This document shows positions 1 through 64,000 of a stretch of 64,000 bases of DNA, piece after piece (positions within the stretch are counted from its first letter, which is position 1; every line of letters starts with the position of its first letter). This DNA comes from Alphaproteobacteria bacterium SS10 (lineage in GTDB: Bacteria; Pseudomonadota; Alphaproteobacteria; TMED2): positions 178,004 through 242,003 of the forward strand of contig JAHCML010000003.1 of NCBI GenBank assembly GCA_019192455.1, written 5' to 3'. Both the position numbers and the translations under genes were made by a program. The notes under the pieces were generated by a model. It did not search any database and had not been told where the DNA came from. It saw only the letters and a list, made by a program, of their open reading frames with translations.

Positions 1-853
1 CATCCGTCTGCTGCGCATGGCCCGGATGCTGAAGATCATGCGCTACTCACCGGCGCTCCGAACGCTTAGCAACGCGATGCATAGTGAACGCCGGGCTGCC
101 TTTGCTGTGATCATGATCATGGTGATGGCGCTTACCGTCGTTTCCACCTTGATGTGGATTCTGGAGCGGGAGGCCCAGCCTGAGGCCTTTGCCTCAATCC
201 CCGCTGCCATGTGGTGGGGCATGGCGACCCTAACCACCATTGGCTATGGCGATGTGGTGCCGGTGACGCCGCTCGGGAAGTTATTGGGTGGTGTGACGGC
301 GCTGTTCGGCGTCGGGATGTTTGCGCTGCCCGCCGGTATCCTCGCCTCTGGCTTTGTGCGGGAGATGAACCGGCAGGATTTCCGAGTGACCTTTGGGGTG
401 GTGGCTGACGTCCCCCTCTTTGCAGGTTTGGATCAGAATATCATCGCCGATGTCACCGAGCGCTTGCAGCCCCGAACGGTGCCGCCCCGCTATGCCATCA
501 TTCGCAAAGGTGAAGAGCCAGATCGTCTCTACTTTGTGGAGACCGGGGAGGTTGAGATTGCCCTGCCGCTTGCACCGGTGCGTGTGTTCAGCAGTGGTCA
601 GTTGTTCGGCGCCGTGGATCTTGTCGATGGCGCCCATCGGCCGCAATTGAGCGCGACCTCAATCACTGAGACGCGCCTGCTCGAACTGCCCCTCCATGAC
701 TTCGTCGATCTGATTGAGCGACATCCCGATCTACGGACCGCCGCGCTAAAGGCTGCCAAGACTGAGGATGGCTCGCTCGTGTTTGAGGGGGCCGAAGAGG
801 CAATCAAACGCATCGAGGCGCGTGAGGGTGCCCATATGAAAGGTGTCTCATGA
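1..853 (+). CDS. Voltage-gated potassium channel with C-terminal cyclic-nucleotide-binding-like domain (5' partial)
   Basis: The reading frame is open from base 2, so the gene begins outside the window. The first visible residues (RLLRMARMLKIMR) have the every-third-residue arginine/lysine spacing of an S4 voltage sensor. A transmembrane segment, a pore helix and the K+ selectivity filter TIGYGD follow, then a second pore-lining helix (LLGGVTALFGVGMFALPAGI). The last ~130 residues resemble a cNMP-binding beta-roll, giving the MlotiK1-like layout of six-TM bacterial channels. The phosphate-binding cassette is degenerate: the usual FGE reads FGA, and the arginine expected before the Ala of R-x-A is absent, so ligand binding is doubtful. 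The stop overlaps the next start (ATGA). The K+ channel call is firm; cyclic-nucleotide control is not. Confidence 0.9.
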   Translation, partial: IRLLRMARMLKIMRYSPALRTLSNAMHSERRAAFAVIMIMVMALTVVSTLMWILEREAQPEAFASIPAAMWWGMATLTTIGYGDVVPVTPLGKLLGGVTALFGVGMFALPAGILASGFVREMNRQDFRVTFGVVADVPLFAGLDQNIIADVTERLQPRTVPPRYAIIRKGEEPDRLYFVETGEVEIALPLAPVRVFSSGQLFGAVDLVDGAHRPQLSATSITETRLLELPLHDFVDLIERHPDLRTAALKAAKTEDGSLVFEGAEEAIKRIEAREGAHMKGVS

Positions 854-1350
854 CCTATCGCATCTTATGTGTTTGCACCGGCAATATCTGTCGCTCACCC
901 ACCGCCGAAGGTGTGCTGCGCGCGAAGTTTGAGGCGGCGGGCCTCGGTAGCCAGGTCGAGATCGATAGTGCTGGCACCCATGGCTATCACATTGGATCGT
1001 CGCCTGACCCCCGCTCCCAAGAGGCCGCACTTGCCCGTGGGTATGATCTGTCGGACCAACGAGCCCGTCGGGTAGAGCTATCGGATCATGATCAGTTTGA
1101 TCTGATCCTTGCCATGGATGGCGGGCATCTGGCTGCGCTTGAGGCGCAAGCCCCGGCCAATGCGAGGGCCAAATGCGAGATGATGATGGCTTATGGCCGC
1201 GACACCGCATCGGCTGGTGGGCCACAGGCACCCGACGTTCCTGACCCTTATTATGGGGCAGTTGATGGATTTGGGCTGGTTTTGGATATGATCGAGGAGG
1301 CGGCCGACGGTTTGGTCGCGGAAACTCGAGATTTGCTAGAACAGCGCTAG
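850..1350 (+). CDS. Low-molecular-weight protein-tyrosine-phosphatase family protein
   Basis: A cytoplasmic phosphatase of the LMW-PTP family, 166 residues, close to the usual ~155-160. The N-terminal P-loop CTGNICRS fits the C-x5-R-S signature, with the nucleophilic cysteine at about residue 9. The general-acid loop is visible as DPYYG near residue 135. These are the catalytic elements of an enzyme hydrolysing phosphotyrosine through a cysteinyl-phosphate intermediate. The ATG overlaps the stop of the channel gene, so the two are probably translationally coupled. The substrate cannot be told: members act on tyrosine kinases of polysaccharide export, and arsenate-reductase-like relatives exist. 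Confidence 0.92.
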   Translation: MTYRILCVCTGNICRSPTAEGVLRAKFEAAGLGSQVEIDSAGTHGYHIGSSPDPRSQEAALARGYDLSDQRARRVELSDHDQFDLILAMDGGHLAALEAQAPANARAKCEMMMAYGRDTASAGGPQAPDVPDPYYGAVDGFGLVLDMIEEAADGLVAETRDLLEQR

Positions 1351-1357
1351 GCCACCT

Positions 1358-3484
1358 ATGGCAGCCCCTAAAGGCAAAAAGAAACAACCGGCTGGCAAGG
1401 CCAAGGGCAAAGCCCCGTCAAAGAACGGCAAGGGCAAAGCGAAGGCGGCCCCATCAAAGGCAGTGTCCAAGGACGCGAGCTTCAACATCGGTGGCTTGCT
1501 GGTCTTAAGCCTGTTCGGCATCGGCCTGGCGGCAACCGGTTTGGCAGTGTTGGACCGTGGGCTTGAGCTTGGCATTGTTCGCGGGCGCCATGGTATTGCC
1601 GAGGCGGCAATTGGGTTGGGGCCATCCCTGTTGGCGGCCACGATTGGGTTGATCATTGCCTGGATCATGATCCCCAAGATGCGCCTTATCGGCGGGCTGA
1701 TTGCAGCCGCGATCTTGGTCGGCGGCGCTACCGCCGCTGCATCATTCCTGGCGCCCCAGCTATTTCAGGCGATGAATGGCTCGATTGGGGCTGAGGGGCG
1801 GCAGGCGGCCCTCAAAGGCAACTTCATGCATCAGATGCTGGCGGCCAACTCATTCCAGGCGGGTGAGTTGCCAACGGTTTCCAATGACCCGGATGCTAAG
1901 CTGTTGATGGGGGGAATTGGCGCGCTCGGTGTCTTTGACCCCGATGTCTATCAACGGATGGACAGCAACCTTTTTGATATGGCCGAGACGGTAACCGGGC
2001 GTGCTCTCGATCCCGATAGTGCCTGGGCCAGCTTCCGGCTGGCGGCGGATGAAACCGTTCGAGACTATGAGCGCTATCGAAATGCGGCGAACAATTACCT
2101 CACGGTGATCAACTCGCTAGATCAGCAGATTGCGCAACTTTGGACGGCGGTAGTGCAGGCTGCCCGGCTTCGTTGGGCAGACTACCAGCGGCGGCAGGAC
2201 AGCGTTCTGACCCAGCTTCGGGTGCGGGTGCCCGATTTGCGTGACTTTATGGTGGTCTATTTTCGGGTCAAACAGCGCGGCGGTCGGATCGATGAGCTGC
2301 AGAGCCGATACGAAGCCCTTTCAACAGAGCTGTTTGGTGAGATTGTTGATCCGCAAACCTGGTGCGGCCCAACGGGGTGCCCGGGTGATGAGGCTTTTCT
2401 GAGCCAACGCGGTTCACAGGTTCTGTCACAAAGCTTCGCCCGGCAGAACAACCAAATTGCCCTCGGTATGTACGAGGCGCAGTACATCGCCCATCCGAGT
2501 GTCGTCGCGGCAATCCGGACCGAGGTGCAGCAGAGCGGCGTGACCCTACCTGAGGATTGGGCGCTGACCGTCGCAGGCCGTGATCAGTTGGTTGCTGCCG
2601 CCCGGCGCGATATCCCAACTGCGGCTGAGCAGACCTATGAGCGTGCCATCCGCGGCTGGTTTGAGACTGAACTGCCGCCGGATTTGAGCTACGCCGATTT
2701 TGTCGCCCAGGAAGGCATTCAGAACATCATCCGTCGCACCATTGATCTGCCAACCGACCTGCGGATTGATCCCGGCGTTGATCGTGCAACCTTCAATGCC
2801 GAGATTTACCCGCGCATCATTCGGCCGCCAGCCGAGGCGTTGGCTGCCGACATCATGGCGCCGCTGGATGATTTTGACCCGGGCGCTGGTATTAATCGTC
2901 TATCGACCGAAGTTACCAAGGCGCTGAACACCCACTTTAGTATCGCGCTACTGCTGTTCTCCGGCGCATTCGCCGGATTGGTTGGTGGGGTTGTCGGACT
3001 GTCGGCCGCTGCCGCAGTGATCTGGCGGGCGGTTGGTGGCGCCATCAAGTTCCCAGCCGAGCGGGTTGCCGGTGGCAACAAGCTGATTGGCATGGTGGCT
3101 GTTGGCAGCATCCTCGGTGGTTTCGCGGTGCCGCTATTTCTGCCAATCGGGATGGCTGGATATCCGGGCTATGGGCGGGTGGTCCAACCACTGTCGGCGG
3201 CGCCACCGGCGGGCCATGCCCTGGATTGGACAATGCGATTTGCAGGCACCGTGCAGCCATTTGGTGCCATTAGCCGAGGTGTCGCCTTCGGCAATAGCGA
3301 TTTCGGCCTAATCCCCGCACCGCCCGAGGGCGATGCCGGCTTTGGCTTTGTGTTCGAGATTGATGATGATCTGCCCGAGATGATGCAGCAGCCCGATAAC
3401 GGGCCAAGCGGCATCAAGGGTATCGCCGACCGCCTAGATAATCTGATCGATAGCGCAACCGGCGGCGGTGGCGATGCGCAATAA
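1358..3484 (+). CDS. Large membrane protein of unknown function with Lys/Ala-rich N-terminus
   Basis: I do not recognise this 708-residue protein. Residues 1-40 are a low-complexity, strongly basic Lys/Ala/Gly/Pro stretch, probably cytoplasmic. Three hydrophobic segments follow at about residues 46-66, 83-107 and 110-135. A long hydrophilic region of about 390 residues comes next, rich in Arg, Gln and Asp and probably helical. Two or more hydrophobic segments lie near residues 525-560 and 575-610, and the tail is acidic. It starts 8 bases after the phosphatase stop and is probably in the same operon. The soluble region contains a WCGPTGCPG segment with two cysteines. No catalytic motif is evident. 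The layout would suit an envelope scaffold or sensor, but that is speculation. Confidence 0.8.
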   Translation: MAAPKGKKKQPAGKAKGKAPSKNGKGKAKAAPSKAVSKDASFNIGGLLVLSLFGIGLAATGLAVLDRGLELGIVRGRHGIAEAAIGLGPSLLAATIGLIIAWIMIPKMRLIGGLIAAAILVGGATAAASFLAPQLFQAMNGSIGAEGRQAALKGNFMHQMLAANSFQAGELPTVSNDPDAKLLMGGIGALGVFDPDVYQRMDSNLFDMAETVTGRALDPDSAWASFRLAADETVRDYERYRNAANNYLTVINSLDQQIAQLWTAVVQAARLRWADYQRRQDSVLTQLRVRVPDLRDFMVVYFRVKQRGGRIDELQSRYEALSTELFGEIVDPQTWCGPTGCPGDEAFLSQRGSQVLSQSFARQNNQIALGMYEAQYIAHPSVVAAIRTEVQQSGVTLPEDWALTVAGRDQLVAAARRDIPTAAEQTYERAIRGWFETELPPDLSYADFVAQEGIQNIIRRTIDLPTDLRIDPGVDRATFNAEIYPRIIRPPAEALAADIMAPLDDFDPGAGINRLSTEVTKALNTHFSIALLLFSGAFAGLVGGVVGLSAAAAVIWRAVGGAIKFPAERVAGGNKLIGMVAVGSILGGFAVPLFLPIGMAGYPGYGRVVQPLSAAPPAGHALDWTMRFAGTVQPFGAISRGVAFGNSDFGLIPAPPEGDAGFGFVFEIDDDLPEMMQQPDNGPSGIKGIADRLDNLIDSATGGGGDAQ

Positions 3485-3513
3485 GGCGTTAGGTTTTGGA
3501 CAGTGGGTTTAGC

Positions 3514-3534
3514 CTGGCTGGTTTAGCCAGCCAG
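3514..3534. other. Perfect 8-bp hairpin overlapping the dnaA stop codon
   Basis: CTGGCTGG at 3514-3521 pairs with CCAGCCAG at 3527-3534 around a 5-base loop. The dnaA stop codon falls in the loop boundary. There is no T-run on either side, so it is not a classic intrinsic terminator. It lies between the convergent ends of dnaA and the preceding gene and may stabilise one or both 3' ends. Confidence 0.5.
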
Positions 3535-5106
3535 CATCCGCTTCAGCAGTTCCACATCCTCAGCGAATGCGCTGTCGGTTGAGCAGATCTCTTCGATCTT
3601 CCGAACCGCATGCATCACCGTGGTGTGGTCGCGGCCACCGAACTTCCGGCCAATTTCAGGCAGGGAACGGGAGGTCAGCTGCTTAGCCAGATACATGGCC
3701 ACCTGACGTGGACGCGCGACGGCACGGGCCCGGCGGGCAGAGTGCATGTCAGCGACACGGATGTTGTAGTGCTCAGCGACACGGCGTTGGATCTCATCAA
3801 TGGTCACCCGGCGGTCAGAGGCCCGCAGCAGGTCTTGCAGAACCTCTTGAACGGTGTCGAGGGTAATGTCCCGACCAACCAGATCAGCATGGGCGACCAG
3901 GCGGTTCAGTGCGCCCTCAAGCTCACGCACATTGGATGTAATCTTGTGCGCCAGGAACTCGGTGACCTTCTGCGGGACATTCACCTTCAGCTGATCGGCT
4001 TTGGCCTGCAGGATGCCGAGGCGCAGCTCATAGCTGGTTGGGTGGATATCAGCGACCAGACCCCATCCAAGGCGAGAGCGCAGGCGCTCTTCAAGGCCTT
4101 CCAGGTTTGATGGGCTTTTATCGGCAGAGATGATGATCTGACGGTTCTGATCAACCAGAGCGTTGAAGGTGTGGAAGAACTCTTCCTGGGTGCTCTCTTT
4201 ACCGCTGATGAACTGGACATCATCGATCATCAGGACATCAACGCTGCGGAACTGCTCTTTGAACGCCATGGTGTCCTTAAAGCGGAGCGCGCGGATGAAT
4301 TGGTACATGAACTTCTCAGCGCTTAGATAAAGCACCTTCCGCTCGGGCGTCTTGTTGCGGATGGCCCAACCAATGGCATGCATCAGGTGGGTTTTACCAA
4401 GGCCAACACCGCCATAAAGGAACAGCGGGTTGAACGGTACGGCATCGCTTTCCGCGACGCGACGGGCGGCGGCATGGGCCAGTTCGTTCGGCTTACCAAC
4501 CACAAAGTTGTCGAAGGTGAAGCGTGGGTCCAGCTGTGCGGTGAGGGCGTCATCGCTGCCCATACCGGCATTGAGGGACGCGCCACCGCTAGCGGAGGCA
4601 TTGAAATTGCCCTCATCGCTCGCCTGGCGAACGCTCGCATGCATTTTGAAGGGGCGTTCTTGGTTGGCTGGCGGGGTTGGCTTTAGAGCTTCTGGTGGCG
4701 GTGGTGGCGCCTCGCTAATCGCTTTTGCCAGATTGGCCGCGGCATTCGGGGAGATGATCAACTCAACCCGGCGGACCGAACCATCCTCAGCAGCCCAAAG
4801 CTGACGAAGCCGATCAACATAATGACGATTGACCCAATCGCGCATGAAACGGGTTGGTGCTGCCAGCATAACCTCGCTGCCCACCTGGCCCGTTGGGACC
4901 AGTGGCGCCAACCAATTCTTATGGTTGTTGTCGCCAATCTCACCACGCATCCGCTCTTGGACTGCCTGCCATTGATGATACAGGCGATGCAGGATTGGAT
5001 TGATCTCTGCGCCGTCTTGGGTACCGGCGTTGATGGCAGTCTGGCCGTCTGTCGCCTGGGGAAGGGCGGCAGCGTTGGTCGAGGGGGCGTTTTGGGCGGC
5101 GATCAT
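3523..5106 (-). CDS. dnaA: Chromosomal replication initiator protein DnaA
   Basis: DnaA binds origin DNA boxes and, as an ATP-bound filament, opens oriC and recruits DnaB. All four domains can be seen. The N-terminal domain I ([16 protein letters not shown] onward) follows a ~35-residue Ala/Gln/Thr-rich extension. A variable Pro/Ala linker comes next. The AAA+ domain has Walker A GGVGLGKT near residue 232 and Walker B LMIDDVQF near residue 292. The C-terminal helix-turn-helix domain carries the signature [11 protein letters not shown] near residue 490. At 527 residues it is longer than the usual 450-480, because of the N-terminal extension and linker. It sits downstream of rpsT on the same strand, an arrangement common in alphaproteobacteria. 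The identity is certain; the start is the first ATG of the frame. Confidence 0.98.
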
Positions 5107-5934
5107 GTTTTAGCTATCCGGGCTAGCGGTTGGATTGGGGGCTTTGGTGTGTCTGAAACGGGGAGAACGACAGGCCAGCCGCATTTGACCAAACGAGGTC
5201 ATAAGGCACGGCGAGGGGTGGTTCGCGGTGCCTGGCAATCACATGACAGAATGGAAGAGAACCTTGGGGTGGGTTCGTCTACTGGTCGCGTGATGCCGAC
5301 ATAATGCGGCGGTTTTCGCTACTCAGCCTCGCTACAACCACAAAAGGATGTTGGAGGCATTACGTTTAAGGAGGCGGCTACTAAGCGCAATCCGATCAAG
5401 CGGTCGATACCGGTGCCTACTCGCATCCTTGGGCTTATACCCAAGACTGCTACTGGTGGCAGATATGGCGGTTGGTCGATCGTTGGATTGCCCCATCAGC
5501 TCGTCCTTTCCTTCCCAGTAGAAGCGCTTTCAAATAATGACCAAGTCATTGCCAATAAAGGCAAAATAAGGCCGCAGAAAAGCGCTCCGCTAAAGGGCGA
5601 ATTAAAATTACAGGTTTGGGTGAATATTAATGTTTCGCCAATTTTTTATAGCGAAGTCATTAAGTCCCGGCCTGTTATAACGGTTATTGGTTTTAACCCA
5701 CCCTTCCCGATGGGTTGCCGCGGTTGGTGAACAACCTCTCGCTGCGACAGTTTGAGTAAAGCGTCTTGTCCGGAAAAAGGCAATGGGACGAAAACAGAAC
5801 ACATAAATATTTTTTCAGAACGCTTTTAAAAAACGTAAAATAATAACCAAATAAAAAACAGCTCGCCGCGAATTGCAGCGAGCTGTTTTACTTAAACTTT
5901 ATAGGTAACAGTGAGCCCTATTTGGCGCTCGCCG
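5107..5934. other. 828-base gap between dnaA and rpsT; AT-rich part, no gene recognised
   Basis: No convincing gene lies here. The ORFs present have no recognisable composition or motifs. The part from about 5520 to 5860 is clearly more AT-rich than its surroundings. It holds two short hairpins: ATGAC/GTCAT at 5537-5549 and TTGCC/GGCAA at 5549-5564. I looked for DnaA boxes (TTATCCACA and its complement) and found no exact copy, so I do not call an origin. The dnaA promoter and leader must lie in the left part. The rpsT terminator, listed separately, is at the right end. Confidence 0.6.
5855..5889 (-). terminator. Rho-independent terminator of rpsT
   Basis: A perfect 12-bp inverted repeat (5855-5866 with 5878-5889, 11-base loop) starts with AAAACAGCTCGC. 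Read on the minus strand it ends in TTTTTTAT just after the stem. It lies 46 bases beyond the rpsT stop. The stem ends in A/T runs on both sides, so it could work in both directions. Confidence 0.85.
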
Positions 5935-6198
5935 TCAAGCCATTTTCTTGATGCGTTGAGCCAGGCGGGAGATCTTCCGGGCTACGGTGTTCTTGTGCAG
6001 AACGCCGTGGGTCACGCCTGATTGCATGTGTGGTTGAGCGACTTTCAGTGCTTCTTGAGCAGCTGATTGGTCACCACCGCTGATGGCTTGCTCCACCTGC
6101 TTCACATAGGTGCGGATGGTGCTGATCCGAATGCGGCGCACAGCGGTGCGGCGCTCGGTCTGACGAATACGTTTCTTGGCAGACTTGTGGTTTGCCAT
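5935..6198 (-). CDS. rpsT: 30S ribosomal protein S20
   Basis: S20 is a small helical protein that binds 16S rRNA and helps assemble the 30S subunit. The start at [10 protein letters not shown] gives 87 residues, the family's normal length, and that N-terminus is diagnostic. The frame is open for another 26 codons upstream, but those residues do not belong to S20 and lie in the leader. The gene is monocistronic, with a strong promoter upstream and a terminator downstream. It lies between echA and dnaA, as in many alphaproteobacteria. Confidence 0.98.
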
Positions 6199-6339
6199 GG
6201 TTTCAAAACTCCAAACAAAAAGCCGGGGCGACAAAAACCTTTGAGCGTTTGGCGACCTACCGCCAACAACGCCCAATAGCCGGGCTCTATCGCACTGCCG
6301 GTGTGGGGCACATCTGCCCCGAATTCCAGTGAGGCTGGG

Positions 6340-6368
6340 GTTATATGCAAGCCGTAATCAGGCGTCAA
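6340..6368 (-). promoter_or_regulatory. Sigma-70-type promoter for rpsT
   Basis: On the minus strand TTGACG (6363-6368) is followed, after exactly 17 bases, by TATAAC (6340-6345). This is close to the consensus -35/-10 with ideal spacing, about 140 bases upstream of the rpsT start. The leader between promoter and start codon holds a small hairpin, GGGGCA/TGCCCC at 6305-6320. Nothing else is seen in the 6199-6515 gap. Confidence 0.75.
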
Positions 6369-6515
6369 GGGACGAAAAGCGGGGATAACGTGGACATGCC
6401 GGGTGAAGTTAAATCCGTCAACGACTTGCCCATCCATCCGATTTCATTCTTGGACGAATGATTGGCCTGCGGGGCCACCGTTACCAGCGACCCAAAACAG
6501 CCTGACCTGTTGGTA

Positions 6516-7292
6516 TCACCGGTGCTTGAAATTCGGTTGCCTTTTTTCGATGAAGGCGGACATGCCTTCCTTCTGGTCATCCGTGGCAAACAGGGAGTGG
6601 AACAGGCGGCGTTCAAACATCACACCCTGGCGTAGGGTGGTTTCAAACGCGGCGTTCACCGCTTCCTTACACATCATGGTGGATGGGCGGGACAGCTTGG
6701 CAATCTTGTGCGCGACGGACATGGCCTCATCCATCAGCTCATCACCTGGGACGATGCGGCTGACCAAGCCAGCGCGCTCTGCTTCCTCCGCATCGATCAT
6801 CCGGCCGGTTAGGCACATTTCCATGGCCTTGGCCTTGCCAACCGCGCGGGTTAGCCGCTGGGTGCCACCGGAGCCTGGGATAATGCCGATATTGATCTCA
6901 GGTTGGCCGAACTTGGCGTTGTCGCTGGCGATGATGAAGTCACACATCATGGCAAGCTCACAACCACCGCCCAGGGCATAGCCGCCGACCGCTGCGATCA
7001 CCGGCTTACGGATCTGCAGGATGGTTTCCCACTCTGAGGTGATGAAGTCCGAGCCATAGACATCAATGAAGTCGCGCTCAGCCATCTCTTTAATGTCAGC
7101 ACCTGCGGCGAAGGCCTTCTCATTGCCCGCGATCAGGATCACACCGACAGCATCATCGCCATCGAACTCTTGTAGGGCTTGGCCCAGTTCACGCATCAGG
7201 GTGGTTGATAGGGCGTTCAGTGCCTTCGGTCGGTTCAGGGTGATAACGCCGACACCATGATCGGTGCTGGTCAGAATGGTTTCATAAGCCAT
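6516..7292 (-). CDS. Enoyl-CoA hydratase (crotonase family)
   Basis: It hydrates trans-2-enoyl-CoA to 3-hydroxyacyl-CoA in fatty-acid or short-chain acyl-CoA oxidation. At 258 residues it matches the single-domain mitochondrial ECHS1 type. Visible motifs are the oxyanion-hole segment AAGADIKEM, then [10 protein letters not shown] carrying one catalytic Glu, and [20 protein letters not shown] carrying the second. The C-terminal F...F segment and the short FKHR tail are typical. It lies between a small secreted protein gene and rpsT, within the conserved mutM / echA / rpsT / dnaA neighbourhood. The exact chain-length preference cannot be read from the sequence. Confidence 0.95.
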
Positions 7293-7351
7293 GGGTGTTT
7301 CCTTATCGGTATGGCGACGTGTCTATTAAGACGTCTTGTCGGTTTGGTCGT

Positions 7352-7750
7352 TCAATTGGCGGGGGCTGGGTTCAACCGCAGGATCAGTTGTGCCGGTGCT
7401 GTGCCCGCACCTTCTTGATAAAGCAGCTGTAGGTTCTCAACGCCGCGACGGTAGTGGCGCTCTGCACCGCTTTCGTCCACGGCTTCCCAGCCAAGGGATC
7501 TGAGTGTCGGTTCGTAGTAGGAAAAGGTGTCGCTGGCGCTCACCTGGCCGATTAATACCGCCTCTAAAATGCGGCCGTCGGGCTTATCGAAGATCAGGCT
7601 GCCAGCCGCACTCGGTGCGAGGCCCGGCATTAGTGGCAGGGCATCAAACCCCTCAACATAGTCTAATGCATGGGCGAGGCCAGGCAGCGCCATCAAGGTG
7701 ATGGCCAGTGCTGCGATGGTATGGCGGAAGCGGGTGCGGCGTAAATTCAT
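7352..7750 (-). CDS. Small exported protein of unknown function
   Basis: The start at 7750 gives 132 residues beginning with a good signal peptide: basic MNLRRTRFRH, then a hydrophobic core ending in LPGLAHA. The mature part is about 104 residues and contains DALPLMPGL and SYYEPTLRSLGW. The frame is open further upstream to an ATG at 7843 that overlaps the mutM stop (ATGA), but using it would bury the signal peptide, so I prefer the internal start. Proteins of this kind between mutM and echA recur in related genomes (from memory), but no function is known to me. It is probably co-transcribed with mutM and echA. Confidence 0.75.
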   Translation of the reverse strand: MNLRRTRFRHTIAALAITLMALPGLAHALDYVEGFDALPLMPGLAPSAAGSLIFDKPDGRILEAVLIGQVSASDTFSYYEPTLRSLGWEAVDESGAERHYRRGVENLQLLYQEGAGTAPAQLILRLNPAPAN

Positions 7751-7839
7751 GCTCTGCTGATTACCCTCTGCCCCGCTCGAACACAATGCCCGCAAAACAT
7801 AATGGTCCAGCAACTTCAGTTGGTCGGTTGCCTGGTGGG

Positions 7840-8703
7840 TCATCGTTGGCAGTGACCACAGAAGAAGGTGGAGCGGTTAGACTGCACAATTCGCTGAACC
7901 GGCGGTGCCGGGGCGCCTGGCTTTAACAGGCAGCCATCGCATTGCTGGCACGGCTCACCTTCCCGGTCGTAAACCGCGAACTGCTTCTGGAAATAGCCAA
8001 GCTCACCCGTGGCCTGAACATAGTCGCGCAGGGTTGAGCCGCCCGCCTTGATCGCATCGGTTAATACAGCGCGGATGGCTGGCACCAAGCGCTTTGCCCT
8101 TTCACCCGCCACCGTATGGGCGAGGCGGCGCGGGCTGATCCGTGCCAGGAACAGTGCCTCACACACATATATGTTGCCGAGACCGGCCACGACCTTCTGG
8201 TCCAGCAGGGTGGTTTTTATCGGGCTGCGCCGGCCCTCGATTGACGCGCTGAGGCTTTCCGCCGTGAAGGCAGGATCGAACGGCTCTGGCCCCATGCCGG
8301 CGAGCAAGCTGTGCTCTGCCATTGCCGTCACATCATCGGCCATTAGCAAGGCGCCAAACCGGCGCGGGTCATTGAACACAACCCGGTGGCCATCGGTGAA
8401 ATCGAACACGACGTGATCGTGTTTCTCCGGCGGCGGCGCATTGTGTCCTGGCTTTAGGATGACCATGCGCCCCGACATACCCAGATGCAGCAGCATGACC
8501 TGACCATCATCCATGGTGATCAGCAGGTATTTGCCACGCCGCGTTATGTCTGCCCAACGGCGCCCAGCCAGGCGGGCGGGCAGATTTTCCGGCATGGGCC
8601 AGCGCAGGTCCGGCCGCCTTTGATCAACCTCTGCAATGGTGGCGCCCAGCACGGCATTTGATAGGCCGCGGCCCACCGTCTCAACTTCGGGTAACTCAGG
8701 CAT
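7840..8703 (-). CDS. mutM: Formamidopyrimidine-DNA glycosylase
   Basis: This base-excision repair enzyme removes 8-oxoguanine and formamidopyrimidines and nicks the abasic site. The mature protein begins [10 protein letters not shown], whose N-terminal proline is the Schiff-base nucleophile and whose following glutamate is catalytic. The beta-hairpin lysine region and the H2TH segment ([20 protein letters not shown]) are present. The C-terminal zinc finger has its four cysteines as CQQC and CGHC. Length is 287 residues against a usual ~270-290. It is divergent from ubiE, and the 120 bases between them must hold both promoters. Confidence 0.98.
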
Positions 8704-8824
8704 GGTGATCTATTGATGTTCGGGGATGCTAAGGCGTGAGACAAAATTTACGCTGGTGTTCGCGCGACGGCCGCGCGATATGGACAGCCGTGTGGAATAT
8801 GGACACCCAAAAAGGGGTGAGCAA

Positions 8825-9637
8825 GTGAGCGATCAACAACCGCAGCGCCTAACCGGGGATATCGAAACCCATTTTGGCGAGCGCCGGGTCACGGCTGATG
8901 AGAAAACCCAGCTTGTCGGCGATGTGTTTGCCAGCGTGGCCAGCCGTTATGACCTGATGAATGATGTCATGTCCGGCGGCATCCATCGGCTTTGGAAGGC
9001 GCGGTTTGTCCGCAGCCTTGGCCTGCGGCCCGGTATGGCTGTGCTCGATCTGGCTGGCGGCACCGGCGATATCGCCTTTGCGATTGTTGAGCGGCTGCGC
9101 CGTTTGGCCCAGCGTGAGCAGGGTGCGGGCGACGCTGTTTTGAAGCCGCCGGTGAATATCTGCGACATTAACCCATCAATGCTGGCCGTTGGCCGCGACC
9201 GTGCATTGGATCGTGGGTTGGAACATCAGGTGCGTTGGAGCTGCGGCAATGCTGAGAGCTTACCGTTTCCGGACCGCAGCTTTGACCGGGTCACGATCTC
9301 ATTCGGGCTCAGAAACGTCACCGATATTGATGCGGCACTGGCCGAGGCCCACCGGGTACTGAAGCCCGGCGGTCGTTTCTTCTGTCTTGAGTTCAGCCGC
9401 GTTACCCAGCCGATGCTGCGCAAGCTGTATGATGCATATTCTTACAACTTCATCCCGCGCTTTGGCTCCGCGATCGCGGGTGATCGGGAAAGCTACCAAT
9501 ATCTGGTTGAGAGCATCCGTAAGTTCCCAAGCCAAAAAGAATTGGCCGGACGCATGCAAACGGCCGGCCTTAATCGGGTGCGGTATGAAAATCTGTCAGC
9601 GGGGATCGCCGCTATTCACAGCGGCTGGCGGATCTAG
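8825..9637 (+). CDS. ubiE: Ubiquinone/menaquinone biosynthesis C-methyltransferase UbiE
   Basis: UbiE is a SAM-dependent methyltransferase that adds the C-methyl group of the benzoquinol ring in ubiquinone synthesis. Motif I VLDLAGGTGDIAF binds SAM. The UbiE signatures YDLMNDVMSGGIHR and SFGLRNVTD are both present, as is RVLKPGGRF. I chose the GTG at 8825 because AGGGG lies about 8 bases upstream and it gives 270 residues, near the family's ~250. An in-frame ATG at 8726 would add 33 residues with no family resemblance. In many alphaproteobacteria ubiB follows directly; here it does not. Confidence 0.95.
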   Translation: MSDQQPQRLTGDIETHFGERRVTADEKTQLVGDVFASVASRYDLMNDVMSGGIHRLWKARFVRSLGLRPGMAVLDLAGGTGDIAFAIVERLRRLAQREQGAGDAVLKPPVNICDINPSMLAVGRDRALDRGLEHQVRWSCGNAESLPFPDRSFDRVTISFGLRNVTDIDAALAEAHRVLKPGGRFFCLEFSRVTQPMLRKLYDAYSYNFIPRFGSAIAGDRESYQYLVESIRKFPSQKELAGRMQTAGLNRVRYENLSAGIAAIHSGWRI

Positions 9638-9638
9638 T

Positions 9639-9869
9639 TTAGCGCCTGCGCATTGGTGAGGGGCCAAGCGGATCGCTGTCCCCACCGAGCGCGCTTGAGA
9701 TGCTGCCCATTAGGCGTTTAACGCCACGCCAGGCGTTCACATCAACCAGATCAGACGCAGCATTAATCTCGGCACCCTTATCGGAAGAGCCGCCACTTGC
9801 CGCGTTGATATCGCCTGCGAGGCCCTGAAGCCCCGGTGGTAAACCAGTCATGATGAACCCTCTCATCAT
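9639..9869 (-). CDS. Small hypothetical protein in the ubiE-coaBC gap
   Basis: A 76-residue frame (or 70 residues from the ATG at 9851) is convergent with ubiE, whose stop ends one base before it. It is rich in Gly, Ser, Ala and Asp (LQGLAGDINAASGGSSDKG) and ends in an Arg-rich tail (SPMRRR). There is no signal peptide, membrane segment or known motif. It fills part of the position where ubiB is usually found, but shows no UbiB-like sequence. It may be a real small gene or chance. Confidence 0.4.
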   Translation of the reverse strand: MMRGFIMTGLPPGLQGLAGDINAASGGSSDKGAEINAASDLVDVNAWRGVKRLMGSISSALGGDSDPLGPSPMRRR

Positions 9870-10053
9870 CCGCGCTGGCTCTGCGTTACGCGCAAATCCA
9901 GCACTTGTCTAAAATTGAAGGTATCTGTTTTTGATGTGGGTGACCAGCGTAAAGCATGGGCCATACCGCGTTGTATGATGGTGTTTGGCGCCTAACTATA
10001 GGAAGATACGGGCGAATATAGAGTTCCCCCGATGGTGTTAAGGCCCCCGGTCG

Positions 10054-11298
10054 ATGAGTTCCATTGAGAGCGCAGACATAGCCCAAACCCTTGCTGGCCG
10101 CAGGATCCTGCTGGTTATCGCTGGCGGTATTGCGGCATACAAATCGCTGGATTTGATCCGCCGCCTGCGTGAGCGAGGGGCGGATGTGCGCGGCGTGCTG
10201 ACCCAAGGTGGGGCGCAGTTCATCACACCGCTTTCCGTCGCCTCCCTATCAGAAAACCAAGTTTATACCGATCTCTGGTCCCTCAAGGATGAGAGCGAGA
10301 TGGGGCATATCAGGTTATCTCGTGAGGCTGACCTAATTATCATCGCCCCGGCCAGCGCCAATATCATGGCGCAGATGGCTCAGGGGCTGGCTCAGGATTT
10401 GGCCACAACAACACTCTTGGCGGCTGATAAGCCGATTTTGTTGGCACCGGCCATGAACCAGATGATGTGGGCAAACCCGGCGACCCAAGAGAATGTGGCG
10501 ACGCTTAAGGCGCGGGGCCTGTACCAGGTTGGGCCCGGTAGCGGCGACATGGCCTGTGGTGAAACCGGGTCTGGGCGTATGGCTGAGCCGCTTGAGATTG
10601 TCGCCGCAGCTGAGAAGTTGCTTGGCGCCTCCCTCGCCTTGGCGGGGCGGCGGGCGATTGTCACCAGTGGTCCCACCCGCGAGCCATTGGACCCCGTCCG
10701 CTACATCTCTAATCACTCGTCAGGTAAGCAGGGGCATGCGATTGCCGAAGCCCTGCAGCGTGCTGGGGCTGAAACAATCCTAGTCGCTGGTCCAACAACA
10801 CAGCCAATTCCAGCCGGTGTGGTTCACAGGTCAGTTGAAACGGCAGAGGAGATGCTGGCCGCCTGTGAACACGGCCTGCCTGCCGATATTGCTGTCTGCG
10901 CGGCTGCCGTGGCTGATTGGCGCGCCGCCTCGCCGGGTGAGCAGAAGCTGAAGAAGAACGGTGATGCTCCCCCCAGCCTTGAGCTGACTGAAAATCCAGA
11001 CATCCTGGCCCGGCTTAGTCAGCGCAATGAACATCGCCCTGGCCTCGTCATAGGCTTCGCTGCCGAGACTGAGAAGGTGGCCGAGCATGCGAAGGCCAAG
11101 CTTGAGCGCAAGGGATGCGATTGGTTGCTGGCCAATGATGTTGGCACCGGGACCGATACCTTTGGCGGTGACAGCAACAGCATTCACTTCCTGACCCGCG
11201 ATGGCGGGGCGGAGGATTGGCCCCGCATGTCCAAGGCTGAAGTGGCCACCCGCCTAACCGATCAAATCACCGCTTACTTTGCTGCCCAATCGGGTTAA
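10054..11298 (+). CDS. coaBC: Bifunctional phosphopantothenoylcysteine decarboxylase / phosphopantothenate-cysteine ligase
   Basis: Two steps of coenzyme A synthesis are fused in one 414-residue protein, the normal bacterial form. The N-terminal flavin-dependent CoaC half has GGIAAYKSLDLIRRL, the active-site PAMN motif and the substrate-clamp cysteine segment GDMACGETGSGRM near residue 170. The C-terminal CoaB half begins about residue 190 with RRAIVTSGPTREPLDPVRYISN and has the SSGKQGHAIAEA segment and VIGFAAET. It couples 4'-phosphopantothenate to cysteine, and the product is then decarboxylated. It lies 47 bases before dut, a widely conserved pair. Confidence 0.98.
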   Translation: MSSIESADIAQTLAGRRILLVIAGGIAAYKSLDLIRRLRERGADVRGVLTQGGAQFITPLSVASLSENQVYTDLWSLKDESEMGHIRLSREADLIIIAPASANIMAQMAQGLAQDLATTTLLAADKPILLAPAMNQMMWANPATQENVATLKARGLYQVGPGSGDMACGETGSGRMAEPLEIVAAAEKLLGASLALAGRRAIVTSGPTREPLDPVRYISNHSSGKQGHAIAEALQRAGAETILVAGPTTQPIPAGVVHRSVETAEEMLAACEHGLPADIAVCAAAVADWRAASPGEQKLKKNGDAPPSLELTENPDILARLSQRNEHRPGLVIGFAAETEKVAEHAKAKLERKGCDWLLANDVGTGTDTFGGDSNSIHFLTRDGGAEDWPRMSKAEVATRLTDQITAYFAAQSG

Positions 11299-11345
11299 AC
11301 CTACCTTTGAGTTCTCTCCACTGACTGGCGCCTGCCGGTCCCCGC

Positions 11346-11870
11346 ATGAAGATATTCCGATCTATGTCACCGAATTGGGCTGCCCAGCCACTTAACATTC
11401 CTGTCCGACTGCTGGACCATGCTGAAGATCTTGGTCTACCTGCTTTTGCCACTAGCGGTGCCGCTGGCATGGATTTGCTCGCCGCCGTTGACGCGCCGGT
11501 TACCATGGCACCTGGCGCCCGTGGGTTGATCCCAACCGGTATCGCGATTGCCCTGCCGGCCGGGTATGAGGCACAGGTTCGCCCACGCTCTGGTTTGGCC
11601 CTAAAGCACGGGATCACGGCACTGAATAGCCCTGGTACAATCGATAGTGATTACCGGGGTGAGGTTGGGGTCATCCTGATTAACCATGGGGATCAGGACT
11701 TTGAAATCACCCGGGGCATGCGGATTGCCCAGATGGTGATCGCGGCCTATATGCCTGTTAGTTGGCAGCGTGTCGCTGAACTCGCAGAAAGCGATCGTGG
11801 CGCGGGTGGTTTTGGCTCCACCGGCGTACAGCATCCGGCGAATGTCCGGGAACGAGCTTCTGATAAGTAA
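11346..11870 (+). CDS. dut: Deoxyuridine 5'-triphosphate nucleotidohydrolase
   Basis: dUTPase hydrolyses dUTP to dUMP, keeping uracil out of DNA and feeding thymidylate synthesis. It works as a homotrimer. All five motifs are visible: GAAGMDLLA (I), [12 protein letters not shown] (II), [11 protein letters not shown] (III), MRIAQMV (IV) and the C-terminal arm GAGGFGSTG (V). From the ATG at 11346 it has 174 residues. The ATG at 11364 would give 168, closer to the usual ~150, and neither has a clear ribosome binding site. coaBC lies just upstream. Confidence 0.97.
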
Positions 11871-11893
11871 CTAGATGGATCTGTAGGTTCATT

Positions 11894-12625
11894 ATGAGTG
11901 ACACAATCGACATTCACGACCCGGCGATACGCTATGCGCGCCATGTGGTGCTACCCGAGCTTGGTGGTGCTGGTCAGCAGCGGCTGGCCGCTTCACGCGT
12001 CGCAGTAGTTGGTGTCGGTGGCCTCGGCAGTGCGGCGGCCCAGTATCTGGCCGCGGCCGGTGTCGGCGCCCTAACGCTGATCGATGACGATACGGTCGAT
12101 CTTAGTAATCTGCAGCGGCAGGTGCTGTTTACGGAAGCTGATCTGGACAAGCCCAAGGTGCAGGTAGCCAGCACTCGTCTGAATGCCTTGAACAGCCGCT
12201 GTGAGATTGAGCAGCAGAATACCCGCCTTACCGATCAGAACGCGACCACGCTTCTGGATGGGCATGATGTGGTGGTTGATGCAACCGACCTCATTACCAC
12301 GCGCTATGCGATCAATGACACTTGCGCGGAGCTCAAGACCCCCTGGGTTATGGGCGCCGTTATCCGGTTTGAGGGGCAGGTCGCCGTCTTCGACCCACGG
12401 GTTGAGAGTGCGCCAGATTATCGTCGCCTGTTCCCAGAGCTGCCACCACCAGACGCTCTGCCTGCCTGTGCAGAGGCTGGTGTCTTAGGCGCAATCGCCG
12501 GGATCATCGGCGCCTGGCAAGCGATGGTCGCAGTTAAGCTCATCACCGGAGCCGGTGAAACGCCGATTGGGCGGATCATCAATGTGGATGGCCTCTACGG
12601 CAACGTGTTTGAAACGCGGCTCTAG
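11894..12625 (+). CDS. moeB: MoeB/ThiF-family adenylyltransferase
   Basis: These E1-like enzymes adenylate the C-terminus of a small sulfur-carrier protein (MoaD for molybdopterin, ThiS for thiazole). The nucleotide-binding GVGGLGSA near residue 38 is clear. The following DDDTVDLSNLQRQ carries the Asp and Arg residues used in catalysis. A conserved CAEAGVLGAIAGIIG segment lies near residue 190. At 243 residues it lacks a C-terminal rhodanese domain. It also lacks the CxxC pairs that bind structural zinc in E. coli MoeB, ending at FETRL instead. Which carrier it serves cannot be settled here, so the symbol is by family only. Confidence 0.8.
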   Translation: MSDTIDIHDPAIRYARHVVLPELGGAGQQRLAASRVAVVGVGGLGSAAAQYLAAAGVGALTLIDDDTVDLSNLQRQVLFTEADLDKPKVQVASTRLNALNSRCEIEQQNTRLTDQNATTLLDGHDVVVDATDLITTRYAINDTCAELKTPWVMGAVIRFEGQVAVFDPRVESAPDYRRLFPELPPPDALPACAEAGVLGAIAGIIGAWQAMVAVKLITGAGETPIGRIINVDGLYGNVFETRL

Positions 12626-13080
12626 TTCTTTGGCTCTTCGGCCAATAACTCGTCCAACATCTCTTCCAACCCATCGATCAGGCTATGGCACTCATTGAGC
12701 GCTTGCGCATCGGCGTGAAACTGCCGTCCTGACTTCAAGACGCGCAACGCATTCAGTTGCACCCATGCCTGCACCATTTTAGGCGCGCCGCTGATGTTCT
12801 CTTTGAGCTTAGCTGGAGACAGGCGGGCGGCCTCCAACCCTTCAGGTGAGGTCACGGTCAACGTGCCCTCATAGGGGATATCGAGAAGACACTCGATGTC
12901 GCCGTAAAGGCTGCCCGCGGATTTAATCACACGCGCGCCAGGCTCCTCGCCAATGGAGAGGAGTGCGGTTCCGTTTAGGATCATCCAGAACGCGTCCGCT
13001 TGATCGCCCGCCTGACACACATTGCGCCCCGTAGCAAACCAACGACGGTCCAGGATGGCCGTGCCAATCGCGCCGATCAT
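12622..13080 (-). CDS. Cyclic-nucleotide-binding-like (Crp-type beta-roll) protein without DNA-binding domain
   Basis: A 152-residue protein with the CAP-family beta-roll pattern: QAGDQADAFWMILNGTALLSI, then a turn and GSLYGDIECLLDIPYEGTLTV. The cassette is degenerate (YGD for FGE, and no Arg in the R-x-A position), so binding of cAMP is uncertain. A helical, acidic C-terminus (EEMLDELLAEEP) replaces the usual helix-turn-helix, so it is not a transcription factor by itself. Its end overlaps the end of the MoeB-like gene by 4 bases on the opposite strand. Its role is unknown. Confidence 0.75.
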   Translation of the reverse strand: MIGAIGTAILDRRWFATGRNVCQAGDQADAFWMILNGTALLSIGEEPGARVIKSAGSLYGDIECLLDIPYEGTLTVTSPEGLEAARLSPAKLKENISGAPKMVQAWVQLNALRVLKSGRQFHADAQALNECHSLIDGLEEMLDELLAEEPKN

Positions 13081-13134
13081 GGCCGCGATGACAGTGACTT
13101 ATGCTCGAAAGCCATAAGCTGCCTTTTGTAAAAC

Positions 13135-13168
13135 GCCTCGCCACGGATGGTACCGCAAATTGCGAGGC
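13135..13168 (-). terminator. Probable terminator downstream of phoB
   Basis: GCCTCGC (13135-13141) pairs with GCGAGGC (13162-13168). On the minus strand the stem is followed by GTTTTAC. It lies about 50 bases beyond the phoB stop and would end the phosphate operon. The loop of 20 bases is long and the T-run short. Confidence 0.55.
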
Positions 13169-13218
13169 ATTTCACGCGTAAGGCGAAAAGTCTTTCGTTT
13201 TAGTGGGTTGGGCCCGTC

Positions 13219-13932
13219 TCAGGCATCCACCTTATTGGTGGCATCTAGCGCATAACCGGCCGACCGGACGGTCCGGATGATGTCTGGCTCACCGCCATCA
13301 TTGAGCGCTTTGCGCAGCCGCCGAATGTGCACATCCACGGTCCGTGGCTCAACATAGACATCCTGTCCCCAGACCATATCGAGCAGTTGCTCGCGGCTGA
13401 ATACCCGGCCGGGATAGGTCATGAAATGGCGCAGCAGCTTGAACTCGGTCGGGCCAAGGTGAACATCACGCTCACCGCGCTTCACCTTAAAGGCTGCCAG
13501 ATCCATGACGATGTCTGAGAATTCCAGCGCTTCATCAGCGGTGGCCGGGCTAGACCGGCGCATCACGGCCCGCATCCGGGCGATGAGCTCAGCGACGGAG
13601 AATGGCTTGGCGATATAGTCATCGGCGCCAGCGTTCAGGCCGCGCACCTTATCCGCCTCTTCACCGCGGGCGGTCAGCATGATGATCGGCACATCCCGGG
13701 TTTTGGGATTGCGGCGCATCTGCCGGCAGACCTCAATGCCTGAGGTCAGCGGCAGCATCCAATCCAGGAGGACGATGTTCGGTGTGGTTTCCTTGATCAC
13801 CATCAGTGCCTCATCGCCATCATTGGCGACGATGGTGCGGAAACCCTCTTTCTCAATGTTGTACTGGAGGAGGGTAACGATATCGGCCTCATCCTCAACG
13901 ATCAGTACAATAGGCTTTAGCGTGTCATTCAT
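13219..13932 (-). CDS. phoB: Phosphate regulon response regulator PhoB
   Basis: An OmpR/PhoB-family transcription factor activated by PhoR under phosphate starvation, binding Pho boxes. The receiver begins PIVLIVEDEADIV, and its phospho-acceptor is Asp57 in LLDWMLPLTSG. The conserved Thr and Lys are in IIMLTARGEE and DDYIAKPFS. The winged-helix domain ends with VDVHIRRLRKAL and RTVRSAGYAL, typical of PhoB. The start at MNDTLKPIV (13932) gives 237 residues, close to the usual 229; the frame runs 7 codons further to a GTG. It is the last gene of the pst operon, after phoU. Confidence 0.96.
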   Translation of the reverse strand: MNDTLKPIVLIVEDEADIVTLLQYNIEKEGFRTIVANDGDEALMVIKETTPNIVLLDWMLPLTSGIEVCRQMRRNPKTRDVPIIMLTARGEEADKVRGLNAGADDYIAKPFSVAELIARMRAVMRRSSPATADEALEFSDIVMDLAAFKVKRGERDVHLGPTEFKLLRHFMTYPGRVFSREQLLDMVWGQDVYVEPRTVDVHIRRLRKALNDGGEPDIIRTVRSAGYALDATNKVDA

Positions 13933-13999
13933 CGGTCCTACCCCAATTCCCACCAGATTGGTTTATCGTCCCTAAACTTATCGTCACCTGCATTGACGA

Positions 14000-14773
14000 C
14001 TAGGTGTTCTCACTATCCTTCAACGCCGATTTCTGCCCTGGGCGCACCAGCTGATAGCTGGTGTCATCGCCTTTTGGGCGGGCCTTGTCGAACGGTTCAC
14101 CGCTCAACATCAAATGCACTACTTCGGCAATATTGGTCGCATGATCGCCAATCCGCTCAAGGTTTTTGGCGATGAACAAAAGATGGATGTAACCCGTGAT
14201 ATTTCGGGGGTCTTCCAGCATGTAGGTCAGAACTTCACGATGCAGGCTGGTGTAGAGGTCATCCAGATCCTCATCCCGGTGCCAGGCATCGATCGCCCCG
14301 GCCAAATCACGGCGGCTATAGGCGTTTACAACCGCGCTCAAGAGCTCACGAACCAGGCGGCCCATGCGTTCGACGGCCCCAACCCGCGGCAGATCACTAA
14401 AGCTAGCTAAGGGGCGAACCCGTTTGGCGATATTGGCGGCATAATCGCCAATCCGCTCAAGATCGCCGGCAATGCGCATGGCGCCCAGAATCTCATGAAG
14501 GTCAGTCTGGCTCGGCTGCTGGGCCATCAGCAGCTTTTGCGCCTCTTCATCAATCCGGTGCTCTAGATCATCCAGGATACGGTCATTGGCTGACACCCGC
14601 TCGGCCGCACTGGTATCCCGGCGCATCACCGTGCCAACGGCCAGTTCAACCTGGTTCTCCGCCTCACCCGCCATGCGAATGACCAGCGGTGACAGCACCG
14701 CATTCGGCTCTTGCCGGGCGATGTCTTTGGTGGGGTTAGGAACTGTGCGTTTGGTGCGGGCCATGTATCCCAT
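14000..14773 (-). CDS. phoU: Phosphate-specific transport system accessory protein PhoU
   Basis: PhoU is a cytoplasmic metal-binding helical protein that links the Pst transporter to PhoR and represses signalling when phosphate is plentiful. It has two PhoU repeats. Their conserved metal-binding segments appear as RIAGDLERIGDYAANIAK and FIAKNLERIGDHATNIAEV. Length is 257 residues, or 254 from a second ATG at 14764, which has GGGA at better spacing; the family is usually ~235-245. It lies between pstB and phoB on the same strand. Confidence 0.96.
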   Translation of the reverse strand: MGYMARTKRTVPNPTKDIARQEPNAVLSPLVIRMAGEAENQVELAVGTVMRRDTSAAERVSANDRILDDLEHRIDEEAQKLLMAQQPSQTDLHEILGAMRIAGDLERIGDYAANIAKRVRPLASFSDLPRVGAVERMGRLVRELLSAVVNAYSRRDLAGAIDAWHRDEDLDDLYTSLHREVLTYMLEDPRNITGYIHLLFIAKNLERIGDHATNIAEVVHLMLSGEPFDKARPKGDDTSYQLVRPGQKSALKDSENT

Positions 14774-14826
14774 CGGTATCGTCCGATTTGGTAAAGCGCA
14801 AGGTCTTCATCTGGTGGCTGTGCGGC

Positions 14827-15657
14827 TTAACCGTAATCGCCAGTGATGTAGCCCTTTGTCCGCTCATCCTGCGGATCATTGAACAGCTCAGCGGTCGGCC
14901 GCAACTCGGCCATGGTGCCGAGGTGGAAGAAGGCGGTGCGCTGGGCCACCCGTTGGGCCTGCTGCATGTTGTGGGTCACGATGACGATGGTGAAGTTGGC
15001 CCGAAGCTCGTGGATCAATTCCTCAATCTTCGCCGTGGCGATTGGGTCGAGGGCCGAGCAGGGCTCATCCATCAGAATGACGCTGGGGCTGACCGCAATC
15101 GTGCGGGCGATGCACAGACGCTGTTGCTGACCACCGGAGAGGCCAGTGCCAGGCTGATGCAGACGATCCTTCACCTCATTCCATAAACCAGCGCGGGTCA
15201 GGCTCCGCTCAACCACATGGTCCAGCTCAGCCTTGCTGTCGGTTAGGCCGTGGATACGGGGGCCATAGGCGACGTTGTCATAGATCGACTTTGGGAAGGG
15301 GTTTGGCTTTTGGAACACCATGCCGACCCGAGCCCGCAGCTCAACCACGTCTAGGTTGGGGCTGTGAATGTCCTGCCCATCCAGGGTGATTGAGCCCGTA
15401 ACCTTCGCACCGATGATGGTGTCATTCATCCGGTTCAGGCAGCGCAGGAAGGTTGACTTACCACAGCCCGATGGCCCGATAAGTGCCAGCACCTCTTGCT
15501 CATTCACATCCAGGTCGACGCCTTTAAGGGCGTGCGCATCGCCATAATGGACGTGCACATCCCGGCAGATCATCTTGGGCACGGTTGCGAGGGCCAGCGG
15601 CGCGGGTGGCACCACATTGTCCTGGGTCTGTGTGTAATCGATAGCAGCTTGGCTCAT
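14827..15657 (-). CDS. pstB: Phosphate ABC transporter ATP-binding protein PstB
   Basis: The ATPase of the high-affinity phosphate importer. Walker A is GPSGCGKST near residue 70, the ABC signature is [13 protein letters not shown] near residue 175, and Walker B is [13 protein letters not shown], followed by the His-loop VTHNM. The CSALDPIAT segment and the C-terminal GYITGDYG are characteristic of PstB. Length is 276 residues, with a short N-terminal extension. It follows pstA with an 11-base gap, consistent with one transcript and a 2:1:1 complex with PstC and PstA. Confidence 0.98.
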
Positions 15658-15668
15658 GGTTCTAATCC

Positions 15669-17015
15669 TTACCAGCGGCGTTCAAGTTTACGGCGCAGCC
15701 AGACAGCGGCGGCGTTCATGGTGATCAGGAAGGTGAGCAGCACCATGATCGCGGCGGAAGTCCGCTCAGTGAAGGCGCGCTCTGGGCTATCGGCCCAAAT
15801 ATAGATTTGTACCGGGAGGGCTGTGGCCGGGTCGGTGATGCTGCCTGGAACATCGGCGATAAAGGCAACCATGCCGATCATCAGCAGCGGTGCCGTCTCA
15901 CCCAGCGCCTGGGCCATGCCGATGATGGTGCCGGTCAGCATGCCAGGCAGGGCTAGCGGCAGAACATGATGCCAGACCACCTGATGCCTTGATGCGCCAA
16001 GACCCAGTGCAGCCTCACGAATGGAGGGGGGCACCGACTTCAACGCCGCACGGGAGGCGATAATGATCGTCGGCAAGGTCATGAGTGCGAGCACCATACC
16101 GCCAACCAGCGGTGCAGACCGGGGCAAGCCAAAGGTGTTTAGGAACACCGCCAAGCCCAGCAGCCCAAAGATGATCGATGGGACCGCGGCGAGGTTGTTG
16201 ATGTTCACCTCGATAATATCCGTCCACTTATTCTTCGGTGCGAACTCTTCCAGATAGATCGCTGCCCCAACACCTAATGGGAAGCTGATCATGAAGCAGA
16301 TCATTAGCGCGAAGAGGGAGCCCATGACGGCGCCCAAGATGCCCGCAACCTCCGGATCGCGGCTATCCGCATTGGTGAATAGGCGGGTGTTGAAGGTGAT
16401 GCCGATCTGCTCACGCTCTCGAAGCGTGTCGATCCAGGCCACTTCCTTATCTGAGACCCGGCGGGAATCCTCAGGCAGGCTCGCATCGATCTTACCCTTC
16501 ATCAGCTGATCGATATCATCTGAGGCGGGAAGCGAGATCACCCGCTTTGTTCCAATCCAGTCGGGATTGTCGACCACCATACGCGCCAGCTCAAACTGCG
16601 CTGCGTTACTAACGATATTGTTCAGTAGGCGCCGGTCGGTGCGGCCAGACACATCGGGGAAGATTGCCCGAAGGCTGGTTCGGATGATTGATTGGTAATT
16701 GGCGCGCAGGATCGTTTCCGGATCGCGATTGCCATTCGGGTCAATCAAGCCCTCTTCCAGGTAGAGTTCAAGCTGCAGCTCGGTTTGGCCAAAGGCGCTA
16801 TAGCCCTTGGAAACGATGCTGACCATTAGGGTCATCAGCATGGCAACGGCGATCAGGATCGCCGCCTGGCCTGCCAAAATGAGATTCCGTTCCTTAGCGC
16901 GACGCTTCTTCAAACCATCGGTGAAGCTGGGCGAGCCTGGGCCCCGATCAACGGCGTGTCGGACGCCGGTGGGAACGAAACGGATGTAAGCGGTATCGGC
17001 GATATTGGCGGTCAT
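15669..17015 (-). CDS. pstA: Phosphate ABC transporter permease PstA
   Basis: An inner-membrane permease subunit. It is 448 residues, longer than E. coli PstA (~296), because of an N-terminal extension and a large periplasmic region after the first membrane segment; this is a common alphaproteobacterial form. The permease core has the EAA-type loop ([21 protein letters not shown]) and several transmembrane helices. The C-terminus ends LRRKLERRW. Its start overlaps the stop of pstC by one base, so coupling is likely. The large extra-membrane domain has no function I can assign. Confidence 0.95.
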
Positions 17016-18397
17016 TATTCGTAACGCTCCCGATACTTTTGCACGATCTTCAACGCGACCACATTGAGGCAGAGGGTGACGATAAACAGCACTAGGCCAA
17101 GGGCGAAGACCGACAGGGTCTTGGCGCTGTCAAACTCCTGATCCCCGACCAGCAGGGTGGTGATCTGGACAGTCACTGTCGTCACTGCCTCAAGCGGGTT
17201 GGCGGTCAGATTGGCGGCGAGACCAGCGGCCATAACCACGATCATGGTTTCACCAATTGCCCGGCTAACGGCGAGAAGGATCGCGCCGACAATGCCTGGC
17301 AGGGCGGCTGGCAAGATGATCTGTGTCACCGTTTCGGCCTTGGTGGCGCCCAAGCCATAGGCGCCATCGCGCAGGGATTGGGGCACCGCATTGATCACGT
17401 CATCTGAGAGGGAGGAGACAAAGGGGATGATCATGATCCCCATCACCATCCCGGCGGCCAAGGCAGATTCCGATGAGACATCAAGGCCAACCGCATCACC
17501 CCAGCCCCGGAAAACCGGCGCCACGGTAAGGGCAGCGAAGAAGCCGTAGACCACGGTGGGAACACCGGCCAGAACCTCAAGCACAGGCTTGGCGATTGAA
17601 CGGGTCCGCCGATCGGCGAACTCTGCCATGTAAATCGCGGCGAACAGGCCGATTGGCACCGCCACCATCATGGCGATGAAGCTGATTAGAAGCGTGCCAG
17701 CGAAAAGTGGGATTGCGCCAAAGGCGCCGGAGGAACCAACCTGATCGGCGCGTAGGGCCGTTTGCGGGCTCCACTGCAGGCCGAATAGAAACTCATAAAA
17801 CGGCACCCGCACGAAGAAGCGTAAGGCCTCAAACAGCAGCGACAGCACGATCCCGATGGTGGTCAGGATGGCGATGACTGAGCAAGCCAGCATCAGCACG
17901 TCAACCACGCGCTCAACCTGCTGGCGGGCGCGAAACCGGGTGCCAATCTGGCGGCGTGCCAGGGTAAAGCCAGCGGCCGCAAGGCCCAAGACGACGGCCG
18001 TCGAGAGCCAGCGCCCCAAGGCTGATAAGTGGTTGTGCAGCTCAGCTGCGGCGGCAATCTCTGGCGCCGCTTGATCCATATTGAAATCGCCACTGGCCAG
18101 ATTATGGATTTCGGCCAGGGTTATGTTGCGATCGCTGAGTGAGAGATCGGCATAGGCTGGGCCCAGCTGGTCCAGCACTAGGAAATCAACGACAGTGGAT
18201 TGGATCGCCGTCCAAATGCCCAGCACGGCAATGGCGGGTAGAAGCACCCAAACCAGCATGAAGCTGCCGTGATAGACGGGCAGGGAATGCAAAACGGACC
18301 GCTTGTTGCCCGCGACAGCAAAGGCGCGTTGGCGTCCGGTCTGGTAGGCGAAAGCCGCGATGATCAGCAAGATAGCGATCAAGATAGTGGCGGACAT
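17015..18397 (-). CDS. pstC: Phosphate ABC transporter permease PstC
   Basis: The second permease subunit, 460 residues, again longer than the ~320 of E. coli because of an N-terminal membrane segment and a periplasmic insertion. The core carries the permease loop RDGAYGLGATKAETVTQIILP and the conserved SRAIGETMIVVMAAG helix, which favours PstC over PstA. It follows pstS after a 161-base gap containing a strong hairpin, which probably sets the lower level of permease relative to binding protein. Confidence 0.95.
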   Translation of the reverse strand: MSATILIAILLIIAAFAYQTGRQRAFAVAGNKRSVLHSLPVYHGSFMLVWVLLPAIAVLGIWTAIQSTVVDFLVLDQLGPAYADLSLSDRNITLAEIHNLASGDFNMDQAAPEIAAAAELHNHLSALGRWLSTAVVLGLAAAGFTLARRQIGTRFRARQQVERVVDVLMLACSVIAILTTIGIVLSLLFEALRFFVRVPFYEFLFGLQWSPQTALRADQVGSSGAFGAIPLFAGTLLISFIAMMVAVPIGLFAAIYMAEFADRRTRSIAKPVLEVLAGVPTVVYGFFAALTVAPVFRGWGDAVGLDVSSESALAAGMVMGIMIIPFVSSLSDDVINAVPQSLRDGAYGLGATKAETVTQIILPAALPGIVGAILLAVSRAIGETMIVVMAAGLAANLTANPLEAVTTVTVQITTLLVGDQEFDSAKTLSVFALGLVLFIVTLCLNVVALKIVQKYRERYE

Positions 18398-18498
18398 GGC
18401 CGGATTTCCGATCCAAGTTGGGCCTGGCGCCTAACAACGCGAGGCTCTGTTTGCTGCGGCTTATGCCGTCTTGTTGTTCTTTTGGTTTTATGGGGAAG

Positions 18499-18525
18499 CG
18501 GGGCCGCCCATTTGGCACGGCCCCG
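18499..18525 (-). promoter_or_regulatory. Strong intercistronic hairpin between pstS and pstC
   Basis: CGGGGCCG (18499-18506) and CGGCCCCG (18518-18525) form a perfect GC-rich 8-bp stem with an 11-base loop, 34 bases past the pstS stop. No clean T-run follows on the minus strand, so partial attenuation or protection of the pstS mRNA 3' end is more likely than full termination. Such hairpins after binding-protein genes are known to give excess binding protein. Confidence 0.65.
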
Positions 18526-18558
18526 TATCCGAGTTTCTTGCTAGTTGGCGAAAGCCGA

Positions 18559-19578
18559 TTAGCTGCCGAGAGCCCGCAGGTTGGCAGCGTCCAGGCGCTC
18601 TTCATTGCGGTCTGCTGCTGGCAGTGGGATCAGGCCCCGCTCAGACAGGTAACCTTCCTCACCCATGGCACGCTCTGAGGTGAACTCAGCGAGGTATTCC
18701 TCGATGCCTGGGATCACGCCAACATGGGCGTTCTTCACATAGAAGAAGAGGGAGCGCGAAACCGGATAGTCACCGGCTGCGATGTTGTCGAAAGTTGGCT
18801 CGGTGTTATCGACGAGTGAGCCCTGAAGCTTGTCAGAGTTCTGATCGAGGAAGCTAAAGCCGAAGATGCCATAGGCTTCTTTGTTGGCGTTCAGCTTCTG
18901 AACGATCAGGTTGTCGTTCTCACCCGCTTCAACATAGGCGCCGTCTTCACGAACCGCTGCGCAGGCATCGCCATTGTCAGCGTATTCGGGCAAGCTTTCG
19001 CAAGCTTCTTCCATGACCAGCTCAACAAACGCGTCGCGGGTACCGGAGGTTGGCGGTGGGCCAAGCACTTCGATTGCCTTGTTTGGCAGAGCTGGGTCGA
19101 TTTCGGACCAGAGCTGGTAAGGGTTAGCAACCAGCTTACCGTCCTGTGGCACTTCAGCGGCCAGGGCCAGGAAGATTTGCTCACGGGTTAGGGAAGAGCG
19201 GGCAGCTTCTTTGGAATTGGCGAAGACGATACCGTCAAAACCAATCTTGATCTCGGTGATGTCCTCGACACCATTGCTAGCGCAACGTTCAACCTCTGAG
19301 GATTTGATCGCACGGGAAGCGTTGGTGATGTCTGGGTGTTGGGTGCCAACACCGGCACAGAACAGCTTCAAACCACCACCGGAACCGGTGCTCTCAACCT
19401 TTGGGGTTGGGAAGTTTGTCAGGCGGCCGAAGTTTTCAGCGACAGCGGTGGAGAAAGGGAAGACGGTTGACGAACCGACGATGCTAATCCGGTCGCGGCT
19501 TTGTGCATTTGCCGCATCAGCTAGACCGAAAGAGCCGGCAACCACGAGGGCGGCGCCGAAGACAAGTGCCTTGTTCAT
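18559..19578 (-). CDS. pstS: Phosphate ABC transporter substrate-binding protein PstS
   Basis: A periplasmic phosphate-binding protein. The start at 19578 is fixed by a textbook ribosome site (GGAGG, 6 bases upstream) and a clean signal peptide (MNKALVFGAALVVAGSFGLA, then DAANA). The frame runs 24 codons further upstream, but those residues precede the signal peptide. The mature N-terminus has ISIVGSSTVFPFSTAVAENF, the phosphate-binding loop of PstS/SphX proteins; GTRDAFVELV is the second binding segment. Length is 339 residues. A Pho box lies upstream, so it should be strongly induced by phosphate starvation. Confidence 0.97.
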   Translation of the reverse strand: MNKALVFGAALVVAGSFGLADAANAQSRDRISIVGSSTVFPFSTAVAENFGRLTNFPTPKVESTGSGGGLKLFCAGVGTQHPDITNASRAIKSSEVERCASNGVEDITEIKIGFDGIVFANSKEAARSSLTREQIFLALAAEVPQDGKLVANPYQLWSEIDPALPNKAIEVLGPPPTSGTRDAFVELVMEEACESLPEYADNGDACAAVREDGAYVEAGENDNLIVQKLNANKEAYGIFGFSFLDQNSDKLQGSLVDNTEPTFDNIAAGDYPVSRSLFFYVKNAHVGVIPGIEEYLAEFTSERAMGEEGYLSERGLIPLPAADRNEERLDAANLRALGS

Positions 19579-19743
19579 TGCTGAACCTCCAAAAAAATCG
19601 ATGCGCGGCAAGGGTTTATGGGCAAGGGGCCGCGTCATCCGTGGGTGCACTACCTGCCTGGCTATCGATGCATTTTAGGCAAAAGCCCAAGCGCTTTTTA
19701 GCCAGCACAAATCTGTGCGCGGGCGGAACCTATCCCCCTACTC

Positions 19744-19783
19744 ATTGCCTATTTATGAAGGATAGATTTCAGATTTATGACAA
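19744..19783 (-). promoter_or_regulatory. Pho box upstream of pstSCAB-phoU-phoB
   Basis: Read on the minus strand, 19783-19766 is TTGTCATAAATCTGAAAT, 15 of 18 matches by my count to the PhoB consensus CTGTCATAAATCTGTCAT. Exactly 22 bases further, 19761-19744 reads CCTTCATAAATAGGCAAT, a weaker 12/18 match in the same helical phase. Its CATAAA could instead act as the -10. The site lies about 165 bases upstream of the pstS start. The remainder of the 337-base gap holds no gene. Confidence 0.75.
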
Positions 19784-19915
19784 GATCGCGCAAACAATAT
19801 CTGAAACACGTCAGCTTCCGAAAAGGTAAACATTTTCATCTAGCTAGCGGTTTTAGCCAATCCACAATTTAGTAGTCAACCAAATTGATTATCCGCTTCA
19901 GGCCGCAGGAATGCG

Positions 19916-21481
19916 CTACTCCGCCACCGCCTTTGCGGTCTGATCTTCCTCTTTGTCGGCAGAGTCAGGCGGCGCTTCAGCCGCCTTCTGATCGCCCTCA
20001 AATTCCAGCGCAGGCAGGTAGATTGTGAAGGTGCTGCCCTCATCAACCACACTATCAACGCTTAACCGGCCGCGGTGCCGGTTAATGATGTGCTTCACGA
20101 TGGCGAGGCCAAGGCCGGTGCCGCCGGCCGCGCGGCTGCGCGCTGGGTCCACACGATAGAAGCGTTCTGTTAGGCGGGGCAGATGCTCACGCGGGATGCC
20201 TGGGCCACGGTCTTGCACTGCAATCTCAATTAGCGGCGTATCGCTACCGCCGCCCATTTGCCTGGCCACGGCGCTGGCGGGTTCATGGGACTTGGCCGTG
20301 ACCGTCACGCTGGTTTCAGGGTCGGCATAGGTGATCGCGTTATCAATCAGGTTCTGGAACACCTGGGCCAGCTGGTCACCATCACCGGCCATGGGTGGCA
20401 AGTCATCCTCCCCAACCAGTTCAATCTTCATCTTTCGGCCGGCGGCCCGCAGCTCCAGGCCCGCTGCCACACGTTGAAGGACTTCGCCCATATCGACCGG
20501 GTCGGTTGGTGGGCGGTGCTCATCTGTCTCAATACGAGAGAGGGAAAGCAGCTCCTCGACCAGCTTGGCCATGCGGCTAGCTTGGTCTGCCATGATGCCA
20601 AGGAAACGGCCACGCGCCTCACCATCATCCTGGGCTGGTCCCCGTAGGGTCTCAATAAAGCCAAGCAGGGAAGCAAGCGGGGTACGCAACTCATGACTAG
20701 CATTGGCAACAAAGTCGGCGCGCATCTGCTCTGACCGGCGAACGGCGGTGATGTCGTGGAGCGTCAGCATGACCGACCCGAACGGGTCATAGGCTTGATG
20801 CAGGCTTGCGTCCGCCCCTTCCTTACCATCGGCGATGCGCTGACGACGCTCGGCACGTTCGGCATCCACCACATGGCGCATCCGGTGGCCAAACGGGGTA
20901 ACCCGTGCCTCAAAGATCTGTGGGACCGGGCCGGTTAGGGCAAATTCAATTCGCTTCTCTTCACCCTTGGCCAGGGCGCCATCCACGGCCTGCAGGACGT
21001 CGGGGTTGCGCAAAGCGACGGTGATATCCCGGCCGATGGTTGGATGGCCGAATAGGGCGATGGCGGCGGCATTCCCCTGCGTGATCCGACGCTCAGCATC
21101 AAGCAGGAGGACCGGATCGGGGATCGCATCGAAGATCACATCATTGGCAGCGATCCGACGGTATAAGCGCCGTAGCTGCGGCAACCATGGGTTGCTCTCA
21201 TCCGTCTCAAGCCGCGTGGGCGCTTCTGGATCGCTCTCATCCTCAGCTGAGCCAGGTGTGACCAGCCGGGTCAGGTGGCTAGACAGGCGTTGCAACTGCC
21301 GTCCATAGACCCAGAGCATCAGCATCATGCCCGGGAACACGGCACCGATAATCACGCCCGCCGGAGTCAAGCCGATCTCGCCCCACGCAACCAGGACAAG
21401 CAGAACCAGCACTAGGGGCGTCATTAGCCCCAGCGCCATCAGCGTCTGCAACATGGTCAAAGAGCGTTTGTTTTCAGTCAT
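19916..21481 (-). CDS. phoR: Phosphate regulon sensor histidine kinase PhoR
   Basis: Two hydrophobic N-terminal segments (about residues 10-60) anchor it in the inner membrane with almost no periplasmic loop, as in E. coli PhoR. A PAS domain follows (DAIPDPVLLLDAERRITQGN). The H-box FVANASHELRTPL has His263 as the phospho-acceptor. The ATPase domain shows the N-box (FQNLIDNAITYA), G1 (QDRGPGIPREHL) and G2 (GGTGLGLAIVKHI). Length is 521 residues, longer than the usual ~430-460, with a variable insertion around residues 200-225 and an acidic C-terminal tail. It lies upstream of pstS on the same strand but is separated by the Pho box, so it has its own promoter. Confidence 0.94.
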   Translation of the reverse strand: MTENKRSLTMLQTLMALGLMTPLVLVLLVLVAWGEIGLTPAGVIIGAVFPGMMLMLWVYGRQLQRLSSHLTRLVTPGSAEDESDPEAPTRLETDESNPWLPQLRRLYRRIAANDVIFDAIPDPVLLLDAERRITQGNAAAIALFGHPTIGRDITVALRNPDVLQAVDGALAKGEEKRIEFALTGPVPQIFEARVTPFGHRMRHVVDAERAERRQRIADGKEGADASLHQAYDPFGSVMLTLHDITAVRRSEQMRADFVANASHELRTPLASLLGFIETLRGPAQDDGEARGRFLGIMADQASRMAKLVEELLSLSRIETDEHRPPTDPVDMGEVLQRVAAGLELRAAGRKMKIELVGEDDLPPMAGDGDQLAQVFQNLIDNAITYADPETSVTVTAKSHEPASAVARQMGGGSDTPLIEIAVQDRGPGIPREHLPRLTERFYRVDPARSRAAGGTGLGLAIVKHIINRHRGRLSVDSVVDEGSTFTIYLPALEFEGDQKAAEAPPDSADKEEDQTAKAVAE

Positions 21482-21632
21482 GCGCCCAGAAACACAATTC
21501 TAAATCAATGTGTTAGGTAACGTGCTAGGCGGGCATCCGCCCAACCTTATAGCACCCGATCCCCCATCCTGAACCTGGGAACTGGTCAGGTCAAATGACG
21601 GTTCGATGACGGTTAAGGTCCGGAAAAGTCTA

Positions 21633-23912
21633 CTATTTCTCTGATGCCTGGAAGGCGGCGAGGGCAGCGGCGTTGACGATGTCTGATACCGTTGCACCCA
21701 TCTGTACCACCTGTGCGGGCTGCTCAAGGCCAAGCAGCAGTGGGCCAAGAAGGGTTGAGGCGCTCATCTTCTGCAGCAACTTCGCACTGACATTGGCGGT
21801 GTGGAGCCCCGGCATGATCAGGATATTGGCCGGCCCGGTCAGGTTACAGAACGGGTAGAGGCGCTTCATCAGATCATAGTCGAGCGCCACATCGGCCGAC
21901 ATCTCACCATCGAACTCAAAGTCCACCTCACGTGCGCCGAGGATCGCGACGGCCTCCCGGATGCGGTCCGCACGCTCATGCAGTGGTTGGCCGAAGTTTG
22001 AGAATGAGAGTAGGGCGACCCGTGGCTCATGGCCCAGGCGGCGGGCCTTCGCCGCTGCCTGAATGGCCATATCGGCCAGCTGTTGGGCGGTTGGCGTCTC
22101 ATGTACCAGGGTGTCGGCGATAAAGATCGTCCGGTTCCGGCGCACCATAATGGACAGACCAAAGACGACCTGGTTCGGTCGGGTGCTGACCGCCCGCTTG
22201 ATATCGTCGATGCAGACGGAGAATGCGCGGGTAAGGCCAGTGACCATGGCATCGGCATCACCATGGGCAACCATGGCGGATGCAAACACGTTCCGGTTCT
22301 GGTTCACCATGCGTTGGCAATCGCGGTAGAGCGCGCCGCGCCGCTGCTGGCGGCGATAGATGAACTTGGTATAGGCGTCGTTGTTGTCGCTAAGCCGGGC
22401 ATTGTGGATCTCAATGCCATCCTGCTCTGGGTTAAGGCCCATGCGGCGCATGGTGGTCGCGACGCCTTCTTCGCGACCAATCAGGATGGCCTTGCCATAC
22501 CCGGCATTGGCATAATCCACAGCCGCGCGGATTGTCTGCTCTTCCTCCCCCTCGGCGAAGACCACGGTGCGTGGCTCTTCCTTAAGCTTGTTGAAGATGT
22601 CCTGCAGCGAGCCCGCGGTTGGGTCGAGGCGGTTCTTAAGCTCATGCCGGTACTGCCACATATTCGGGATCGGCTTGTTCGCCACCCCGGTATCCATGGC
22701 GGCCTGGGCAACAGCCTCAGGGATCTTAACGATCAGGCGGCTGTCAAATGGCACGGGGATCAGATAATCCGGCCCGAATTGCAGGTGGCGGCCGCTATAG
22801 GCCTCACCCACCTCTTCAGGCACATCCTCGCGTGCCAAATCGGCGATAGCCTCAGCGGCGGCAATCTTCATCGCGTCATTGATCTCACGCGCCTGCACAT
22901 CGAGGGCACCCCGGAAGATATAGGGGAAGCCGAGGACGTTATTGACCTGGTTCGGATAGTCGGACCGACCGGTGGCAACGATGGCGTCGGCCCGTGCCTC
23001 GCGCGCTTCCTCCGGCGTGATTTCTGGATCAGGGTTGGCGAGGGCGAAGATGATTGGCTTCTCGGCCATCTTGGCGACCATCTCTTTGGTCAGCGCGCCC
23101 TTAACCGAGACACCGACAAAGATATCAGCGCCTTCAACGGCCTCATCCAGGGTGCGTAGGTCGGTGGCGACCGCATGGGCGGACTTCCACTGGTTCATGC
23201 CCGCTTCACGGCCCTGATAGATAACGCCCTTGGTATCGCAGAGGATGACATTGTCATGGGGCATGCCCATGGCCTTGAACAGCTCAACACAGGCGATAGC
23301 GGCGGCGCCGGCGCCATTGATCACCATCTTGGCGTCTTTGATGTCGCGCTCGGTAATCTGCAGTGCGTTGATCAGGGCGGCTGCGGCAATAATTGCGGTG
23401 CCATGCTGGTCGTCGTGGAACACCGGGATGTCCATGACCTCACGCAGGCGCTGCTCAATGATGAAGCAGTCGGGCGCCTTGATATCCTCAAGGTTAATAC
23501 CGCCCCAGCTTTTGCCGAGGAAGCGGACGCAATTGACGAACTCATCTACGTCTTCGGTGTCGACCTCAATGTCGAGGCCATCGATATCAGCAAAGCGCTT
23601 GAACAGAACTGCCTTACCTTCCATCACCGGCTTGGAGGCGAGGGCACCAAGATTGCCAAGGCCAAGCACAGCCGTACCGTTAGAAATTACGGCAACCGTG
23701 TTCCCCTTGGAGGTGTATTTGTAGGCGTCTGACGGATCTTCGGCGATCTTCAGGCAGGGGGCAGCCACACCGGGTGAGTAGGCGAGGGACAGGTCGCGGC
23801 CGGTCGCCATTGGCTTGGTGGCCGTGATCTCCAGCTTGCCAGGGCGGCCCTTAGCATGGAGGGCGAGTGCCTCTTCATCGGTTACTCGCACTTGTCCTGT
23901 TTCGTCACTCAT
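21633..23912 (-). CDS. maeB: NADP-dependent malic enzyme (malic enzyme-phosphotransacetylase fusion)
   Basis: Oxidative decarboxylation of malate to pyruvate, giving NADPH. Length is 759 residues, the size of MaeB-type hybrids. The N-terminal malic domain has SLAYSPGVAAPCLKI, the NAD(P)-binding segment INGAGAAAIACVELF and FALANPDPEITPEEA. From about residue 430 comes a phosphotransacetylase-like domain (EGEEEQTIRAAVDYANAG, ending in the MPGLHTANVSAKLLQKM region) that in relatives binds acetyl-CoA as an allosteric signal and is usually inactive as a transferase. It stands alone, between phoR and a small membrane protein. Confidence 0.96.
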   Translation of the reverse strand: MSDETGQVRVTDEEALALHAKGRPGKLEITATKPMATGRDLSLAYSPGVAAPCLKIAEDPSDAYKYTSKGNTVAVISNGTAVLGLGNLGALASKPVMEGKAVLFKRFADIDGLDIEVDTEDVDEFVNCVRFLGKSWGGINLEDIKAPDCFIIEQRLREVMDIPVFHDDQHGTAIIAAAALINALQITERDIKDAKMVINGAGAAAIACVELFKAMGMPHDNVILCDTKGVIYQGREAGMNQWKSAHAVATDLRTLDEAVEGADIFVGVSVKGALTKEMVAKMAEKPIIFALANPDPEITPEEAREARADAIVATGRSDYPNQVNNVLGFPYIFRGALDVQAREINDAMKIAAAEAIADLAREDVPEEVGEAYSGRHLQFGPDYLIPVPFDSRLIVKIPEAVAQAAMDTGVANKPIPNMWQYRHELKNRLDPTAGSLQDIFNKLKEEPRTVVFAEGEEEQTIRAAVDYANAGYGKAILIGREEGVATTMRRMGLNPEQDGIEIHNARLSDNNDAYTKFIYRRQQRRGALYRDCQRMVNQNRNVFASAMVAHGDADAMVTGLTRAFSVCIDDIKRAVSTRPNQVVFGLSIMVRRNRTIFIADTLVHETPTAQQLADMAIQAAAKARRLGHEPRVALLSFSNFGQPLHERADRIREAVAILGAREVDFEFDGEMSADVALDYDLMKRLYPFCNLTGPANILIMPGLHTANVSAKLLQKMSASTLLGPLLLGLEQPAQVVQMGATVSDIVNAAALAAFQASEK

Positions 23913-24126
23913 CGCTTAGCGCCCGTCCCGGTAGGTCGTTTGTTTTTGGCTTTTTATTCGGTGCTGCTTTGGCCACGCCTTGGCCATCACAGAAATCATT
24001 GACCGTGTTAGCGCGCTGCAGGTAACCCGTAAAGCTGGTTTCCACCAGACTCACTGCATATCTGAAATGGGTTTGGTGGTAGGCTGTGGCAGGCACGCCC
24101 GAGACAGGCTGTGGTTGGATATTGAG

Positions 24127-24303
24127 ATGGCAAAGCAGACAAAAGACGCAAAGAACCGGGTCCATCGTGCCCGCAACGGCTTCGTGGTCCGGGTCATCAT
24201 TGTTGGGTTGATTACCTTCGGTGTGGTCCAAGCCCTGATTTATGTCTTTGCCGATGGTCGTTCTGCCGATGAGATCGCGCTCTCTGATCTCGCCAATAAG
24301 TAA
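24127..24303 (+). CDS. Small single-pass membrane protein, unknown
   Basis: A 58-residue frame: a basic N-terminus (MAKQTKDAKNRVHRARN), one hydrophobic helix (VVRVIIVGLITFGVVQALIYVF), and a short acidic tail. The frame continues upstream to 23980, but that part is not protein-like, so the ATG at 24127 is the likely start. The charge pattern predicts a cytoplasmic N-terminus. A longer antisense frame covers the same bases but has no recognisable pattern. No function can be assigned. Confidence 0.55.
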   Translation: MAKQTKDAKNRVHRARNGFVVRVIIVGLITFGVVQALIYVFADGRSADEIALSDLANK

Positions 24304-24360
24304 GGGCCGGGAACCAAGCTGGCCCCGACCCCTAAAGTCATTCATCTGATCTGACGTTGC

Positions 24361-26574
24361 CTAGCGATAGCGCCCCTGGTTGCTCAACTCGGCGGCACGT
24401 TGCACCAGGCTTAAGAACTCAGCGCGGCGGCCGGAGCGGTCTGCCCCTTCGCTGCGTCGAGCCAAGCGCTCAACATCACCATAGTCAAAGCCACGTTCAA
24501 CCGCTGAGCTGCGGCGCAGTAGCTGGGCAAAGCCCGCCACCGCCGCGGCGAATTGCACGTCTTGGCCGGTGCTCTCGATCGACTGGGCTTCATCGGATTG
24601 GATTGGCCGAGTGATCAGGCGGGAGGTGTCCTCATTCGGTAGCTTGTAGCGCAGTTTCAGGAACCCAAGTTCACCACTCAACGCTTCGCTTAGCTCGGCT
24701 GGTTCAGGTTCAGCGCGTTGCTGGAGGATATTTGCTGTTGAGTAGGCATCGGCGTAACGCAGGCTCTCTTGCTGCCCACGCTCAGCGACCAGCGCACCAA
24801 CCGGCACAATCTCATAGAGGGCGGTCACCGTGTGGCCAGCGCCAATCTCGCCTGCATCAACCCGATCATCGTCGAAATCTTCACGCGCTAACATACGGCT
24901 TTCATAACCGACCAGGCGGTATTCTGAGACCTGGTTTGGGTTGAACTCGATCTGGATTTTGACGTCCTTGGCGATTGGCACCAGCGTGCTGGTCAGCTCA
25001 TCAACCAGAACTTTCCGCGCCTCGTCCGCCGTATCGATATAGGCGGCAAAGCCATTGCCATTCTGGGCTAGGCGCTGCATCAGCGCGTCATTGTAGTTGC
25101 CCTGACCGAAGCCCAGCACCGACAGGAACACGCCGCTGGCACGTTCAGCCTCGATATAGTCCTGCAGCGCATTGGGGTCGGTGATGCCAACATTAAAGTC
25201 GCCATCGGTACCGATGATCACCTGATTGACCGCATCATCATCGAAGTTCTGCCGCGCCAGCTTATAGGCCAGTCGGATACCCTCACCCCCGGCGGTGGAG
25301 CCGCCAGCGGCCAGGCGATCAATCGCCCTTAAGATCTGGCTGCGTTCACTGATCGGTGTTGGCTCCAACACCGTGCCAGCATTCCCGGCATAGGCGACGA
25401 TGGCCACCGTATCGTCGGGGTTTAGCTGCTCAACCATCATCCGCAGGGACTGCTGCAGCAATGGCAGCTTATCGGCCGAGGTCATGGACCCGGAGGTATC
25501 GATCAAGAAGGTCAGGTTTGAGCGAGGCTTTTCAGCGACCGGCACCTCATAGCCCTTAATCCCGACATGCAGGATCTGCGTGCCTTGGTTCCAAGGTGAG
25601 GGATAGACTGCAACCGTTGGTTCAAACGGCGTGGCTGGATCCGACGGTGTGGAATAGCTATAGTCAAAATAATTGACCATCTCTTCAATCCGCACGGCCT
25701 CAGGAGGCGGCAATTGCCCGCCACGGAGAGTACGGCGGACGAAGCTGTAGGACGCTGTGTCCACATCGATTGAGAAGGTGGAGACCGGCTCCTGCTTGGT
25801 TTGCTGGAACGGGTTGACCGGTGCCGCCTCAAACCGATCACGGTTGCCGATAATCTCCTGTCTACTTGGGCTCGGCGCGACCGTAAGGTTATTGGTCGGC
25901 GCCACATGGTTTAGCTGAGCGCTATCAAAGCTCTCAGCTATTGCGTTTGGTTGTGCATTCTGAACCAGAAGCTGCTCGCGCAACCGCATGCCCTTGAGGC
26001 TATTGGTTGGTATCTGCGATGAAAGACGCTCATTCTCTCGAGCTCTCAATGCAGCCATCCGTTGTCGCTCGAGTGTGGGATCTGCTCCACGTGCCGAGAT
26101 AGGTGGTGGTCGCTGACTGGCAGTTGAGGATGTCGGAAGAAGTGAAGCCAAATCCTGGTCAACGCCAGGGATAATCTTGCCTGTCAGCACATAGGGTGTC
26201 GCCAGCGCGGCTAGTACAGTGGCGGCGATGGCGTATCGGTTGCGGTAAGAGTAGGTGCGCATGGGTCGTGACTCCTGTTCTGGGTCACGTGTTCCCGGAC
26301 GGCGTTTGAAAAGCCCGGACCAACCACGACGACCCCGTTGTTCCCGGGACCTCTGACGTGGCTGTGGTTCGGATGCTTGGATATCTGCAAAAGTTTTTTC
26401 GTCAGCGCCCTGATGCAGGGCGGCTTTAGCCTGCTCTTCCTTGGCTTCCTGTACGGCATCAAAGGCCGACATGGCCGCCGACATGGCCTTCTCTCGCGCA
26501 GCGTCAGAGGGTGCGGGTGGTTCCGCACCGCCGAGCAAGGCGTCTAATTCGTGGTCTCGCCGATCTTTAGTCAT
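24361..26574 (-). CDS. VWA-domain membrane protein (YfbK-like), partner of an ECF sigma factor
   Basis: A 737-residue protein with a cytoplasmic N-terminus of about 110 residues rich in Ala, Glu and Arg, then one membrane helix (YAIAATVLAALATPYVLTG). After a low-complexity linker it has the YfbK-type segment STFSIDVDTASYSFVRR, then a von Willebrand factor A domain whose MIDAS motif DTSGSM starts at Asp359, with further ligands at GGSTAGGEGI and GTDGDFNVG. A C-terminal DUF3520-like region follows. Its start overlaps the stop of the ECF sigma gene (ATGA), so the pair is co-translated. By analogy the N-terminal region may hold the sigma factor at the membrane, but it shows no HxxxCxxC zinc motif. 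Confidence 0.85.
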   Translation of the reverse strand: MTKDRRDHELDALLGGAEPPAPSDAAREKAMSAAMSAFDAVQEAKEEQAKAALHQGADEKTFADIQASEPQPRQRSREQRGRRGWSGLFKRRPGTRDPEQESRPMRTYSYRNRYAIAATVLAALATPYVLTGKIIPGVDQDLASLLPTSSTASQRPPPISARGADPTLERQRMAALRARENERLSSQIPTNSLKGMRLREQLLVQNAQPNAIAESFDSAQLNHVAPTNNLTVAPSPSRQEIIGNRDRFEAAPVNPFQQTKQEPVSTFSIDVDTASYSFVRRTLRGGQLPPPEAVRIEEMVNYFDYSYSTPSDPATPFEPTVAVYPSPWNQGTQILHVGIKGYEVPVAEKPRSNLTFLIDTSGSMTSADKLPLLQQSLRMMVEQLNPDDTVAIVAYAGNAGTVLEPTPISERSQILRAIDRLAAGGSTAGGEGIRLAYKLARQNFDDDAVNQVIIGTDGDFNVGITDPNALQDYIEAERASGVFLSVLGFGQGNYNDALMQRLAQNGNGFAAYIDTADEARKVLVDELTSTLVPIAKDVKIQIEFNPNQVSEYRLVGYESRMLAREDFDDDRVDAGEIGAGHTVTALYEIVPVGALVAERGQQESLRYADAYSTANILQQRAEPEPAELSEALSGELGFLKLRYKLPNEDTSRLITRPIQSDEAQSIESTGQDVQFAAAVAGFAQLLRRSSAVERGFDYGDVERLARRSEGADRSGRRAEFLSLVQRAAELSNQGRYR

Positions 26575-27212
26575 GGTTTGCTTTTCCCGCGGGCACTGTC
26601 CCGCTTCTCGATCGGTTCCCCTAGTAACTCGCTTAGCTTGGTCTTCGCCTCGTTAAGACGCCAAGACACGGTGCCACCCTTACAGCCAAGAACTTGGCCC
26701 GCTGCCTCATGGGTCATCCCCTCCCAATGGACGAGGAGGACGGCATCGCGCAGCTTCTCAGGCAGGTCATTCACCGCGGCCAGGGCGCGACGGGAGGCCA
26801 AGGCATCATCCGTTGCCATTTCATTGGCGGCGATCTGCAAGTCTTCAAACACAACGCCCGGGTCAATCCGCCGGCGCTTATTCTTCCGGGCAATATCATG
26901 AAGGTGATTCAGCACCAGCCGATGCAGCCAGGTCGTAAATTTTGATTGCCCGCCAAATTTGGGCAGGGCGTTCACCAGCTTAACCACCACATCCTGGGCC
27001 GCGTCCTCTGCCGCCTCCCGCTGGCCCATCCAGCCATAGGCGAGGCGATAGATGCGGTCATAATGGCGGTCAATCAGGCAGCCAAAAGCATCGCGGTCGC
27101 CATTCACGGCCGCGCTGATCAGCTTGTCATCCGGCCAGTCCGATTGTCGCCAATCAGTTGGGCCCGGCTTGCTTAAGCTCGTTGAGGTGGGTGGCCCCTC
27201 GCCATCCGCCAT
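26571..27212 (-). CDS. ECF-family RNA polymerase sigma factor
   Basis: A 213-residue sigma factor with region 2 (DAFGCLIDRHYDRIYRLAYG, AEDAAQDVVVKLVNALPKF, FTTWLHRLVLNHLHDIARK) and region 4 (LPEKLRDAVLLVHWEGMTHEAAGQVLGC). The start at MADGEGPP is chosen because AAGGGAA lies 5 bases upstream; the open frame extends 35 codons further without sigma similarity. It is the first gene of a two-gene unit with the VWA protein. The stimulus and regulon are unknown. No sure autoregulatory promoter could be read upstream. Confidence 0.93.
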   Translation of the reverse strand: MADGEGPPTSTSLSKPGPTDWRQSDWPDDKLISAAVNGDRDAFGCLIDRHYDRIYRLAYGWMGQREAAEDAAQDVVVKLVNALPKFGGQSKFTTWLHRLVLNHLHDIARKNKRRRIDPGVVFEDLQIAANEMATDDALASRRALAAVNDLPEKLRDAVLLVHWEGMTHEAAGQVLGCKGGTVSWRLNEAKTKLSELLGEPIEKRDSARGKSKP

Positions 27213-27405
27213 ATTGGTTCCCTTTTGCCGCCCATCCATTTGCCGGTCTGGTAGGCCAGTGAGTGCTGGCCCTGACCCTGCCAAATCGGGCAACGGGATG
27301 ATCGTCGCGGTTCTCATACTGCCTCGGACGACCCGTCATCGCCAATCCTTGGGGTCAAATTGTCGATTTTTCACTTTTGCGGTGGTGACCCGGGTCGCCC
27401 ACAAG

Positions 27406-27434
27406 TTGACGCCCTATTTGGATACCGCTAAACC
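27406..27434 (+). promoter_or_regulatory. Candidate sigma-70 promoter for scoA
   Basis: TTGACG (27406-27411), a 17-base spacer and TAAACC (27429-27434) lie about 50 bases upstream of the scoA ATG. The -35 and spacing are good and the -10 is weak. scoB has an almost identical promoter. Confidence 0.5.
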
Positions 27435-27486
27435 CCAGGCCAGATTTTGCACTGCACCCAATTACTCAAAACCGATCGAGGATCCC

Positions 27487-28194
27487 ATGGCGAAGAAGGT
27501 TTATAGCAATGCGACCGAGGCCCTAGCTGGCCTGTTACACGACGACATGGTGATCATGGCCGGTGGGTTTGGCCTCTGCGGTATTCCGGAAAACCTGATC
27601 GAGGCGATCCGTGAGAGCGGCGTGAAGGGGCTCACATTCATCTCAAACAATGCGGGCGTTGATGGCTTCGGCCTTGGCCGTCTGCTGGAGACCCGCCAGA
27701 TCAAAAAGATGATCTCGTCCTATGTCGGTGAGAATAAGCTGTTCGCTGAGATGTTCCTTGCCGGTGACCTTGAGCTTGAGTTCAACCCACAAGGCACCCT
27801 GGCTGAGCGTTGCCGCGCTGGCGGTGCTGGCATCCCCGCCTTCTACACCAAGACCGGTGTCGGCACGAAGGTGGCTGAAGGCAAGGAAGAGCGTGAGTTC
27901 AACGGCGAGAAGTACATCATGGAGACCGGTCTGGTCGCGGATCTCTCCATCGTGAAGGCTTATATCGGGGATACTGAGGGCAACCTCGTTTACCGCAAGA
28001 CCGCGCGGAACTTTAACCCGCCGATGGCAACCGCCGGTAAGATCTGCGTCGCAGAGGTTGAGAAACTGGTTGAGCCAGGTGCGATCGATCCCGATCACAT
28101 CCATACCCCAGGCATCTTCGTGAAGCGTATGATCCAGGGTGAGCATGAGAAGCGGATTGAGCAGCGCACGACCCGTGATCGTCACGCCGCCTAA
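27487..28194 (+). CDS. scoA: 3-oxoacid CoA-transferase subunit A
   Basis: One half of succinyl-CoA:3-ketoacid CoA-transferase, which moves CoA from succinyl-CoA to acetoacetate for ketone-body or polyhydroxybutyrate use. The start at MAKKVYSNATEAL gives 235 residues, the normal size. The glycine-rich signature MAGGFGLCGIPENLIEAI near residue 25 is diagnostic of the alpha subunit. The conserved NNAGVDGFGLG and FYTKTGVGT segments follow. Normally scoB starts within a few bases; here a terminator and two opposing genes separate them by 2.3 kb. Confidence 0.96.
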   Translation: MAKKVYSNATEALAGLLHDDMVIMAGGFGLCGIPENLIEAIRESGVKGLTFISNNAGVDGFGLGRLLETRQIKKMISSYVGENKLFAEMFLAGDLELEFNPQGTLAERCRAGGAGIPAFYTKTGVGTKVAEGKEEREFNGEKYIMETGLVADLSIVKAYIGDTEGNLVYRKTARNFNPPMATAGKICVAEVEKLVEPGAIDPDHIHTPGIFVKRMIQGEHEKRIEQRTTRDRHAA

Positions 28195-28221
28195 GCGTTA
28201 GACGCACATATAAAGTTAGTG

Positions 28222-28251
28222 AAAAGGCACGCTGGTGACAGCGTGCCTTTT
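28222..28251 (+). terminator. Rho-independent terminator of scoA
   Basis: AAAAGGCACGCTG (28222-28234) pairs perfectly with CAGCGTGCCTTTT (28239-28251) around GTGA, with the T-run continuing. It lies 28 bases after the scoA stop, so scoA is transcribed separately from scoB. Confidence 0.92.
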
Positions 28252-28264
28252 TCTATTCGGGGCT

Positions 28265-28296
28265 AGGCGCTGGGTTCGCTAGGCGCTGGGTTCGCT
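28265..28296. repeat. Perfect tandem duplication of 16 bases
   Basis: AGGCGCTGGGTTCGCT occurs twice in direct succession (28265-28280 and 28281-28296), ending at the stop codon of the following minus-strand gene. It is probably a replication slippage product. Confidence 0.85.
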
Positions 28297-29140
28297 ACGC
28301 GCCGGGGCGCCGTTTTGGTGGACCGGCATGGCCAGCCCAATAACCACCAGCTGGCTGTTCTTGGATATCCCGCTCAATATCTGTGCGCATTAGGGCGGCA
28401 TGGGTTTCGGCAAGCTTGGTCACCCGGTCATCAAAGGCGAGCAGATGGTGGTTTACCCGTATCGGTGCGGCCGGGTCTGGCAGATCCCTAGGCTGTGCTG
28501 GGTTTGATGCGCCGGCCTCGGCCAGGGCTGTCTTGATGGGGCGCACCATCTGTTCACGAATGGTGACCAGGGCATTGTGGCGTGTTCCACTATTGGTGCC
28601 AAAACGCCGATTGCCCAGAACCTCACCATAGACATCCGGTGTTCTTTCAAGCTGGGCGATCACAGCGGCCGGATCATCGTGTTTGGCCAGATCTGCCTGA
28701 ATGTTGGCGCGGGCGATCTTTGGTTCCTCGAAAACCTTCTCCAGAACAAACAGCTTGATGGCATCGTCGATGGCCATCGCCACATTCATACCGCCAGCCA
28801 TGCTTTTGCCGGCGGCGGTGCTGGTTGCCGCTTTATGGCGCTGCTGCTGGCCGCGTTCATGGGTTAGGGAGGCCTGAACCGGCGCACTATCACGCAGGCT
28901 GACCGCCCAATCGGTCAGATGCTTCAGATCCGCAAGCGCACGCTTACGATAGCTGGGGGCGATGGTGGTATCCCGGTTGGCGGCACCCTGGGCCCGGTGC
29001 CAAAGATTGGGGTGATGTGGGCTGCCATTGCTGTGCAGGCGGCTAACCGTGGAGGGCACCGGAAGGCCCGCCGCCTTGGCAGCGTCGATCACGCTATCGG
29101 TCAACGCATTGGTCAGGTCTGGGCTCAGCAACGGGTTCAT
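28295..29140 (-). CDS. Hypothetical protein inserted between scoA and scoB (1)
   Basis: I do not recognise this 281-residue soluble protein. It has no signal peptide or membrane helix. It is rich in Ala, His, Arg and Asn. The middle (SMAGGMNVAMAIDDAIKLFVLEKVF) looks helical. It is followed by DDPAAVIAQLERTPDVYGE and LGNRRFG. That local pattern (DP-x-AVI-x3-L-x2-P-x3-G) loosely recalls segments in BID-type domains of relaxases and type IV effectors, but the match is too weak to call. The next gene upstream is also unknown, runs the same way and is separated by 82 bases, so they probably form a pair. Confidence 0.65.
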   Translation of the reverse strand: MNPLLSPDLTNALTDSVIDAAKAAGLPVPSTVSRLHSNGSPHHPNLWHRAQGAANRDTTIAPSYRKRALADLKHLTDWAVSLRDSAPVQASLTHERGQQQRHKAATSTAAGKSMAGGMNVAMAIDDAIKLFVLEKVFEEPKIARANIQADLAKHDDPAAVIAQLERTPDVYGEVLGNRRFGTNSGTRHNALVTIREQMVRPIKTALAEAGASNPAQPRDLPDPAAPIRVNHHLLAFDDRVTKLAETHAALMRTDIERDIQEQPAGGYWAGHAGPPKRRPGA

Positions 29141-29222
29141 GGCACATATCCGGTTCTGATAATCAGGTTGGTAGCCTTTTAGCGATGCCTGCTCTCAATG
29201 CAATCAAACGCTGGATAGCGGG

Positions 29223-30293
29223 TTAAGCAGCGCGCCGGTTAAGTCCCGGAGGCGGTGGCATCTTGCGTGCATCACGCGGCAGATGCAGTTCTGGGAGGAT
29301 GCCGCGGCTTTCTGCAAGATCAGCCAAATACGGATCATCGCGAACATGCTCGGCAAGGCCCTGGGCCATATCTTTCCATACCGTTCCGACATTTGGTTCT
29401 TGCAGCCTTGCTGCCACCAGCTGAAGCGCACCAACCGGATCTTTGGCGGTTAGATCCTCAACCATCTGATGGGTGGCGATGTCTTCGGCCATTTCCGTAA
29501 ACCGCTCCCGCTCGACGATACGGAGGAAGCTTTCGGCCCGGCGCGCGAATGCTAAGAGGCGTCGATTAATCGGCTGCCGCTTAATCCAGTCCTCGGCCGA
29601 TAGGCGCGCATTGTCGGCAAAGGTCTGGCGGGCGCCCGCGTCCTCAAGCCGATCAGCAATGGTCGTTTGCATATACTTGGCCGGGGTGACGCCAGCCAAT
29701 GACGGGAAGAAGCGAGAGAGTACGAGTGATCTCTTCATCTTGCCGAACTGTTTGGGGTCTTCGCGCAGAGCTTCGGCCACTGGCCCGTAGGCGCCGTGAT
29801 CGGCTGCCATCTGACGCATATTCACCATGGCATCGAAACCGTCGACATAGGCGGCCGAGATCATCTCCTCGTTAAGGACCTTCTCACCCGCCCTAATCGC
29901 TAGCGCTTCTTGGAGGCTGGCTCTCTTCTTCAGCCGCTCCACCTGCAGTTGGGTCTGCCGTGATTGGGCAACCGCTGTCGCAATCTTGGGATCAGCTAAG
30001 ATGTCGCTGGTCCAATTGGCGAGGCGTACCTGACGATTGAAGGCAATCAACCGATCCTTGGCTAGGCTGCCGGTTGAGGTTGCGAGATCGGGAATGGCAT
30101 TGCCGGTCACAATACGGATTTGTGGGCCGCGCACGGGTAAATCGTTGCGCACGCTGGGCAATAGATTGAGCACAGGTTCGGTCACGTCGAGCTCCGCATT
30201 GGCGGCGGCCTCAACCAAATTGCGCTGCAACGCCTCGCCTACCTGATCCAGGTAACCGGGCTCATCAGTTATGTAGTCCGTGTAGCGGCCCAT
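29223..30293 (-). CDS. Hypothetical protein inserted between scoA and scoB (2)
   Basis: A 356-residue soluble, mostly helical and highly charged protein that I do not recognise. It starts MGRYTDYITDEPGYLDQVG. In the middle it has a coiled-coil-like stretch (SRQTQLQVERLKKRASLQEAL). ALREDPKQFGKM and LTAKDPVGALQLVAARLQEP resemble, faintly, the DP...G segment of its neighbour. The C-terminus is Pro-rich and basic (MPPPPGLNRRAA). It has no signal peptide and no cysteine. It is the probable first gene of the minus-strand pair lying within the sco locus. Confidence 0.65.
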   Translation of the reverse strand: MGRYTDYITDEPGYLDQVGEALQRNLVEAAANAELDVTEPVLNLLPSVRNDLPVRGPQIRIVTGNAIPDLATSTGSLAKDRLIAFNRQVRLANWTSDILADPKIATAVAQSRQTQLQVERLKKRASLQEALAIRAGEKVLNEEMISAAYVDGFDAMVNMRQMAADHGAYGPVAEALREDPKQFGKMKRSLVLSRFFPSLAGVTPAKYMQTTIADRLEDAGARQTFADNARLSAEDWIKRQPINRRLLAFARRAESFLRIVERERFTEMAEDIATHQMVEDLTAKDPVGALQLVAARLQEPNVGTVWKDMAQGLAEHVRDDPYLADLAESRGILPELHLPRDARKMPPPPGLNRRAA

Positions 30294-30441
30294 GATGATC
30301 TGCTACTCGTCTGCCTTGTTGACGTGATTTGGGTATCTAACAACCGGCAGAAAGTGCCAAACATTGGTCTTCCCATGTGATGGCCGCAATCAGTTTCATC
30401 CGGGTGCTGATCGCTTGATTGAATTAATGCGCTTCCGGGAT

Positions 30442-30470
30442 TTGACAGCGGGCGCACAGCCCCTTAAACG
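30442..30470 (+). promoter_or_regulatory. Candidate sigma-70 promoter for scoB
   Basis: TTGACA (30442-30447), a 17-base spacer and TAAACG (30465-30470) lie about 50 bases upstream of the scoB start. The -35 is perfect. Spacing and -10 match those of the scoA promoter, which supports separate but parallel expression. Confidence 0.6.
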
Positions 30471-30518
30471 GCATGCCAGGACATAAATTGCTGCAACGCA
30501 ACCATAAGGATTACCCCC

Positions 30519-31163
30519 ATGCCCTGGACTCGTGATCAAATCGCTGAACGCGCCGCGCAAGAGCTGGAAGACGGCTTCTACGTCAATCTGGGCATTGGCA
30601 TCCCAACCCTGGTTGCAAACTTCATCCCTGATGGCATCACGGTCGCGCTGCAGTCTGAAAATGGCATGCTGGGCATGGGCCCATTCCCCTATGAGGATGA
30701 GGTTGACCCAGACCTAATCAACGCTGGTAAGCAAACGATCACCGAACTGCCAGAGAGCAGCTATTTCGATAGCGCCACCTCCTTTGGCATGATCCGCGGT
30801 GGCCACATTGATCTGTCTATCCTTGGTGCCATGCAGGTTGCCGGTAATGGTGACATCGCCAACTGGATGATCCCGGGCAAGATGGTCAAAGGTATGGGCG
30901 GCGCCATGGATTTGGTTGCTGGCGTTAAGCGTGTGGTGGTCGTCATGGATCATAACGCTAAAGACGGTTCGGCCAAGCTCTTGAAAGAGTGCGACCTACC
31001 GCTCACTGGTCAGGGCGTGGTTGATCTGATCATCACCGACCTTGGCGTCTTCACGATTGATGAGAAGGGCCTAACCCTGATTGAGATCGCACCGGACGTC
31101 ACCGTCGACGAAATCCGCACCCGCACCGAGGCAGAGTTCACCGTTGGTGGCAGCCTGAGCTAA
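30519..31163 (+). CDS. scoB: 3-oxoacid CoA-transferase subunit B
   Basis: The catalytic half of succinyl-CoA:3-ketoacid CoA-transferase. It has 214 residues, the usual length. The sequence [12 protein letters not shown] near residue 45 carries the glutamate that forms the glutamyl-CoA thioester. [11 protein letters not shown] and [19 protein letters not shown] are conserved beta-subunit segments. AAGGA lies at proper spacing before the ATG. It must assemble with ScoA encoded 2.3 kb upstream. Confidence 0.97.
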
Positions 31164-31172
31164 GCGCCGAAT

Positions 31173-31207
31173 CCAAAGGCTGGTTTGGGCCAAATCAACG
31201 CCTTTGG
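31173..31207 (+). terminator. Possible terminator of scoB
   Basis: CCAAAGGC (31173-31180) pairs with GCCTTTGG (31200-31207) across a 19-base loop, starting 10 bases past the scoB stop. Only a short CTTTACCTTT follows, so this is a weak call. Confidence 0.35.
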
Positions 31208-31512
31208 CTTTACCTTTGAGCTTACGATAAGCCGCCGTGACGCTTTGGCGTCTTTGGTCAATGCGTCAACATTCAATCGTACTGGTTTCGCATTTGCGCT
31301 GGGCCACTCATTGAATTGGCGTCTGTTTCCAATGGTTTACGCTAAGGGGTTTTTGGCTTGGCGATGGTGAGCACCTCGCCAACCGAACGGATACCAGGCC
31401 GTTTGGGGTTGTTTGAGATCACGCCGCAACTAGCACAATTGGGCGCTGAGTTTGTGCGTGGGAGTTTGGGCCGGATAAACTGTAATCCCCAAAGTTTTTC
31501 CGGCGCTGCACC
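31208..31512. other. Intergenic region upstream of the first RTX gene; no gene seen
   Basis: No gene is recognised in these 305 bases. The composition is slightly T-rich. A GCCGGA/TCCGGC pair lies just before the RTX start. No strong promoter could be read. Confidence 0.5.
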
Positions 31513-32685
31513 ATGGCCCAAGATACCCCGCTGGTCGATTTCGACCTCGCCAATGACTTCAATACCGCCCCTTTGATGGGCTCGCCCCAATACGGCTTCC
31601 TCAATATTGTTGGCACCCCAACCGATGAGCTGGTTGACCGGGACATCTACGCCCTGGGCTTCATTCCGCGTGGGGTTGAAGACAGCATCTTCGTTGGTGG
31701 CCGCTTGCGTGAGATGGACATCGAATTGGTGTCCCGCGATGAGAACGGCGTAACCGAAGTTGTCCAGCGGATCGAAGCCGGTACCCAGGAGCGCGCGGTT
31801 GAGGTTGAGATCAGTGGCCGGGATGAGGAACTGTTCCTAGTCATCACCGATGTGCCTAGCGGTGATCGCGGTATCGATACCTACGATGCTGAGCCTTACG
31901 TCATCACCTTTTCTACCAGCCTCGCCCTGACCCAGGGCGCTCGTGCCTTGGCCGGTAGCTTAGAGCTGGCAGGCCTTGGCGAGTCAGGTACCTCCGGCTC
32001 CTTCTTGCTTGAGCTTTTGGAGCGGGCCTCCATCGACACCAGTGAGCTGACCGATGGTGGCTCTGACGAGCCATTGCCGGTCGCGAGTAACGAGGATGAT
32101 GTGCTGGTTGGGCGCCTCGCGAGTGATGAGATCGTCGCCCTTCGTGGCGATGATGAGGTTCGTGGACTGCTTGGCGACGACGTGATCACCGGCGACCGTG
32201 GCGCCGACATTCTCTATGGCAATCAGGGGCGCGATACCCTGTACGGTGGCCGTGATGATGATGTGGCCTATGGCGGTAAGGACCGCGATATGGTGTTCGG
32301 CGGTGAAGGTGCCGATGTGCTCTACGGCAATTTGGGGACCGACGCGCTTTATGGCGGGGCCCTGTCCGATACGCTCTATGGCGGCCGTGGCTCAGACTTC
32401 CTCTACGGTGGTCCGGGCGATGACATCCTGTTCGGCAATCGCGGTAGTGATGGCCTCTATGGTGGCGATGGCTCCGACCTTTTCGTCATTAATGGTGAGG
32501 CCGAAACCAGCGTCATCTTCGACTTCAAACCACTTGATGGTGACCGGATTGTTGTGGCAGGCGGGTTGAAGTACGCGCCTAGCATTGATGGCACCTTGGT
32601 GCAGCAGATCGATACCGGGGCCCAGGTGATCCTGGTTGGTGTCTACGAGTTCTCGGAAGACTACGTCCTCAGTGTATCGATTTAG
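31513..32685 (+). CDS. RTX-type calcium-binding repeat protein, probably secreted
   Basis: A 390-residue protein. Residues 1-135 form a beta-rich domain (DRDIYALGFIPRG, ELFLVITDVPSGD) reminiscent of pre-peptidase C-terminal (PPC) domains. From about residue 210 to 323 there are roughly a dozen nonapeptides of the GGxGxDxLx type (GNQGRDTLYGGRDDDVAYGG and so on), which bind Ca2+ and fold into a parallel beta roll. The C-terminal ~65 residues (DFKPLDGDRIVV, then ending YVLSVSI) are the kind of uncleaved signal recognised by type I secretion systems. There is no N-terminal signal peptide. No type I transporter is seen in the window. Its end overlaps the opposing SDR gene by 4 bases. Confidence 0.9.
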   Translation: MAQDTPLVDFDLANDFNTAPLMGSPQYGFLNIVGTPTDELVDRDIYALGFIPRGVEDSIFVGGRLREMDIELVSRDENGVTEVVQRIEAGTQERAVEVEISGRDEELFLVITDVPSGDRGIDTYDAEPYVITFSTSLALTQGARALAGSLELAGLGESGTSGSFLLELLERASIDTSELTDGGSDEPLPVASNEDDVLVGRLASDEIVALRGDDEVRGLLGDDVITGDRGADILYGNQGRDTLYGGRDDDVAYGGKDRDMVFGGEGADVLYGNLGTDALYGGALSDTLYGGRGSDFLYGGPGDDILFGNRGSDGLYGGDGSDLFVINGEAETSVIFDFKPLDGDRIVVAGGLKYAPSIDGTLVQQIDTGAQVILVGVYEFSEDYVLSVSI

Positions 32686-33464
32686 GGCGCAATCTCTTCG
32701 CCATCATAGCCGAATAGTTTTCCGCTATCCTCCGCCGTTAGCTGATCAACTACGGTTAGCATGGCACCGGTGGACTGCTCTGGTGTGAACAGCTTGCCGT
32801 TCGGCACGCCCTTCTGGAACGGTGCCGACAGGCCAGTATCAACGGTGCCCGGGTGTAGGCCGATGCAGAAGGCCTGCTTATGCTTACGCGCCAGTTCGAT
32901 GGCAGCGCATCTGATGTGTTGATTTAGTGCTGCCTTCGCGGCCCGGTATCCGTACCAACCGCCGATCCGATTATCCGACACGCTGCCGACCCGGGCCGAT
33001 AGGGCGGCAAAACCAGCCTTACCGTCGCGCGGTAGAAGTGGCAGCAGATGCTTCATCAGCAGGGCCGGGCCAAGTGCATTGATCTGATAGGCGCGGGCGA
33101 GACCATCGGCGCTTAGATCGCGCCAGCTCTTCTCCGGGGCCACGGCACCATCCTGGTCATGCAGCATGCCAACGGCACAGATCACGAGGGTTAGCGCGCC
33201 ACCATCCCCAATCATCTTGGCAGCATCTGCGATGCTCGCCTCGTCCGTCAGATCAAACAGGCCGGTGGTGACCTTGCTATTCGTGGCTGCCGTACCGCTT
33301 CGTGAGAAAGCAAACACCTCACTGACCGATGGATCGCTGGCCAGGTGTTCGACAAAACCATTGCCGATGCCACCGCTGGCGCCAAAGACGGCAACACGGA
33401 TGCTTTCGCCAAATGAGTTCAGGCCGGTGAAGCTTTGTAGTTGGTCATGATGGGTAACCGTCAT
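32682..33464 (-). CDS. Short-chain dehydrogenase/reductase (CsgA/C-factor-like)
   Basis: An SDR-family oxidoreductase of 260 residues. The nucleotide-binding GASGGIG lies near residue 29, the NAG-like CAVG near residue 97, and the active site is YRAAK with the upstream Ser in LSARVGSV. The order and the LHPGTVDTGLS and LTPEQS-like segments resemble the C-factor/CsgA-type SDRs. The substrate cannot be predicted. It is convergent with the RTX gene. Confidence 0.9.
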   Translation of the reverse strand: MTVTHHDQLQSFTGLNSFGESIRVAVFGASGGIGNGFVEHLASDPSVSEVFAFSRSGTAATNSKVTTGLFDLTDEASIADAAKMIGDGGALTLVICAVGMLHDQDGAVAPEKSWRDLSADGLARAYQINALGPALLMKHLLPLLPRDGKAGFAALSARVGSVSDNRIGGWYGYRAAKAALNQHIRCAAIELARKHKQAFCIGLHPGTVDTGLSAPFQKGVPNGKLFTPEQSTGAMLTVVDQLTAEDSGKLFGYDGEEIAP

Positions 33465-33584
33465 GATGCATCATTCGAATTCACGGATTTTTCGTACTGA
33501 ATTGAAATAGTTGCGCAGCGGGATCGGCCAACCCATGATGCTGATCAGATTGGGTTGATGACGCTTAACGAGGGATGGATCAGT

Positions 33585-34202
33585 ATGCGGCAAGCCTATC
33601 GGATGATGTCTTGCGCTGGTTTCGCCTCGGCCTTGGCGCTGCTGATCGCGCTGCCTGCCTGTGATGTGCGTGCCAATGAGTTGAATACTGGCGCCCTTGC
33701 CTCGACCGGGCGGGTGATTGTCGACATACCCGCAGCATCCCGTCAGATACCCCGGACTTCCCAACCGCTTAGCGGCCGCCCGCTGAGCATCGATACCTTG
33801 ACCGAGTTGTTTACTGGTCGGGTTGAAGTTGGCCTGATCATCAATGCCGCTAGTCGCGACTTTGGTGAGGATGGCGAGGTATACCGGATGGAGTACGCCT
33901 TTGATGAGGCGGCAGGTGAGGAGGGGGAGCCGAGCGGTCGCTTAAGCTACGCCGATGGCAACAGCCGCGACCAAACCGGGCATTTCCTTATTGCAGGTAC
34001 GCCGAGCGGGCGGGCGGGCATCTGCCGGGCACCAGCTTCGCAGGATGTTTCCAGGCGCTGCCGGGTAATCTTCCAGGTTCGAGATAACTTGTTTGAGGCG
34101 CGCGGCGCCTCTAGCGGCACCGTCCGCTATCGCTTCAAGCTGTATCCAGAGCCGCCAAGCGATATCGCACCACCTGAGCCAGTGCCCGAAGGCTCGCAGT
34201 AG
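33585..34202 (+). CDS. Exported protein of unknown function, possible lipoprotein
   Basis: The start at 33585 has GAGGGA 9 bases upstream and gives 205 residues. The N-terminus is a signal sequence (MRQAYRMMSCAGFASALALL then IALPACDVRANE). LPAC could be an imperfect lipobox, although Pro at that position is unusual; otherwise cleavage follows VRA. The mature part is beta-rich, and a Pro/Glu-rich tail (YPEPPSDIAPPEPVPEG) ends it. Cys pairs at GICRAP and RRCRV may form a disulfide. I do not recognise the family. Confidence 0.7.
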   Translation: MRQAYRMMSCAGFASALALLIALPACDVRANELNTGALASTGRVIVDIPAASRQIPRTSQPLSGRPLSIDTLTELFTGRVEVGLIINAASRDFGEDGEVYRMEYAFDEAAGEEGEPSGRLSYADGNSRDQTGHFLIAGTPSGRAGICRAPASQDVSRRCRVIFQVRDNLFEARGASSGTVRYRFKLYPEPPSDIAPPEPVPEGSQ

Positions 34203-34211
34203 CAAGCAGCC

Positions 34212-35036
34212 TTAAGCGCCGCCAGCGGCCTTCATCAAGGCTTCAAAATCGATGCGGGCGCCATTGGCCGCCCAGCCGCCATCGGCGGGAATGATCGCAC
34301 CATTCACATAAGCGGCTGCATCGGAGCCAAGGAACAAGCAAAGCTGGGCCACATCATCGGGTGAGCCCATGCGCCGGGCGGGAACCGATTTCAGCACGGC
34401 CTTGCGGATCTCTTCGGTTGGCGCGAGGCGCTTCATCCCCTCGGTGCCATCAATCGGGCCTGGAATAACCGAGTTCACCCGAATGCCCAGCGGCCCCCAT
34501 TCAATAGCCAGGGTTTGGGTGATCATGTCGACACCGGCTTTCGCCGCGCAGACATGGGCCTGGAACGCCATCGGGATCATCGCCTGCGGGGCGGAGATGT
34601 TGATGATGCTCGCCCCCGGCTGGGTAAGGTGTTCAAAGACACCTTTCATCACGTGGAAGGTGCCAAGCAGGTCGATATCCACGACAGATTTGAAGCCATT
34701 CGGGCTCATCGCGGCGGCCGGTGCAGGGAAGTTGCCAGCAGCACCAGAAACCAGCACATCGATGGTGCCGTGCTTTGCCGCGAAATCAGCGGCGGCCTTG
34801 GCCACGGCCTCGTGATCCCGAACATCTAGCGGGTAGCCCTCGGATGCTTTGGCGCCCAGCTTGGTCAGGCTTTCCGCAGCGGCCTCCACTTTCTCAGGGC
34901 TGCGTGAGGCGACGCCCATAATCGCACCACGGCTGGCGAACGCCTCGGCAATGCCGAGATTGATGCCGCTGGTACCGCCAAAGACAAAGACCTTGGCACC
35001 GGAAAAGTCGAACTGCGCGGTGGTCGAACCGGTCAT
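34212..35036 (-). CDS. 2,4-dienoyl-CoA reductase-type SDR
   Basis: A 274-residue SDR with GGTSGINLGIAEAFA at the NADP site, SGAAGNFPAPA, and AIEWGPLGIRVNSVIPGPIDGTEGM. The usual catalytic Tyr of YxxxK is replaced: the sequence is AHVCAAKAGVDM, with Val in the Tyr position. The same loss, together with GPI-x-GTEG, is typical of peroxisomal-type 2,4-dienoyl-CoA reductases (DECR2), which use other residues. This points to NADPH-dependent reduction of 2,4-dienoyl-CoA during oxidation of unsaturated fatty acids and fits the presence of EchA and Sco genes in the window. It is convergent with the preceding exported protein. Confidence 0.88.
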   Translation of the reverse strand: MTGSTTAQFDFSGAKVFVFGGTSGINLGIAEAFASRGAIMGVASRSPEKVEAAAESLTKLGAKASEGYPLDVRDHEAVAKAAADFAAKHGTIDVLVSGAAGNFPAPAAAMSPNGFKSVVDIDLLGTFHVMKGVFEHLTQPGASIINISAPQAMIPMAFQAHVCAAKAGVDMITQTLAIEWGPLGIRVNSVIPGPIDGTEGMKRLAPTEEIRKAVLKSVPARRMGSPDDVAQLCLFLGSDAAAYVNGAIIPADGGWAANGARIDFEALMKAAGGA

Positions 35037-35153
35037 GGGATTTCCTCATGTCAGATGGCCTGGCGGGTGGCTTGATTGTGCCAATTGGTCCAGGCGTTGT
35101 TGTTGCTTGGCTGGAGCTTGGCACGCCCCAACCATCAGCGTCCAGCGCCTTTG

Positions 35154-35693
35154 CTAGTTCAGCTGCCAGACCTGATAGGACATGGCGATCGCAAGCGTGG
35201 ACCACAGCAGATAGGGGACAAGCGCGAGGGCGGCTGGGCGGCTATAGCGGCCAAATAGAATGATCGTCGCAATGATCATCGGCACTAAGACAAGCGTGCC
35301 AACAAAGCCGAGCAGGGTGGACTGCAGTCCAAAGAACATGAATGGCCAGGCAGAGCAGGTGAGGTACTGAACCGCGAAGAGGGTGGTGCCACCCCGCCAG
35401 GCGGCGGGACGGTCCGCCGTTGCCCGCCAATAGAACCAGAGTGATACCGCCATCAGGGCGTAAAGGCTGGTCCAGGCAACGGCGAAGGCCCAGTCAGGTG
35501 GCACAAAGCTGGGCTTAGCGAGCGCTTGATACCAATCCGCAAGGCCTAAGCGGGCAACCCGGGATAGGGCGCCATTCACCCCGACCGAGAGCACAATCAT
35601 CGCAACCAACCAGAGGCGGTTGGGGCGCCAAACTGTCGTCTCTAATTGTGAAACAAGTTCGTCGGCGATTGCTTGCTTTGGGATGGCGATCAT
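35154..35693 (-). CDS. tspO: TspO/MBR family tryptophan-rich sensory protein
   Basis: A membrane protein of 179 residues with about five hydrophobic helices. The signature (WYQALAKPSFVPPDWAFAVAW) and the Trp-rich SLWFYWRA are typical of TspO. In Rhodobacter, TspO binds tetrapyrroles and modulates pigment and oxygen-dependent gene expression. This one has a ~20-residue N-terminal extension (IPKQAIADELVSQLE) beyond the usual ~160. The ligand is not predictable. Confidence 0.92.
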   Translation of the reverse strand: MIAIPKQAIADELVSQLETTVWRPNRLWLVAMIVLSVGVNGALSRVARLGLADWYQALAKPSFVPPDWAFAVAWTSLYALMAVSLWFYWRATADRPAAWRGGTTLFAVQYLTCSAWPFMFFGLQSTLLGFVGTLVLVPMIIATIILFGRYSRPAALALVPYLLWSTLAIAMSYQVWQLN

Positions 35694-36174
35694 TGCTGCT
35701 TTTAGCCCTTATCATTGGCCAGGTGGTTTCCCTGACCCGTTATCTCTAGCAGCGTTAAAGGTCCCGCGCGATGCAAATATCGCGTTGATTTGTCTGGCTT
35801 ATGCGTTGGTGCTGATTTGCTTTTGGAAGAAGCGAACGATCATGGCGTGGTCGGGTTAATTGGGATCCTCGTAGCACCAGCGCCATGATCGTTCGGCCCT
35901 TGCCCCAGTCTGTGCCCGCAAACGTGGTGTGACCGTTATCGGCCTACCCGCGTGGGAAAATGCCTTGGCTCAGACCCCCTTGTCGCGGTGCCCGGCTTCG
36001 GTTGGGCGAGCGACAAAGCTCGTGTTGTATATTCTTGATAAGCCATAATTAAGAAAGTGCCTAACCGGCGTTCCACCGGCCCAACGCCGCGGTGCGCCTA
36101 GGGGCAAGGTTTCGTTGTGTTGGCATCCATGGCATAAGGACAGCATTGATGACCGCAGGATTGGACTAAAACCC
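35694..36174. other. 481-base gap upstream of the CAP-RTX gene; long inverted repeat, no gene
   Basis: No gene is supported. A short plus-strand frame ending at 35859 starts inside antisense tspO and is probably chance, though it encodes one hydrophobic stretch. The main structure is the long inverted repeat listed separately. No strong promoter was read. Confidence 0.5.
35833..35895. repeat. Perfect 15-bp inverted repeat with 33-base spacer
   Basis: CGAACGATCATGGCG (35833-35847) and CGCCATGATCGTTCG (35881-35895) are exact reverse complements, and TGGT/ACCA extend the pairing after a one-base bulge. There is no T-run. It may form a long hairpin in RNA or be a binding or repeat element. Confidence 0.75.
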
Positions 36175-37710
36175 ATGGCGCTACCCTCCGCACAAGAACA
36201 AGAACTACTTGAGTTGGCGAACCGTATTCGGGTCGATCCGGCGGGTGAGCTTGGTCGGCTTTTCTTAAGCCTGGACCCGTTGCAGGCCGTCGACCCGCTG
36301 GTGCAGCAGGCGGTCAGTTTCTTTGGTGTGGACACTAATGCGCTGCAGGCCAACTTCGCAGGTTTGAGCCAGGTGCAGGCGCTGGCCTGGAACAGTGGTA
36401 CCGCTGATGCGGCGACCATCCACAACAACCTGATGATCACCAATAATGATCAGAGCCATCAGCTGCCAGGTGAGGCGGGGCTCCTCGACCGGGTACAGGC
36501 AACGACCCCCGAGTTCGTCAATTTCGTCGCTGAGAATGTCTTTCTGTTCGGTGAGAGTGTCAGCCACTCCCACGCTGCCTATGTGATCGATTGGGGCTTT
36601 ACCTCAACCGGTATTCAGCAACCAGCTGGTCACCTAAACAGCATGACCAATGGCGATTTTAATATGGCTGGGTTTGCCGTTGGGCTGTCGCAAGCGAATG
36701 AGATTTCGACGACCCAGAATTTTATCCGTACCCCCGATGTGGGCCCGTTCGTGCTTGGTGTCGCCTTCGACGACAATGATGGCGATGGCCAATACGATGC
36801 GGGTGAGGGGCTGGCCGGGATTACCGTCACCGTGAATGGTCAGGCCACGGCAAGCTGGGCCAGCGGTGGTTATCAGATTGACCCGGGTGTTAGCGGCCCG
36901 GTGACGGTGACGTTCAGTGGCGGCGTTCTGGCGGCCCCCATCTCAACCACGATTGATCTTGGATCAACCAACCGGAAGGTGGACTTGGCCCTGGTGGGTG
37001 ATGCCAACACTGCCGTGCTTATGGTGCGTGATGATGGCGATTACGCTGGTATCGATGCACAGCTAACCGCCGATCCCGTGCCACCAGTGGTGCAAACCAT
37101 CACCGGGACGAATGGATCAGATGCGGTGCAGATGACCGACGCCAGCGAGATTATGACGGCGCTGGCCGGGAATGACGTGGTGCGTGGCCTGGGCGGTGAT
37201 GACCTGATCTATGGCAATACCGGTCAGGATCTCATCTACGGCAATGTGGGCGCGGATACCGTATTCGGTGGCCGGGATGAAGATACGATCTTTGGCGGCC
37301 GGGATATCGACATCATCTACGGCAATTTCGAGGCCGATAACATCTACGGCAACCTTGCCGATGATGTGGTGTTTGGTGGCAAGGGGGATGACCGCATCTT
37401 TGGCGGTGCGGGTAACGATACCCTTCGTGGCAACCTCGATAATGATGCCCTGTTCGGCAATAAGGGCGATGACGTCCTAATTGGCGGCAGCGGTGCTGAC
37501 TTCTTCCACTTTGGTGCCGGGCAGGGTGTGGACACGGTCAACGACTTCAACTTCCTCGCCGGTGACCGGGTGGTCTTAAACACTGGTGCCTTCACGGTTC
37601 AGGCATCGGGCGCCAATACCCTGGTTCAGATTAGTGACGGCAGCACCTTGATCCTGGCCGGTGTCGATGCCACTACCTTCGACCAAGTGGCAGCTATCAT
37701 CTCGGCCTAA
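36175..37710 (+). CDS. CAP-domain protein with SdrB-like module and RTX repeats
   Basis: From the ATG at 36175 the protein has 511 residues; an in-frame TTG at 36115 would only add unrelated residues. Residues ~1-180 form a CAP/SCP-like domain: [34 protein letters not shown] and GHLNSM supply the His, Glu and His of that fold. A Ca2+-loop Ig-like module follows ([20 protein letters not shown]), as in SdrD B repeats. About 11 RTX nonapeptides occupy residues ~337-435 ([24 protein letters not shown]). The C-terminal ~75 residues are a likely type I secretion signal. It has no N-terminal signal peptide. It lies 5 bases before the TrmH-type gene. Confidence 0.9.
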
Positions 37711-37715
37711 AATCT

Positions 37716-38249
37716 ATGCGTGGTTTCTTCTCAGTTGGCGTTGAGGGGATGAGTAAGCCCGGCAATGCTGGCAACCTCATCCGTACGGCCCATTCCTTTG
37801 GCGCGAGTTCGTTCTTCGCGATCGCCCCAGTGGTGGATTTTGGCGAGGTCCGGTCCTCCGATACCTCCGATGCGTTTGAGCATCTGCCGTTCTACCAATA
37901 CCAAACGCCAGCAGCGCTAGAGCTGCCTAAGGGTGCGCAATTGGTTGGGATTGAGCTGGTGGACGCATCAATCCCGCTGCCTAGCTTCCGCCACCCAACC
38001 CGGGCTGCATATGTTTTGGGCCCAGAGCGTGGGGAGTTATCGCCGGAGATGCAGGAGCGGTGCGATTTCCTCGTGCAGATCCCGATGAGCTTCTGCGTCA
38101 ATGTCGGCGTGGCGGGTGCCATTGTGATGTATGACCGGATGATCTCCATGGGCCGCTTTGCAGAGCGGCCGGTCCGCGCGGGTGGGCCGACCGAGGTGCT
38201 TACCAAACACAAACATGGCGGTCAGATCATTCGATCCAACCGCCAGTAA
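37716..38249 (+). CDS. TrmH (SpoU)-family RNA 2'-O-methyltransferase
   Basis: A 177-residue SPOUT methyltransferase with the three family motifs: motif 1 NAGNLIRTAHSFGA, motif 2 YVLGPERGELSPE, and motif 3 IPMSFCVNVGVAGAIVMYDR, which forms the SAM-binding knot. It lacks the N-terminal RNA-binding extension of RlmB, so it is a minimal form acting on tRNA or rRNA. A C-terminal tail is rich in Lys/His (TKHKHGGQIIRSN). The RNA target cannot be named. It is closely spaced after the RTX gene but functionally unrelated. Confidence 0.9.
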   Translation: MRGFFSVGVEGMSKPGNAGNLIRTAHSFGASSFFAIAPVVDFGEVRSSDTSDAFEHLPFYQYQTPAALELPKGAQLVGIELVDASIPLPSFRHPTRAAYVLGPERGELSPEMQERCDFLVQIPMSFCVNVGVAGAIVMYDRMISMGRFAERPVRAGGPTEVLTKHKHGGQIIRSNRQ

Positions 38250-38273
38250 TGTGGCTCAATTTTCAGCTTAAGC

Positions 38274-39080
38274 TCAGTACCGAATGAACGGGTTGATCAA
38301 CCGGCCAATTGGACCGGTGAGGCGCAGCGGTGCCGTGGTGACCGCGAGGCAGTAACAAACCTCATGATCATCGGCGATCGGCTTATGCTCGACATCACTG
38401 TCAGTGAAGGCAAGATCACCGCGCTGGAAATGCCCGCGCTCATCCGCGAAGGCACCTTTCAGGACGAGCGTCAGCTCCGCACCCTCATGGGTATGCTGGG
38501 GCATGGCGGCACCGGGCTGGATGCGCATCATTTTGGTGCGCACCATATCGTTGCTACCAACCTGCAGGGTAACTTCGTCCAGACCGCGTAGGACATTCGT
38601 CCAGGGTAGGTCTTCAAGTGCCGCGTTGAGGTAGCCACGCAGTGGCTGTGGCACCGTCATATCGCCGCCATCTGCATGGGCACTGGCCACGGCTTGCTCA
38701 ACCGGCTTCTCAAGCGACTGGTCCAGCCGGGCCATAACGCCAGCGAGGGCATCATCAGCCATTTCGGCAGCATCCAACTCGCCCAAGGCGGCACCGCCAA
38801 CGGCTTCATATTCTGCAATTTTACGACGGCATAGCGGGCAGAGCGCAGCATGGGTCGCAATGACTAGGCTCTCCGCCTCGCCAAGCGCGCCGCTCGCATA
38901 ATCCATCAGCAGTAAATCGTCAGGGTGGTGATGTACCATCTCGCCCAGCCGGTTTTCGTCCTCTGCTGACATTACCCTTATTTGCTGTCCGGCACCAAGA
39001 CCGGCGGGCAAATCAGAGTGTGATTTGCAACCGTCGGTAGAATAGCCGGCCTCTTGCCAATTATTCCGGTTGGTCGTCAT
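38274..39080 (-). CDS. chrR: ChrR-type cupin anti-sigma factor
   Basis: ChrR holds its ECF sigma factor inactive until singlet oxygen or related stress. An N-terminal zinc-binding anti-sigma domain begins HHHPDDLLLMDYASGAL and has the HAALCPLC (HxxxCxxC) motif. The C-terminal half is a cupin with PQHTHEGAELTLVLKG and a later His in DSDVEHKP, the second metal site of ChrR. From 39080 the protein is 268 residues and overlaps the sigma gene by 20 bases, with GAAGGG about 10 bases upstream. A start at 38972 (MSAEDENRL) would give 232 residues, closer to known ChrR. The partner is the sigma factor gene immediately upstream. Confidence 0.9.
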   Translation of the reverse strand: MTTNRNNWQEAGYSTDGCKSHSDLPAGLGAGQQIRVMSAEDENRLGEMVHHHPDDLLLMDYASGALGEAESLVIATHAALCPLCRRKIAEYEAVGGAALGELDAAEMADDALAGVMARLDQSLEKPVEQAVASAHADGGDMTVPQPLRGYLNAALEDLPWTNVLRGLDEVTLQVGSNDMVRTKMMRIQPGAAMPQHTHEGAELTLVLKGAFADERGHFQRGDLAFTDSDVEHKPIADDHEVCYCLAVTTAPLRLTGPIGRLINPFIRY

Positions 39081-39747
39081 CGTTTAGCGCCCTTCGCAAC
39101 TTGATCAAGGCCAAGCGCAAACGCGACTTGACCGTCCCGAGCGGTAGACCCGTCTTCTCGGCAATCACGCCATGGGCATGATCATGATAGAAGGCGAGGC
39201 GGACCAGCTCAGCTTGCTCTGCGGGCAGCTCAGCAATCGCGGCACGGATGTGCTTAGCCTGGTCGGAGGCCGAAACCACCTCATCAGCTAAGGCATCTGG
39301 TTCTTGCACCAAGGCAGGATCATTGGGGTCCAATGCCGGCCTGTTCTCCCGACGCAGCACATCAATGCGCTTGTTCCGGGCGATGGTGAAGATCCAGGTA
39401 CTGGCACCAGCCTGCGACGGATCGTAAGTCGCTGCCTTGTGCCACACGGTTAACAGTACTTCCTGTGCCAAATCCTCAGCCGCTGCGTTGGCCATGCCGA
39501 GTCGCAGCAAATAAGCCTTCACGCGGGGCGCAAAGTGCTCAAAGAGGGCGGCGAAAGCGTCCCGATCCGTTCGTTCCGCAATTGCTGTGATCATCAGATC
39601 AAAGCGCGGCTCGCCGGTCGGTCCAAAGGATGCACTGTCTGGCATGCGGCCATTCAAAAGTGCGGAAGCCCCTTTTACAAGAGGCATATTAGCACTTTCT
39701 GAAGCCGGTTTGCCGGTCCGAGATTGGATGGGTTGCACCACAGTCAT
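39061..39747 (-). CDS. rpoE: ECF sigma factor, RpoE/ChrR-linked group
   Basis: Region 2 (FAALFEHFAPRVKAYLLRLG, AEDLAQEVLLTVWHKA, WIFTIARNKRIDVLRR) and region 4 (LPAEQAELVRLAFYHDHAHG, GLPLGTVKSRLRLALIKLRR) are complete. Pairing with a cupin ChrR marks it as the singlet-oxygen-responsive type of Rhodobacter. The frame gives 228 residues with ~50 before region 2. Starts at 39687 or 39645 would give 208 or 194 residues, nearer the usual 170-200. A TGATCC element upstream is close to the first ATG and would favour a downstream start. Confidence 0.93.
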   Translation of the reverse strand: MTVVQPIQSRTGKPASESANMPLVKGASALLNGRMPDSASFGPTGEPRFDLMITAIAERTDRDAFAALFEHFAPRVKAYLLRLGMANAAAEDLAQEVLLTVWHKAATYDPSQAGASTWIFTIARNKRIDVLRRENRPALDPNDPALVQEPDALADEVVSASDQAKHIRAAIAELPAEQAELVRLAFYHDHAHGVIAEKTGLPLGTVKSRLRLALIKLRRALNDDDQPE

Positions 39748-39775
39748 ATGCCTTTTTCGCGCAAACCCGCAGTTT

Positions 39776-39781
39776 GGATCA
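39776..39781 (-). promoter_or_regulatory. Candidate -35 element (TGATCC) of the RpoE-ChrR promoter
   Basis: TGATCC is the -35 hexamer reported for Rhodobacter RpoE targets. It lies 29 bases upstream of the first ATG of the sigma gene on its strand. I could not read a convincing -10. A hexamer alone has little weight. Confidence 0.35.
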
Positions 39782-39967
39782 CGCCATGGCCGTATTTGAG
39801 GCTACTTTTTGCCTGGGATTTCCGTTATCCCAGAAGAACGGGCGCTAAATTGCCCTTGCCAATGGTTGCGGCAAACCGCGATCTTGGTTAGGACAACCTT
39901 GGCGTCCACGGTGGTTTTCGGCATTTGTCGGACATTACACCGTCCCACCTTTTATCTCTGATGAAGT

Positions 39968-40510
39968 ATGGCCCCCATGCGTAATCTGTTGTTTTCTCTC
40001 CTGGCCCTGACCTCTGTTTTCGCAATCTGGCAGGCCGGTGGCCCGGTCGACGCGCGCGCCGCTGAACCACGCCTGATTGGTACCTTCCGTGATTGGAGCG
40101 CTTATGAGTTCCAAGATAACAGCGGTAAGGTCTGCTACATGGCGTCCCGTCCGATTAAGGATGAGGGTAACTACACCCGCCGCGGCGAAATCTACGCGCT
40201 GGTGACTCATCGCCCAGACGACCGTAGCTTTGATGTGGCCAGCTTTATCGCAGGCTATACCCACCAGGCTGGCTCTGATGTGTCCGTCCAGGTTGGTAGC
40301 AGCAGCTTCGATCTGTTCACCCAGGGCGACACCGCCTGGACCCGTGATACCGAGACGGACCAATCGCTGGTTAGCTCAATCCGCAAGGGCAATCGCATGG
40401 TTGTGCGCGGCACCTCTAGCCGGGGCACGCTGACCACCGACACCTATAGCCTGTCCGGCTCCTCCGCCGCATATGAGGCCATCAGCAAGGCCTGCGGCGT
40501 CACGCCGTAA
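39968..40510 (+). CDS. Invasion-associated locus B (IalB)-family exported protein
   Basis: A 180-residue protein with a signal peptide (RNLLFSLLALTSVFAIW, cleaved near ARAAEP); starts at 39968 or 39977 both work. The mature part begins with the IalB hallmark FRDWSAYEF, then SGKVCYMASRP, and has a second Cys near the end (ISKACGV) that may pair with the first. IalB-like proteins are common in alphaproteobacterial periplasms, including non-pathogens, and their function there is not established. A terminator follows. Confidence 0.9.
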   Translation: MAPMRNLLFSLLALTSVFAIWQAGGPVDARAAEPRLIGTFRDWSAYEFQDNSGKVCYMASRPIKDEGNYTRRGEIYALVTHRPDDRSFDVASFIAGYTHQAGSDVSVQVGSSSFDLFTQGDTAWTRDTETDQSLVSSIRKGNRMVVRGTSSRGTLTTDTYSLSGSSAAYEAISKACGVTP

Positions 40511-40591
40511 CGCTTGGCGCGAGGCAGCTGCCTTTCTAAGCCACTCGACAAATTCATGTTGCTCGGGCAATGTCTGGGCATCGCATAGAAC

Positions 40592-40621
40592 AAACGCCGG
40601 AGCTGTCGCACCGGCGTTTTT
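40592..40621 (+). terminator. Rho-independent terminator between the IalB-like gene and rlmN
   Basis: AAACGCCGG (40592-40600) pairs with CCGGCGTTT (40611-40619) around 10 bases, followed by more T. It lies about 80 bases beyond the IalB-like stop. Confidence 0.8.
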
Positions 40622-40660
40622 CATATGCCCGATCTGTAAACAGAGTTGAGAGCCAGACCC

Positions 40661-41827
40661 ATGGGTGCCGACGCCCACGCCGAAGCCTTTGCCGCCCCAG
40701 CTGCGGGCGCCGACGGATTGCGCCCGCTAATCGGGCCATCCCGGGATGAGCTGCGCGCCGAGATGAAGGCGCTGGGTATTCAGGGTTTCCGGGCTGATCA
40801 AATCTGGAAATGGGTCTATCAGCGCGGCGTTACTGACTTTGCCGACATGTCCAACCTAGCTAAGGACCTGCGCGCCAAGCTTCCGGACATGTTCACCCTT
40901 GCCCGGCCTGAGATCATTGAGGATCAGGAGAGCACGGACGGCACCCGTAAATGGCTGCTGCGTATGGCTGATGGGCAAGAGGTTGAGACCGTGTTCATCC
41001 CTGAGGATGATCGCGGCACGCTTTGCGTCTCTTCCCAGGTTGGCTGCACGCTTACCTGTAAGTTCTGCCATACCGGCACCCAGCCGCTGGTTCGGAATCT
41101 CGGCCCGGCCGAGATTGTGGCCCAGGTGCTAGTTGCCCGCGATGCGTTGAATGATTGGCCATCGGGGAAAGAAGACCGGCGCCTCACGAATATCGTCCTG
41201 ATGGGTATGGGCGAGCCGCTGTTCAATTATGACAATGTGGCTGATGCCATGCGCATTGTGATGGATGCCGATGGTATTGGTTGGTCCAAGCGTCGCATTA
41301 CCCTCTCGACCTCTGGTGTGGTGCCGTTGATCCGTCGCTGTGGTGACGAGCTGAATGTGAACCTCGCCATCTCGCTGCATGCTGTTACTGACGAGCTGCG
41401 CGATAACATCATGCCGATCAATCGGAAGTATCCGATTAAAGAGCTGATGCGTGCCTGCCGTGAGTACCCCGGCGTCAGCAATTCGCGCCGTATCACCTTT
41501 GAATATGTGATGCTGAAAGGGGTGAACGATACCCCGGCCGATGCCCGTCAGTTGGTCCGCCTGCTGCGCGGTATTCCGGCGAAGGTCAATCTGATCCCGT
41601 TCAACCCGTGGCCTGGCGCGCCGTATGAGTGCTCAACGCCTAAGGCCATCACCGCCTTTGGCGATATCGTGGTTCAGGCTGGCTATCCGGCGCCAGTCCG
41701 CGCGACCCGTGGTCAAGATATCCTGGCCGCCTGTGGTCAGCTTAAATCCGCCAGCCAGCGCCAGCGTGCGGCGGACAAGCTGCGCGCCATCGCGGCCAAC
41801 CGGGCCAAGGCTGAACCGGCAGACTAG
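40661..41827 (+). CDS. rlmN: Dual-specificity 23S rRNA/tRNA adenine-C2 methyltransferase RlmN
   Basis: A radical-SAM enzyme that methylates A2503 of 23S rRNA and A37 of some tRNAs. The [4Fe-4S] motif [11 protein letters not shown] (CxxxCxxC) lies near residue 130. The SAM-binding [12 protein letters not shown] follows, and the resolving Cys is in ILAACGQL near the C-terminus. The N-terminal RNA-binding helical domain includes [15 protein letters not shown]. The ATG at 40661 gives 388 residues, the usual length. It is convergent with the large RTX gene, with 16 bases between. Confidence 0.97.
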
Positions 41828-41843
41828 TTAAGCATCAACTGAG

Positions 41844-43937
41844 TTAGTTGGTCGGATCACTGTCGAAGAACAGGATCTGCAGCGTCGCCGCTGCGCTGGA
41901 CGGTGTGCCAACCAGGGTGATTGATTCCGTTGTCATCGCGCCCGGCGGGTTGAACACGAACTGCAAATCACCAGACGCATTTTCGGTCGCCAGCGCCAAC
42001 ACATCCTCAAATGATGTGACGCCAAGTTCGACATCGATCAGCAGCTGATCCTCGCCCCCGGCGAAGTCGAGAATGATGTCATCGCCATCACCCCGGCCGA
42101 AGCGGAAGGTGTCCGCGCCAAAGCCACCGGTTAGACGGTCAATCCCTGCCCCGCCTGAGATTGTGTTGTTGCCATTGCCAGCCACGATCTGATCATCGGC
42201 ATCGCCGCCAAAAGCATTCTCAATACTGGTTAGGGCAAGGACCTGCTCCTCACCCTGGAAGTTGGTGAAGGTCGCCGTGCTGGCCACCAAATCAATGTCC
42301 AATGCGCTTTCAAACCCGTTGAAGTCGACAGTGTCGTCGCCCAGGCCGCCATTCAGGGTGTCACTGCCGGTTTCTGGCTGCAGAAGATCATCACCCTTAC
42401 CGCCAAATAGGGCGTCATCACCGCTGCCGCCGATTAGGGTGTCGTTGGCGAGGTTGCCATACAGCACGTCATCGCCGCTGCCGCCGATCACCAGATCTGC
42501 GTCCTTACCACCAAAGCCGGTGTCGTTATCGAAGCCGAGATCAATCGTATCCGCGCCCTGGTTGCCATAGGCCAGATCATTGCCAGCAGAAGTTGAGATC
42601 ACGTCGTCGCCGAAGGCGCCCCGTATGTTTTCGTTCAGCGTTGCGCCGGTGATCGTGTCGTTAAGACCGCCGGCGATCAGGACCTCAATCTCACTCAGTG
42701 ATGTGGTGCTGGTAACGCTGCTCTCGTCGGTAAACGTGACCGTGGCCCCTGCCACTGGGTCGAGATTGATGGTCAGGGCGAGGCCGATAAAGGTGAAGTC
42801 GATGCTGTCCGTGCCTGCACCGCCGACCATGACGTCATTGCCCCGGGTCGCAATGAAGTGGTCATCGCCATCCTGGCCGAAGAACAGGTTGTCCTGACTG
42901 TCCCCGGCAAGGGTATCTGCACCGGCTGTGCCGACCAGGTTCTCAATGCCAGAAATCTGACCGCGGTTCTGAACCACGCCATCAACCAGCAAGCTGACGG
43001 CACTGGTCTCAAACTCAACGATAAGGTTTGCGGCGCCAAGGACAGTGAAATCGACGATGTCTGTGCCCGCACCACCGATGATGGTGTCGTTATCGGCACG
43101 GCCGATGATGGTGTCATCGCCATCACCGCCATCAAGGAAGTCAGCATTCTGCAACCCATCCAAGCGGTCATTGCCGGCACCCGCCGTCAGCACGTTGGAG
43201 GTGGAGGCGCCCACCAGATTATCGTTCCCGGTGGTGGCGACAATATTCTCAAGGCTCGTGAAGCTGTGATTGACGATGGCGAGGCCGGTGTTGAAGCGGA
43301 TGGTCCCGTCAAACAGGAAAACCTCTAGCGTGCCGGTGAGGCTTGAGTAATCAGCCGTGTCGAAGCCAGAGCCGCCAAGCAAGACATCCGCACCGGTGCT
43401 CGGGATGAACACATCATCATCCCGTCCGCCAAACAGGGTGTCAGCGCCAGCCCCGCTGACCAGCGTGTCATTGCCGAAATTGCCATAGAGGCGGTCATCG
43501 CCATCGCCGCCTTCGAGGCGGTCGGCATCCTGACCGCCATAGAGTAGGTCGTTACCAGTTCCACCATTCAGTAGGTCGCTGGCCTGGTTGCCATAGATGG
43601 TGTCAAAGCCGTCATCGCCAAAGGCCGTATCAGCCCCTTGCCCGCCCAAAAGTCGGTCAAAATCGTCACCGCCGCGCAGCCGATCATTGCCGTCGCCACC
43701 ATCGAGGGTATCGGCACCAACATTACCGTAGAGTAGGTCGTTGCCAGCATTACCGTTGATCCGGTCGCCAACCAAACCGCCATCCACACTGTCCGCGCCA
43801 TCCCCGGCCTCAACCACGTCTGCGCCGTTAAGGGCCAAGATACCGTCAGCGCCTGCCGTGCCTTCAATGGCATCGATACCCTCGGTACCGATGATGATGT
43901 TCGCGGTATCTGGAAAGCTATCCTGGGTCAGCGACAT
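41844..43937 (-). CDS. Large multi-block RTX calcium-binding protein
   Basis: A 697-residue Asp/Gly/Asn-rich acidic protein built from several blocks of RTX nonapeptides ([48 protein letters not shown]) separated by beta-rich segments of ~50 residues that contain TSLENIVATTGNDNLVGA-type repeats. It starts MSLTQDSFPDT without a signal peptide, and its C-terminal ~75 residues (FRFGRGDGDDIILDFAGGEDQLLI onward) resemble a type I secretion signal. No enzymatic domain is seen. It shares the YGN / FGGRDDD repeat style with the other two RTX proteins here, suggesting a common paralogue family. Confidence 0.9.
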   Translation of the reverse strand: MSLTQDSFPDTANIIIGTEGIDAIEGTAGADGILALNGADVVEAGDGADSVDGGLVGDRINGNAGNDLLYGNVGADTLDGGDGNDRLRGGDDFDRLLGGQGADTAFGDDGFDTIYGNQASDLLNGGTGNDLLYGGQDADRLEGGDGDDRLYGNFGNDTLVSGAGADTLFGGRDDDVFIPSTGADVLLGGSGFDTADYSSLTGTLEVFLFDGTIRFNTGLAIVNHSFTSLENIVATTGNDNLVGASTSNVLTAGAGNDRLDGLQNADFLDGGDGDDTIIGRADNDTIIGGAGTDIVDFTVLGAANLIVEFETSAVSLLVDGVVQNRGQISGIENLVGTAGADTLAGDSQDNLFFGQDGDDHFIATRGNDVMVGGAGTDSIDFTFIGLALTINLDPVAGATVTFTDESSVTSTTSLSEIEVLIAGGLNDTITGATLNENIRGAFGDDVISTSAGNDLAYGNQGADTIDLGFDNDTGFGGKDADLVIGGSGDDVLYGNLANDTLIGGSGDDALFGGKGDDLLQPETGSDTLNGGLGDDTVDFNGFESALDIDLVASTATFTNFQGEEQVLALTSIENAFGGDADDQIVAGNGNNTISGGAGIDRLTGGFGADTFRFGRGDGDDIILDFAGGEDQLLIDVELGVTSFEDVLALATENASGDLQFVFNPPGAMTTESITLVGTPSSAAATLQILFFDSDPTN

Positions 43938-44187
43938 GGTTCTGTTCCAAGGGCGGTTAACAACTGGGCGCGATGCGGTTCATTCGCTAGTAAAACGATA
44001 CTGCCTGCGGGGAGTTCAGCAAAACAGCCATCGAATCGGGCGTTGCATTGATTCGCCGCTGTGGCAATTGCATCGGCTACATAGGTGGTCTGACCGGTGG
44101 CTGCGCTGTTGATTTGCGGCGCCTTACCCCCTAACGTTCTGGCGCTTTTCCGCGTTCTGCGGGTCCGTTCTTCAATCCGGCAAACTT

Positions 44188-45408
44188 ATGTCTAGCGATA
44201 GCCCGATCAAAAAAATCGTGCTCGCCTATTCAGGCGGCCTCGATACCTCTGTCATTCTCCGTTGGTTGCAAGAGACCTATGCCTGCGAGGTGGTGACCTT
44301 TACCGCCGATCTCGGCCAGGGTGAGGAGGTTGAGCCAGCCCGTAAGAAGGCAGAGATGATGGGGGTCAAAGAGATCTTCATCGATGATCTGCGCGAAGAG
44401 TTTGTTCGCGACTTCGTGTTCCCAATGTTCCGTGCCAATGCGCTTTATGAAGGCACCTATCTATTGGGTACCTCAATCGCACGGCCCCTGATCGCTAAGC
44501 GGCAGATTGAGATTGCGCGCCAGGTTGGTGCCGATGCCGTCGCCCATGGTGCGACCGGTAAGGGTAATGACCAGGTCCGCTTTGAACTTGGGTATTACGC
44601 GCTGAAGCCTGACATCAAGGTTATCGCGCCATGGCGTGACTGGGATCTAAGTTCCCGGACCAAGCTGCTCGACTATGCCGAGAAGCACCAGATCCCAATC
44701 GCTAAAGACAAGCGGGGTGAGCCGCCATACTCCACCGACGCCAACCTGCTCCATATCTCCTATGAAGGTAAGGCGCTCGAGGATCCCTGGGTTGCGCCTG
44801 AGGACGACATGTTCACCCGCTCCGTGGCACCTGAGAAGGCACCGGACACGCCAGAGTTTATCGAGATCGACTTTGAGCGCGGTGATCCCGTTGCCATCAA
44901 TGGTGAGGCCTTGGGTCCCGCCGCGATGCTGACCAAGTTGAACGAGCTGGCGGGCCGCCACGGCATTGGCCGCCTTGATTTGGTTGAGAACCGGTTCGTG
45001 GGCATGAAGAGCCGCGGCATCTATGAGACCCCTGGTGGTACCCTGTTGTCCGTGGCCCGCCGTGGGATTGAGAGCCTGACCCTGGACCGTGAGGCCGGGC
45101 ACCTCAAAGATGAGGTCATGCCGCGCTATGCCAGCCTGATTTACAATGGCTTCTGGTTCTCCCCAGAGCGTGAGGCCCTACAGGCGCTGATCGATCAAAC
45201 CCAAGAACATGTGACCGGCACCGTTCGGGTTAAGCTGTTCAAAGGCTCCACCTCAATCGTGGGTCGGAAGTCGCCTTACAGCCTCTACAGCCTTGAGCAT
45301 GTGACGTTTGAAGAAGATGCGGTTTATGACCAGGTCGACGCAGCTGGTTTCATCAAGCTGAACGCCTTGCGGCTTAAGCTGCGGCAGCGTCAGCAAGAGG
45401 GCAGTTAA
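44188..45408 (+). CDS. argG: Argininosuccinate synthase
   Basis: It joins citrulline and aspartate with ATP in arginine synthesis. The N-terminal PP-loop [14 protein letters not shown] near residue 12 binds [18 protein letters not shown] near residue 115 and the [13 protein letters not shown] segment bind substrates. Length is 406 residues, normal for the short type. Ends with QEGS. It stands alone, with no other arg genes nearby. The 250-base upstream region has no clear promoter. Confidence 0.98.
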
Positions 45409-45649
45409 TCAGTTTTTCTGAAAATGCCGGTATCAGGGTTAGCCGAGCGGTTGTTATTCTGTCGCCACAGCCGCTCAACTATTGCATTTCGCAAGGCTCT
45501 TGCCTTTGACCGGCATAGAATTTTATGAAATTCACAATACTGGGTTATCCGGGGGTATCCAGTTCGGGCGCTGCCAGCTAAACAAGACGAAGTAACCAGC
45601 CGATTTCCTGCGGCACTGTTTGGTTACTACGGAGAGTGTTGGATCAAGA

Positions 45650-46207
45650 ATGGCCTATGACCTAGGCAAAGTATCGGTTGTGGTCGCAGACCAGAGCCAA
45701 TTCATGCGGCATATCTTAAATGAGATGCTGCTGGCCTTTGGCGTGGTCAACATCAAGACGGTGGAGAGCGGCGAGGCCGCCCTTAAAGCCTTTGATGAGA
45801 TGGATGTCGATGTCTTGATCTGTGACAGCATGATCGAGCCGATCGACGGCTATGAGCTGACCCGGACCATTCGAAACAATCCGGATCTTCCAAACCGCTA
45901 TCTGCCGATTATTTTTGTCACCGGCCATGCCGATATGCATTCAGTCTTGAAGGCACGGGATGCGGGTGCGACGGAGTTTCTGGTGAAGCCGGTGGCCCCT
46001 GCTGTGATATATGATCGTGTCGTGCACGTGATTGAGCACCAGCGACCGTTTATTCAGGCTGGTACCTATTTCGGGCCAGATCGACGGCGGCGGGTCAGTG
46101 CTGATTTCCACGGTGTGGAGAAGCGCGGCATACCAAATGCGGTTGATTCAAAGGGTGTCGGGCTCACCCAAGAAGAGATTGAAGCAATTTTCAAAGGGCG
46201 CCGTTAA
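45650..46207 (+). CDS. Single-domain response regulator with YFGPDRRRR tail (module copy 1)
   Basis: A CheY-like receiver of 185 residues from the ATG at 45650 (a TTG lies 10 codons upstream). The phospho-acceptor is Asp59 in LICDSMIEPIDGYEL, Thr is in VTGHAD and Lys in EFLVKPV. The acidic pocket is altered: VADQS replaces the usual DD, with Gln in the second position, so metal binding may be weaker. After the receiver comes PFIQAGTYFGPDRRRRVS, the tail shared by the other two regulators here, then a C-terminal helix QEEIEAIFKGRR not found in them. It has no DNA-binding domain. The Hpt-like gene follows after 55 bases. Confidence 0.9.
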   Translation: MAYDLGKVSVVVADQSQFMRHILNEMLLAFGVVNIKTVESGEAALKAFDEMDVDVLICDSMIEPIDGYELTRTIRNNPDLPNRYLPIIFVTGHADMHSVLKARDAGATEFLVKPVAPAVIYDRVVHVIEHQRPFIQAGTYFGPDRRRRVSADFHGVEKRGIPNAVDSKGVGLTQEEIEAIFKGRR

Positions 46208-46262
46208 GGCTGCCTGATTAAGCGTTGGTGTATGCCAACCAACCTCTGTGGCGAATTTAGGA

Positions 46263-46844
46263 ATGGCAGAAGAAAACAACGCTGGTGCACCGTTTCGCAT
46301 CATCGAAATTCGCAACAACCTGAAGAACAAGGCGAGCCAGGAAGAGGGCATTTCGCCTAAAGAGGCTATTGAAGAGGCCGAACAGCGCATCGCTGTGATG
46401 GCTGAGGAATATGATGGCCGCCTGCAGGCCGATATTGATCGCCTCCGTGAGTTGGCCGTTCAGGTCACCACCGGCCCCCATGATGAATGGGGCCCACCCT
46501 TGCTTCGCCTCGTCCACGATATGGAAGGCCAGGCCGGCATCTTCAATTACGAGGTCATGTCCTTTATCAGCGGCTCTCTAGGCCGTGTTTTAGAGCATGC
46601 GCCACCAGATCATGCGAAGTTTATCCCGACCATTGAGGCGCATTGTGATGCGCTGTTCCTGGTCTATAAGCAGAAAATTCGCGGTGATGGCGGCTCCGCC
46701 GGTCGTGCCCTGCTTCGCGGGTTGAAGGCGACCGCCGATACCTGCGTGCCGCCGGTGGTTGATCGCCGTGCCCAGCTGCGCGAACAGCAAGAGCGCGAGG
46801 CTGCCGCTGGTGGGAAAGCCGCTGAGGGCGGCGATCGCCGCTAA
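46263..46844 (+). CDS. Hpt-like helical protein (module copy 1, with candidate phospho-His)
   Basis: A 193-residue, probably all-helical cytoplasmic protein. It shares a clear pattern with two other proteins in this window: IIEIRNNLKNK (residues 13-23), Y50...D57I58..LREL, then LVHDMEGQAGIFNY, then EAHCDALFLVYKQKIRGDGG. HDMEG has the H-x-x-x-G spacing of Hpt phospho-acceptor motifs, with His85 in place. The C-terminus is charged and low-complexity (QEREAAAGGKAAEGG). An in-frame GTG at 46248 is an alternative start. It probably exchanges phosphate with, or binds, the receiver encoded just upstream; this is inference. Confidence 0.75.
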   Translation: MAEENNAGAPFRIIEIRNNLKNKASQEEGISPKEAIEEAEQRIAVMAEEYDGRLQADIDRLRELAVQVTTGPHDEWGPPLLRLVHDMEGQAGIFNYEVMSFISGSLGRVLEHAPPDHAKFIPTIEAHCDALFLVYKQKIRGDGGSAGRALLRGLKATADTCVPPVVDRRAQLREQQEREAAAGGKAAEGGDRR

Positions 46845-46853
46845 CCCACTACC

Positions 46854-47126
46854 TTGACTGATCTAAACCGGGACGTCATTGCCACTGCCATTATCGAGGC
46901 AGTCCATAGGCGTGGGCCCGATAAGACCCTTTGCCCCTCAGAAGTTGCACGAGCCCTGGCCCCCGATACATGGCGCGATCTGATGGGCGATATCCGCGCC
47001 GTCGCAACTGAGCTTGCCAGCAATGGTTTAATCACCATCCGGCAAGGTGGTGTTGTCCAAGATCCAAGTCTGGAGCTTAAGGGGCCAATACGTCTTGGCG
47101 GCCCAACAGCAATGCCCGATGCTTAG
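46854..47126 (+). CDS. DUF3253-like small protein
   Basis: A 90-residue protein with a winged-helix-like pattern: [33 protein letters not shown], then ITIRQGG and KGPIRLGG. These segments match my memory of the DUF3253 family, whose function is unknown. The only start that covers the conserved N-terminus is a TTG at 46854, 9 bases after the previous gene. The stop overlaps the convergent folD by 4 bases. Confidence 0.8.
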
Positions 47127-48031
47127 CTGGCAAAGCTAGTCAGGGTTTCCGGCAGGGTGTCACAACGCTGTTTGCAATAGGCCATGACGGTGTTCACCAG
47201 CAGGCAGGCAATGGTCATCGGGCCAACGCCACCCGGTACCGGGGTGATGGCACCCGCTACCTCGGCAGCTGACGCATAATGGACGTCACCAACCAACTTC
47301 CCCTTGGGGTGGCTATCGGTTGGGTCTAGTCGGTTGATGCCGACATCGATCACCGTGGCGCCCGGCTTCACCCAATCACCCTGAACCATCTCTGGGCGGC
47401 CCACGGCGGCGACCAGGATATCTGCCTCGCGGCAAAGGCCGGGCAGATCAGCGGTGCGCGAGTGCGCGGTGGTAACGGTCGCATTGGCACCGAGCAGTAA
47501 CTGCCCCATCGGCTTACCAACAATGTTTGAGCGGCCAAGGACAACGGCGTTGAGGCCGCTTAGGTCATGCCCATGGACACCGCGGATAAGGTGTAGCGAC
47601 CCAAGCGGGGTGCAAGGCACCAAGACAGGCTGTCCGATAGCTAGGGCGCCAACATTGCTGACGTGGAACCCATCCACATCCTTGGCCGGGCTGATGGCGG
47701 CAATAACCTTTGCCTCATCAATATGCTTTGGCAGTGGCAGCTGAACCAAAATGCCATGCACCGTCTCAGATTGGTTTAGCGTTTCGATAAGGGCTAGTAG
47801 CTCAGCCTCAGGCACATCATCGGCTAGACGGTGCTCGATGCTTTCCATGCCTGCCTCGACCGTCGCCTTGCCCTTGCTGCGGACATAGACTTGGCTGGCA
47901 GGGTTCTCGCCGACCAGAACAACCGCGAGGCCAGGCTTGGGTCCACCGGCCGCTGTCAGGGTGGCAACGGCGGTCGCAACGGCACCACGCACATCGGCGG
48001 CGATGGCCTTGCCATCGATGATCTTGCTCAT
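47123..48031 (-). CDS. folD: Bifunctional methylenetetrahydrofolate dehydrogenase / cyclohydrolase
   Basis: It interconverts 5,10-methylene-, methenyl- and 10-formyl-tetrahydrofolate using NADP. The signatures [19 protein letters not shown] with the catalytic Lys, [13 protein letters not shown] and [18 protein letters not shown] are present, with VDVGINR near the C-terminus. At 302 residues it is slightly longer than the usual ~285-295. yggT lies upstream on the same strand at 46 bases, so they may be co-transcribed. The gene separates module copy 1 from copies 2 and 3. Confidence 0.97.
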
Positions 48032-48077
48032 AATCGCAGGCTCTTAAAAAAGCGGCAGGTAGGGGCTTTGGGTTGGT

Positions 48078-48362
48078 TTACAGCGGCCAATAATAGTCGA
48101 TCAACCGACCGAGAAACTCAAGGCCGATCAGCAAGACCAACGGTGATAGGTCAATACCGCCAAGGCTTGGCAGGTACTGTCGAATTTTGCTGAACGCTGG
48201 CTCAGTGGCGCGGCGCAGGAAATCATAGATCAGGTAGACAAAGCGATTGCTCGTATTGATCACATCAAACTGGACCAGCAACTGCACAACCACCGCCACG
48301 AACACGATGAATTTATAAACCCCGATAACGGTCAGGATTAGCCAGAGAAATGGATCGCTCAT
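48078..48362 (-). CDS. yggT: YggT-family membrane protein
   Basis: A 94-residue inner-membrane protein with two hydrophobic helices (FLWLILTVIGVYKFIVFVAVV and LSPLVLLIGLEFLG) around a conserved loop (FLRRATEPAFSKIRQYLPSLGGID). This is one YggT repeat. In other bacteria such proteins lie near cell-division or osmotic genes. The precise role is unknown. It precedes folD on the minus strand. Confidence 0.88.
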   Translation of the reverse strand: MSDPFLWLILTVIGVYKFIVFVAVVVQLLVQFDVINTSNRFVYLIYDFLRRATEPAFSKIRQYLPSLGGIDLSPLVLLIGLEFLGRLIDYYWPL

Positions 48363-48632
48363 GGTCGCAACGGATCACAGGTTATTGGCTTGGTTCCCCA
48401 GTAACATCCCAGCCTTAAAGCGGCGTTTCGGTGCGGAACTTGCAGGGAGCCAAGCGGTTTGACGTCGGGTCGCAACCTAAGCTGCTCACTGGTTTGAGGC
48501 AAGCAAACCAGCTTGATCATCTGGTGATAACGGCCAAATGTTGCTACATCCCTTATGTCGGCGTTATGTCGTTTTCTGGGATCAGGCATTGGAGAGGCGA
48601 CCCGTAAGGGCGTGCCATGTTGGGTTAAGGTT

Positions 48633-49151
48633 ATGGATGTTGTCTACGATCTGCGACCGCTCTCTATCCTTTTGGTGGAAGACAGCCCGTTTATGCGGGA
48701 GTTGATGACCACACTTCTGGAAAGCCTGGAAGTTGGGAACATCACAACCACGCCGAATGGTGAGGACGCCATGTCTGAGCTGATGCTGTCGACCAATAAT
48801 GGCATCGATAGTAACTCCAGCTATGACGTGATTATCTCAGATTGGGCGATGAAGCCAATGAGTGGGCTCGACCTGCTCAAATGGGTTCGTTCTCACGATA
48901 ATGAGGGCATTCAGTTCATGCCCTTCATCATGTTGACGGCCTATTCCTCCGCTGACTGGGTCTGCGAGGCCCGCGATTGGGGGGCGACCGAATTTCTGAC
49001 CAAGCCCGTCTCTGCCCAGGCGGTTGCCCGGCGCCTGCTCAACGTGATTGAGCGTCCACGGCCCTTTATCAGAACCGGTGATTATTTCGGCCCAGACCGT
49101 CGCCGCCAGAAGATCGACTTCAGTGGCCAGGAGCGCCGCAAGGCCCGTTAA
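48633..49151 (+). CDS. Single-domain response regulator with YFGPDRRR tail (module copy 2)
   Basis: A 172-residue CheY-like receiver. The ATG at 48633 has AAGG upstream and aligns with the starts of the two paralogues; the frame extends 26 codons further. The acidic pair is intact (LLVEDSPFMRELM). Asp70 in ISDWAMKPMSGLDLLKWVRSH is the phospho-acceptor, Thr is in MLTAYSS and Lys in EFLTKPVS. The tail PFIRTGDYFGPDRRRQ and FSGQERRK follow. It is closest to copy 3, sharing the FMPFIM segment. It is not fused to any output domain. Confidence 0.9.
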   Translation: MDVVYDLRPLSILLVEDSPFMRELMTTLLESLEVGNITTTPNGEDAMSELMLSTNNGIDSNSSYDVIISDWAMKPMSGLDLLKWVRSHDNEGIQFMPFIMLTAYSSADWVCEARDWGATEFLTKPVSAQAVARRLLNVIERPRPFIRTGDYFGPDRRRQKIDFSGQERRKAR

Positions 49152-49395
49152 TCGGCCTGTCCATCACCGGGAAAATTCATCATCAGACAGCATTCGGGCG
49201 GCATCGCTGATGGCCGACTTTGGCCCTGCGCTGACTGATAGTAAGATTTCGAGCGGTATTAGGCGCAATTTTATGTTAACTTTTAATAATGTTGTTCCTA
49301 ACCGGACGCTCTTGTTGGGTTTAAGGGGCAATATGTGGGGTACGCCGGGTTGGGGCCTGGCGGTTTTAGCGGGTGATCGGGGGGTCACGCTTACT

Positions 49396-49971
49396 ATGGT
49401 TGATATAACCGGCTACGACCGTATTGGTGTCGCCGCCCTAGGCGCGACAGAGCTGCCTGCGAATTCTGTCATTCATAAGCTGAGCGGCGCCCAGGTCATA
49501 AAGCGCCCGAATTCCTTGAAAGTGCGATTAGGCGGCTCCGAACGTGGGTCGGGCTTCATCAGCCCCGCTGCCATAGCCCGGGCTGAGAAATCCGTTGAGG
49601 CACATTCCGACCGCTATCTTGAGCAGGCGCGCCGCGACCTCGCCACCTTGCAAGCCACTTATCATCAGCTGCGACGTGACCGGCAATCGCCCACCCAATA
49701 CTTGGACAATTTGAGCCGCCTTGGCCGTGAGATGAAGGGGCAGGCTGGCACCTTCAACTTCCATCTTCTAACCCGGTTTGGTGACAGCCTTTATGAGCTG
49801 ACCCGCCGCATGAATGCCATTTCCGACCGGCATATGGATTTGATTAAGGCCCATATCGACGCGATCGAAATCGTTGTCACCCAGGACATTCGCGGCAGCG
49901 GCGGCGATCTTGGTGAAGAGTTGTCAAACACCCTGCGCGCGGCAATCCAACGGGTCGCCGCCGAGGGCTAA
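49396..49971 (+). CDS. Hpt-like helical protein (module copy 2, His replaced by Arg)
   Basis: 191 residues from the ATG at 49396, chosen by alignment with copies 1 and 3. The frame is open much further upstream, into the preceding gene, without similarity. The shared pattern is complete: VIKRPNSLKVRLGG, Y74...D81L82..L85, LGREMKGQAGTFNF, and KAHIDAIEIVVTQDIRGSGG. The residue matching the phospho-His of copy 1 is Arg111, so phosphotransfer by that site is not possible. It could still bind a receiver as a pseudo-Hpt. The 244-base gap after the regulator contains no other gene I can support. Confidence 0.72.
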   Translation: MVDITGYDRIGVAALGATELPANSVIHKLSGAQVIKRPNSLKVRLGGSERGSGFISPAAIARAEKSVEAHSDRYLEQARRDLATLQATYHQLRRDRQSPTQYLDNLSRLGREMKGQAGTFNFHLLTRFGDSLYELTRRMNAISDRHMDLIKAHIDAIEIVVTQDIRGSGGDLGEELSNTLRAAIQRVAAEG

Positions 49972-50236
49972 ATGGCCCCCCATTTTTCGGTTTGTTTACA
50001 GGTGAAGGCAGATTTCTGGTGCGCCCGAGCCTTTGTGCACTGTGTGATCAATGCATCGGCTGATATGCGCTGAGCTTCGCGTGATGGTTCTAACCGGCTG
50101 AACACGGGTGTTTTCGGTTATCACTAAGGGATGATATTTTGCGATTGTTCCGTCTTGGTGACCGTTTCAGCAAGGCGACTAAACCTAAGTCCGGCGAGTG
50201 GTAACGTCTGACATATGCTGAAGATGATCCTGTCCC

Positions 50237-50767
50237 ATGCATGATACCGGTGAATATGACCTAACCGGGCTGCGCGTACTTGTTGTCGATGACAGTGAGT
50301 TCATGCGGGATTTGATGAGCCAGATTTTTGAAGAGCTCGGCTGCAAGCATGTGATCGGTGTTGAGGACGGACAGCAGGCAATCAACGAGATCAATCTGAC
50401 CGTCGATGATGAACAAGGCGGTGATGATAAGCTGTTTGATGCGGTGTTTTCGGACTGGGCGATGGAGCCAATGGACGGCCTCCGGTTGTTGCAATGGGTG
50501 CGCAGCCACCCAAACCCAGAGATCCGGTTCATGCCGTTCATTATGGTTTCCGCCTATTCAACCCTCGACTGGGTGATCACGGCGCGCGACGCTGGGGTGA
50601 GTGAGTTTTTGACCAAACCGGTTTCGGTAAAGCAGCTCGTCTCACGTCTAACGAGTATTATTGAGCGTCCCCGGGCGTTCGTTAAATCAGGTGACTATTT
50701 CGGCCCCGACCGGCGGCGACGCAGCGCCAACTTCTCTGGTCCTGACCGGCGTGTTCGAGGAACTTAA
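50237..50767 (+). CDS. Single-domain response regulator with YFGPDRRRR tail (module copy 3)
   Basis: A 176-residue receiver. The acidic pair is intact (VVDDSEFMRDLM), Asp73 in FSDWAMEPMDGLRLLQWVRSH is the phospho-acceptor, Thr is replaced by Ser in MVSAYST, and Lys is in EFLTKPVS. The C-terminal tail is AFVKSGDYFGPDRRRRS followed by FSGPDRRV. It is clearly paralogous to copy 2, and a little further from copy 1. The Hpt-like gene follows 56 bases downstream, the same spacing as in copy 1. Confidence 0.9.
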   Translation: MHDTGEYDLTGLRVLVVDDSEFMRDLMSQIFEELGCKHVIGVEDGQQAINEINLTVDDEQGGDDKLFDAVFSDWAMEPMDGLRLLQWVRSHPNPEIRFMPFIMVSAYSTLDWVITARDAGVSEFLTKPVSVKQLVSRLTSIIERPRAFVKSGDYFGPDRRRRSANFSGPDRRVRGT

Positions 50768-50823
50768 TGAATGGCCATGAATAAGCGCAAAAACGGCGGA
50801 TGGCCCGGGAAGGAAGGCCCGGT

Positions 50824-51321
50824 ATGAGCAATGGCGGGAGCGGCGATGATGTTGAGATCATCAAGCCGTCAAACAGGCTAAAGAATAAGGTTGGCGGTGG
50901 CGGCAATGCCAAGTTCAGCGCCAAGGTGATTGAACGCACCGAGAAGGCTGTCGCCTCTCGTGGTGAGGACTATCTGGCCAAGGTGCGTGAAGATATTCAG
51001 CAGCTGCGTGAGCTGGTTAAGAAGGCTGCCGGTGGCGAGGTGACACCCGCCCTAATCCAAGAGATTGCCATGACCGCGCGTGAGGTTAAGGGTGAAGCCG
51101 CGACCTTCAATTTCCCCTTACTGTCCCATTTTGGTGATGGGCTCTTCAAATTCACCGATGGGATGAGTGATCTGAGCACAAAGCGTTTAGCGGTTGTTCA
51201 GGCCCATGTGGATGCCATGAGCGCCGTGCTCAGCCACAATATGCGTGGTGAGGGCGGACCCGTTGGTCAGCAGCTCAAAAAAGGCCTCGATATCGCGATC
51301 GAGAAGTTCAAGCAGGACTAA
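50824..51321 (+). CDS. Hpt-like helical protein (module copy 3, His replaced by Arg)
   Basis: 165 residues from the ATG at 50824, which has GGAAGG about 8 bases upstream. The shared pattern: IIKPSNRLKNKVGG, Y50...D57I58..LREL at exactly the spacing of copy 1, TAREVKGEAATFNF with Arg86 at the phospho-His position, and QAHVDAMSAVLSHNMRGEGG. It lacks the charged tail of copy 1 and so shows the minimal domain. It is convergent with the amino-acid transporter operon, with 11 bases between. Confidence 0.75.
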   Translation: MSNGGSGDDVEIIKPSNRLKNKVGGGGNAKFSAKVIERTEKAVASRGEDYLAKVREDIQQLRELVKKAAGGEVTPALIQEIAMTAREVKGEAATFNFPLLSHFGDGLFKFTDGMSDLSTKRLAVVQAHVDAMSAVLSHNMRGEGGPVGQQLKKGLDIAIEKFKQD

Positions 51322-51332
51322 GTGCCTGGCGA

Positions 51333-52124
51333 TTAGCCCGCCTTCAGTTCAGTACCCGTATCGGCACCGCCGTGCTGGAACAGGCCGCGCCACCAGCGCT
51401 TGCCCGCGGGTGTCGTCATGAACTCAATAAATTTGGCTAGTTTGGTAATGCCGTAGGTCATGGCCAGGTAGAACAGGCCCGCCGCAATCAACGGTTCAAA
51501 CGGCGCATAGGTGCGCGCATAGAGGCGCTGCGCCTCCCCGGCGATATCTAGGATTGTGATGGCGGAGACGAGCGCGCTGCCCTTCAGCAGCAAGATCACC
51601 TCATTCGCATAAGCTGGGATTGAGACCCGCATAGCGTGGGGGATCATAATCCGCCGCAAGACTTTGCCCCGCGACATGCCAATAGCCCGGGCGGCCTCAA
51701 CCTCATTCGGTGGTACCGCCATGATGCCACCCCGGATGATCTCTGCCGTATAGGCGGCAGTGTTTAGCGAGAGGGCAAAGACCGCGCAGTAGAATGGCTC
51801 ACGGAAGATCGGCCATAGGATATCGCTCTGCCGGATCGCATCAAACTGGGCGAGGCCGTAATAGATCAGGAAGATCTGTACTAAGAGCGGCGTACCACGG
51901 AAGAAGAAGACATAGGCATAGGCTGGGCCATTGAGCCAGGCCTTGCCAGACAGCCTCATCCCCGCAAGCAACAGGGCCAGGACCATGCCAATGGCCAGGC
52001 TGGCACCCATCAGCTGTGCGGTGGTGACCAGGCCACCAGCCAGCTTTGGCACCGCCTCAATGATCAGCTCAACATCGAGAGCCCAACCGAGCAGGAAGTC
52101 GAGGATTGAGTGAAGGGTTTCCAT
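51333..52124 (-). CDS. Polar amino-acid ABC transporter permease (HisM-type)
   Basis: An inner-membrane permease of 263 residues with about five helices and the signature of the HisMQ/ArtMQ family: FFRGTPLLVQIFLIYYG and the EAA loop EVEAARAIGMSRGKVLRRIMIPHAM. It starts 17 bases after the partner permease and is the last gene of the operon. It pairs with the other permease as a heterodimer. Confidence 0.93.
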   Translation of the reverse strand: METLHSILDFLLGWALDVELIIEAVPKLAGGLVTTAQLMGASLAIGMVLALLLAGMRLSGKAWLNGPAYAYVFFFRGTPLLVQIFLIYYGLAQFDAIRQSDILWPIFREPFYCAVFALSLNTAAYTAEIIRGGIMAVPPNEVEAARAIGMSRGKVLRRIMIPHAMRVSIPAYANEVILLLKGSALVSAITILDIAGEAQRLYARTYAPFEPLIAAGLFYLAMTYGITKLAKFIEFMTTPAGKRWWRGLFQHGGADTGTELKAG

Positions 52125-52141
52125 CTACCGTCCTCCCCCAC

Positions 52142-52864
52142 TCACGATTTAGCCATGGGGCGGACGCCCCGCATGGTGAACCGCTCAAGCAGCTGGATAC
52201 CGGCCATGGAGACGGCGGTTAGTGCCAGGTAGAGCAGGGCAGCAGCCATGAAGAAGGTGAACGGCATGCGGCTTGAACGACCGGCGACATCCGTGGCGCG
52301 GATCAGCTCTTCCAGGCCAACAACCGAAATGATCGCCGTGTCTTTCAGCATGACGAGCCAGAGGTTGCCGAGGGCCGGCAGGGCATAGCGCAGCACCTGG
52401 GGCAGCATGATGCGCCGGAAGAGGAGGAGGCCCGGCATGCCAACGGCGCGCGCGGCCTCAATCTGCCCCTTGGGCACGGCGAGGATGCCGGCGCGCAAAA
52501 CCTCGGTTTGGTAGGCGCCAGAGACGGTGGCCAGCGCCACCACGCCAGCGGCAAATTGGTTGATCTCGATATACTCGGTGTAGCCGATCAACTGCAGGAT
52601 GTTCTGCAGGGCAATGCTGCCACCAAAGAAGATCAGAAAGACAATTAGGATTTCGGGAACGCCGCGAATGATCGTGGTGTAACCCTCAGCTGCACCACGA
52701 AGGGCCGCGTATTTTGAAAGCTTAGCGGCGGCGCCAAGCAGGCCGATGAGGAAGCCAATGGCATAGGAGACGAGGGCCAGCATCACGGTCATCTGCAGAC
52801 CGCGTAAGAGCTCATCGCCCCAGCCTGTATCCCCTATCGCGAAGAGTGCGAGTGTCTCTTCCAT
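52142..52864 (-). CDS. Polar amino-acid ABC transporter permease (HisQ-type)
   Basis: The second permease, 240 residues, with TIIRGVPEILIVFLIFFGGS and the EAA loop QIEAARAVGMPGLLLFRRIMLPQVL. The GVPE variant of the first motif is typical of HisQ/ArtQ. It follows the binding-protein gene after 83 bases that contain a strong hairpin. Confidence 0.93.
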   Translation of the reverse strand: MEETLALFAIGDTGWGDELLRGLQMTVMLALVSYAIGFLIGLLGAAAKLSKYAALRGAAEGYTTIIRGVPEILIVFLIFFGGSIALQNILQLIGYTEYIEINQFAAGVVALATVSGAYQTEVLRAGILAVPKGQIEAARAVGMPGLLLFRRIMLPQVLRYALPALGNLWLVMLKDTAIISVVGLEELIRATDVAGRSSRMPFTFFMAAALLYLALTAVSMAGIQLLERFTMRGVRPMAKS

Positions 52865-52896
52865 CGGTTGGTTCTTCCCTTAAGGCCCAAAGAGAA

Positions 52897-52928
52897 GCGG
52901 GGCGCTGGTCACTTGATCCAGGCCCCGC
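52897..52928 (-). promoter_or_regulatory. Intercistronic hairpin after the amino-acid-binding protein gene
   Basis: GCGGGGC (52897-52903) pairs with GCCCCGC (52922-52928), and CTGG/CCAG extend the stem inward past one unpaired base. No T-run follows. It lies 19 bases past the stop of the binding-protein gene and probably raises its mRNA relative to the permeases, as between pstS and pstC. Confidence 0.65.
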
Positions 52929-52947
52929 AATCCCGTGTTAGCGGTGA

Positions 52948-53754
52948 TTAGCCGCCATAGATGTCAAAGTCGAAATACTTGCTCTGAATGGTCAGGTATT
53001 CGCCATTCTCCCGGATGCCTTTGATGGCGCGGTTGAACATATCGACCAAGTCCTGGTCTTCCTTACGGATGGCAACACCAACACCTTCGCCGAAACCGGC
53101 CCAGACTTTACCGTCCAGGGCTGGGCCAACCATGCCATAGCCTTCGCCATCGGGGGTTTTGAGGAAGCTCTCATCCAGGACGATGCTGTCAGCCAGCAGG
53201 GCGTCGACACGACCGGCGGCGAGGTCCAGATTGGCCTGCTCTTGGGTGTCGTAGTAGCGGATCTCAACCACGCCATCGAGGTTATCCTCGAGGAAATTGG
53301 CGTGAATGGTTGAGGACTGAACGCCCACAACTTTACCGTCCATGGCGGCCTTCATACCGTCCAGGTCAAAGTCTGCGATGGCACCGTCTTCAACTACGAA
53401 ACGGGCTGGGGTCTGGTAGTACTTGTCGGTGAAGGCAACGCGCTTCTTACGCTCTTCCGTGATCGACATGGAGGCGATGATCGCATCGTATTTGTTGGCG
53501 AGCAGGGCCGGGATAATGCCATCCCAATCCTGGGCAACAATCTCACACTCAACCTTGAGATAGCGGCACATCGCATTGGCGATCTCAACATCGAAACCGA
53601 TGAGGTTGCCGGCCGTGTCCTTCATGTTGAATGGAGGGTAGGCGCCCTCAGTGGCGATCCGGATTTTGTCACGGGCGGCGGCATCGCCAGCCATGGAGAA
53701 TGCCATGACGGCGGCGGTCACACCGGCCACGGCAATGGTGAGAAATTTTTTCAT
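52948..53754 (-). CDS. Polar amino-acid ABC transporter periplasmic binding protein (Lys/Arg/Orn/His type)
   Basis: 268 residues from MKKFLTIAV at 53754, which starts a clean signal peptide ending near GDAAA; the upstream open frame is not protein-like. The mature part shows the solute-binding-protein 3 signatures KIRIATEGAYPPFNM, GFDVEIANAMCRYL and the DAIIASMSITEERK segment. These resemble the lysine/arginine/ornithine and histidine binding proteins, but the exact ligand is uncertain. Confidence 0.93.
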   Translation of the reverse strand: MKKFLTIAVAGVTAAVMAFSMAGDAAARDKIRIATEGAYPPFNMKDTAGNLIGFDVEIANAMCRYLKVECEIVAQDWDGIIPALLANKYDAIIASMSITEERKKRVAFTDKYYQTPARFVVEDGAIADFDLDGMKAAMDGKVVGVQSSTIHANFLEDNLDGVVEIRYYDTQEQANLDLAAGRVDALLADSIVLDESFLKTPDGEGYGMVGPALDGKVWAGFGEGVGVAIRKEDQDLVDMFNRAIKGIRENGEYLTIQSKYFDFDIYGG

Positions 53755-53818
53755 CGAACAAAGCTCCTTGTTATCGGTTCGATTAAAGAGATGAAGACCT
53801 CCGGCCAGGGCTGCTTGA

Positions 53819-54655
53819 TTACAGCTGACTGGCCAGGAACTGACGGCAACGCTCACTATCGGCGCGCTCAAAGACTTTTTGTGGTGAGCCACGCTCCTCG
53901 ACCTGACCTTCGTGCAGGAAGACGACCTCTGACGAGACCTCACGGGCGAAGCCCATCTCATGGGTGACGATCAGCATGGTCATGCCTTCCTCGGCCAGGG
54001 CGCGCATGACCCGCAGCACCTCGCCGACCAACTCAGGGTCCAGGGCGGAGGTGGGCTCATCGAACAGCATCACCTTAGGCCGCATGGCAAGGGCACGGGC
54101 AATGGCAACGCGCTGTTGCTGGCCACCGGAAAGTTCAGACGGATAGGCATCGGCCTTGGGGCCAACGCCAACCTTCTCAAGCAGCTCACGCGCTTCCTCG
54201 GTGACCTCGCGCTTAGACCGGCCAAGCACCTGGATTGGTGCTTCGGTCACATTCTCAAGCGCGGTCATATGGCTCCATAGGTTAAAGCCCTGGAACACCA
54301 TGCCGAGGCTGGCGCGAATGCGATCGACTTGTCGGCGGTCAGCGGGCTCGGCGGTGCCGTCGCGGCGCGCGCGCATGCGGATTTGCTCGCCTGCGATCTT
54401 AATCACGCCCTGATCCGGGGTTTCCAGCAGGTTCACACAGCGCAGCATGGTCGACTTACCAGAGCCGCTGGACCCAATGATTGAGATTACATCCCCATCC
54501 GCAGCATTCATCGACACGCCATTCAAGACGTGAAGATCGCCAAAGCGCTTATGAAGGTCGTGGATTTCGAGGGCGGGGTTGGTTGATGGGTTGGTGCCGG
54601 TTGCCGCACCATCCTGATCACCATCTGATCTTACGGCCGCTGTCGTTGTCGACAT
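53819..54655 (-). CDS. Polar amino-acid ABC transporter ATP-binding protein (HisP-type)
   Basis: 278 residues from MSTTTAAV at 54655, with ~33 hydrophilic residues before the ATPase domain. Walker A is GSSGSGKSTMLR, the ABC signature [15 protein letters not shown], Walker B VMLFDEPTSALDPE, and the His-loop VTHEM. The sequence around RCVNLLETPDQG and the 20-residue insertion between Walker A and the Q-loop are typical of HisP. It is the first gene of the four-gene operon. Confidence 0.95.
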   Translation of the reverse strand: MSTTTAAVRSDGDQDGAATGTNPSTNPALEIHDLHKRFGDLHVLNGVSMNAADGDVISIIGSSGSGKSTMLRCVNLLETPDQGVIKIAGEQIRMRARRDGTAEPADRRQVDRIRASLGMVFQGFNLWSHMTALENVTEAPIQVLGRSKREVTEEARELLEKVGVGPKADAYPSELSGGQQQRVAIARALAMRPKVMLFDEPTSALDPELVGEVLRVMRALAEEGMTMLIVTHEMGFAREVSSEVVFLHEGQVEERGSPQKVFERADSERCRQFLASQL

Positions 54656-54856
54656 GCCTGTCCTTATATTCGATTGCCGTGGCTGATGTGGCTCAGCTCG
54701 TCTTTCATCAGGCCTTGGGCTTTGCGCTTTGGACCGGATGACGCTTTCGTTACAGCGCGAGCAGGCTAAGTGGAAAACGTAGGGCTGCAAAGCACTTTTT
54801 GCAGGTGCGAGGCGGCCTCACCCAGCGATCGACGCGTCTTGCAGCGATTAGGGGCT

Positions 54857-54886
54857 TTGACCCCATCATGACGGTACAGGCATAAT
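54857..54886 (+). promoter_or_regulatory. Sigma-70-type promoter for the HExxH protein operon
   Basis: TTGACC (54857-54862), an 18-base spacer and CATAAT (54881-54886) lie about 40 bases upstream of the first of three HExxH genes. Good matches in both boxes. Confidence 0.6.
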
Positions 54887-54924
54887 CTTGGCACTTAAGT
54901 TGTGACGCGACGCGGGAACAGGGC

Positions 54925-55662
54925 ATGTCGGCATTTGAATGGTTAAGCCAGATGGCGACCGGTGTTGGTCTCGCCCTATCTGGTCAGGCGTGCCCATTGC
55001 CACCGGTTGACCCGGTGGTGATTGTGCGCCCGCTTGAGCGCCCAATGCAAAGCGACTTCACCAAACCCTCCGCCGCGCTGGCCCAGGTGGCACAAAGCCA
55101 GATTACGGCACCGGTGACCGGCACCCAGGCGGCGCTGGGCGGTATGATGACGGTTGAGCTGACGGCGGATACCCGGGTTCAGTTTGGTGGCGCTGATGCC
55201 CGAAAGGGTGAGGGCGCCTGCATCTGGGCATCCCGGGTTGAGGTTGATTTGATCCTGCAGGGTACGCTGTACGTTAACGCGATGTATCAACCGGGCAGTT
55301 GCATGCATGATGCCATCGCAGAACATGAGTTAGAGCACTATCAGCAAAGCCAGCAGGTTGTGCTTCAAGAGCTTTCAAGCGTACAGCGTACGGCAATGGC
55401 TAAGGTTGATGAGATTGGGGTTGTTGGCCCCATGCCGCCTGAGGCTGCACGCCAACAGGGCAAGCCAATTGGCGATGCCATCACCGCCGCCGTTCAAGCT
55501 GAGATCAACCGGCTAAACATCCAACAGCAAGAGCTTCACGCGGCCCATGACAACGCGATCGAGAACCTCGAGACGCTTACGGCGTGTCGCGAGGGTGGTG
55601 GCTATGTTCACCAGGCCCCCGACCTCCAAAGCCTGATCGACGCAGTTGGTGAGGATGGCTGA
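54925..55662 (+). CDS. HExxH-motif protein, putative metallopeptidase (tandem copy 1)
   Basis: A 245-residue protein, first of three tandem relatives. It contains CIWASRVEVDLILQ, YVNAMY, GSC, and EHELEH with His134 and His138 as in zinc peptidases. The C-terminus ends with a helical Gln/Ala-rich region and LTACREGGG. The N-terminus is hydrophobic (MATGVGLALSGQA) but a weak signal peptide, so export is likely rather than certain. The family is unknown to me; DUF922-like proteins share an HExxH but I cannot confirm the link. The next gene starts at the next base. Confidence 0.75.
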   Translation: MSAFEWLSQMATGVGLALSGQACPLPPVDPVVIVRPLERPMQSDFTKPSAALAQVAQSQITAPVTGTQAALGGMMTVELTADTRVQFGGADARKGEGACIWASRVEVDLILQGTLYVNAMYQPGSCMHDAIAEHELEHYQQSQQVVLQELSSVQRTAMAKVDEIGVVGPMPPEAARQQGKPIGDAITAAVQAEINRLNIQQQELHAAHDNAIENLETLTACREGGGYVHQAPDLQSLIDAVGEDG

Positions 55663-56373
55663 GTGACTGCGTGGATCGCCGGTTTAGGTCTTTTGACAAT
55701 TGGCATGGTCATGGTCCCGGGCGCCCAGGCAAAAGCGCAGGGAACATTCACCTGCCCTGAAACGCCGGCGGCAACCTACACTCTCGCCATCGATAGCCAA
55801 GACGTACAGATCATCGAAAATGCGGGGCCAGAGCAGCTGCGGGGCCTGTATGATCAACACAACCGCGCCCATGGCCATTACGGCAGCAGCCCCGCCGATA
55901 ACCAGCATGCCGTGATTGGCGGCCTGCACCATGGCGAACTTCGCCTGCGCAGTGAGATTAAGATGCTGCAGGCCACACGGTCGGATTCATCAATGGCCTG
56001 TCTTGGTGTTCAAGTGCTTGAGCTGTCTTTGGTTTATAAGCCGGTGATTTACATCTCTCGGACTAAGCCCAGAGGCAGTTGCGAGTATCAGGCTGCCCTA
56101 CAACATGAATATAAGCACCTGACAACCGACCTCAGAATTCTACGTGATTGGGTGCCTAGTTTACGAGATGCGGCAAAGGCCGGTCTCGATAAGGTGGCTC
56201 AGCCGATGCGGGTAAGGGCAACTGATCTGGCCCGGGCCAGGGATGACATTCAACGGCGGGTTGTGGCACCGCTCGATCGGGTGATGGATCAGGTGGAAGC
56301 AGAGCGTGATCGCCAGCAAAGTGCCATCGATACGCCGGAAGAGTATGAGAGGGTGGCGCGCCAATGTCCTTGA
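55663..56373 (+). CDS. HExxH-motif exported protein, putative metallopeptidase (tandem copy 2)
   Basis: 236 residues from a GTG that abuts the previous stop. A signal peptide (WIAGLGLLTIGMVMVPGAQA) is clear. The core is CLGVQVLELSLVYKPVIYIS, GSCEYQAALQHEYKH with His148, then TTDLRILRDW. The two core cysteines may form a disulfide. The C-terminal pattern QSAIDTPEEYERVARQC is repeated in copy 3. The third zinc ligand cannot be assigned; an Asp three residues past the second His (HLTTD) is shared with copy 3. Confidence 0.78.
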   Translation: MTAWIAGLGLLTIGMVMVPGAQAKAQGTFTCPETPAATYTLAIDSQDVQIIENAGPEQLRGLYDQHNRAHGHYGSSPADNQHAVIGGLHHGELRLRSEIKMLQATRSDSSMACLGVQVLELSLVYKPVIYISRTKPRGSCEYQAALQHEYKHLTTDLRILRDWVPSLRDAAKAGLDKVAQPMRVRATDLARARDDIQRRVVAPLDRVMDQVEAERDRQQSAIDTPEEYERVARQCP

Positions 56374-57044
56374 GAATGTTTGGGATCACAATCGCTGCGA
56401 TGGCCTTGGCAGCAATCGGTGTAATGGCGCCCAGCCAAGCCCAGGCCAGCTGCTTGATGGATGGTGTGCCCCAGGCACGGGTGTTGCTAGACATCGCACC
56501 AACCCATACCAACACGACGCGAAGCTTTGACCAGCTAACCCGTATACCTAACAACACTCGGCTGGGCCTGACCGAGGGGCACCAGGTTGGCGGTCTGTCG
56601 GTGGGTGATATCCGGCTTGCCAGTCAGATTGAGTTTGGCAACTCAGTAAACTTCTTCTCCGGTGACACATGCCTTTGGGTTCGTGGCTTAACGATCAATA
56701 TCTCGCTCGAACCTGTGATCTATATCGCCCGCGAGCTGCAGCGTGGCAGTTGCCGGTATCGAACTTTGTTAGAGCATGAGCAGCGCCATGTGGCCGCCGA
56801 TCGTCGTCTGCTTGAAACCTATCAGAGCCGCATTGAGACAGAGCTAGGGCTTGCCCTGCTAGAGATGGGGGCAACCGGTCCCGTACCTGTCTCACTAGCA
56901 TCACAAGTACAGCAGGAGCTTTCGGCTGAAGTGGGGCGTACGGTTGATGCGGCCATGGAAGAGTTTGCGCAAGCTAGAGACCGGGCCCAGCAGGCGATTG
57001 ATAACCCAGCTGAGTATGCTCGTCTTAGCCGGGCTTGCAGCTAG
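56364..57044 (+). CDS. HExxH-motif exported protein, putative metallopeptidase (tandem copy 3)
   Basis: 226 residues, overlapping the end of copy 2 by 10 bases. A signal peptide (MFGITIAAMALAAIGVMA, then SQAQA) is clear. The core is CLWVRGLTINISLEPVIYIA, GSCRYRTLLEHEQRH with His138, then VAADRRLLETY. It ends QQAIDNPAEYARLSRAC. It is closer to copy 2 than to copy 1. It is convergent with ccmI. A role in the envelope, perhaps proteolysis, is inference from the motif and signal peptide only. Confidence 0.78.
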   Translation: MSLRMFGITIAAMALAAIGVMAPSQAQASCLMDGVPQARVLLDIAPTHTNTTRSFDQLTRIPNNTRLGLTEGHQVGGLSVGDIRLASQIEFGNSVNFFSGDTCLWVRGLTINISLEPVIYIARELQRGSCRYRTLLEHEQRHVAADRRLLETYQSRIETELGLALLEMGATGPVPVSLASQVQQELSAEVGRTVDAAMEEFAQARDRAQQAIDNPAEYARLSRACS

Positions 57045-57052
57045 GTTATCCC

Positions 57053-57685
57053 CTACTGATCAGTGGTGCCGAGGCGGTCTCGCAGGCCTGGCAGCCAGGG
57101 TTCATCGCCGTTAGCCTCAGCTAACAGCGCCTCCCAGCGCTCCCTGGCGGCATCCAATTTGCCCGCCTGCCATAGCGCCAGCCCAGCATAGAACCGCGCA
57201 CCCTGTTGGTCCGGCTCAACCCGTAGGATGTCATCGATCAGATCAATCGCTTCCGGCGTTACCAGCCCTTCCTCACTGGCTATCAGCGCCTCAAGCTGGG
57301 CGAGCCTGAGGGCCGTATTGCCGCCGCTAAGATCTGCCGCCCGTGCAAAGGCGGCAGCGGCATCCCGGTGCCGTTGAAGTTGGGCCCAAGCCTGCCCCAA
57401 TAACGCCCAGCCTGCCGCATCCCCTCGTTCATTGCCCAGATTGGCTGCCATCTCTTCGGCGGCAGCAACCATCATGGCCTGTTGGTTTAGGAAGCCCTGA
57501 TCCCGGCCAGCGAGTGGCTGATCAGGTAAATCCGGGTTACCGGCCCAGAGATAGATGCCAATCGCAGCCAAGGGCACCGTGGCGATGATCACCATGCTAG
57601 CGGTTTTCTGACGCTTCAGTGGGGCCGCCACAACGGCACAAACCAAGGCAGAAATGACAGCGGCGGCAATCCAGAGGCTACACAT
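57053..57685 (-). CDS. ccmI: Cytochrome c maturation protein CcmI (TPR domain)
   Basis: It holds apocytochrome c for haem attachment with CcmF-CcmH. It has 210 residues, with two N-terminal hydrophobic helices and three to four TPR-like repeats (AAGWALLGQAWAQLQRHRDAAAAFARA, ARFYAGLALWQAGKLDAARERWEALL). Many alphaproteobacterial CcmI proteins exceed 350 residues, so this is a short form. It is the last gene of the ccm operon, 18 bases after ccmH. Confidence 0.85.
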   Translation of the reverse strand: MCSLWIAAAVISALVCAVVAAPLKRQKTASMVIIATVPLAAIGIYLWAGNPDLPDQPLAGRDQGFLNQQAMMVAAAEEMAANLGNERGDAAGWALLGQAWAQLQRHRDAAAAFARAADLSGGNTALRLAQLEALIASEEGLVTPEAIDLIDDILRVEPDQQGARFYAGLALWQAGKLDAARERWEALLAEANGDEPWLPGLRDRLGTTDQ

Positions 57686-57703
57686 ATCAGGAACTACGCG
57701 GGT

Positions 57704-58189
57704 TTAACCGCGCCCCTCCCGTTGGTCATCTTCCTCCCATTGGTCGATCGGCAGCGGTGCTAAGACTGGTGCATTGGTGGCCCGTCGACGGAACCATAGG
57801 GTTGCCAACACCAGTAGCGTCAGGGCGGCTGGCAGGCCCCATAGTAGGTAGGTGCGTGTTGTCACCGGTGGGCTCAACAACACCCGCTCACCATAACGAT
57901 CGATCAGCGCCGTGATAATTTCACTATCCTCAGCCCCGCCGGAGAGCTCACGACGGATGAACCGCTGCATATCTAGGGCGAGGGTGGCTTCTGAATCCGC
58001 AATGGATTGGTTGGCACAAACCACACAGCGCAGATCTTCAGCCAATGCCCGGGCCCGTTGCTCCAGCGCCGGGTCTTCCAGCAGTTCCTCTGGCGGTAGG
58101 GTGCCTGCCGCACTGTATTTTTGTCCGACAATGGGGCAAAAAAGTAGGCATAAGGCTATGAAAAATATAAGTGTCGTGTGCTTGTTCAT
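57704..58189 (-). CDS. ccmH: Cytochrome c maturation protein CcmH
   Basis: A membrane-anchored thiol oxidoreductase of the System I apparatus. It has 161 residues, with a signal/anchor helix at the N-terminus, the redox motif LRCVVCANQSIADS (CxxC) near residue 54, the family segment EIITALIDRYGERVLLSPP, and a C-terminal membrane helix (LLWGLPAALTLLVLATLWF). Its start overlaps the end of ccmG by 4 bases. Confidence 0.95.
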   Translation of the reverse strand: MNKHTTLIFFIALCLLFCPIVGQKYSAAGTLPPEELLEDPALEQRARALAEDLRCVVCANQSIADSEATLALDMQRFIRRELSGGAEDSEIITALIDRYGERVLLSPPVTTRTYLLWGLPAALTLLVLATLWFRRRATNAPVLAPLPIDQWEEDDQREGRG

Positions 58190-58794
58190 CGAACGCTCTC
58201 TTGCTCGATCTGTGCAAGTACGGCATCCAATTGGTCGATCTGAATATCGGTGATTGGGCCCTGAAAGCGGAAGCGGATCATCCCGGCACGGTCGATGACG
58301 AAGGTTTCCGGCATACCGGTAATGCCAAAGCCAAGCGCCGCCTTGCCAAGCGGATCCAGCCCCGCGGCCTCGAAGGGATTTCCAGCCTTCACGAGGTAGT
58401 CGGCCGCCGCCTCTGGCCGATCACGATAGGCGATGCCGAATAGGGTGAGGTCGTCACGCCGGGCCAGGGCCATAAGGTAGGGGTGCTCAATCCGGCAGGG
58501 GGCACACCAAGACGCGAAGAAATTCACCATCTTAAATGGCGTCTCGCTAGACAGAACCGCGCCGATATCCAGGCCTTGGATCGGGCCATCGGCGTCTGTG
58601 CCATCGAGTGAGAATTCAGGTAAGGCGCGTTCCTGCAAGGTGGTATCGAGCTGACCGATGATCAGGGCGTCTGGTGCTGGTCGGCTTAGGGCAATCGCAA
58701 ACCCGACAACCAAGAGCAATACCAGGGCAGCCGGTAGCCAGACCAGCAAGCGTCGCTCGGTCTTCACGGGATCGATGGGGGCTTCATCACTCAT
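58186..58794 (-). CDS. ccmG: Thiol:disulfide interchange protein CcmG/DsbE
   Basis: A periplasmic thioredoxin-like reductant of apocytochrome c. It has 202 residues. A single N-terminal helix (LVWLPAALVLLLVVGFAIAL) anchors it. The active site FFASWCAPCRIEHP is of the WCxPC type, and GITGMPETFVIDR carries the cis-Pro and CcmG signature. It overlaps both ccmF and ccmH by 4 bases. Confidence 0.95.
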   Translation of the reverse strand: MSDEAPIDPVKTERRLLVWLPAALVLLLVVGFAIALSRPAPDALIIGQLDTTLQERALPEFSLDGTDADGPIQGLDIGAVLSSETPFKMVNFFASWCAPCRIEHPYLMALARRDDLTLFGIAYRDRPEAAADYLVKAGNPFEAAGLDPLGKAALGFGITGMPETFVIDRAGMIRFRFQGPITDIQIDQLDAVLAQIEQESVR

Positions 58795-60803
58795 GTGACG
58801 GCCTCGCTAGCACCGGTGACGGCATCGGTCTTTGGTTGCGCCTTATGCTGAAACAGCCGGTCAGCCGCGGCGATCAGGCCGCCAAAGGCCATGATGAAGG
58901 AACCAAGCCAGATCAGCACGATCATCGGGTGATACTGCAGATGCAGTGACCACGCGGCGGCCGCATTGGTATTGCCAGGCTCAAGCGGGGCATTGACCTC
59001 ATCCGGCTGGCCGAGGGTGGCATAGAGGTTGCCCCAGCCATCAAACCGGATTGCGGCCTCGGTCGTGCGCATCTGCGCGACCGGGTACCAGCGCTTCTCT
59101 GGCTCCAGGCTGAAGCCATCACCTTTTAACACGCCCCGATCGGCATCGTAATTCGGTCCATCGGCACGGCTCGCCCCATCAAACACTAGATTATGGCCGG
59201 CGAGGCTCACGGTTTGTCCGGGCTCAAGGCGCAGGATCTTTTCTTCACTCCACACGGCTGACCCCGCAATGCCCAGCACCATGACGCCAACGCCCAGATG
59301 GGCAATGGTCATCCCCTGCTGCCAGGCGGGCAGGTGCCAGCCCTTAGCGAGGCTTTGACCGGCGCGGTCCCACCATTGAATGGCGCTAGTGGCGATGATC
59401 CAGAAACCGGAGGCAAGACCCAGCCCAGCCAGTGCACCCCCCAAAGTCTCAGGTCGCACCACAGCGGCACCCAGCCCAAGGCAAATCAAGCCGGCCCAAC
59501 GGAGGCGCTTCATCGCCGGGGCCAAAGTGGCCTGGCGCCAGGGTAGGAAGGGCGCAACACCAATGGCTAAGAGGAGCGGGGCAAAGATGGGCACCACGGT
59601 CGCCTCAAAATAGGGTGGGCCAACGGAGACGGGCGGCAGGTTGAGGATCTGAAGGAAGAGTGGGTACAGCGTACCGAGCAACACCACGGCACAGCTGAGG
59701 GCCAGTAAGAGGTTGTTGAGGATCAGTGCACCCTCACGGCTAACGGGTGCGAATTCCGGGTTTGGTGGCATCGCTTTGGCCTGGCCAGCGCGCCAGCCAT
59801 AAAGAGCTAAGGCACCGGTCACCGATACACCGATCAGGACGAGGATCGCGGCACCCCGATCCGGATCCAGTGCAAAGGCGTGGACCGAGGTAAGCACGCC
59901 AGAGCGGACCAGAAACGTGCCCAGCAAGGACAAGGAGAAGGTTAGGATTGCCAGCAGGACGGTCCAACTGGCCATGGCCTGTCGCTTCGCCAGGACATGG
60001 ATTGAATGCAAAAGGGCGGTGCCCGCCAGCCATGGCAGCAGGCTGGCATTCTCAACCGGGTCCCAGAACCACCATCCACCCCAGCCAAGCTCGTAATACG
60101 CCCACCAGGAGCCGAGGGAGATGCCGACGGTTAGGGCCGACCAAGCGACTAGCACGGGGCGGCCAGTGGCCCGGGCCCAGTCACGATCAATCTTGCCAAT
60201 CAGAAGACCTGCGACAGCGAAGGCAAAGGCGCTCGCAAACCCGACATAGCCCAGATAAAGCAGCGGCGGGTGCAGCGCCAAGGCAGGGTCCTGCAGCAGC
60301 GGGTTCAGATCCTGACCATCAACCGGCGCTTCCAGCAGCCGGGAAAATGGGTTGGAGGTGGCAATCAACAGGATCAGAAAGCCGATCCCAAGCAGGCCAT
60401 GCACGCCAACGCTAACGGTTCTCAGCGGTGGGTCCCCACGATCCCGGTCGGGTCGTCCAGCAACGGCAGCGCCGAAGGCAGCTAGCACTAGAACCCAGAG
60501 CAACAACGACCCCTCATGATTGCCCCAAACGCCGGCGATTTTATAGATCAACGGCTTGGCCGAATGGCTGTTCTGGGTCACGACCAATAGGGAAAAATCT
60601 GAGGTCACAAAGCTATAGGTGAGGCCGATAAAGGCGGTGGCGATGAGGCCGAATTGAAGCCAGGCGGCACGGCTCGCCGCCGCTGCCCTGGCGGCCCTTA
60701 CACCCGCATCGCTAACGTTAAGGCTGGCAAGACCAGCCCAGGATTGAACCGCCGCCATGACAAGCGCCAGCACCAGTACAAAATGGCTTAGCTCGGCGAT
60801 CAT
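58791..60803 (-). CDS. ccmF: Haem lyase subunit CcmF
   Basis: A large polytopic protein of 670 residues, close to the usual ~650, that joins haem to apocytochrome c. The WWD domain (ELGWGGWWFWDPVENASLLPWL) is complete, with conserved periplasmic His residues nearby. GVWGNHEGSLLLWVLVL is another CcmF hallmark. About 14 helices are apparent. It overlaps ccmE and ccmG by 4 bases each. Confidence 0.97.
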   Translation of the reverse strand: MIAELSHFVLVLALVMAAVQSWAGLASLNVSDAGVRAARAAAASRAAWLQFGLIATAFIGLTYSFVTSDFSLLVVTQNSHSAKPLIYKIAGVWGNHEGSLLLWVLVLAAFGAAVAGRPDRDRGDPPLRTVSVGVHGLLGIGFLILLIATSNPFSRLLEAPVDGQDLNPLLQDPALALHPPLLYLGYVGFASAFAFAVAGLLIGKIDRDWARATGRPVLVAWSALTVGISLGSWWAYYELGWGGWWFWDPVENASLLPWLAGTALLHSIHVLAKRQAMASWTVLLAILTFSLSLLGTFLVRSGVLTSVHAFALDPDRGAAILVLIGVSVTGALALYGWRAGQAKAMPPNPEFAPVSREGALILNNLLLALSCAVVLLGTLYPLFLQILNLPPVSVGPPYFEATVVPIFAPLLLAIGVAPFLPWRQATLAPAMKRLRWAGLICLGLGAAVVRPETLGGALAGLGLASGFWIIATSAIQWWDRAGQSLAKGWHLPAWQQGMTIAHLGVGVMVLGIAGSAVWSEEKILRLEPGQTVSLAGHNLVFDGASRADGPNYDADRGVLKGDGFSLEPEKRWYPVAQMRTTEAAIRFDGWGNLYATLGQPDEVNAPLEPGNTNAAAAWSLHLQYHPMIVLIWLGSFIMAFGGLIAAADRLFQHKAQPKTDAVTGASEAVT

Positions 60804-61321
60804 GGCTGCAGGGTCCCAGTGCTTTGCAGCTGGCCCTTGGGGCGATTGCGCTCTAGCGCGGCGGCAACCTCCGGCGGCATGTAGTTCTCATCATGCTTGG
60901 CCAGGATCTCATCAGACTGGAAGCGCCCTTCCGCATCCAGGCTGCCGATTGCGACGACGCCTTGCCCCTCACGGAACAGATCGGGGAGGATGCCGCGGTA
61001 GGTAACCGGGGTTGTGGCCTCGTAATCCGTAACGACGAAGTGGACCACCAGGCCGCCGGGTTCACGCTCAATCGAGTTATCCGCCACCATCCCGCCAAGG
61101 CGGAAATCGCGCCCAACGGGTAGGTCGGCGGCGGACAGGTCGGCGGGGCTGTAGAAGAAGGTGATGTTCTGCTCAAGCGCGGTGATGGCGAGCACGGCGG
61201 CCGCGCTGACAACCAAGGCACCAAGGCCTAGCCAGGCCATACGCTTGTGCTTGCCCTGCCATTTTGGCCCGGGCATGCGCTGCATGTCAGGGGAGTTTGC
61301 CGCACCGTTATCGAGCGTCAT
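60800..61321 (-). CDS. ccmE: Haem chaperone CcmE
   Basis: A membrane-anchored periplasmic protein that carries haem covalently on a His. It has 173 residues with one N-terminal helix (WLGLGALVVSAAAVLAITALEQ). The haem-binding motif is visible as LAKHDENYMPPEV, with the His and the Tyr four residues later. FRLGGMVADNSI and PDLFREGQGVVA are family segments. Overlaps of 4 bases with ccmD and ccmF. Confidence 0.96.
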   Translation of the reverse strand: MTLDNGAANSPDMQRMPGPKWQGKHKRMAWLGLGALVVSAAAVLAITALEQNITFFYSPADLSAADLPVGRDFRLGGMVADNSIEREPGGLVVHFVVTDYEATTPVTYRGILPDLFREGQGVVAIGSLDAEGRFQSDEILAKHDENYMPPEVAAALERNRPKGQLQSTGTLQP

Positions 61322-61455
61322 TTTGCCGGGGTCTCATCTTGACCGGCTGCCCTCATCCAACGACGCCGATACCGCCAACTCAACCCCAGCACGGCAAGCG
61401 TCACCACGCCGGTGACGGCATAGGCACTCCAAACATAGGCGGCGTATTGGTCCAT
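61318..61455 (-). CDS. ccmD: Haem exporter accessory protein CcmD
   Basis: A 45-residue frame between ccmC and ccmE. It reads MDQYAAYVWSAYAVTG, then a hydrophobic segment ending in VLGLSWRYRRRW, then a short polar tail. This is the classic CcmD form: one membrane helix preceded by Y-x-x-Y-V-W-x-x-Y and followed by Arg residues. Its stop overlaps the ccmE start (ATGA). CcmD stabilises the CcmABC complex and helps release holo-CcmE. Confidence 0.92.
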   Translation of the reverse strand: MDQYAAYVWSAYAVTGVVTLAVLGLSWRYRRRWMRAAGQDETPAK

Positions 61456-61559
61456 GGTAGCGGTATGGGTCTTTGGTCAGCTCGAATTATGAGTGCTGCT
61501 TATGTAGGGCGAAAAACGCCGAAGGGCCAGGATTTGCGACCCTCTATCGCAACCGTGAC

Positions 61560-62309
61560 CTATGCTTCGGTCACACCCGCAACCGCATTTGGGTTCATAG
61601 CGCGCCGCTGCATCCGCATTTCCCATCGGCGCCTCGCTAACTCCCCATCCAAGCGCATCAAGATGGCAAAGGCAGCAATGCACAGCATGCCAAGCGCCAT
61701 AACAAGCAGTGGCCATAGCATGCTGCTGTGAATGGCCGGGCTGTCCAGGCGGGTGATGCTGGCCGGTTGATGCAGGGTGTTCCACCAATCAACGGAGAAC
61801 TTGATGATCGGCAGGTTAATCGAGCCGAGCAGGACCAGAATACGGCCCGCGCTATCGCCGCGCTGCGGTTGGTCGAACGCATCCACCAGGCCGACAAAGC
61901 CGAGATAAAGGAAGAACAGGATCAGGACCGAGGTGAGGCGAGCATCCCAGACCCACCAGACACCCCAAATCGGTTGTCCCCAGATCGCACCGGTGATGAG
62001 GCAAAGCGCCGTAAAGGCGGCACCAACCGGCGCTGCGGCCCGCATATAAAGGTCGGCCAAGGGATGACGCCAGACATAGCCAGCAATCGCCGCCATGGCC
62101 ATGGAGCTATAGATCCCCATGGCCCACCAGGCGGCGGGCACATGCACATACATTATCCGCACCGTGTCACCCTGTTGGTAATCCGGCGGGGAGGCAAACA
62201 GCGATAGGTAGAGACCCACGCCAATCAGGCCGAGCGCACCTAAACCGAAAATCGGCTGCAGGACGCGGCTGATACGCTGAAAACGGGCTGGGTTGGCGAA
62301 GCGGTGCAT
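61560..62309 (-). CDS. ccmC: Haem transporter subunit CcmC
   Basis: 249 residues from the ATG at 62309; a TTG 9 codons upstream is possible. It has six hydrophobic helices and the WWD domain (WGQPIWGVWWVWDARLTS), with conserved His residues in YVHVPAAWWAM and NTLHQPAS. It presents haem to CcmE. The 104 bases to ccmD hold no gene. Confidence 0.96.
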   Translation of the reverse strand: MHRFANPARFQRISRVLQPIFGLGALGLIGVGLYLSLFASPPDYQQGDTVRIMYVHVPAAWWAMGIYSSMAMAAIAGYVWRHPLADLYMRAAAPVGAAFTALCLITGAIWGQPIWGVWWVWDARLTSVLILFFLYLGFVGLVDAFDQPQRGDSAGRILVLLGSINLPIIKFSVDWWNTLHQPASITRLDSPAIHSSMLWPLLVMALGMLCIAAFAILMRLDGELARRRWEMRMQRRAMNPNAVAGVTEA

Positions 62310-62400
62310 GGGGTCTGTTATCCGTCGATCTTGCACGCAAAATGGCGTGGTGCAGGCCGGGATACAAGGCGGAACCGGTCGATATGGGTGGTGCGCATGG

Positions 62401-63105
62401 TCACGCCCCCTCCCGGATCAGGGCGCGGAGGCCAGCGGCACCGGCCATGATCGCGATCGGCACACTGCCCAACCAGAACGCGACCAACACCTGCCATTCA
62501 CCGAAGGCTGGCTCCCCTGCCAACACCTGCCGTAGGGCGGCAGCACCAAAGATCAGAACTGGCAACTGCAAGGGGAAGAGCAGCAGCGCCAGTAAGGCAC
62601 CGCCATGCCGGGCACCTGCTGTTAGCGTAGCGGCAGCCAAACCGGTGGTGATTAGGCTGGGTGCGCCAAGGGCAATGGTTATGGCGCCGGCAACCATCGC
62701 GTCACCCGGCACCGCCATCAGGGCAAAGATCAGCGGCGAGGCAATGACCAGCGGTACAACGATGCTGATCCATCCGGCGACAATCTTGGATGCGATGATC
62801 AGCTCCGCCGTGGCACCGCTGAACAGCAGGGGCTCAATCAAGCCATCCCGGTGGTCGATACGGATGGCCCGCTCACTGGCCAGCATTACCGACAATAGGG
62901 CAGCGATCCAGATCAGGCCGGGTGCCACGCCGCGCAGCACATTGCTCGCCGGGCTAAGGCCAAGCGGCGCCAGGGTTAAGATCAGGAAATAGAAGGCCAA
63001 GACGGTGGCGAGGTCCCCACGACGACGCCATTGCCGAACCAGCTCAAACCGGGTCAGGGCGAACAGGCTTTGCCACCAGCTTGGTTGTGTTGGGGCGCTG
63101 ATCAT
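62401..63105 (-). CDS. ccmB: Haem exporter permease CcmB
   Basis: A membrane subunit of the CcmAB ABC complex, 234 residues with about six helices. It begins with an FELVRQWRRRGDLATVL segment and contains DHRDGLIEPLLFSG, both typical of CcmB. The start overlaps the stop of ccmA (ATGA). It has no ATP-binding motif; CcmA supplies energy for release of holo-CcmE. Confidence 0.95.
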   Translation of the reverse strand: MISAPTQPSWWQSLFALTRFELVRQWRRRGDLATVLAFYFLILTLAPLGLSPASNVLRGVAPGLIWIAALLSVMLASERAIRIDHRDGLIEPLLFSGATAELIIASKIVAGWISIVVPLVIASPLIFALMAVPGDAMVAGAITIALGAPSLITTGLAAATLTAGARHGGALLALLLFPLQLPVLIFGAAALRQVLAGEPAFGEWQVLVAFWLGSVPIAIMAGAAGLRALIREGA

Positions 63106-63800
63106 GCGGCCTGTCCCCCGACCTGCGCAGGCTGATTAAGCTGGATGCGGTTCCAATGATCCTGTGGCCAATCCTCATGGCTCGCCATGACAATCAAGCC
63201 GCCAGCCTGGCAGTGCTGTTCAATTGCTTGGCCTAGTATCTCCCGGCCCTGGCTATCCAGGGTGACCGCTGGTTCATCCAGCAGCCAGACCGGTTTCGGG
63301 TTTAGGCAAAGTCGGGCCAGATCAACCCGACGTCTCTGCCCGGCCGACAGGTATTGGGTTGGCAGATCGGCAAGTTCGGCTAGGCCCCATTTGTCCAGCT
63401 GTGCTGTGACAACCTGGTTGCCAACGGGGCCGTGAAGGCGCGCCATCTGATTTAGGATTTCCGCGCTGTTGAGACCTGGTGGCAAGCCCGGCGTGACGGG
63501 CAGCCACCCGACCATGGTCAACCAAACTGGTTCGAAGGGCATTACCGCCTTGGTTTGATCACTGGAGAGCGTCTCACTGACATCGCCGCCCATTACCGGC
63601 AAAAGGCCGGCCAGCACGCGTAGCAGGCTGGTCTTGCCCACGCCGTTCGGTCCTTGGATCAGGGTCACCGATCCGGCCTCAAATCGCAGATTGAGCGGCG
63701 CGGTTAGCGCGAGCCCACCCCTGCAAATCACTGCCTGGTCGAGGGTGATCGCCGGTTTGCTGCTTGATGCTGTGGCCGCCGGGGCGGTTGGGTCGGTCAT
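63102..63800 (-). CDS. ccmA: Haem exporter ATP-binding protein CcmA
   Basis: An ATPase of 232 residues. Walker A is GPNGVGKTSLLR, the ABC signature is atypical at LSAGQRRRVDLARL (SAGQ, normal for CcmA), Walker B is WLLDEPAVTLD, and the His-loop is MASHED. It is the first gene of the nine-gene ccm operon, whose promoter must be in 63801-63975. Confidence 0.96.
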   Translation of the reverse strand: MTDPTAPAATASSSKPAITLDQAVICRGGLALTAPLNLRFEAGSVTLIQGPNGVGKTSLLRVLAGLLPVMGGDVSETLSSDQTKAVMPFEPVWLTMVGWLPVTPGLPPGLNSAEILNQMARLHGPVGNQVVTAQLDKWGLAELADLPTQYLSAGQRRRVDLARLCLNPKPVWLLDEPAVTLDSQGREILGQAIEQHCQAGGLIVMASHEDWPQDHWNRIQLNQPAQVGGQAA

Positions 63801-63975
63801 GTGGTTGGGCGAGTGGCCAGGCTGGAAATTGAAGCCGGAGGATTAGCACAGATTTCGCCCTAACCAAGAGTAGTGCGGCGCCAAATAACCATTCGGCAAC
63901 CAATACACCTCTACCCTTGGTGCAGAACCAGGATGGCGTAATCCCCCACCACCGCCTGGTCAGGAGTTTGTTGTC

Positions 63976-64000
63976 ATGACTGACACCGCTGAACCCGGCA
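63976..64000 (+). CDS. Start of an unidentified gene (3' partial)
   Basis: AGGAG at 63962-63966 precedes an ATG at 63976 by 9 bases, and the frame is open (MTDTAEPG) to the window end. It is divergent from ccmA. In some alphaproteobacteria acnA lies next to ccmA, but eight residues are not enough to identify it, and they do not match the usual AcnA start. Confidence 0.45.

Follow-up and report, generated by a model that had tools for sequence, protein, structure and literature searches.

In Asp-zincins (MEROPS subclan MA(D)) the HExxH site is part of the motif HEXXHXXGXXD, with the Asp 6 residues after the second His (PMC3890501). A second group of HExxH proteins, DUF922 (PF06037), has been predicted from its fold to function as zincins (PMC3650047). 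Beyond this fold prediction and a mention in the proteomics of Brucella vesicles (PMC11788153), we found nothing on DUF922 in the literature searched. The residues invariant in 22 aligned DUF922 proteins are P103, H129, E130, H133, and D183, and the DUF922 model has no match in the PDB by fold or by sequence.

We analysed a window of 64,000 nucleotides from Alphaproteobacteria bacterium SS10, in which three open reading frames at 54925-57044, all on the + strand and adjoining or overlapping, encode HExxH proteins (Table 1). A search of the same genome with copy 3 returned copy 2 (E 5.7e-23), copy 1 (E 2.3e-11), and a fourth paralogue on another contig (G000:C4:264726, E 3.4e-19). The 16S rRNA of this genome, at 90.4% to Ensifer, places it in the Alphaproteobacteria. 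By this sequence comparison the three window genes are true paralogues, and the sequence-only reading of an operon-like array of three related HExxH proteins is borne out by the layout of the reading frames and the paralogue search. The same reading saw a good promoter before copy 1. Such a promoter is plausible, since the candidate site matches 10 of 12 consensus positions, but shuffles yield 1.3 such sites in the region, so that about one is expected by chance. On the - strand, head to head with copy 1, lies an amino-acid ABC transporter cluster (window 51333-54790) made up of two permeases, a binding protein, and an ATPase.

Table 1. Positions of the three paralogues, their putative active-site residues, and the candidate promoter in the window.
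Feature	Coordinates	Strand	Remarks
Possible sigma-70 promoter TTGACC-18-CATAAT	54857..54886	+	38 nt upstream of copy 1
Copy 1	54925..55662	+	245 aa; the most diverged copy; C-terminal extension
HELEH of copy 1	55324..55338	+	residues 134-138
Tail Asp D209 of copy 1	55549..55551	+	candidate third zinc ligand
Copy 2	55663..56373	+	236 aa; GTG start directly after copy 1 stop
HEYKH of copy 2	56104..56118	+	residues 148-152
Tail Asp D223 of copy 2	56329..56331	+	in DTPEEYERVARQC
Copy 3	56364..57044	+	226 aa; 10 nt overlap with copy 2; modelled copy
HEQRH of copy 3	56775..56789	+	residues 138-142, near start of predicted helix 130-168
D213 of copy 3	57000..57002	+	candidate third zinc ligand; end of predicted helix 176-212
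C225 of copy 3	57036..57038	+	predicted partner of C130 beside the HExxH helix; paired loss

Residues common to all three copies include C99, Y116, G124-S125-C126, H134, E135, H138, D209, and C221 (copy 1 numbering). As had been noticed, copies 2 and 3 clearly carry the tail motif D-x-P-x-E-Y-x-R-x4-C, of which copy 1 retains just the Asp, one Glu, and the Cys. Signal-peptide-like N-termini are clear in copies 2 and 3, upholding the earlier claim that at least two of the proteins are exported, and weaker in copy 1. A hydrophobic N-terminal stretch is found in 105 of the 108 family members collected, and all three copies are probably exported.

No Pfam or NCBIfam family matched the window copies, and an alignment of 76 family sequences compared with NCBIfam, PHROG, and PADLOC gave scattered weak matches only. 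The family had gone unrecognised when the sequence was first read, and our searches of Pfam, NCBIfam, PHROG, PADLOC, and the PDB likewise yielded no clear match to any characterised family. HExxH families in Pfam, such as eCIS_core and Peptidase_M48, have HExxH alone in common with the new family; they match one or two members weakly (E about 0.01), with no consistent relation. A streptococcal exotoxin retrieved by the PDB sequence search (E 0.21) matches a short stretch around HExxH and was taken as chance.

The family is nonetheless widespread. With a four-row profile, 68 of the 385 genomes searched in the class contained relatives. An enlarged profile was positive in 52 of 289 genomes when the class was sampled anew, and in 32 of 398 genomes sampled across the phylum, 24 of these outside Alphaproteobacteria. 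A contig search with the alignment of the three copies gave no relatives, and one with copy 3 matched a single Rhodospirillaceae contig. Phage origin was rejected after one scan of viral contigs with four seed sequences gave no match, plasmid copies amounted to none or one weak Rhizobium match, and PADLOC families gave no match that would indicate a defence system. About one in six of the alphaproteobacterial genomes sampled carries this family, including some as small as about 0.9 Mb, and it also occurs in other classes of the phylum; it has no name, structure, or assay.

We counted residues over the 108 collected members, using copy 3 numbering. H138 and H142 are each conserved in 107 members, E139 in 105, and Y218 in 93. 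D213, which lies 71 residues downstream of the second His, is conserved in 107, and sequence identity among members is otherwise about 15-30%. A closer Asp at position 146 (HExxH-x3-D) was rejected as third ligand: only 29 of 108 members have Asp there, and Asn, Tyr, His, or Leu is frequent in its place. Each of four cysteines is kept in 97-104 of the 108 members. L084 has lost both C30 and C103, while copy 2 of L036 and, once more, the third copies of L137-L139 have lost both C130 and C225. Because the cysteines are lost in pairs, we predict the disulfides C30-C103 and C130-C225.

Natural variants also bear on the metal site. In two members from sister genomes the Glu alone is replaced (by F or Q), leaving His, His, and Asp intact; in the tree both Glu-less copies sit on long branches, each beside an intact paralogue. 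Conversely, in L155:6606-7430 (E 7.5e-4), a marginal and degenerate relative that neighbours an intact copy, both HExxH and the tail Asp are gone, and three of the four cysteines (C30, C130, and C225) remain. This joint loss, in one sequence and one alignment, would fit the Asp being a metal ligand. Taken together, the Glu-only losses and the joint loss of HExxH and Asp suggest a metal held by His, His, and Asp, with Glu as the catalyst. The sequence-only reading had concluded that activity is retained in every copy of the window. Both His and the Glu are indeed kept in all three, but the conclusion goes too far, since pseudoenzymes of the family exist elsewhere and copy 1 has lost the tail Tyr, carrying Asn in its place.

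We modelled copy 3 with AlphaFold from 76 sequences (pLDDT 90, pTM 0.80). The model has strands at 37-44, 77-96, and 101-121 and helices at 130-168, with HExxH near its start, at 176-212, followed by D213, and at 215-224. The two His, whose proximity the first reading had presupposed, lie one helical turn apart within one predicted helix. The two long helices are joined by a short turn and are therefore read as antiparallel, which would return D213 to the level of HExxH; the predicted architecture combines them with a long beta hairpin. From the order and length of these model elements, D213 should lie near H138. A Foldseek search against the PDB gave a best E of 0.12 with no zincin among the matches listed, and a viral fold library contained no match to the copy 3 model. 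The fold is thus unmatched in the PDB, so peptidase activity cannot be inferred by structural homology.

Asp-zincins resemble the new family in HExxH and in the probable use of Asp as third ligand, and gave no structural match to its model. Their Asp follows within the same short motif, whereas that of the new family ends another helix, and the window's HEQRHVAADRR and its relatives lack the G-x-x-D that follows HExxH in Asp-zincins. In the best-supported view the new family would work like a zincin without necessarily belonging to clan MA.

DUF922, which the first reading had proposed for comparison, proved an apt choice. Using hhalign, the new family matches DUF922 with E values from 1e-7 to 3e-6. 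Controls scored less well: among 40 column shuffles in which the HExxH block was retained the best E was 1.8e-4, and reversed profiles gave 0.04 or worse. Masking HExxH raises the E value to 7e-5 and leaves 33 matched columns in the region of the tail Asp. Both families are probably exported and combine HExxH with a distal invariant Asp, the two being aligned by hhalign. In both, HExxH is predicted to lie in a long helix that follows a long beta hairpin, with a Cys where the second hairpin strand begins and the Asp where the return helix ends. The AlphaFold models of the two families, compared by their predicted elements, show these in the same order.

The profile similarity, the shared H, E, H, and D, this common order, and the weak PF06037 matches of 11 of 76 relatives (best E 2.7e-4) could also mean that the proteins are divergent DUF922 members, forming a new branch of a known family. 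Such a classification would be compatible with the function proposed below, but we consider it rather unlikely. The window copies do not match PF06037 at its curated cut-off of 27 bits, and a PF06037 search of their own genome finds nothing. Elsewhere, the PF06037 search recovers none of the new family's loci, true DUF922 loci being at other genomic places. Where the second hairpin strand gives way to the HExxH helix, DUF922 has an invariant Pro, and the new family has no conserved Pro there. The cysteine pattern also differs, DUF922 having C87 and C157 in place of the predicted C30-C103 and C130-C225 pairs; of the new family's four near-invariant cysteines, only that of the second hairpin strand has a DUF922 counterpart. 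In the tail, the Tyr of the new family is His in many DUF922 members. The profile comparisons therefore support the new family as a distant sister of DUF922, and only that distant relation. Tentatively, the two families may together represent a metallopeptidase type with an unsolved fold, in which a hairpin precedes two antiparallel helices, HExxH lies near the start of the first helix, an Asp ligand ends the second, and a disulfide joins the two ends of the site. If the fold is new, it would provide a second solution for presenting HExxH.

We propose, with a probability of roughly 60%, that the three copies, encoded by a small operon, are exported, disulfide-stabilised zinc peptidases in which His, His, and a distal Asp bind the metal and Glu acts as the base. 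After crossing the inner membrane by means of its signal peptide, each protein would fold in the periplasm into the hairpin and the two antiparallel helices of the model. D213 would be brought to the same end of the bundle as H138 and H142 by the return helix together with the C130-C225 disulfide, and the three residues (copy 3 numbering) would hold zinc there. E139 would activate water, and the transition state is probably stabilised by Y218 in members that have this residue. The copies, multiplied by tandem duplication and since diverged, would probably have different periplasmic or envelope proteins as substrates. The missing tail Tyr and weak signal peptide of copy 1 count against this proposal, as do the unmatched fold and the distance of the Asp from the second His, and a conserved HExxH does not by itself prove proteolysis.

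The proteins might instead be exported metal binders without peptidase activity. They could, for instance, bind zinc in the periplasm or have a structural or chaperone-like role, with the site kept for metal. This would accommodate the lack of a fold match to a known peptidase, the existence of Glu-less members with His, His, and Asp, and the neighbourhoods of about 60 loci, where no immediate neighbour qualifies as a partner gene pointing to a substrate. Metal binding alone needs no Glu, however, and the retention of this residue in 105 of 108 members at such low identity, together with the position of both Glu-less copies on long branches beside intact paralogues, makes this explanation unlikely. 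HExxH sites serve other amide hydrolases too, and a small clade (L035, L054, and L056) lies beside an N-acetylmuramoyl-alanine amidase-like gene, which might mean that the enzymes hydrolyse something other than protein, or a cell-wall component such as peptidoglycan stem peptides. This is very unlikely given that the amidase-like neighbour occurs in only 3 of about 60 loci and the neighbours are otherwise unrelated.

For the zinc peptidase proposal, the family offers exact candidate ligands, disulfides, and catalytic residues, with natural pseudoenzymes as controls, and many exported proteins now labelled 'hypothetical' could be annotated as probable zinc peptidases.

The neighbours of the roughly 60 loci are heterogeneous and vary by lineage. 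The most consistent neighbour is another gene of the family, whose members often occur as tandem pairs, and in ten loci, the window's included, family copies are spaced within 43 nt. Multiplication through tandem duplication is the best reading of these arrangements. A recent local triplication in the window is unsupported, as its three copies do not group in the tree, whose deep forks are weak.

In three families of the class (window 56364-57685, L050, and L051) a family gene and ccmI/cycH, which ends a cytochrome c maturation cluster, stand tail to tail. In ten loci (L061, L069, L072, L073, L077, L083, L086, L087, L091, and L095) the family gene adjoins an xthA-like (exonuclease III-like) gene, mostly head to head. 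We read both positions as inherited location and not as a sign of function. An independent triple tandem array is found in three genomes of one family (L137:5051-7828, L138:5558-8478, and L139:4105-7309); its third copies carry a long C-terminal extension, which in two of the three contains an apparent second, degenerate copy of the domain.
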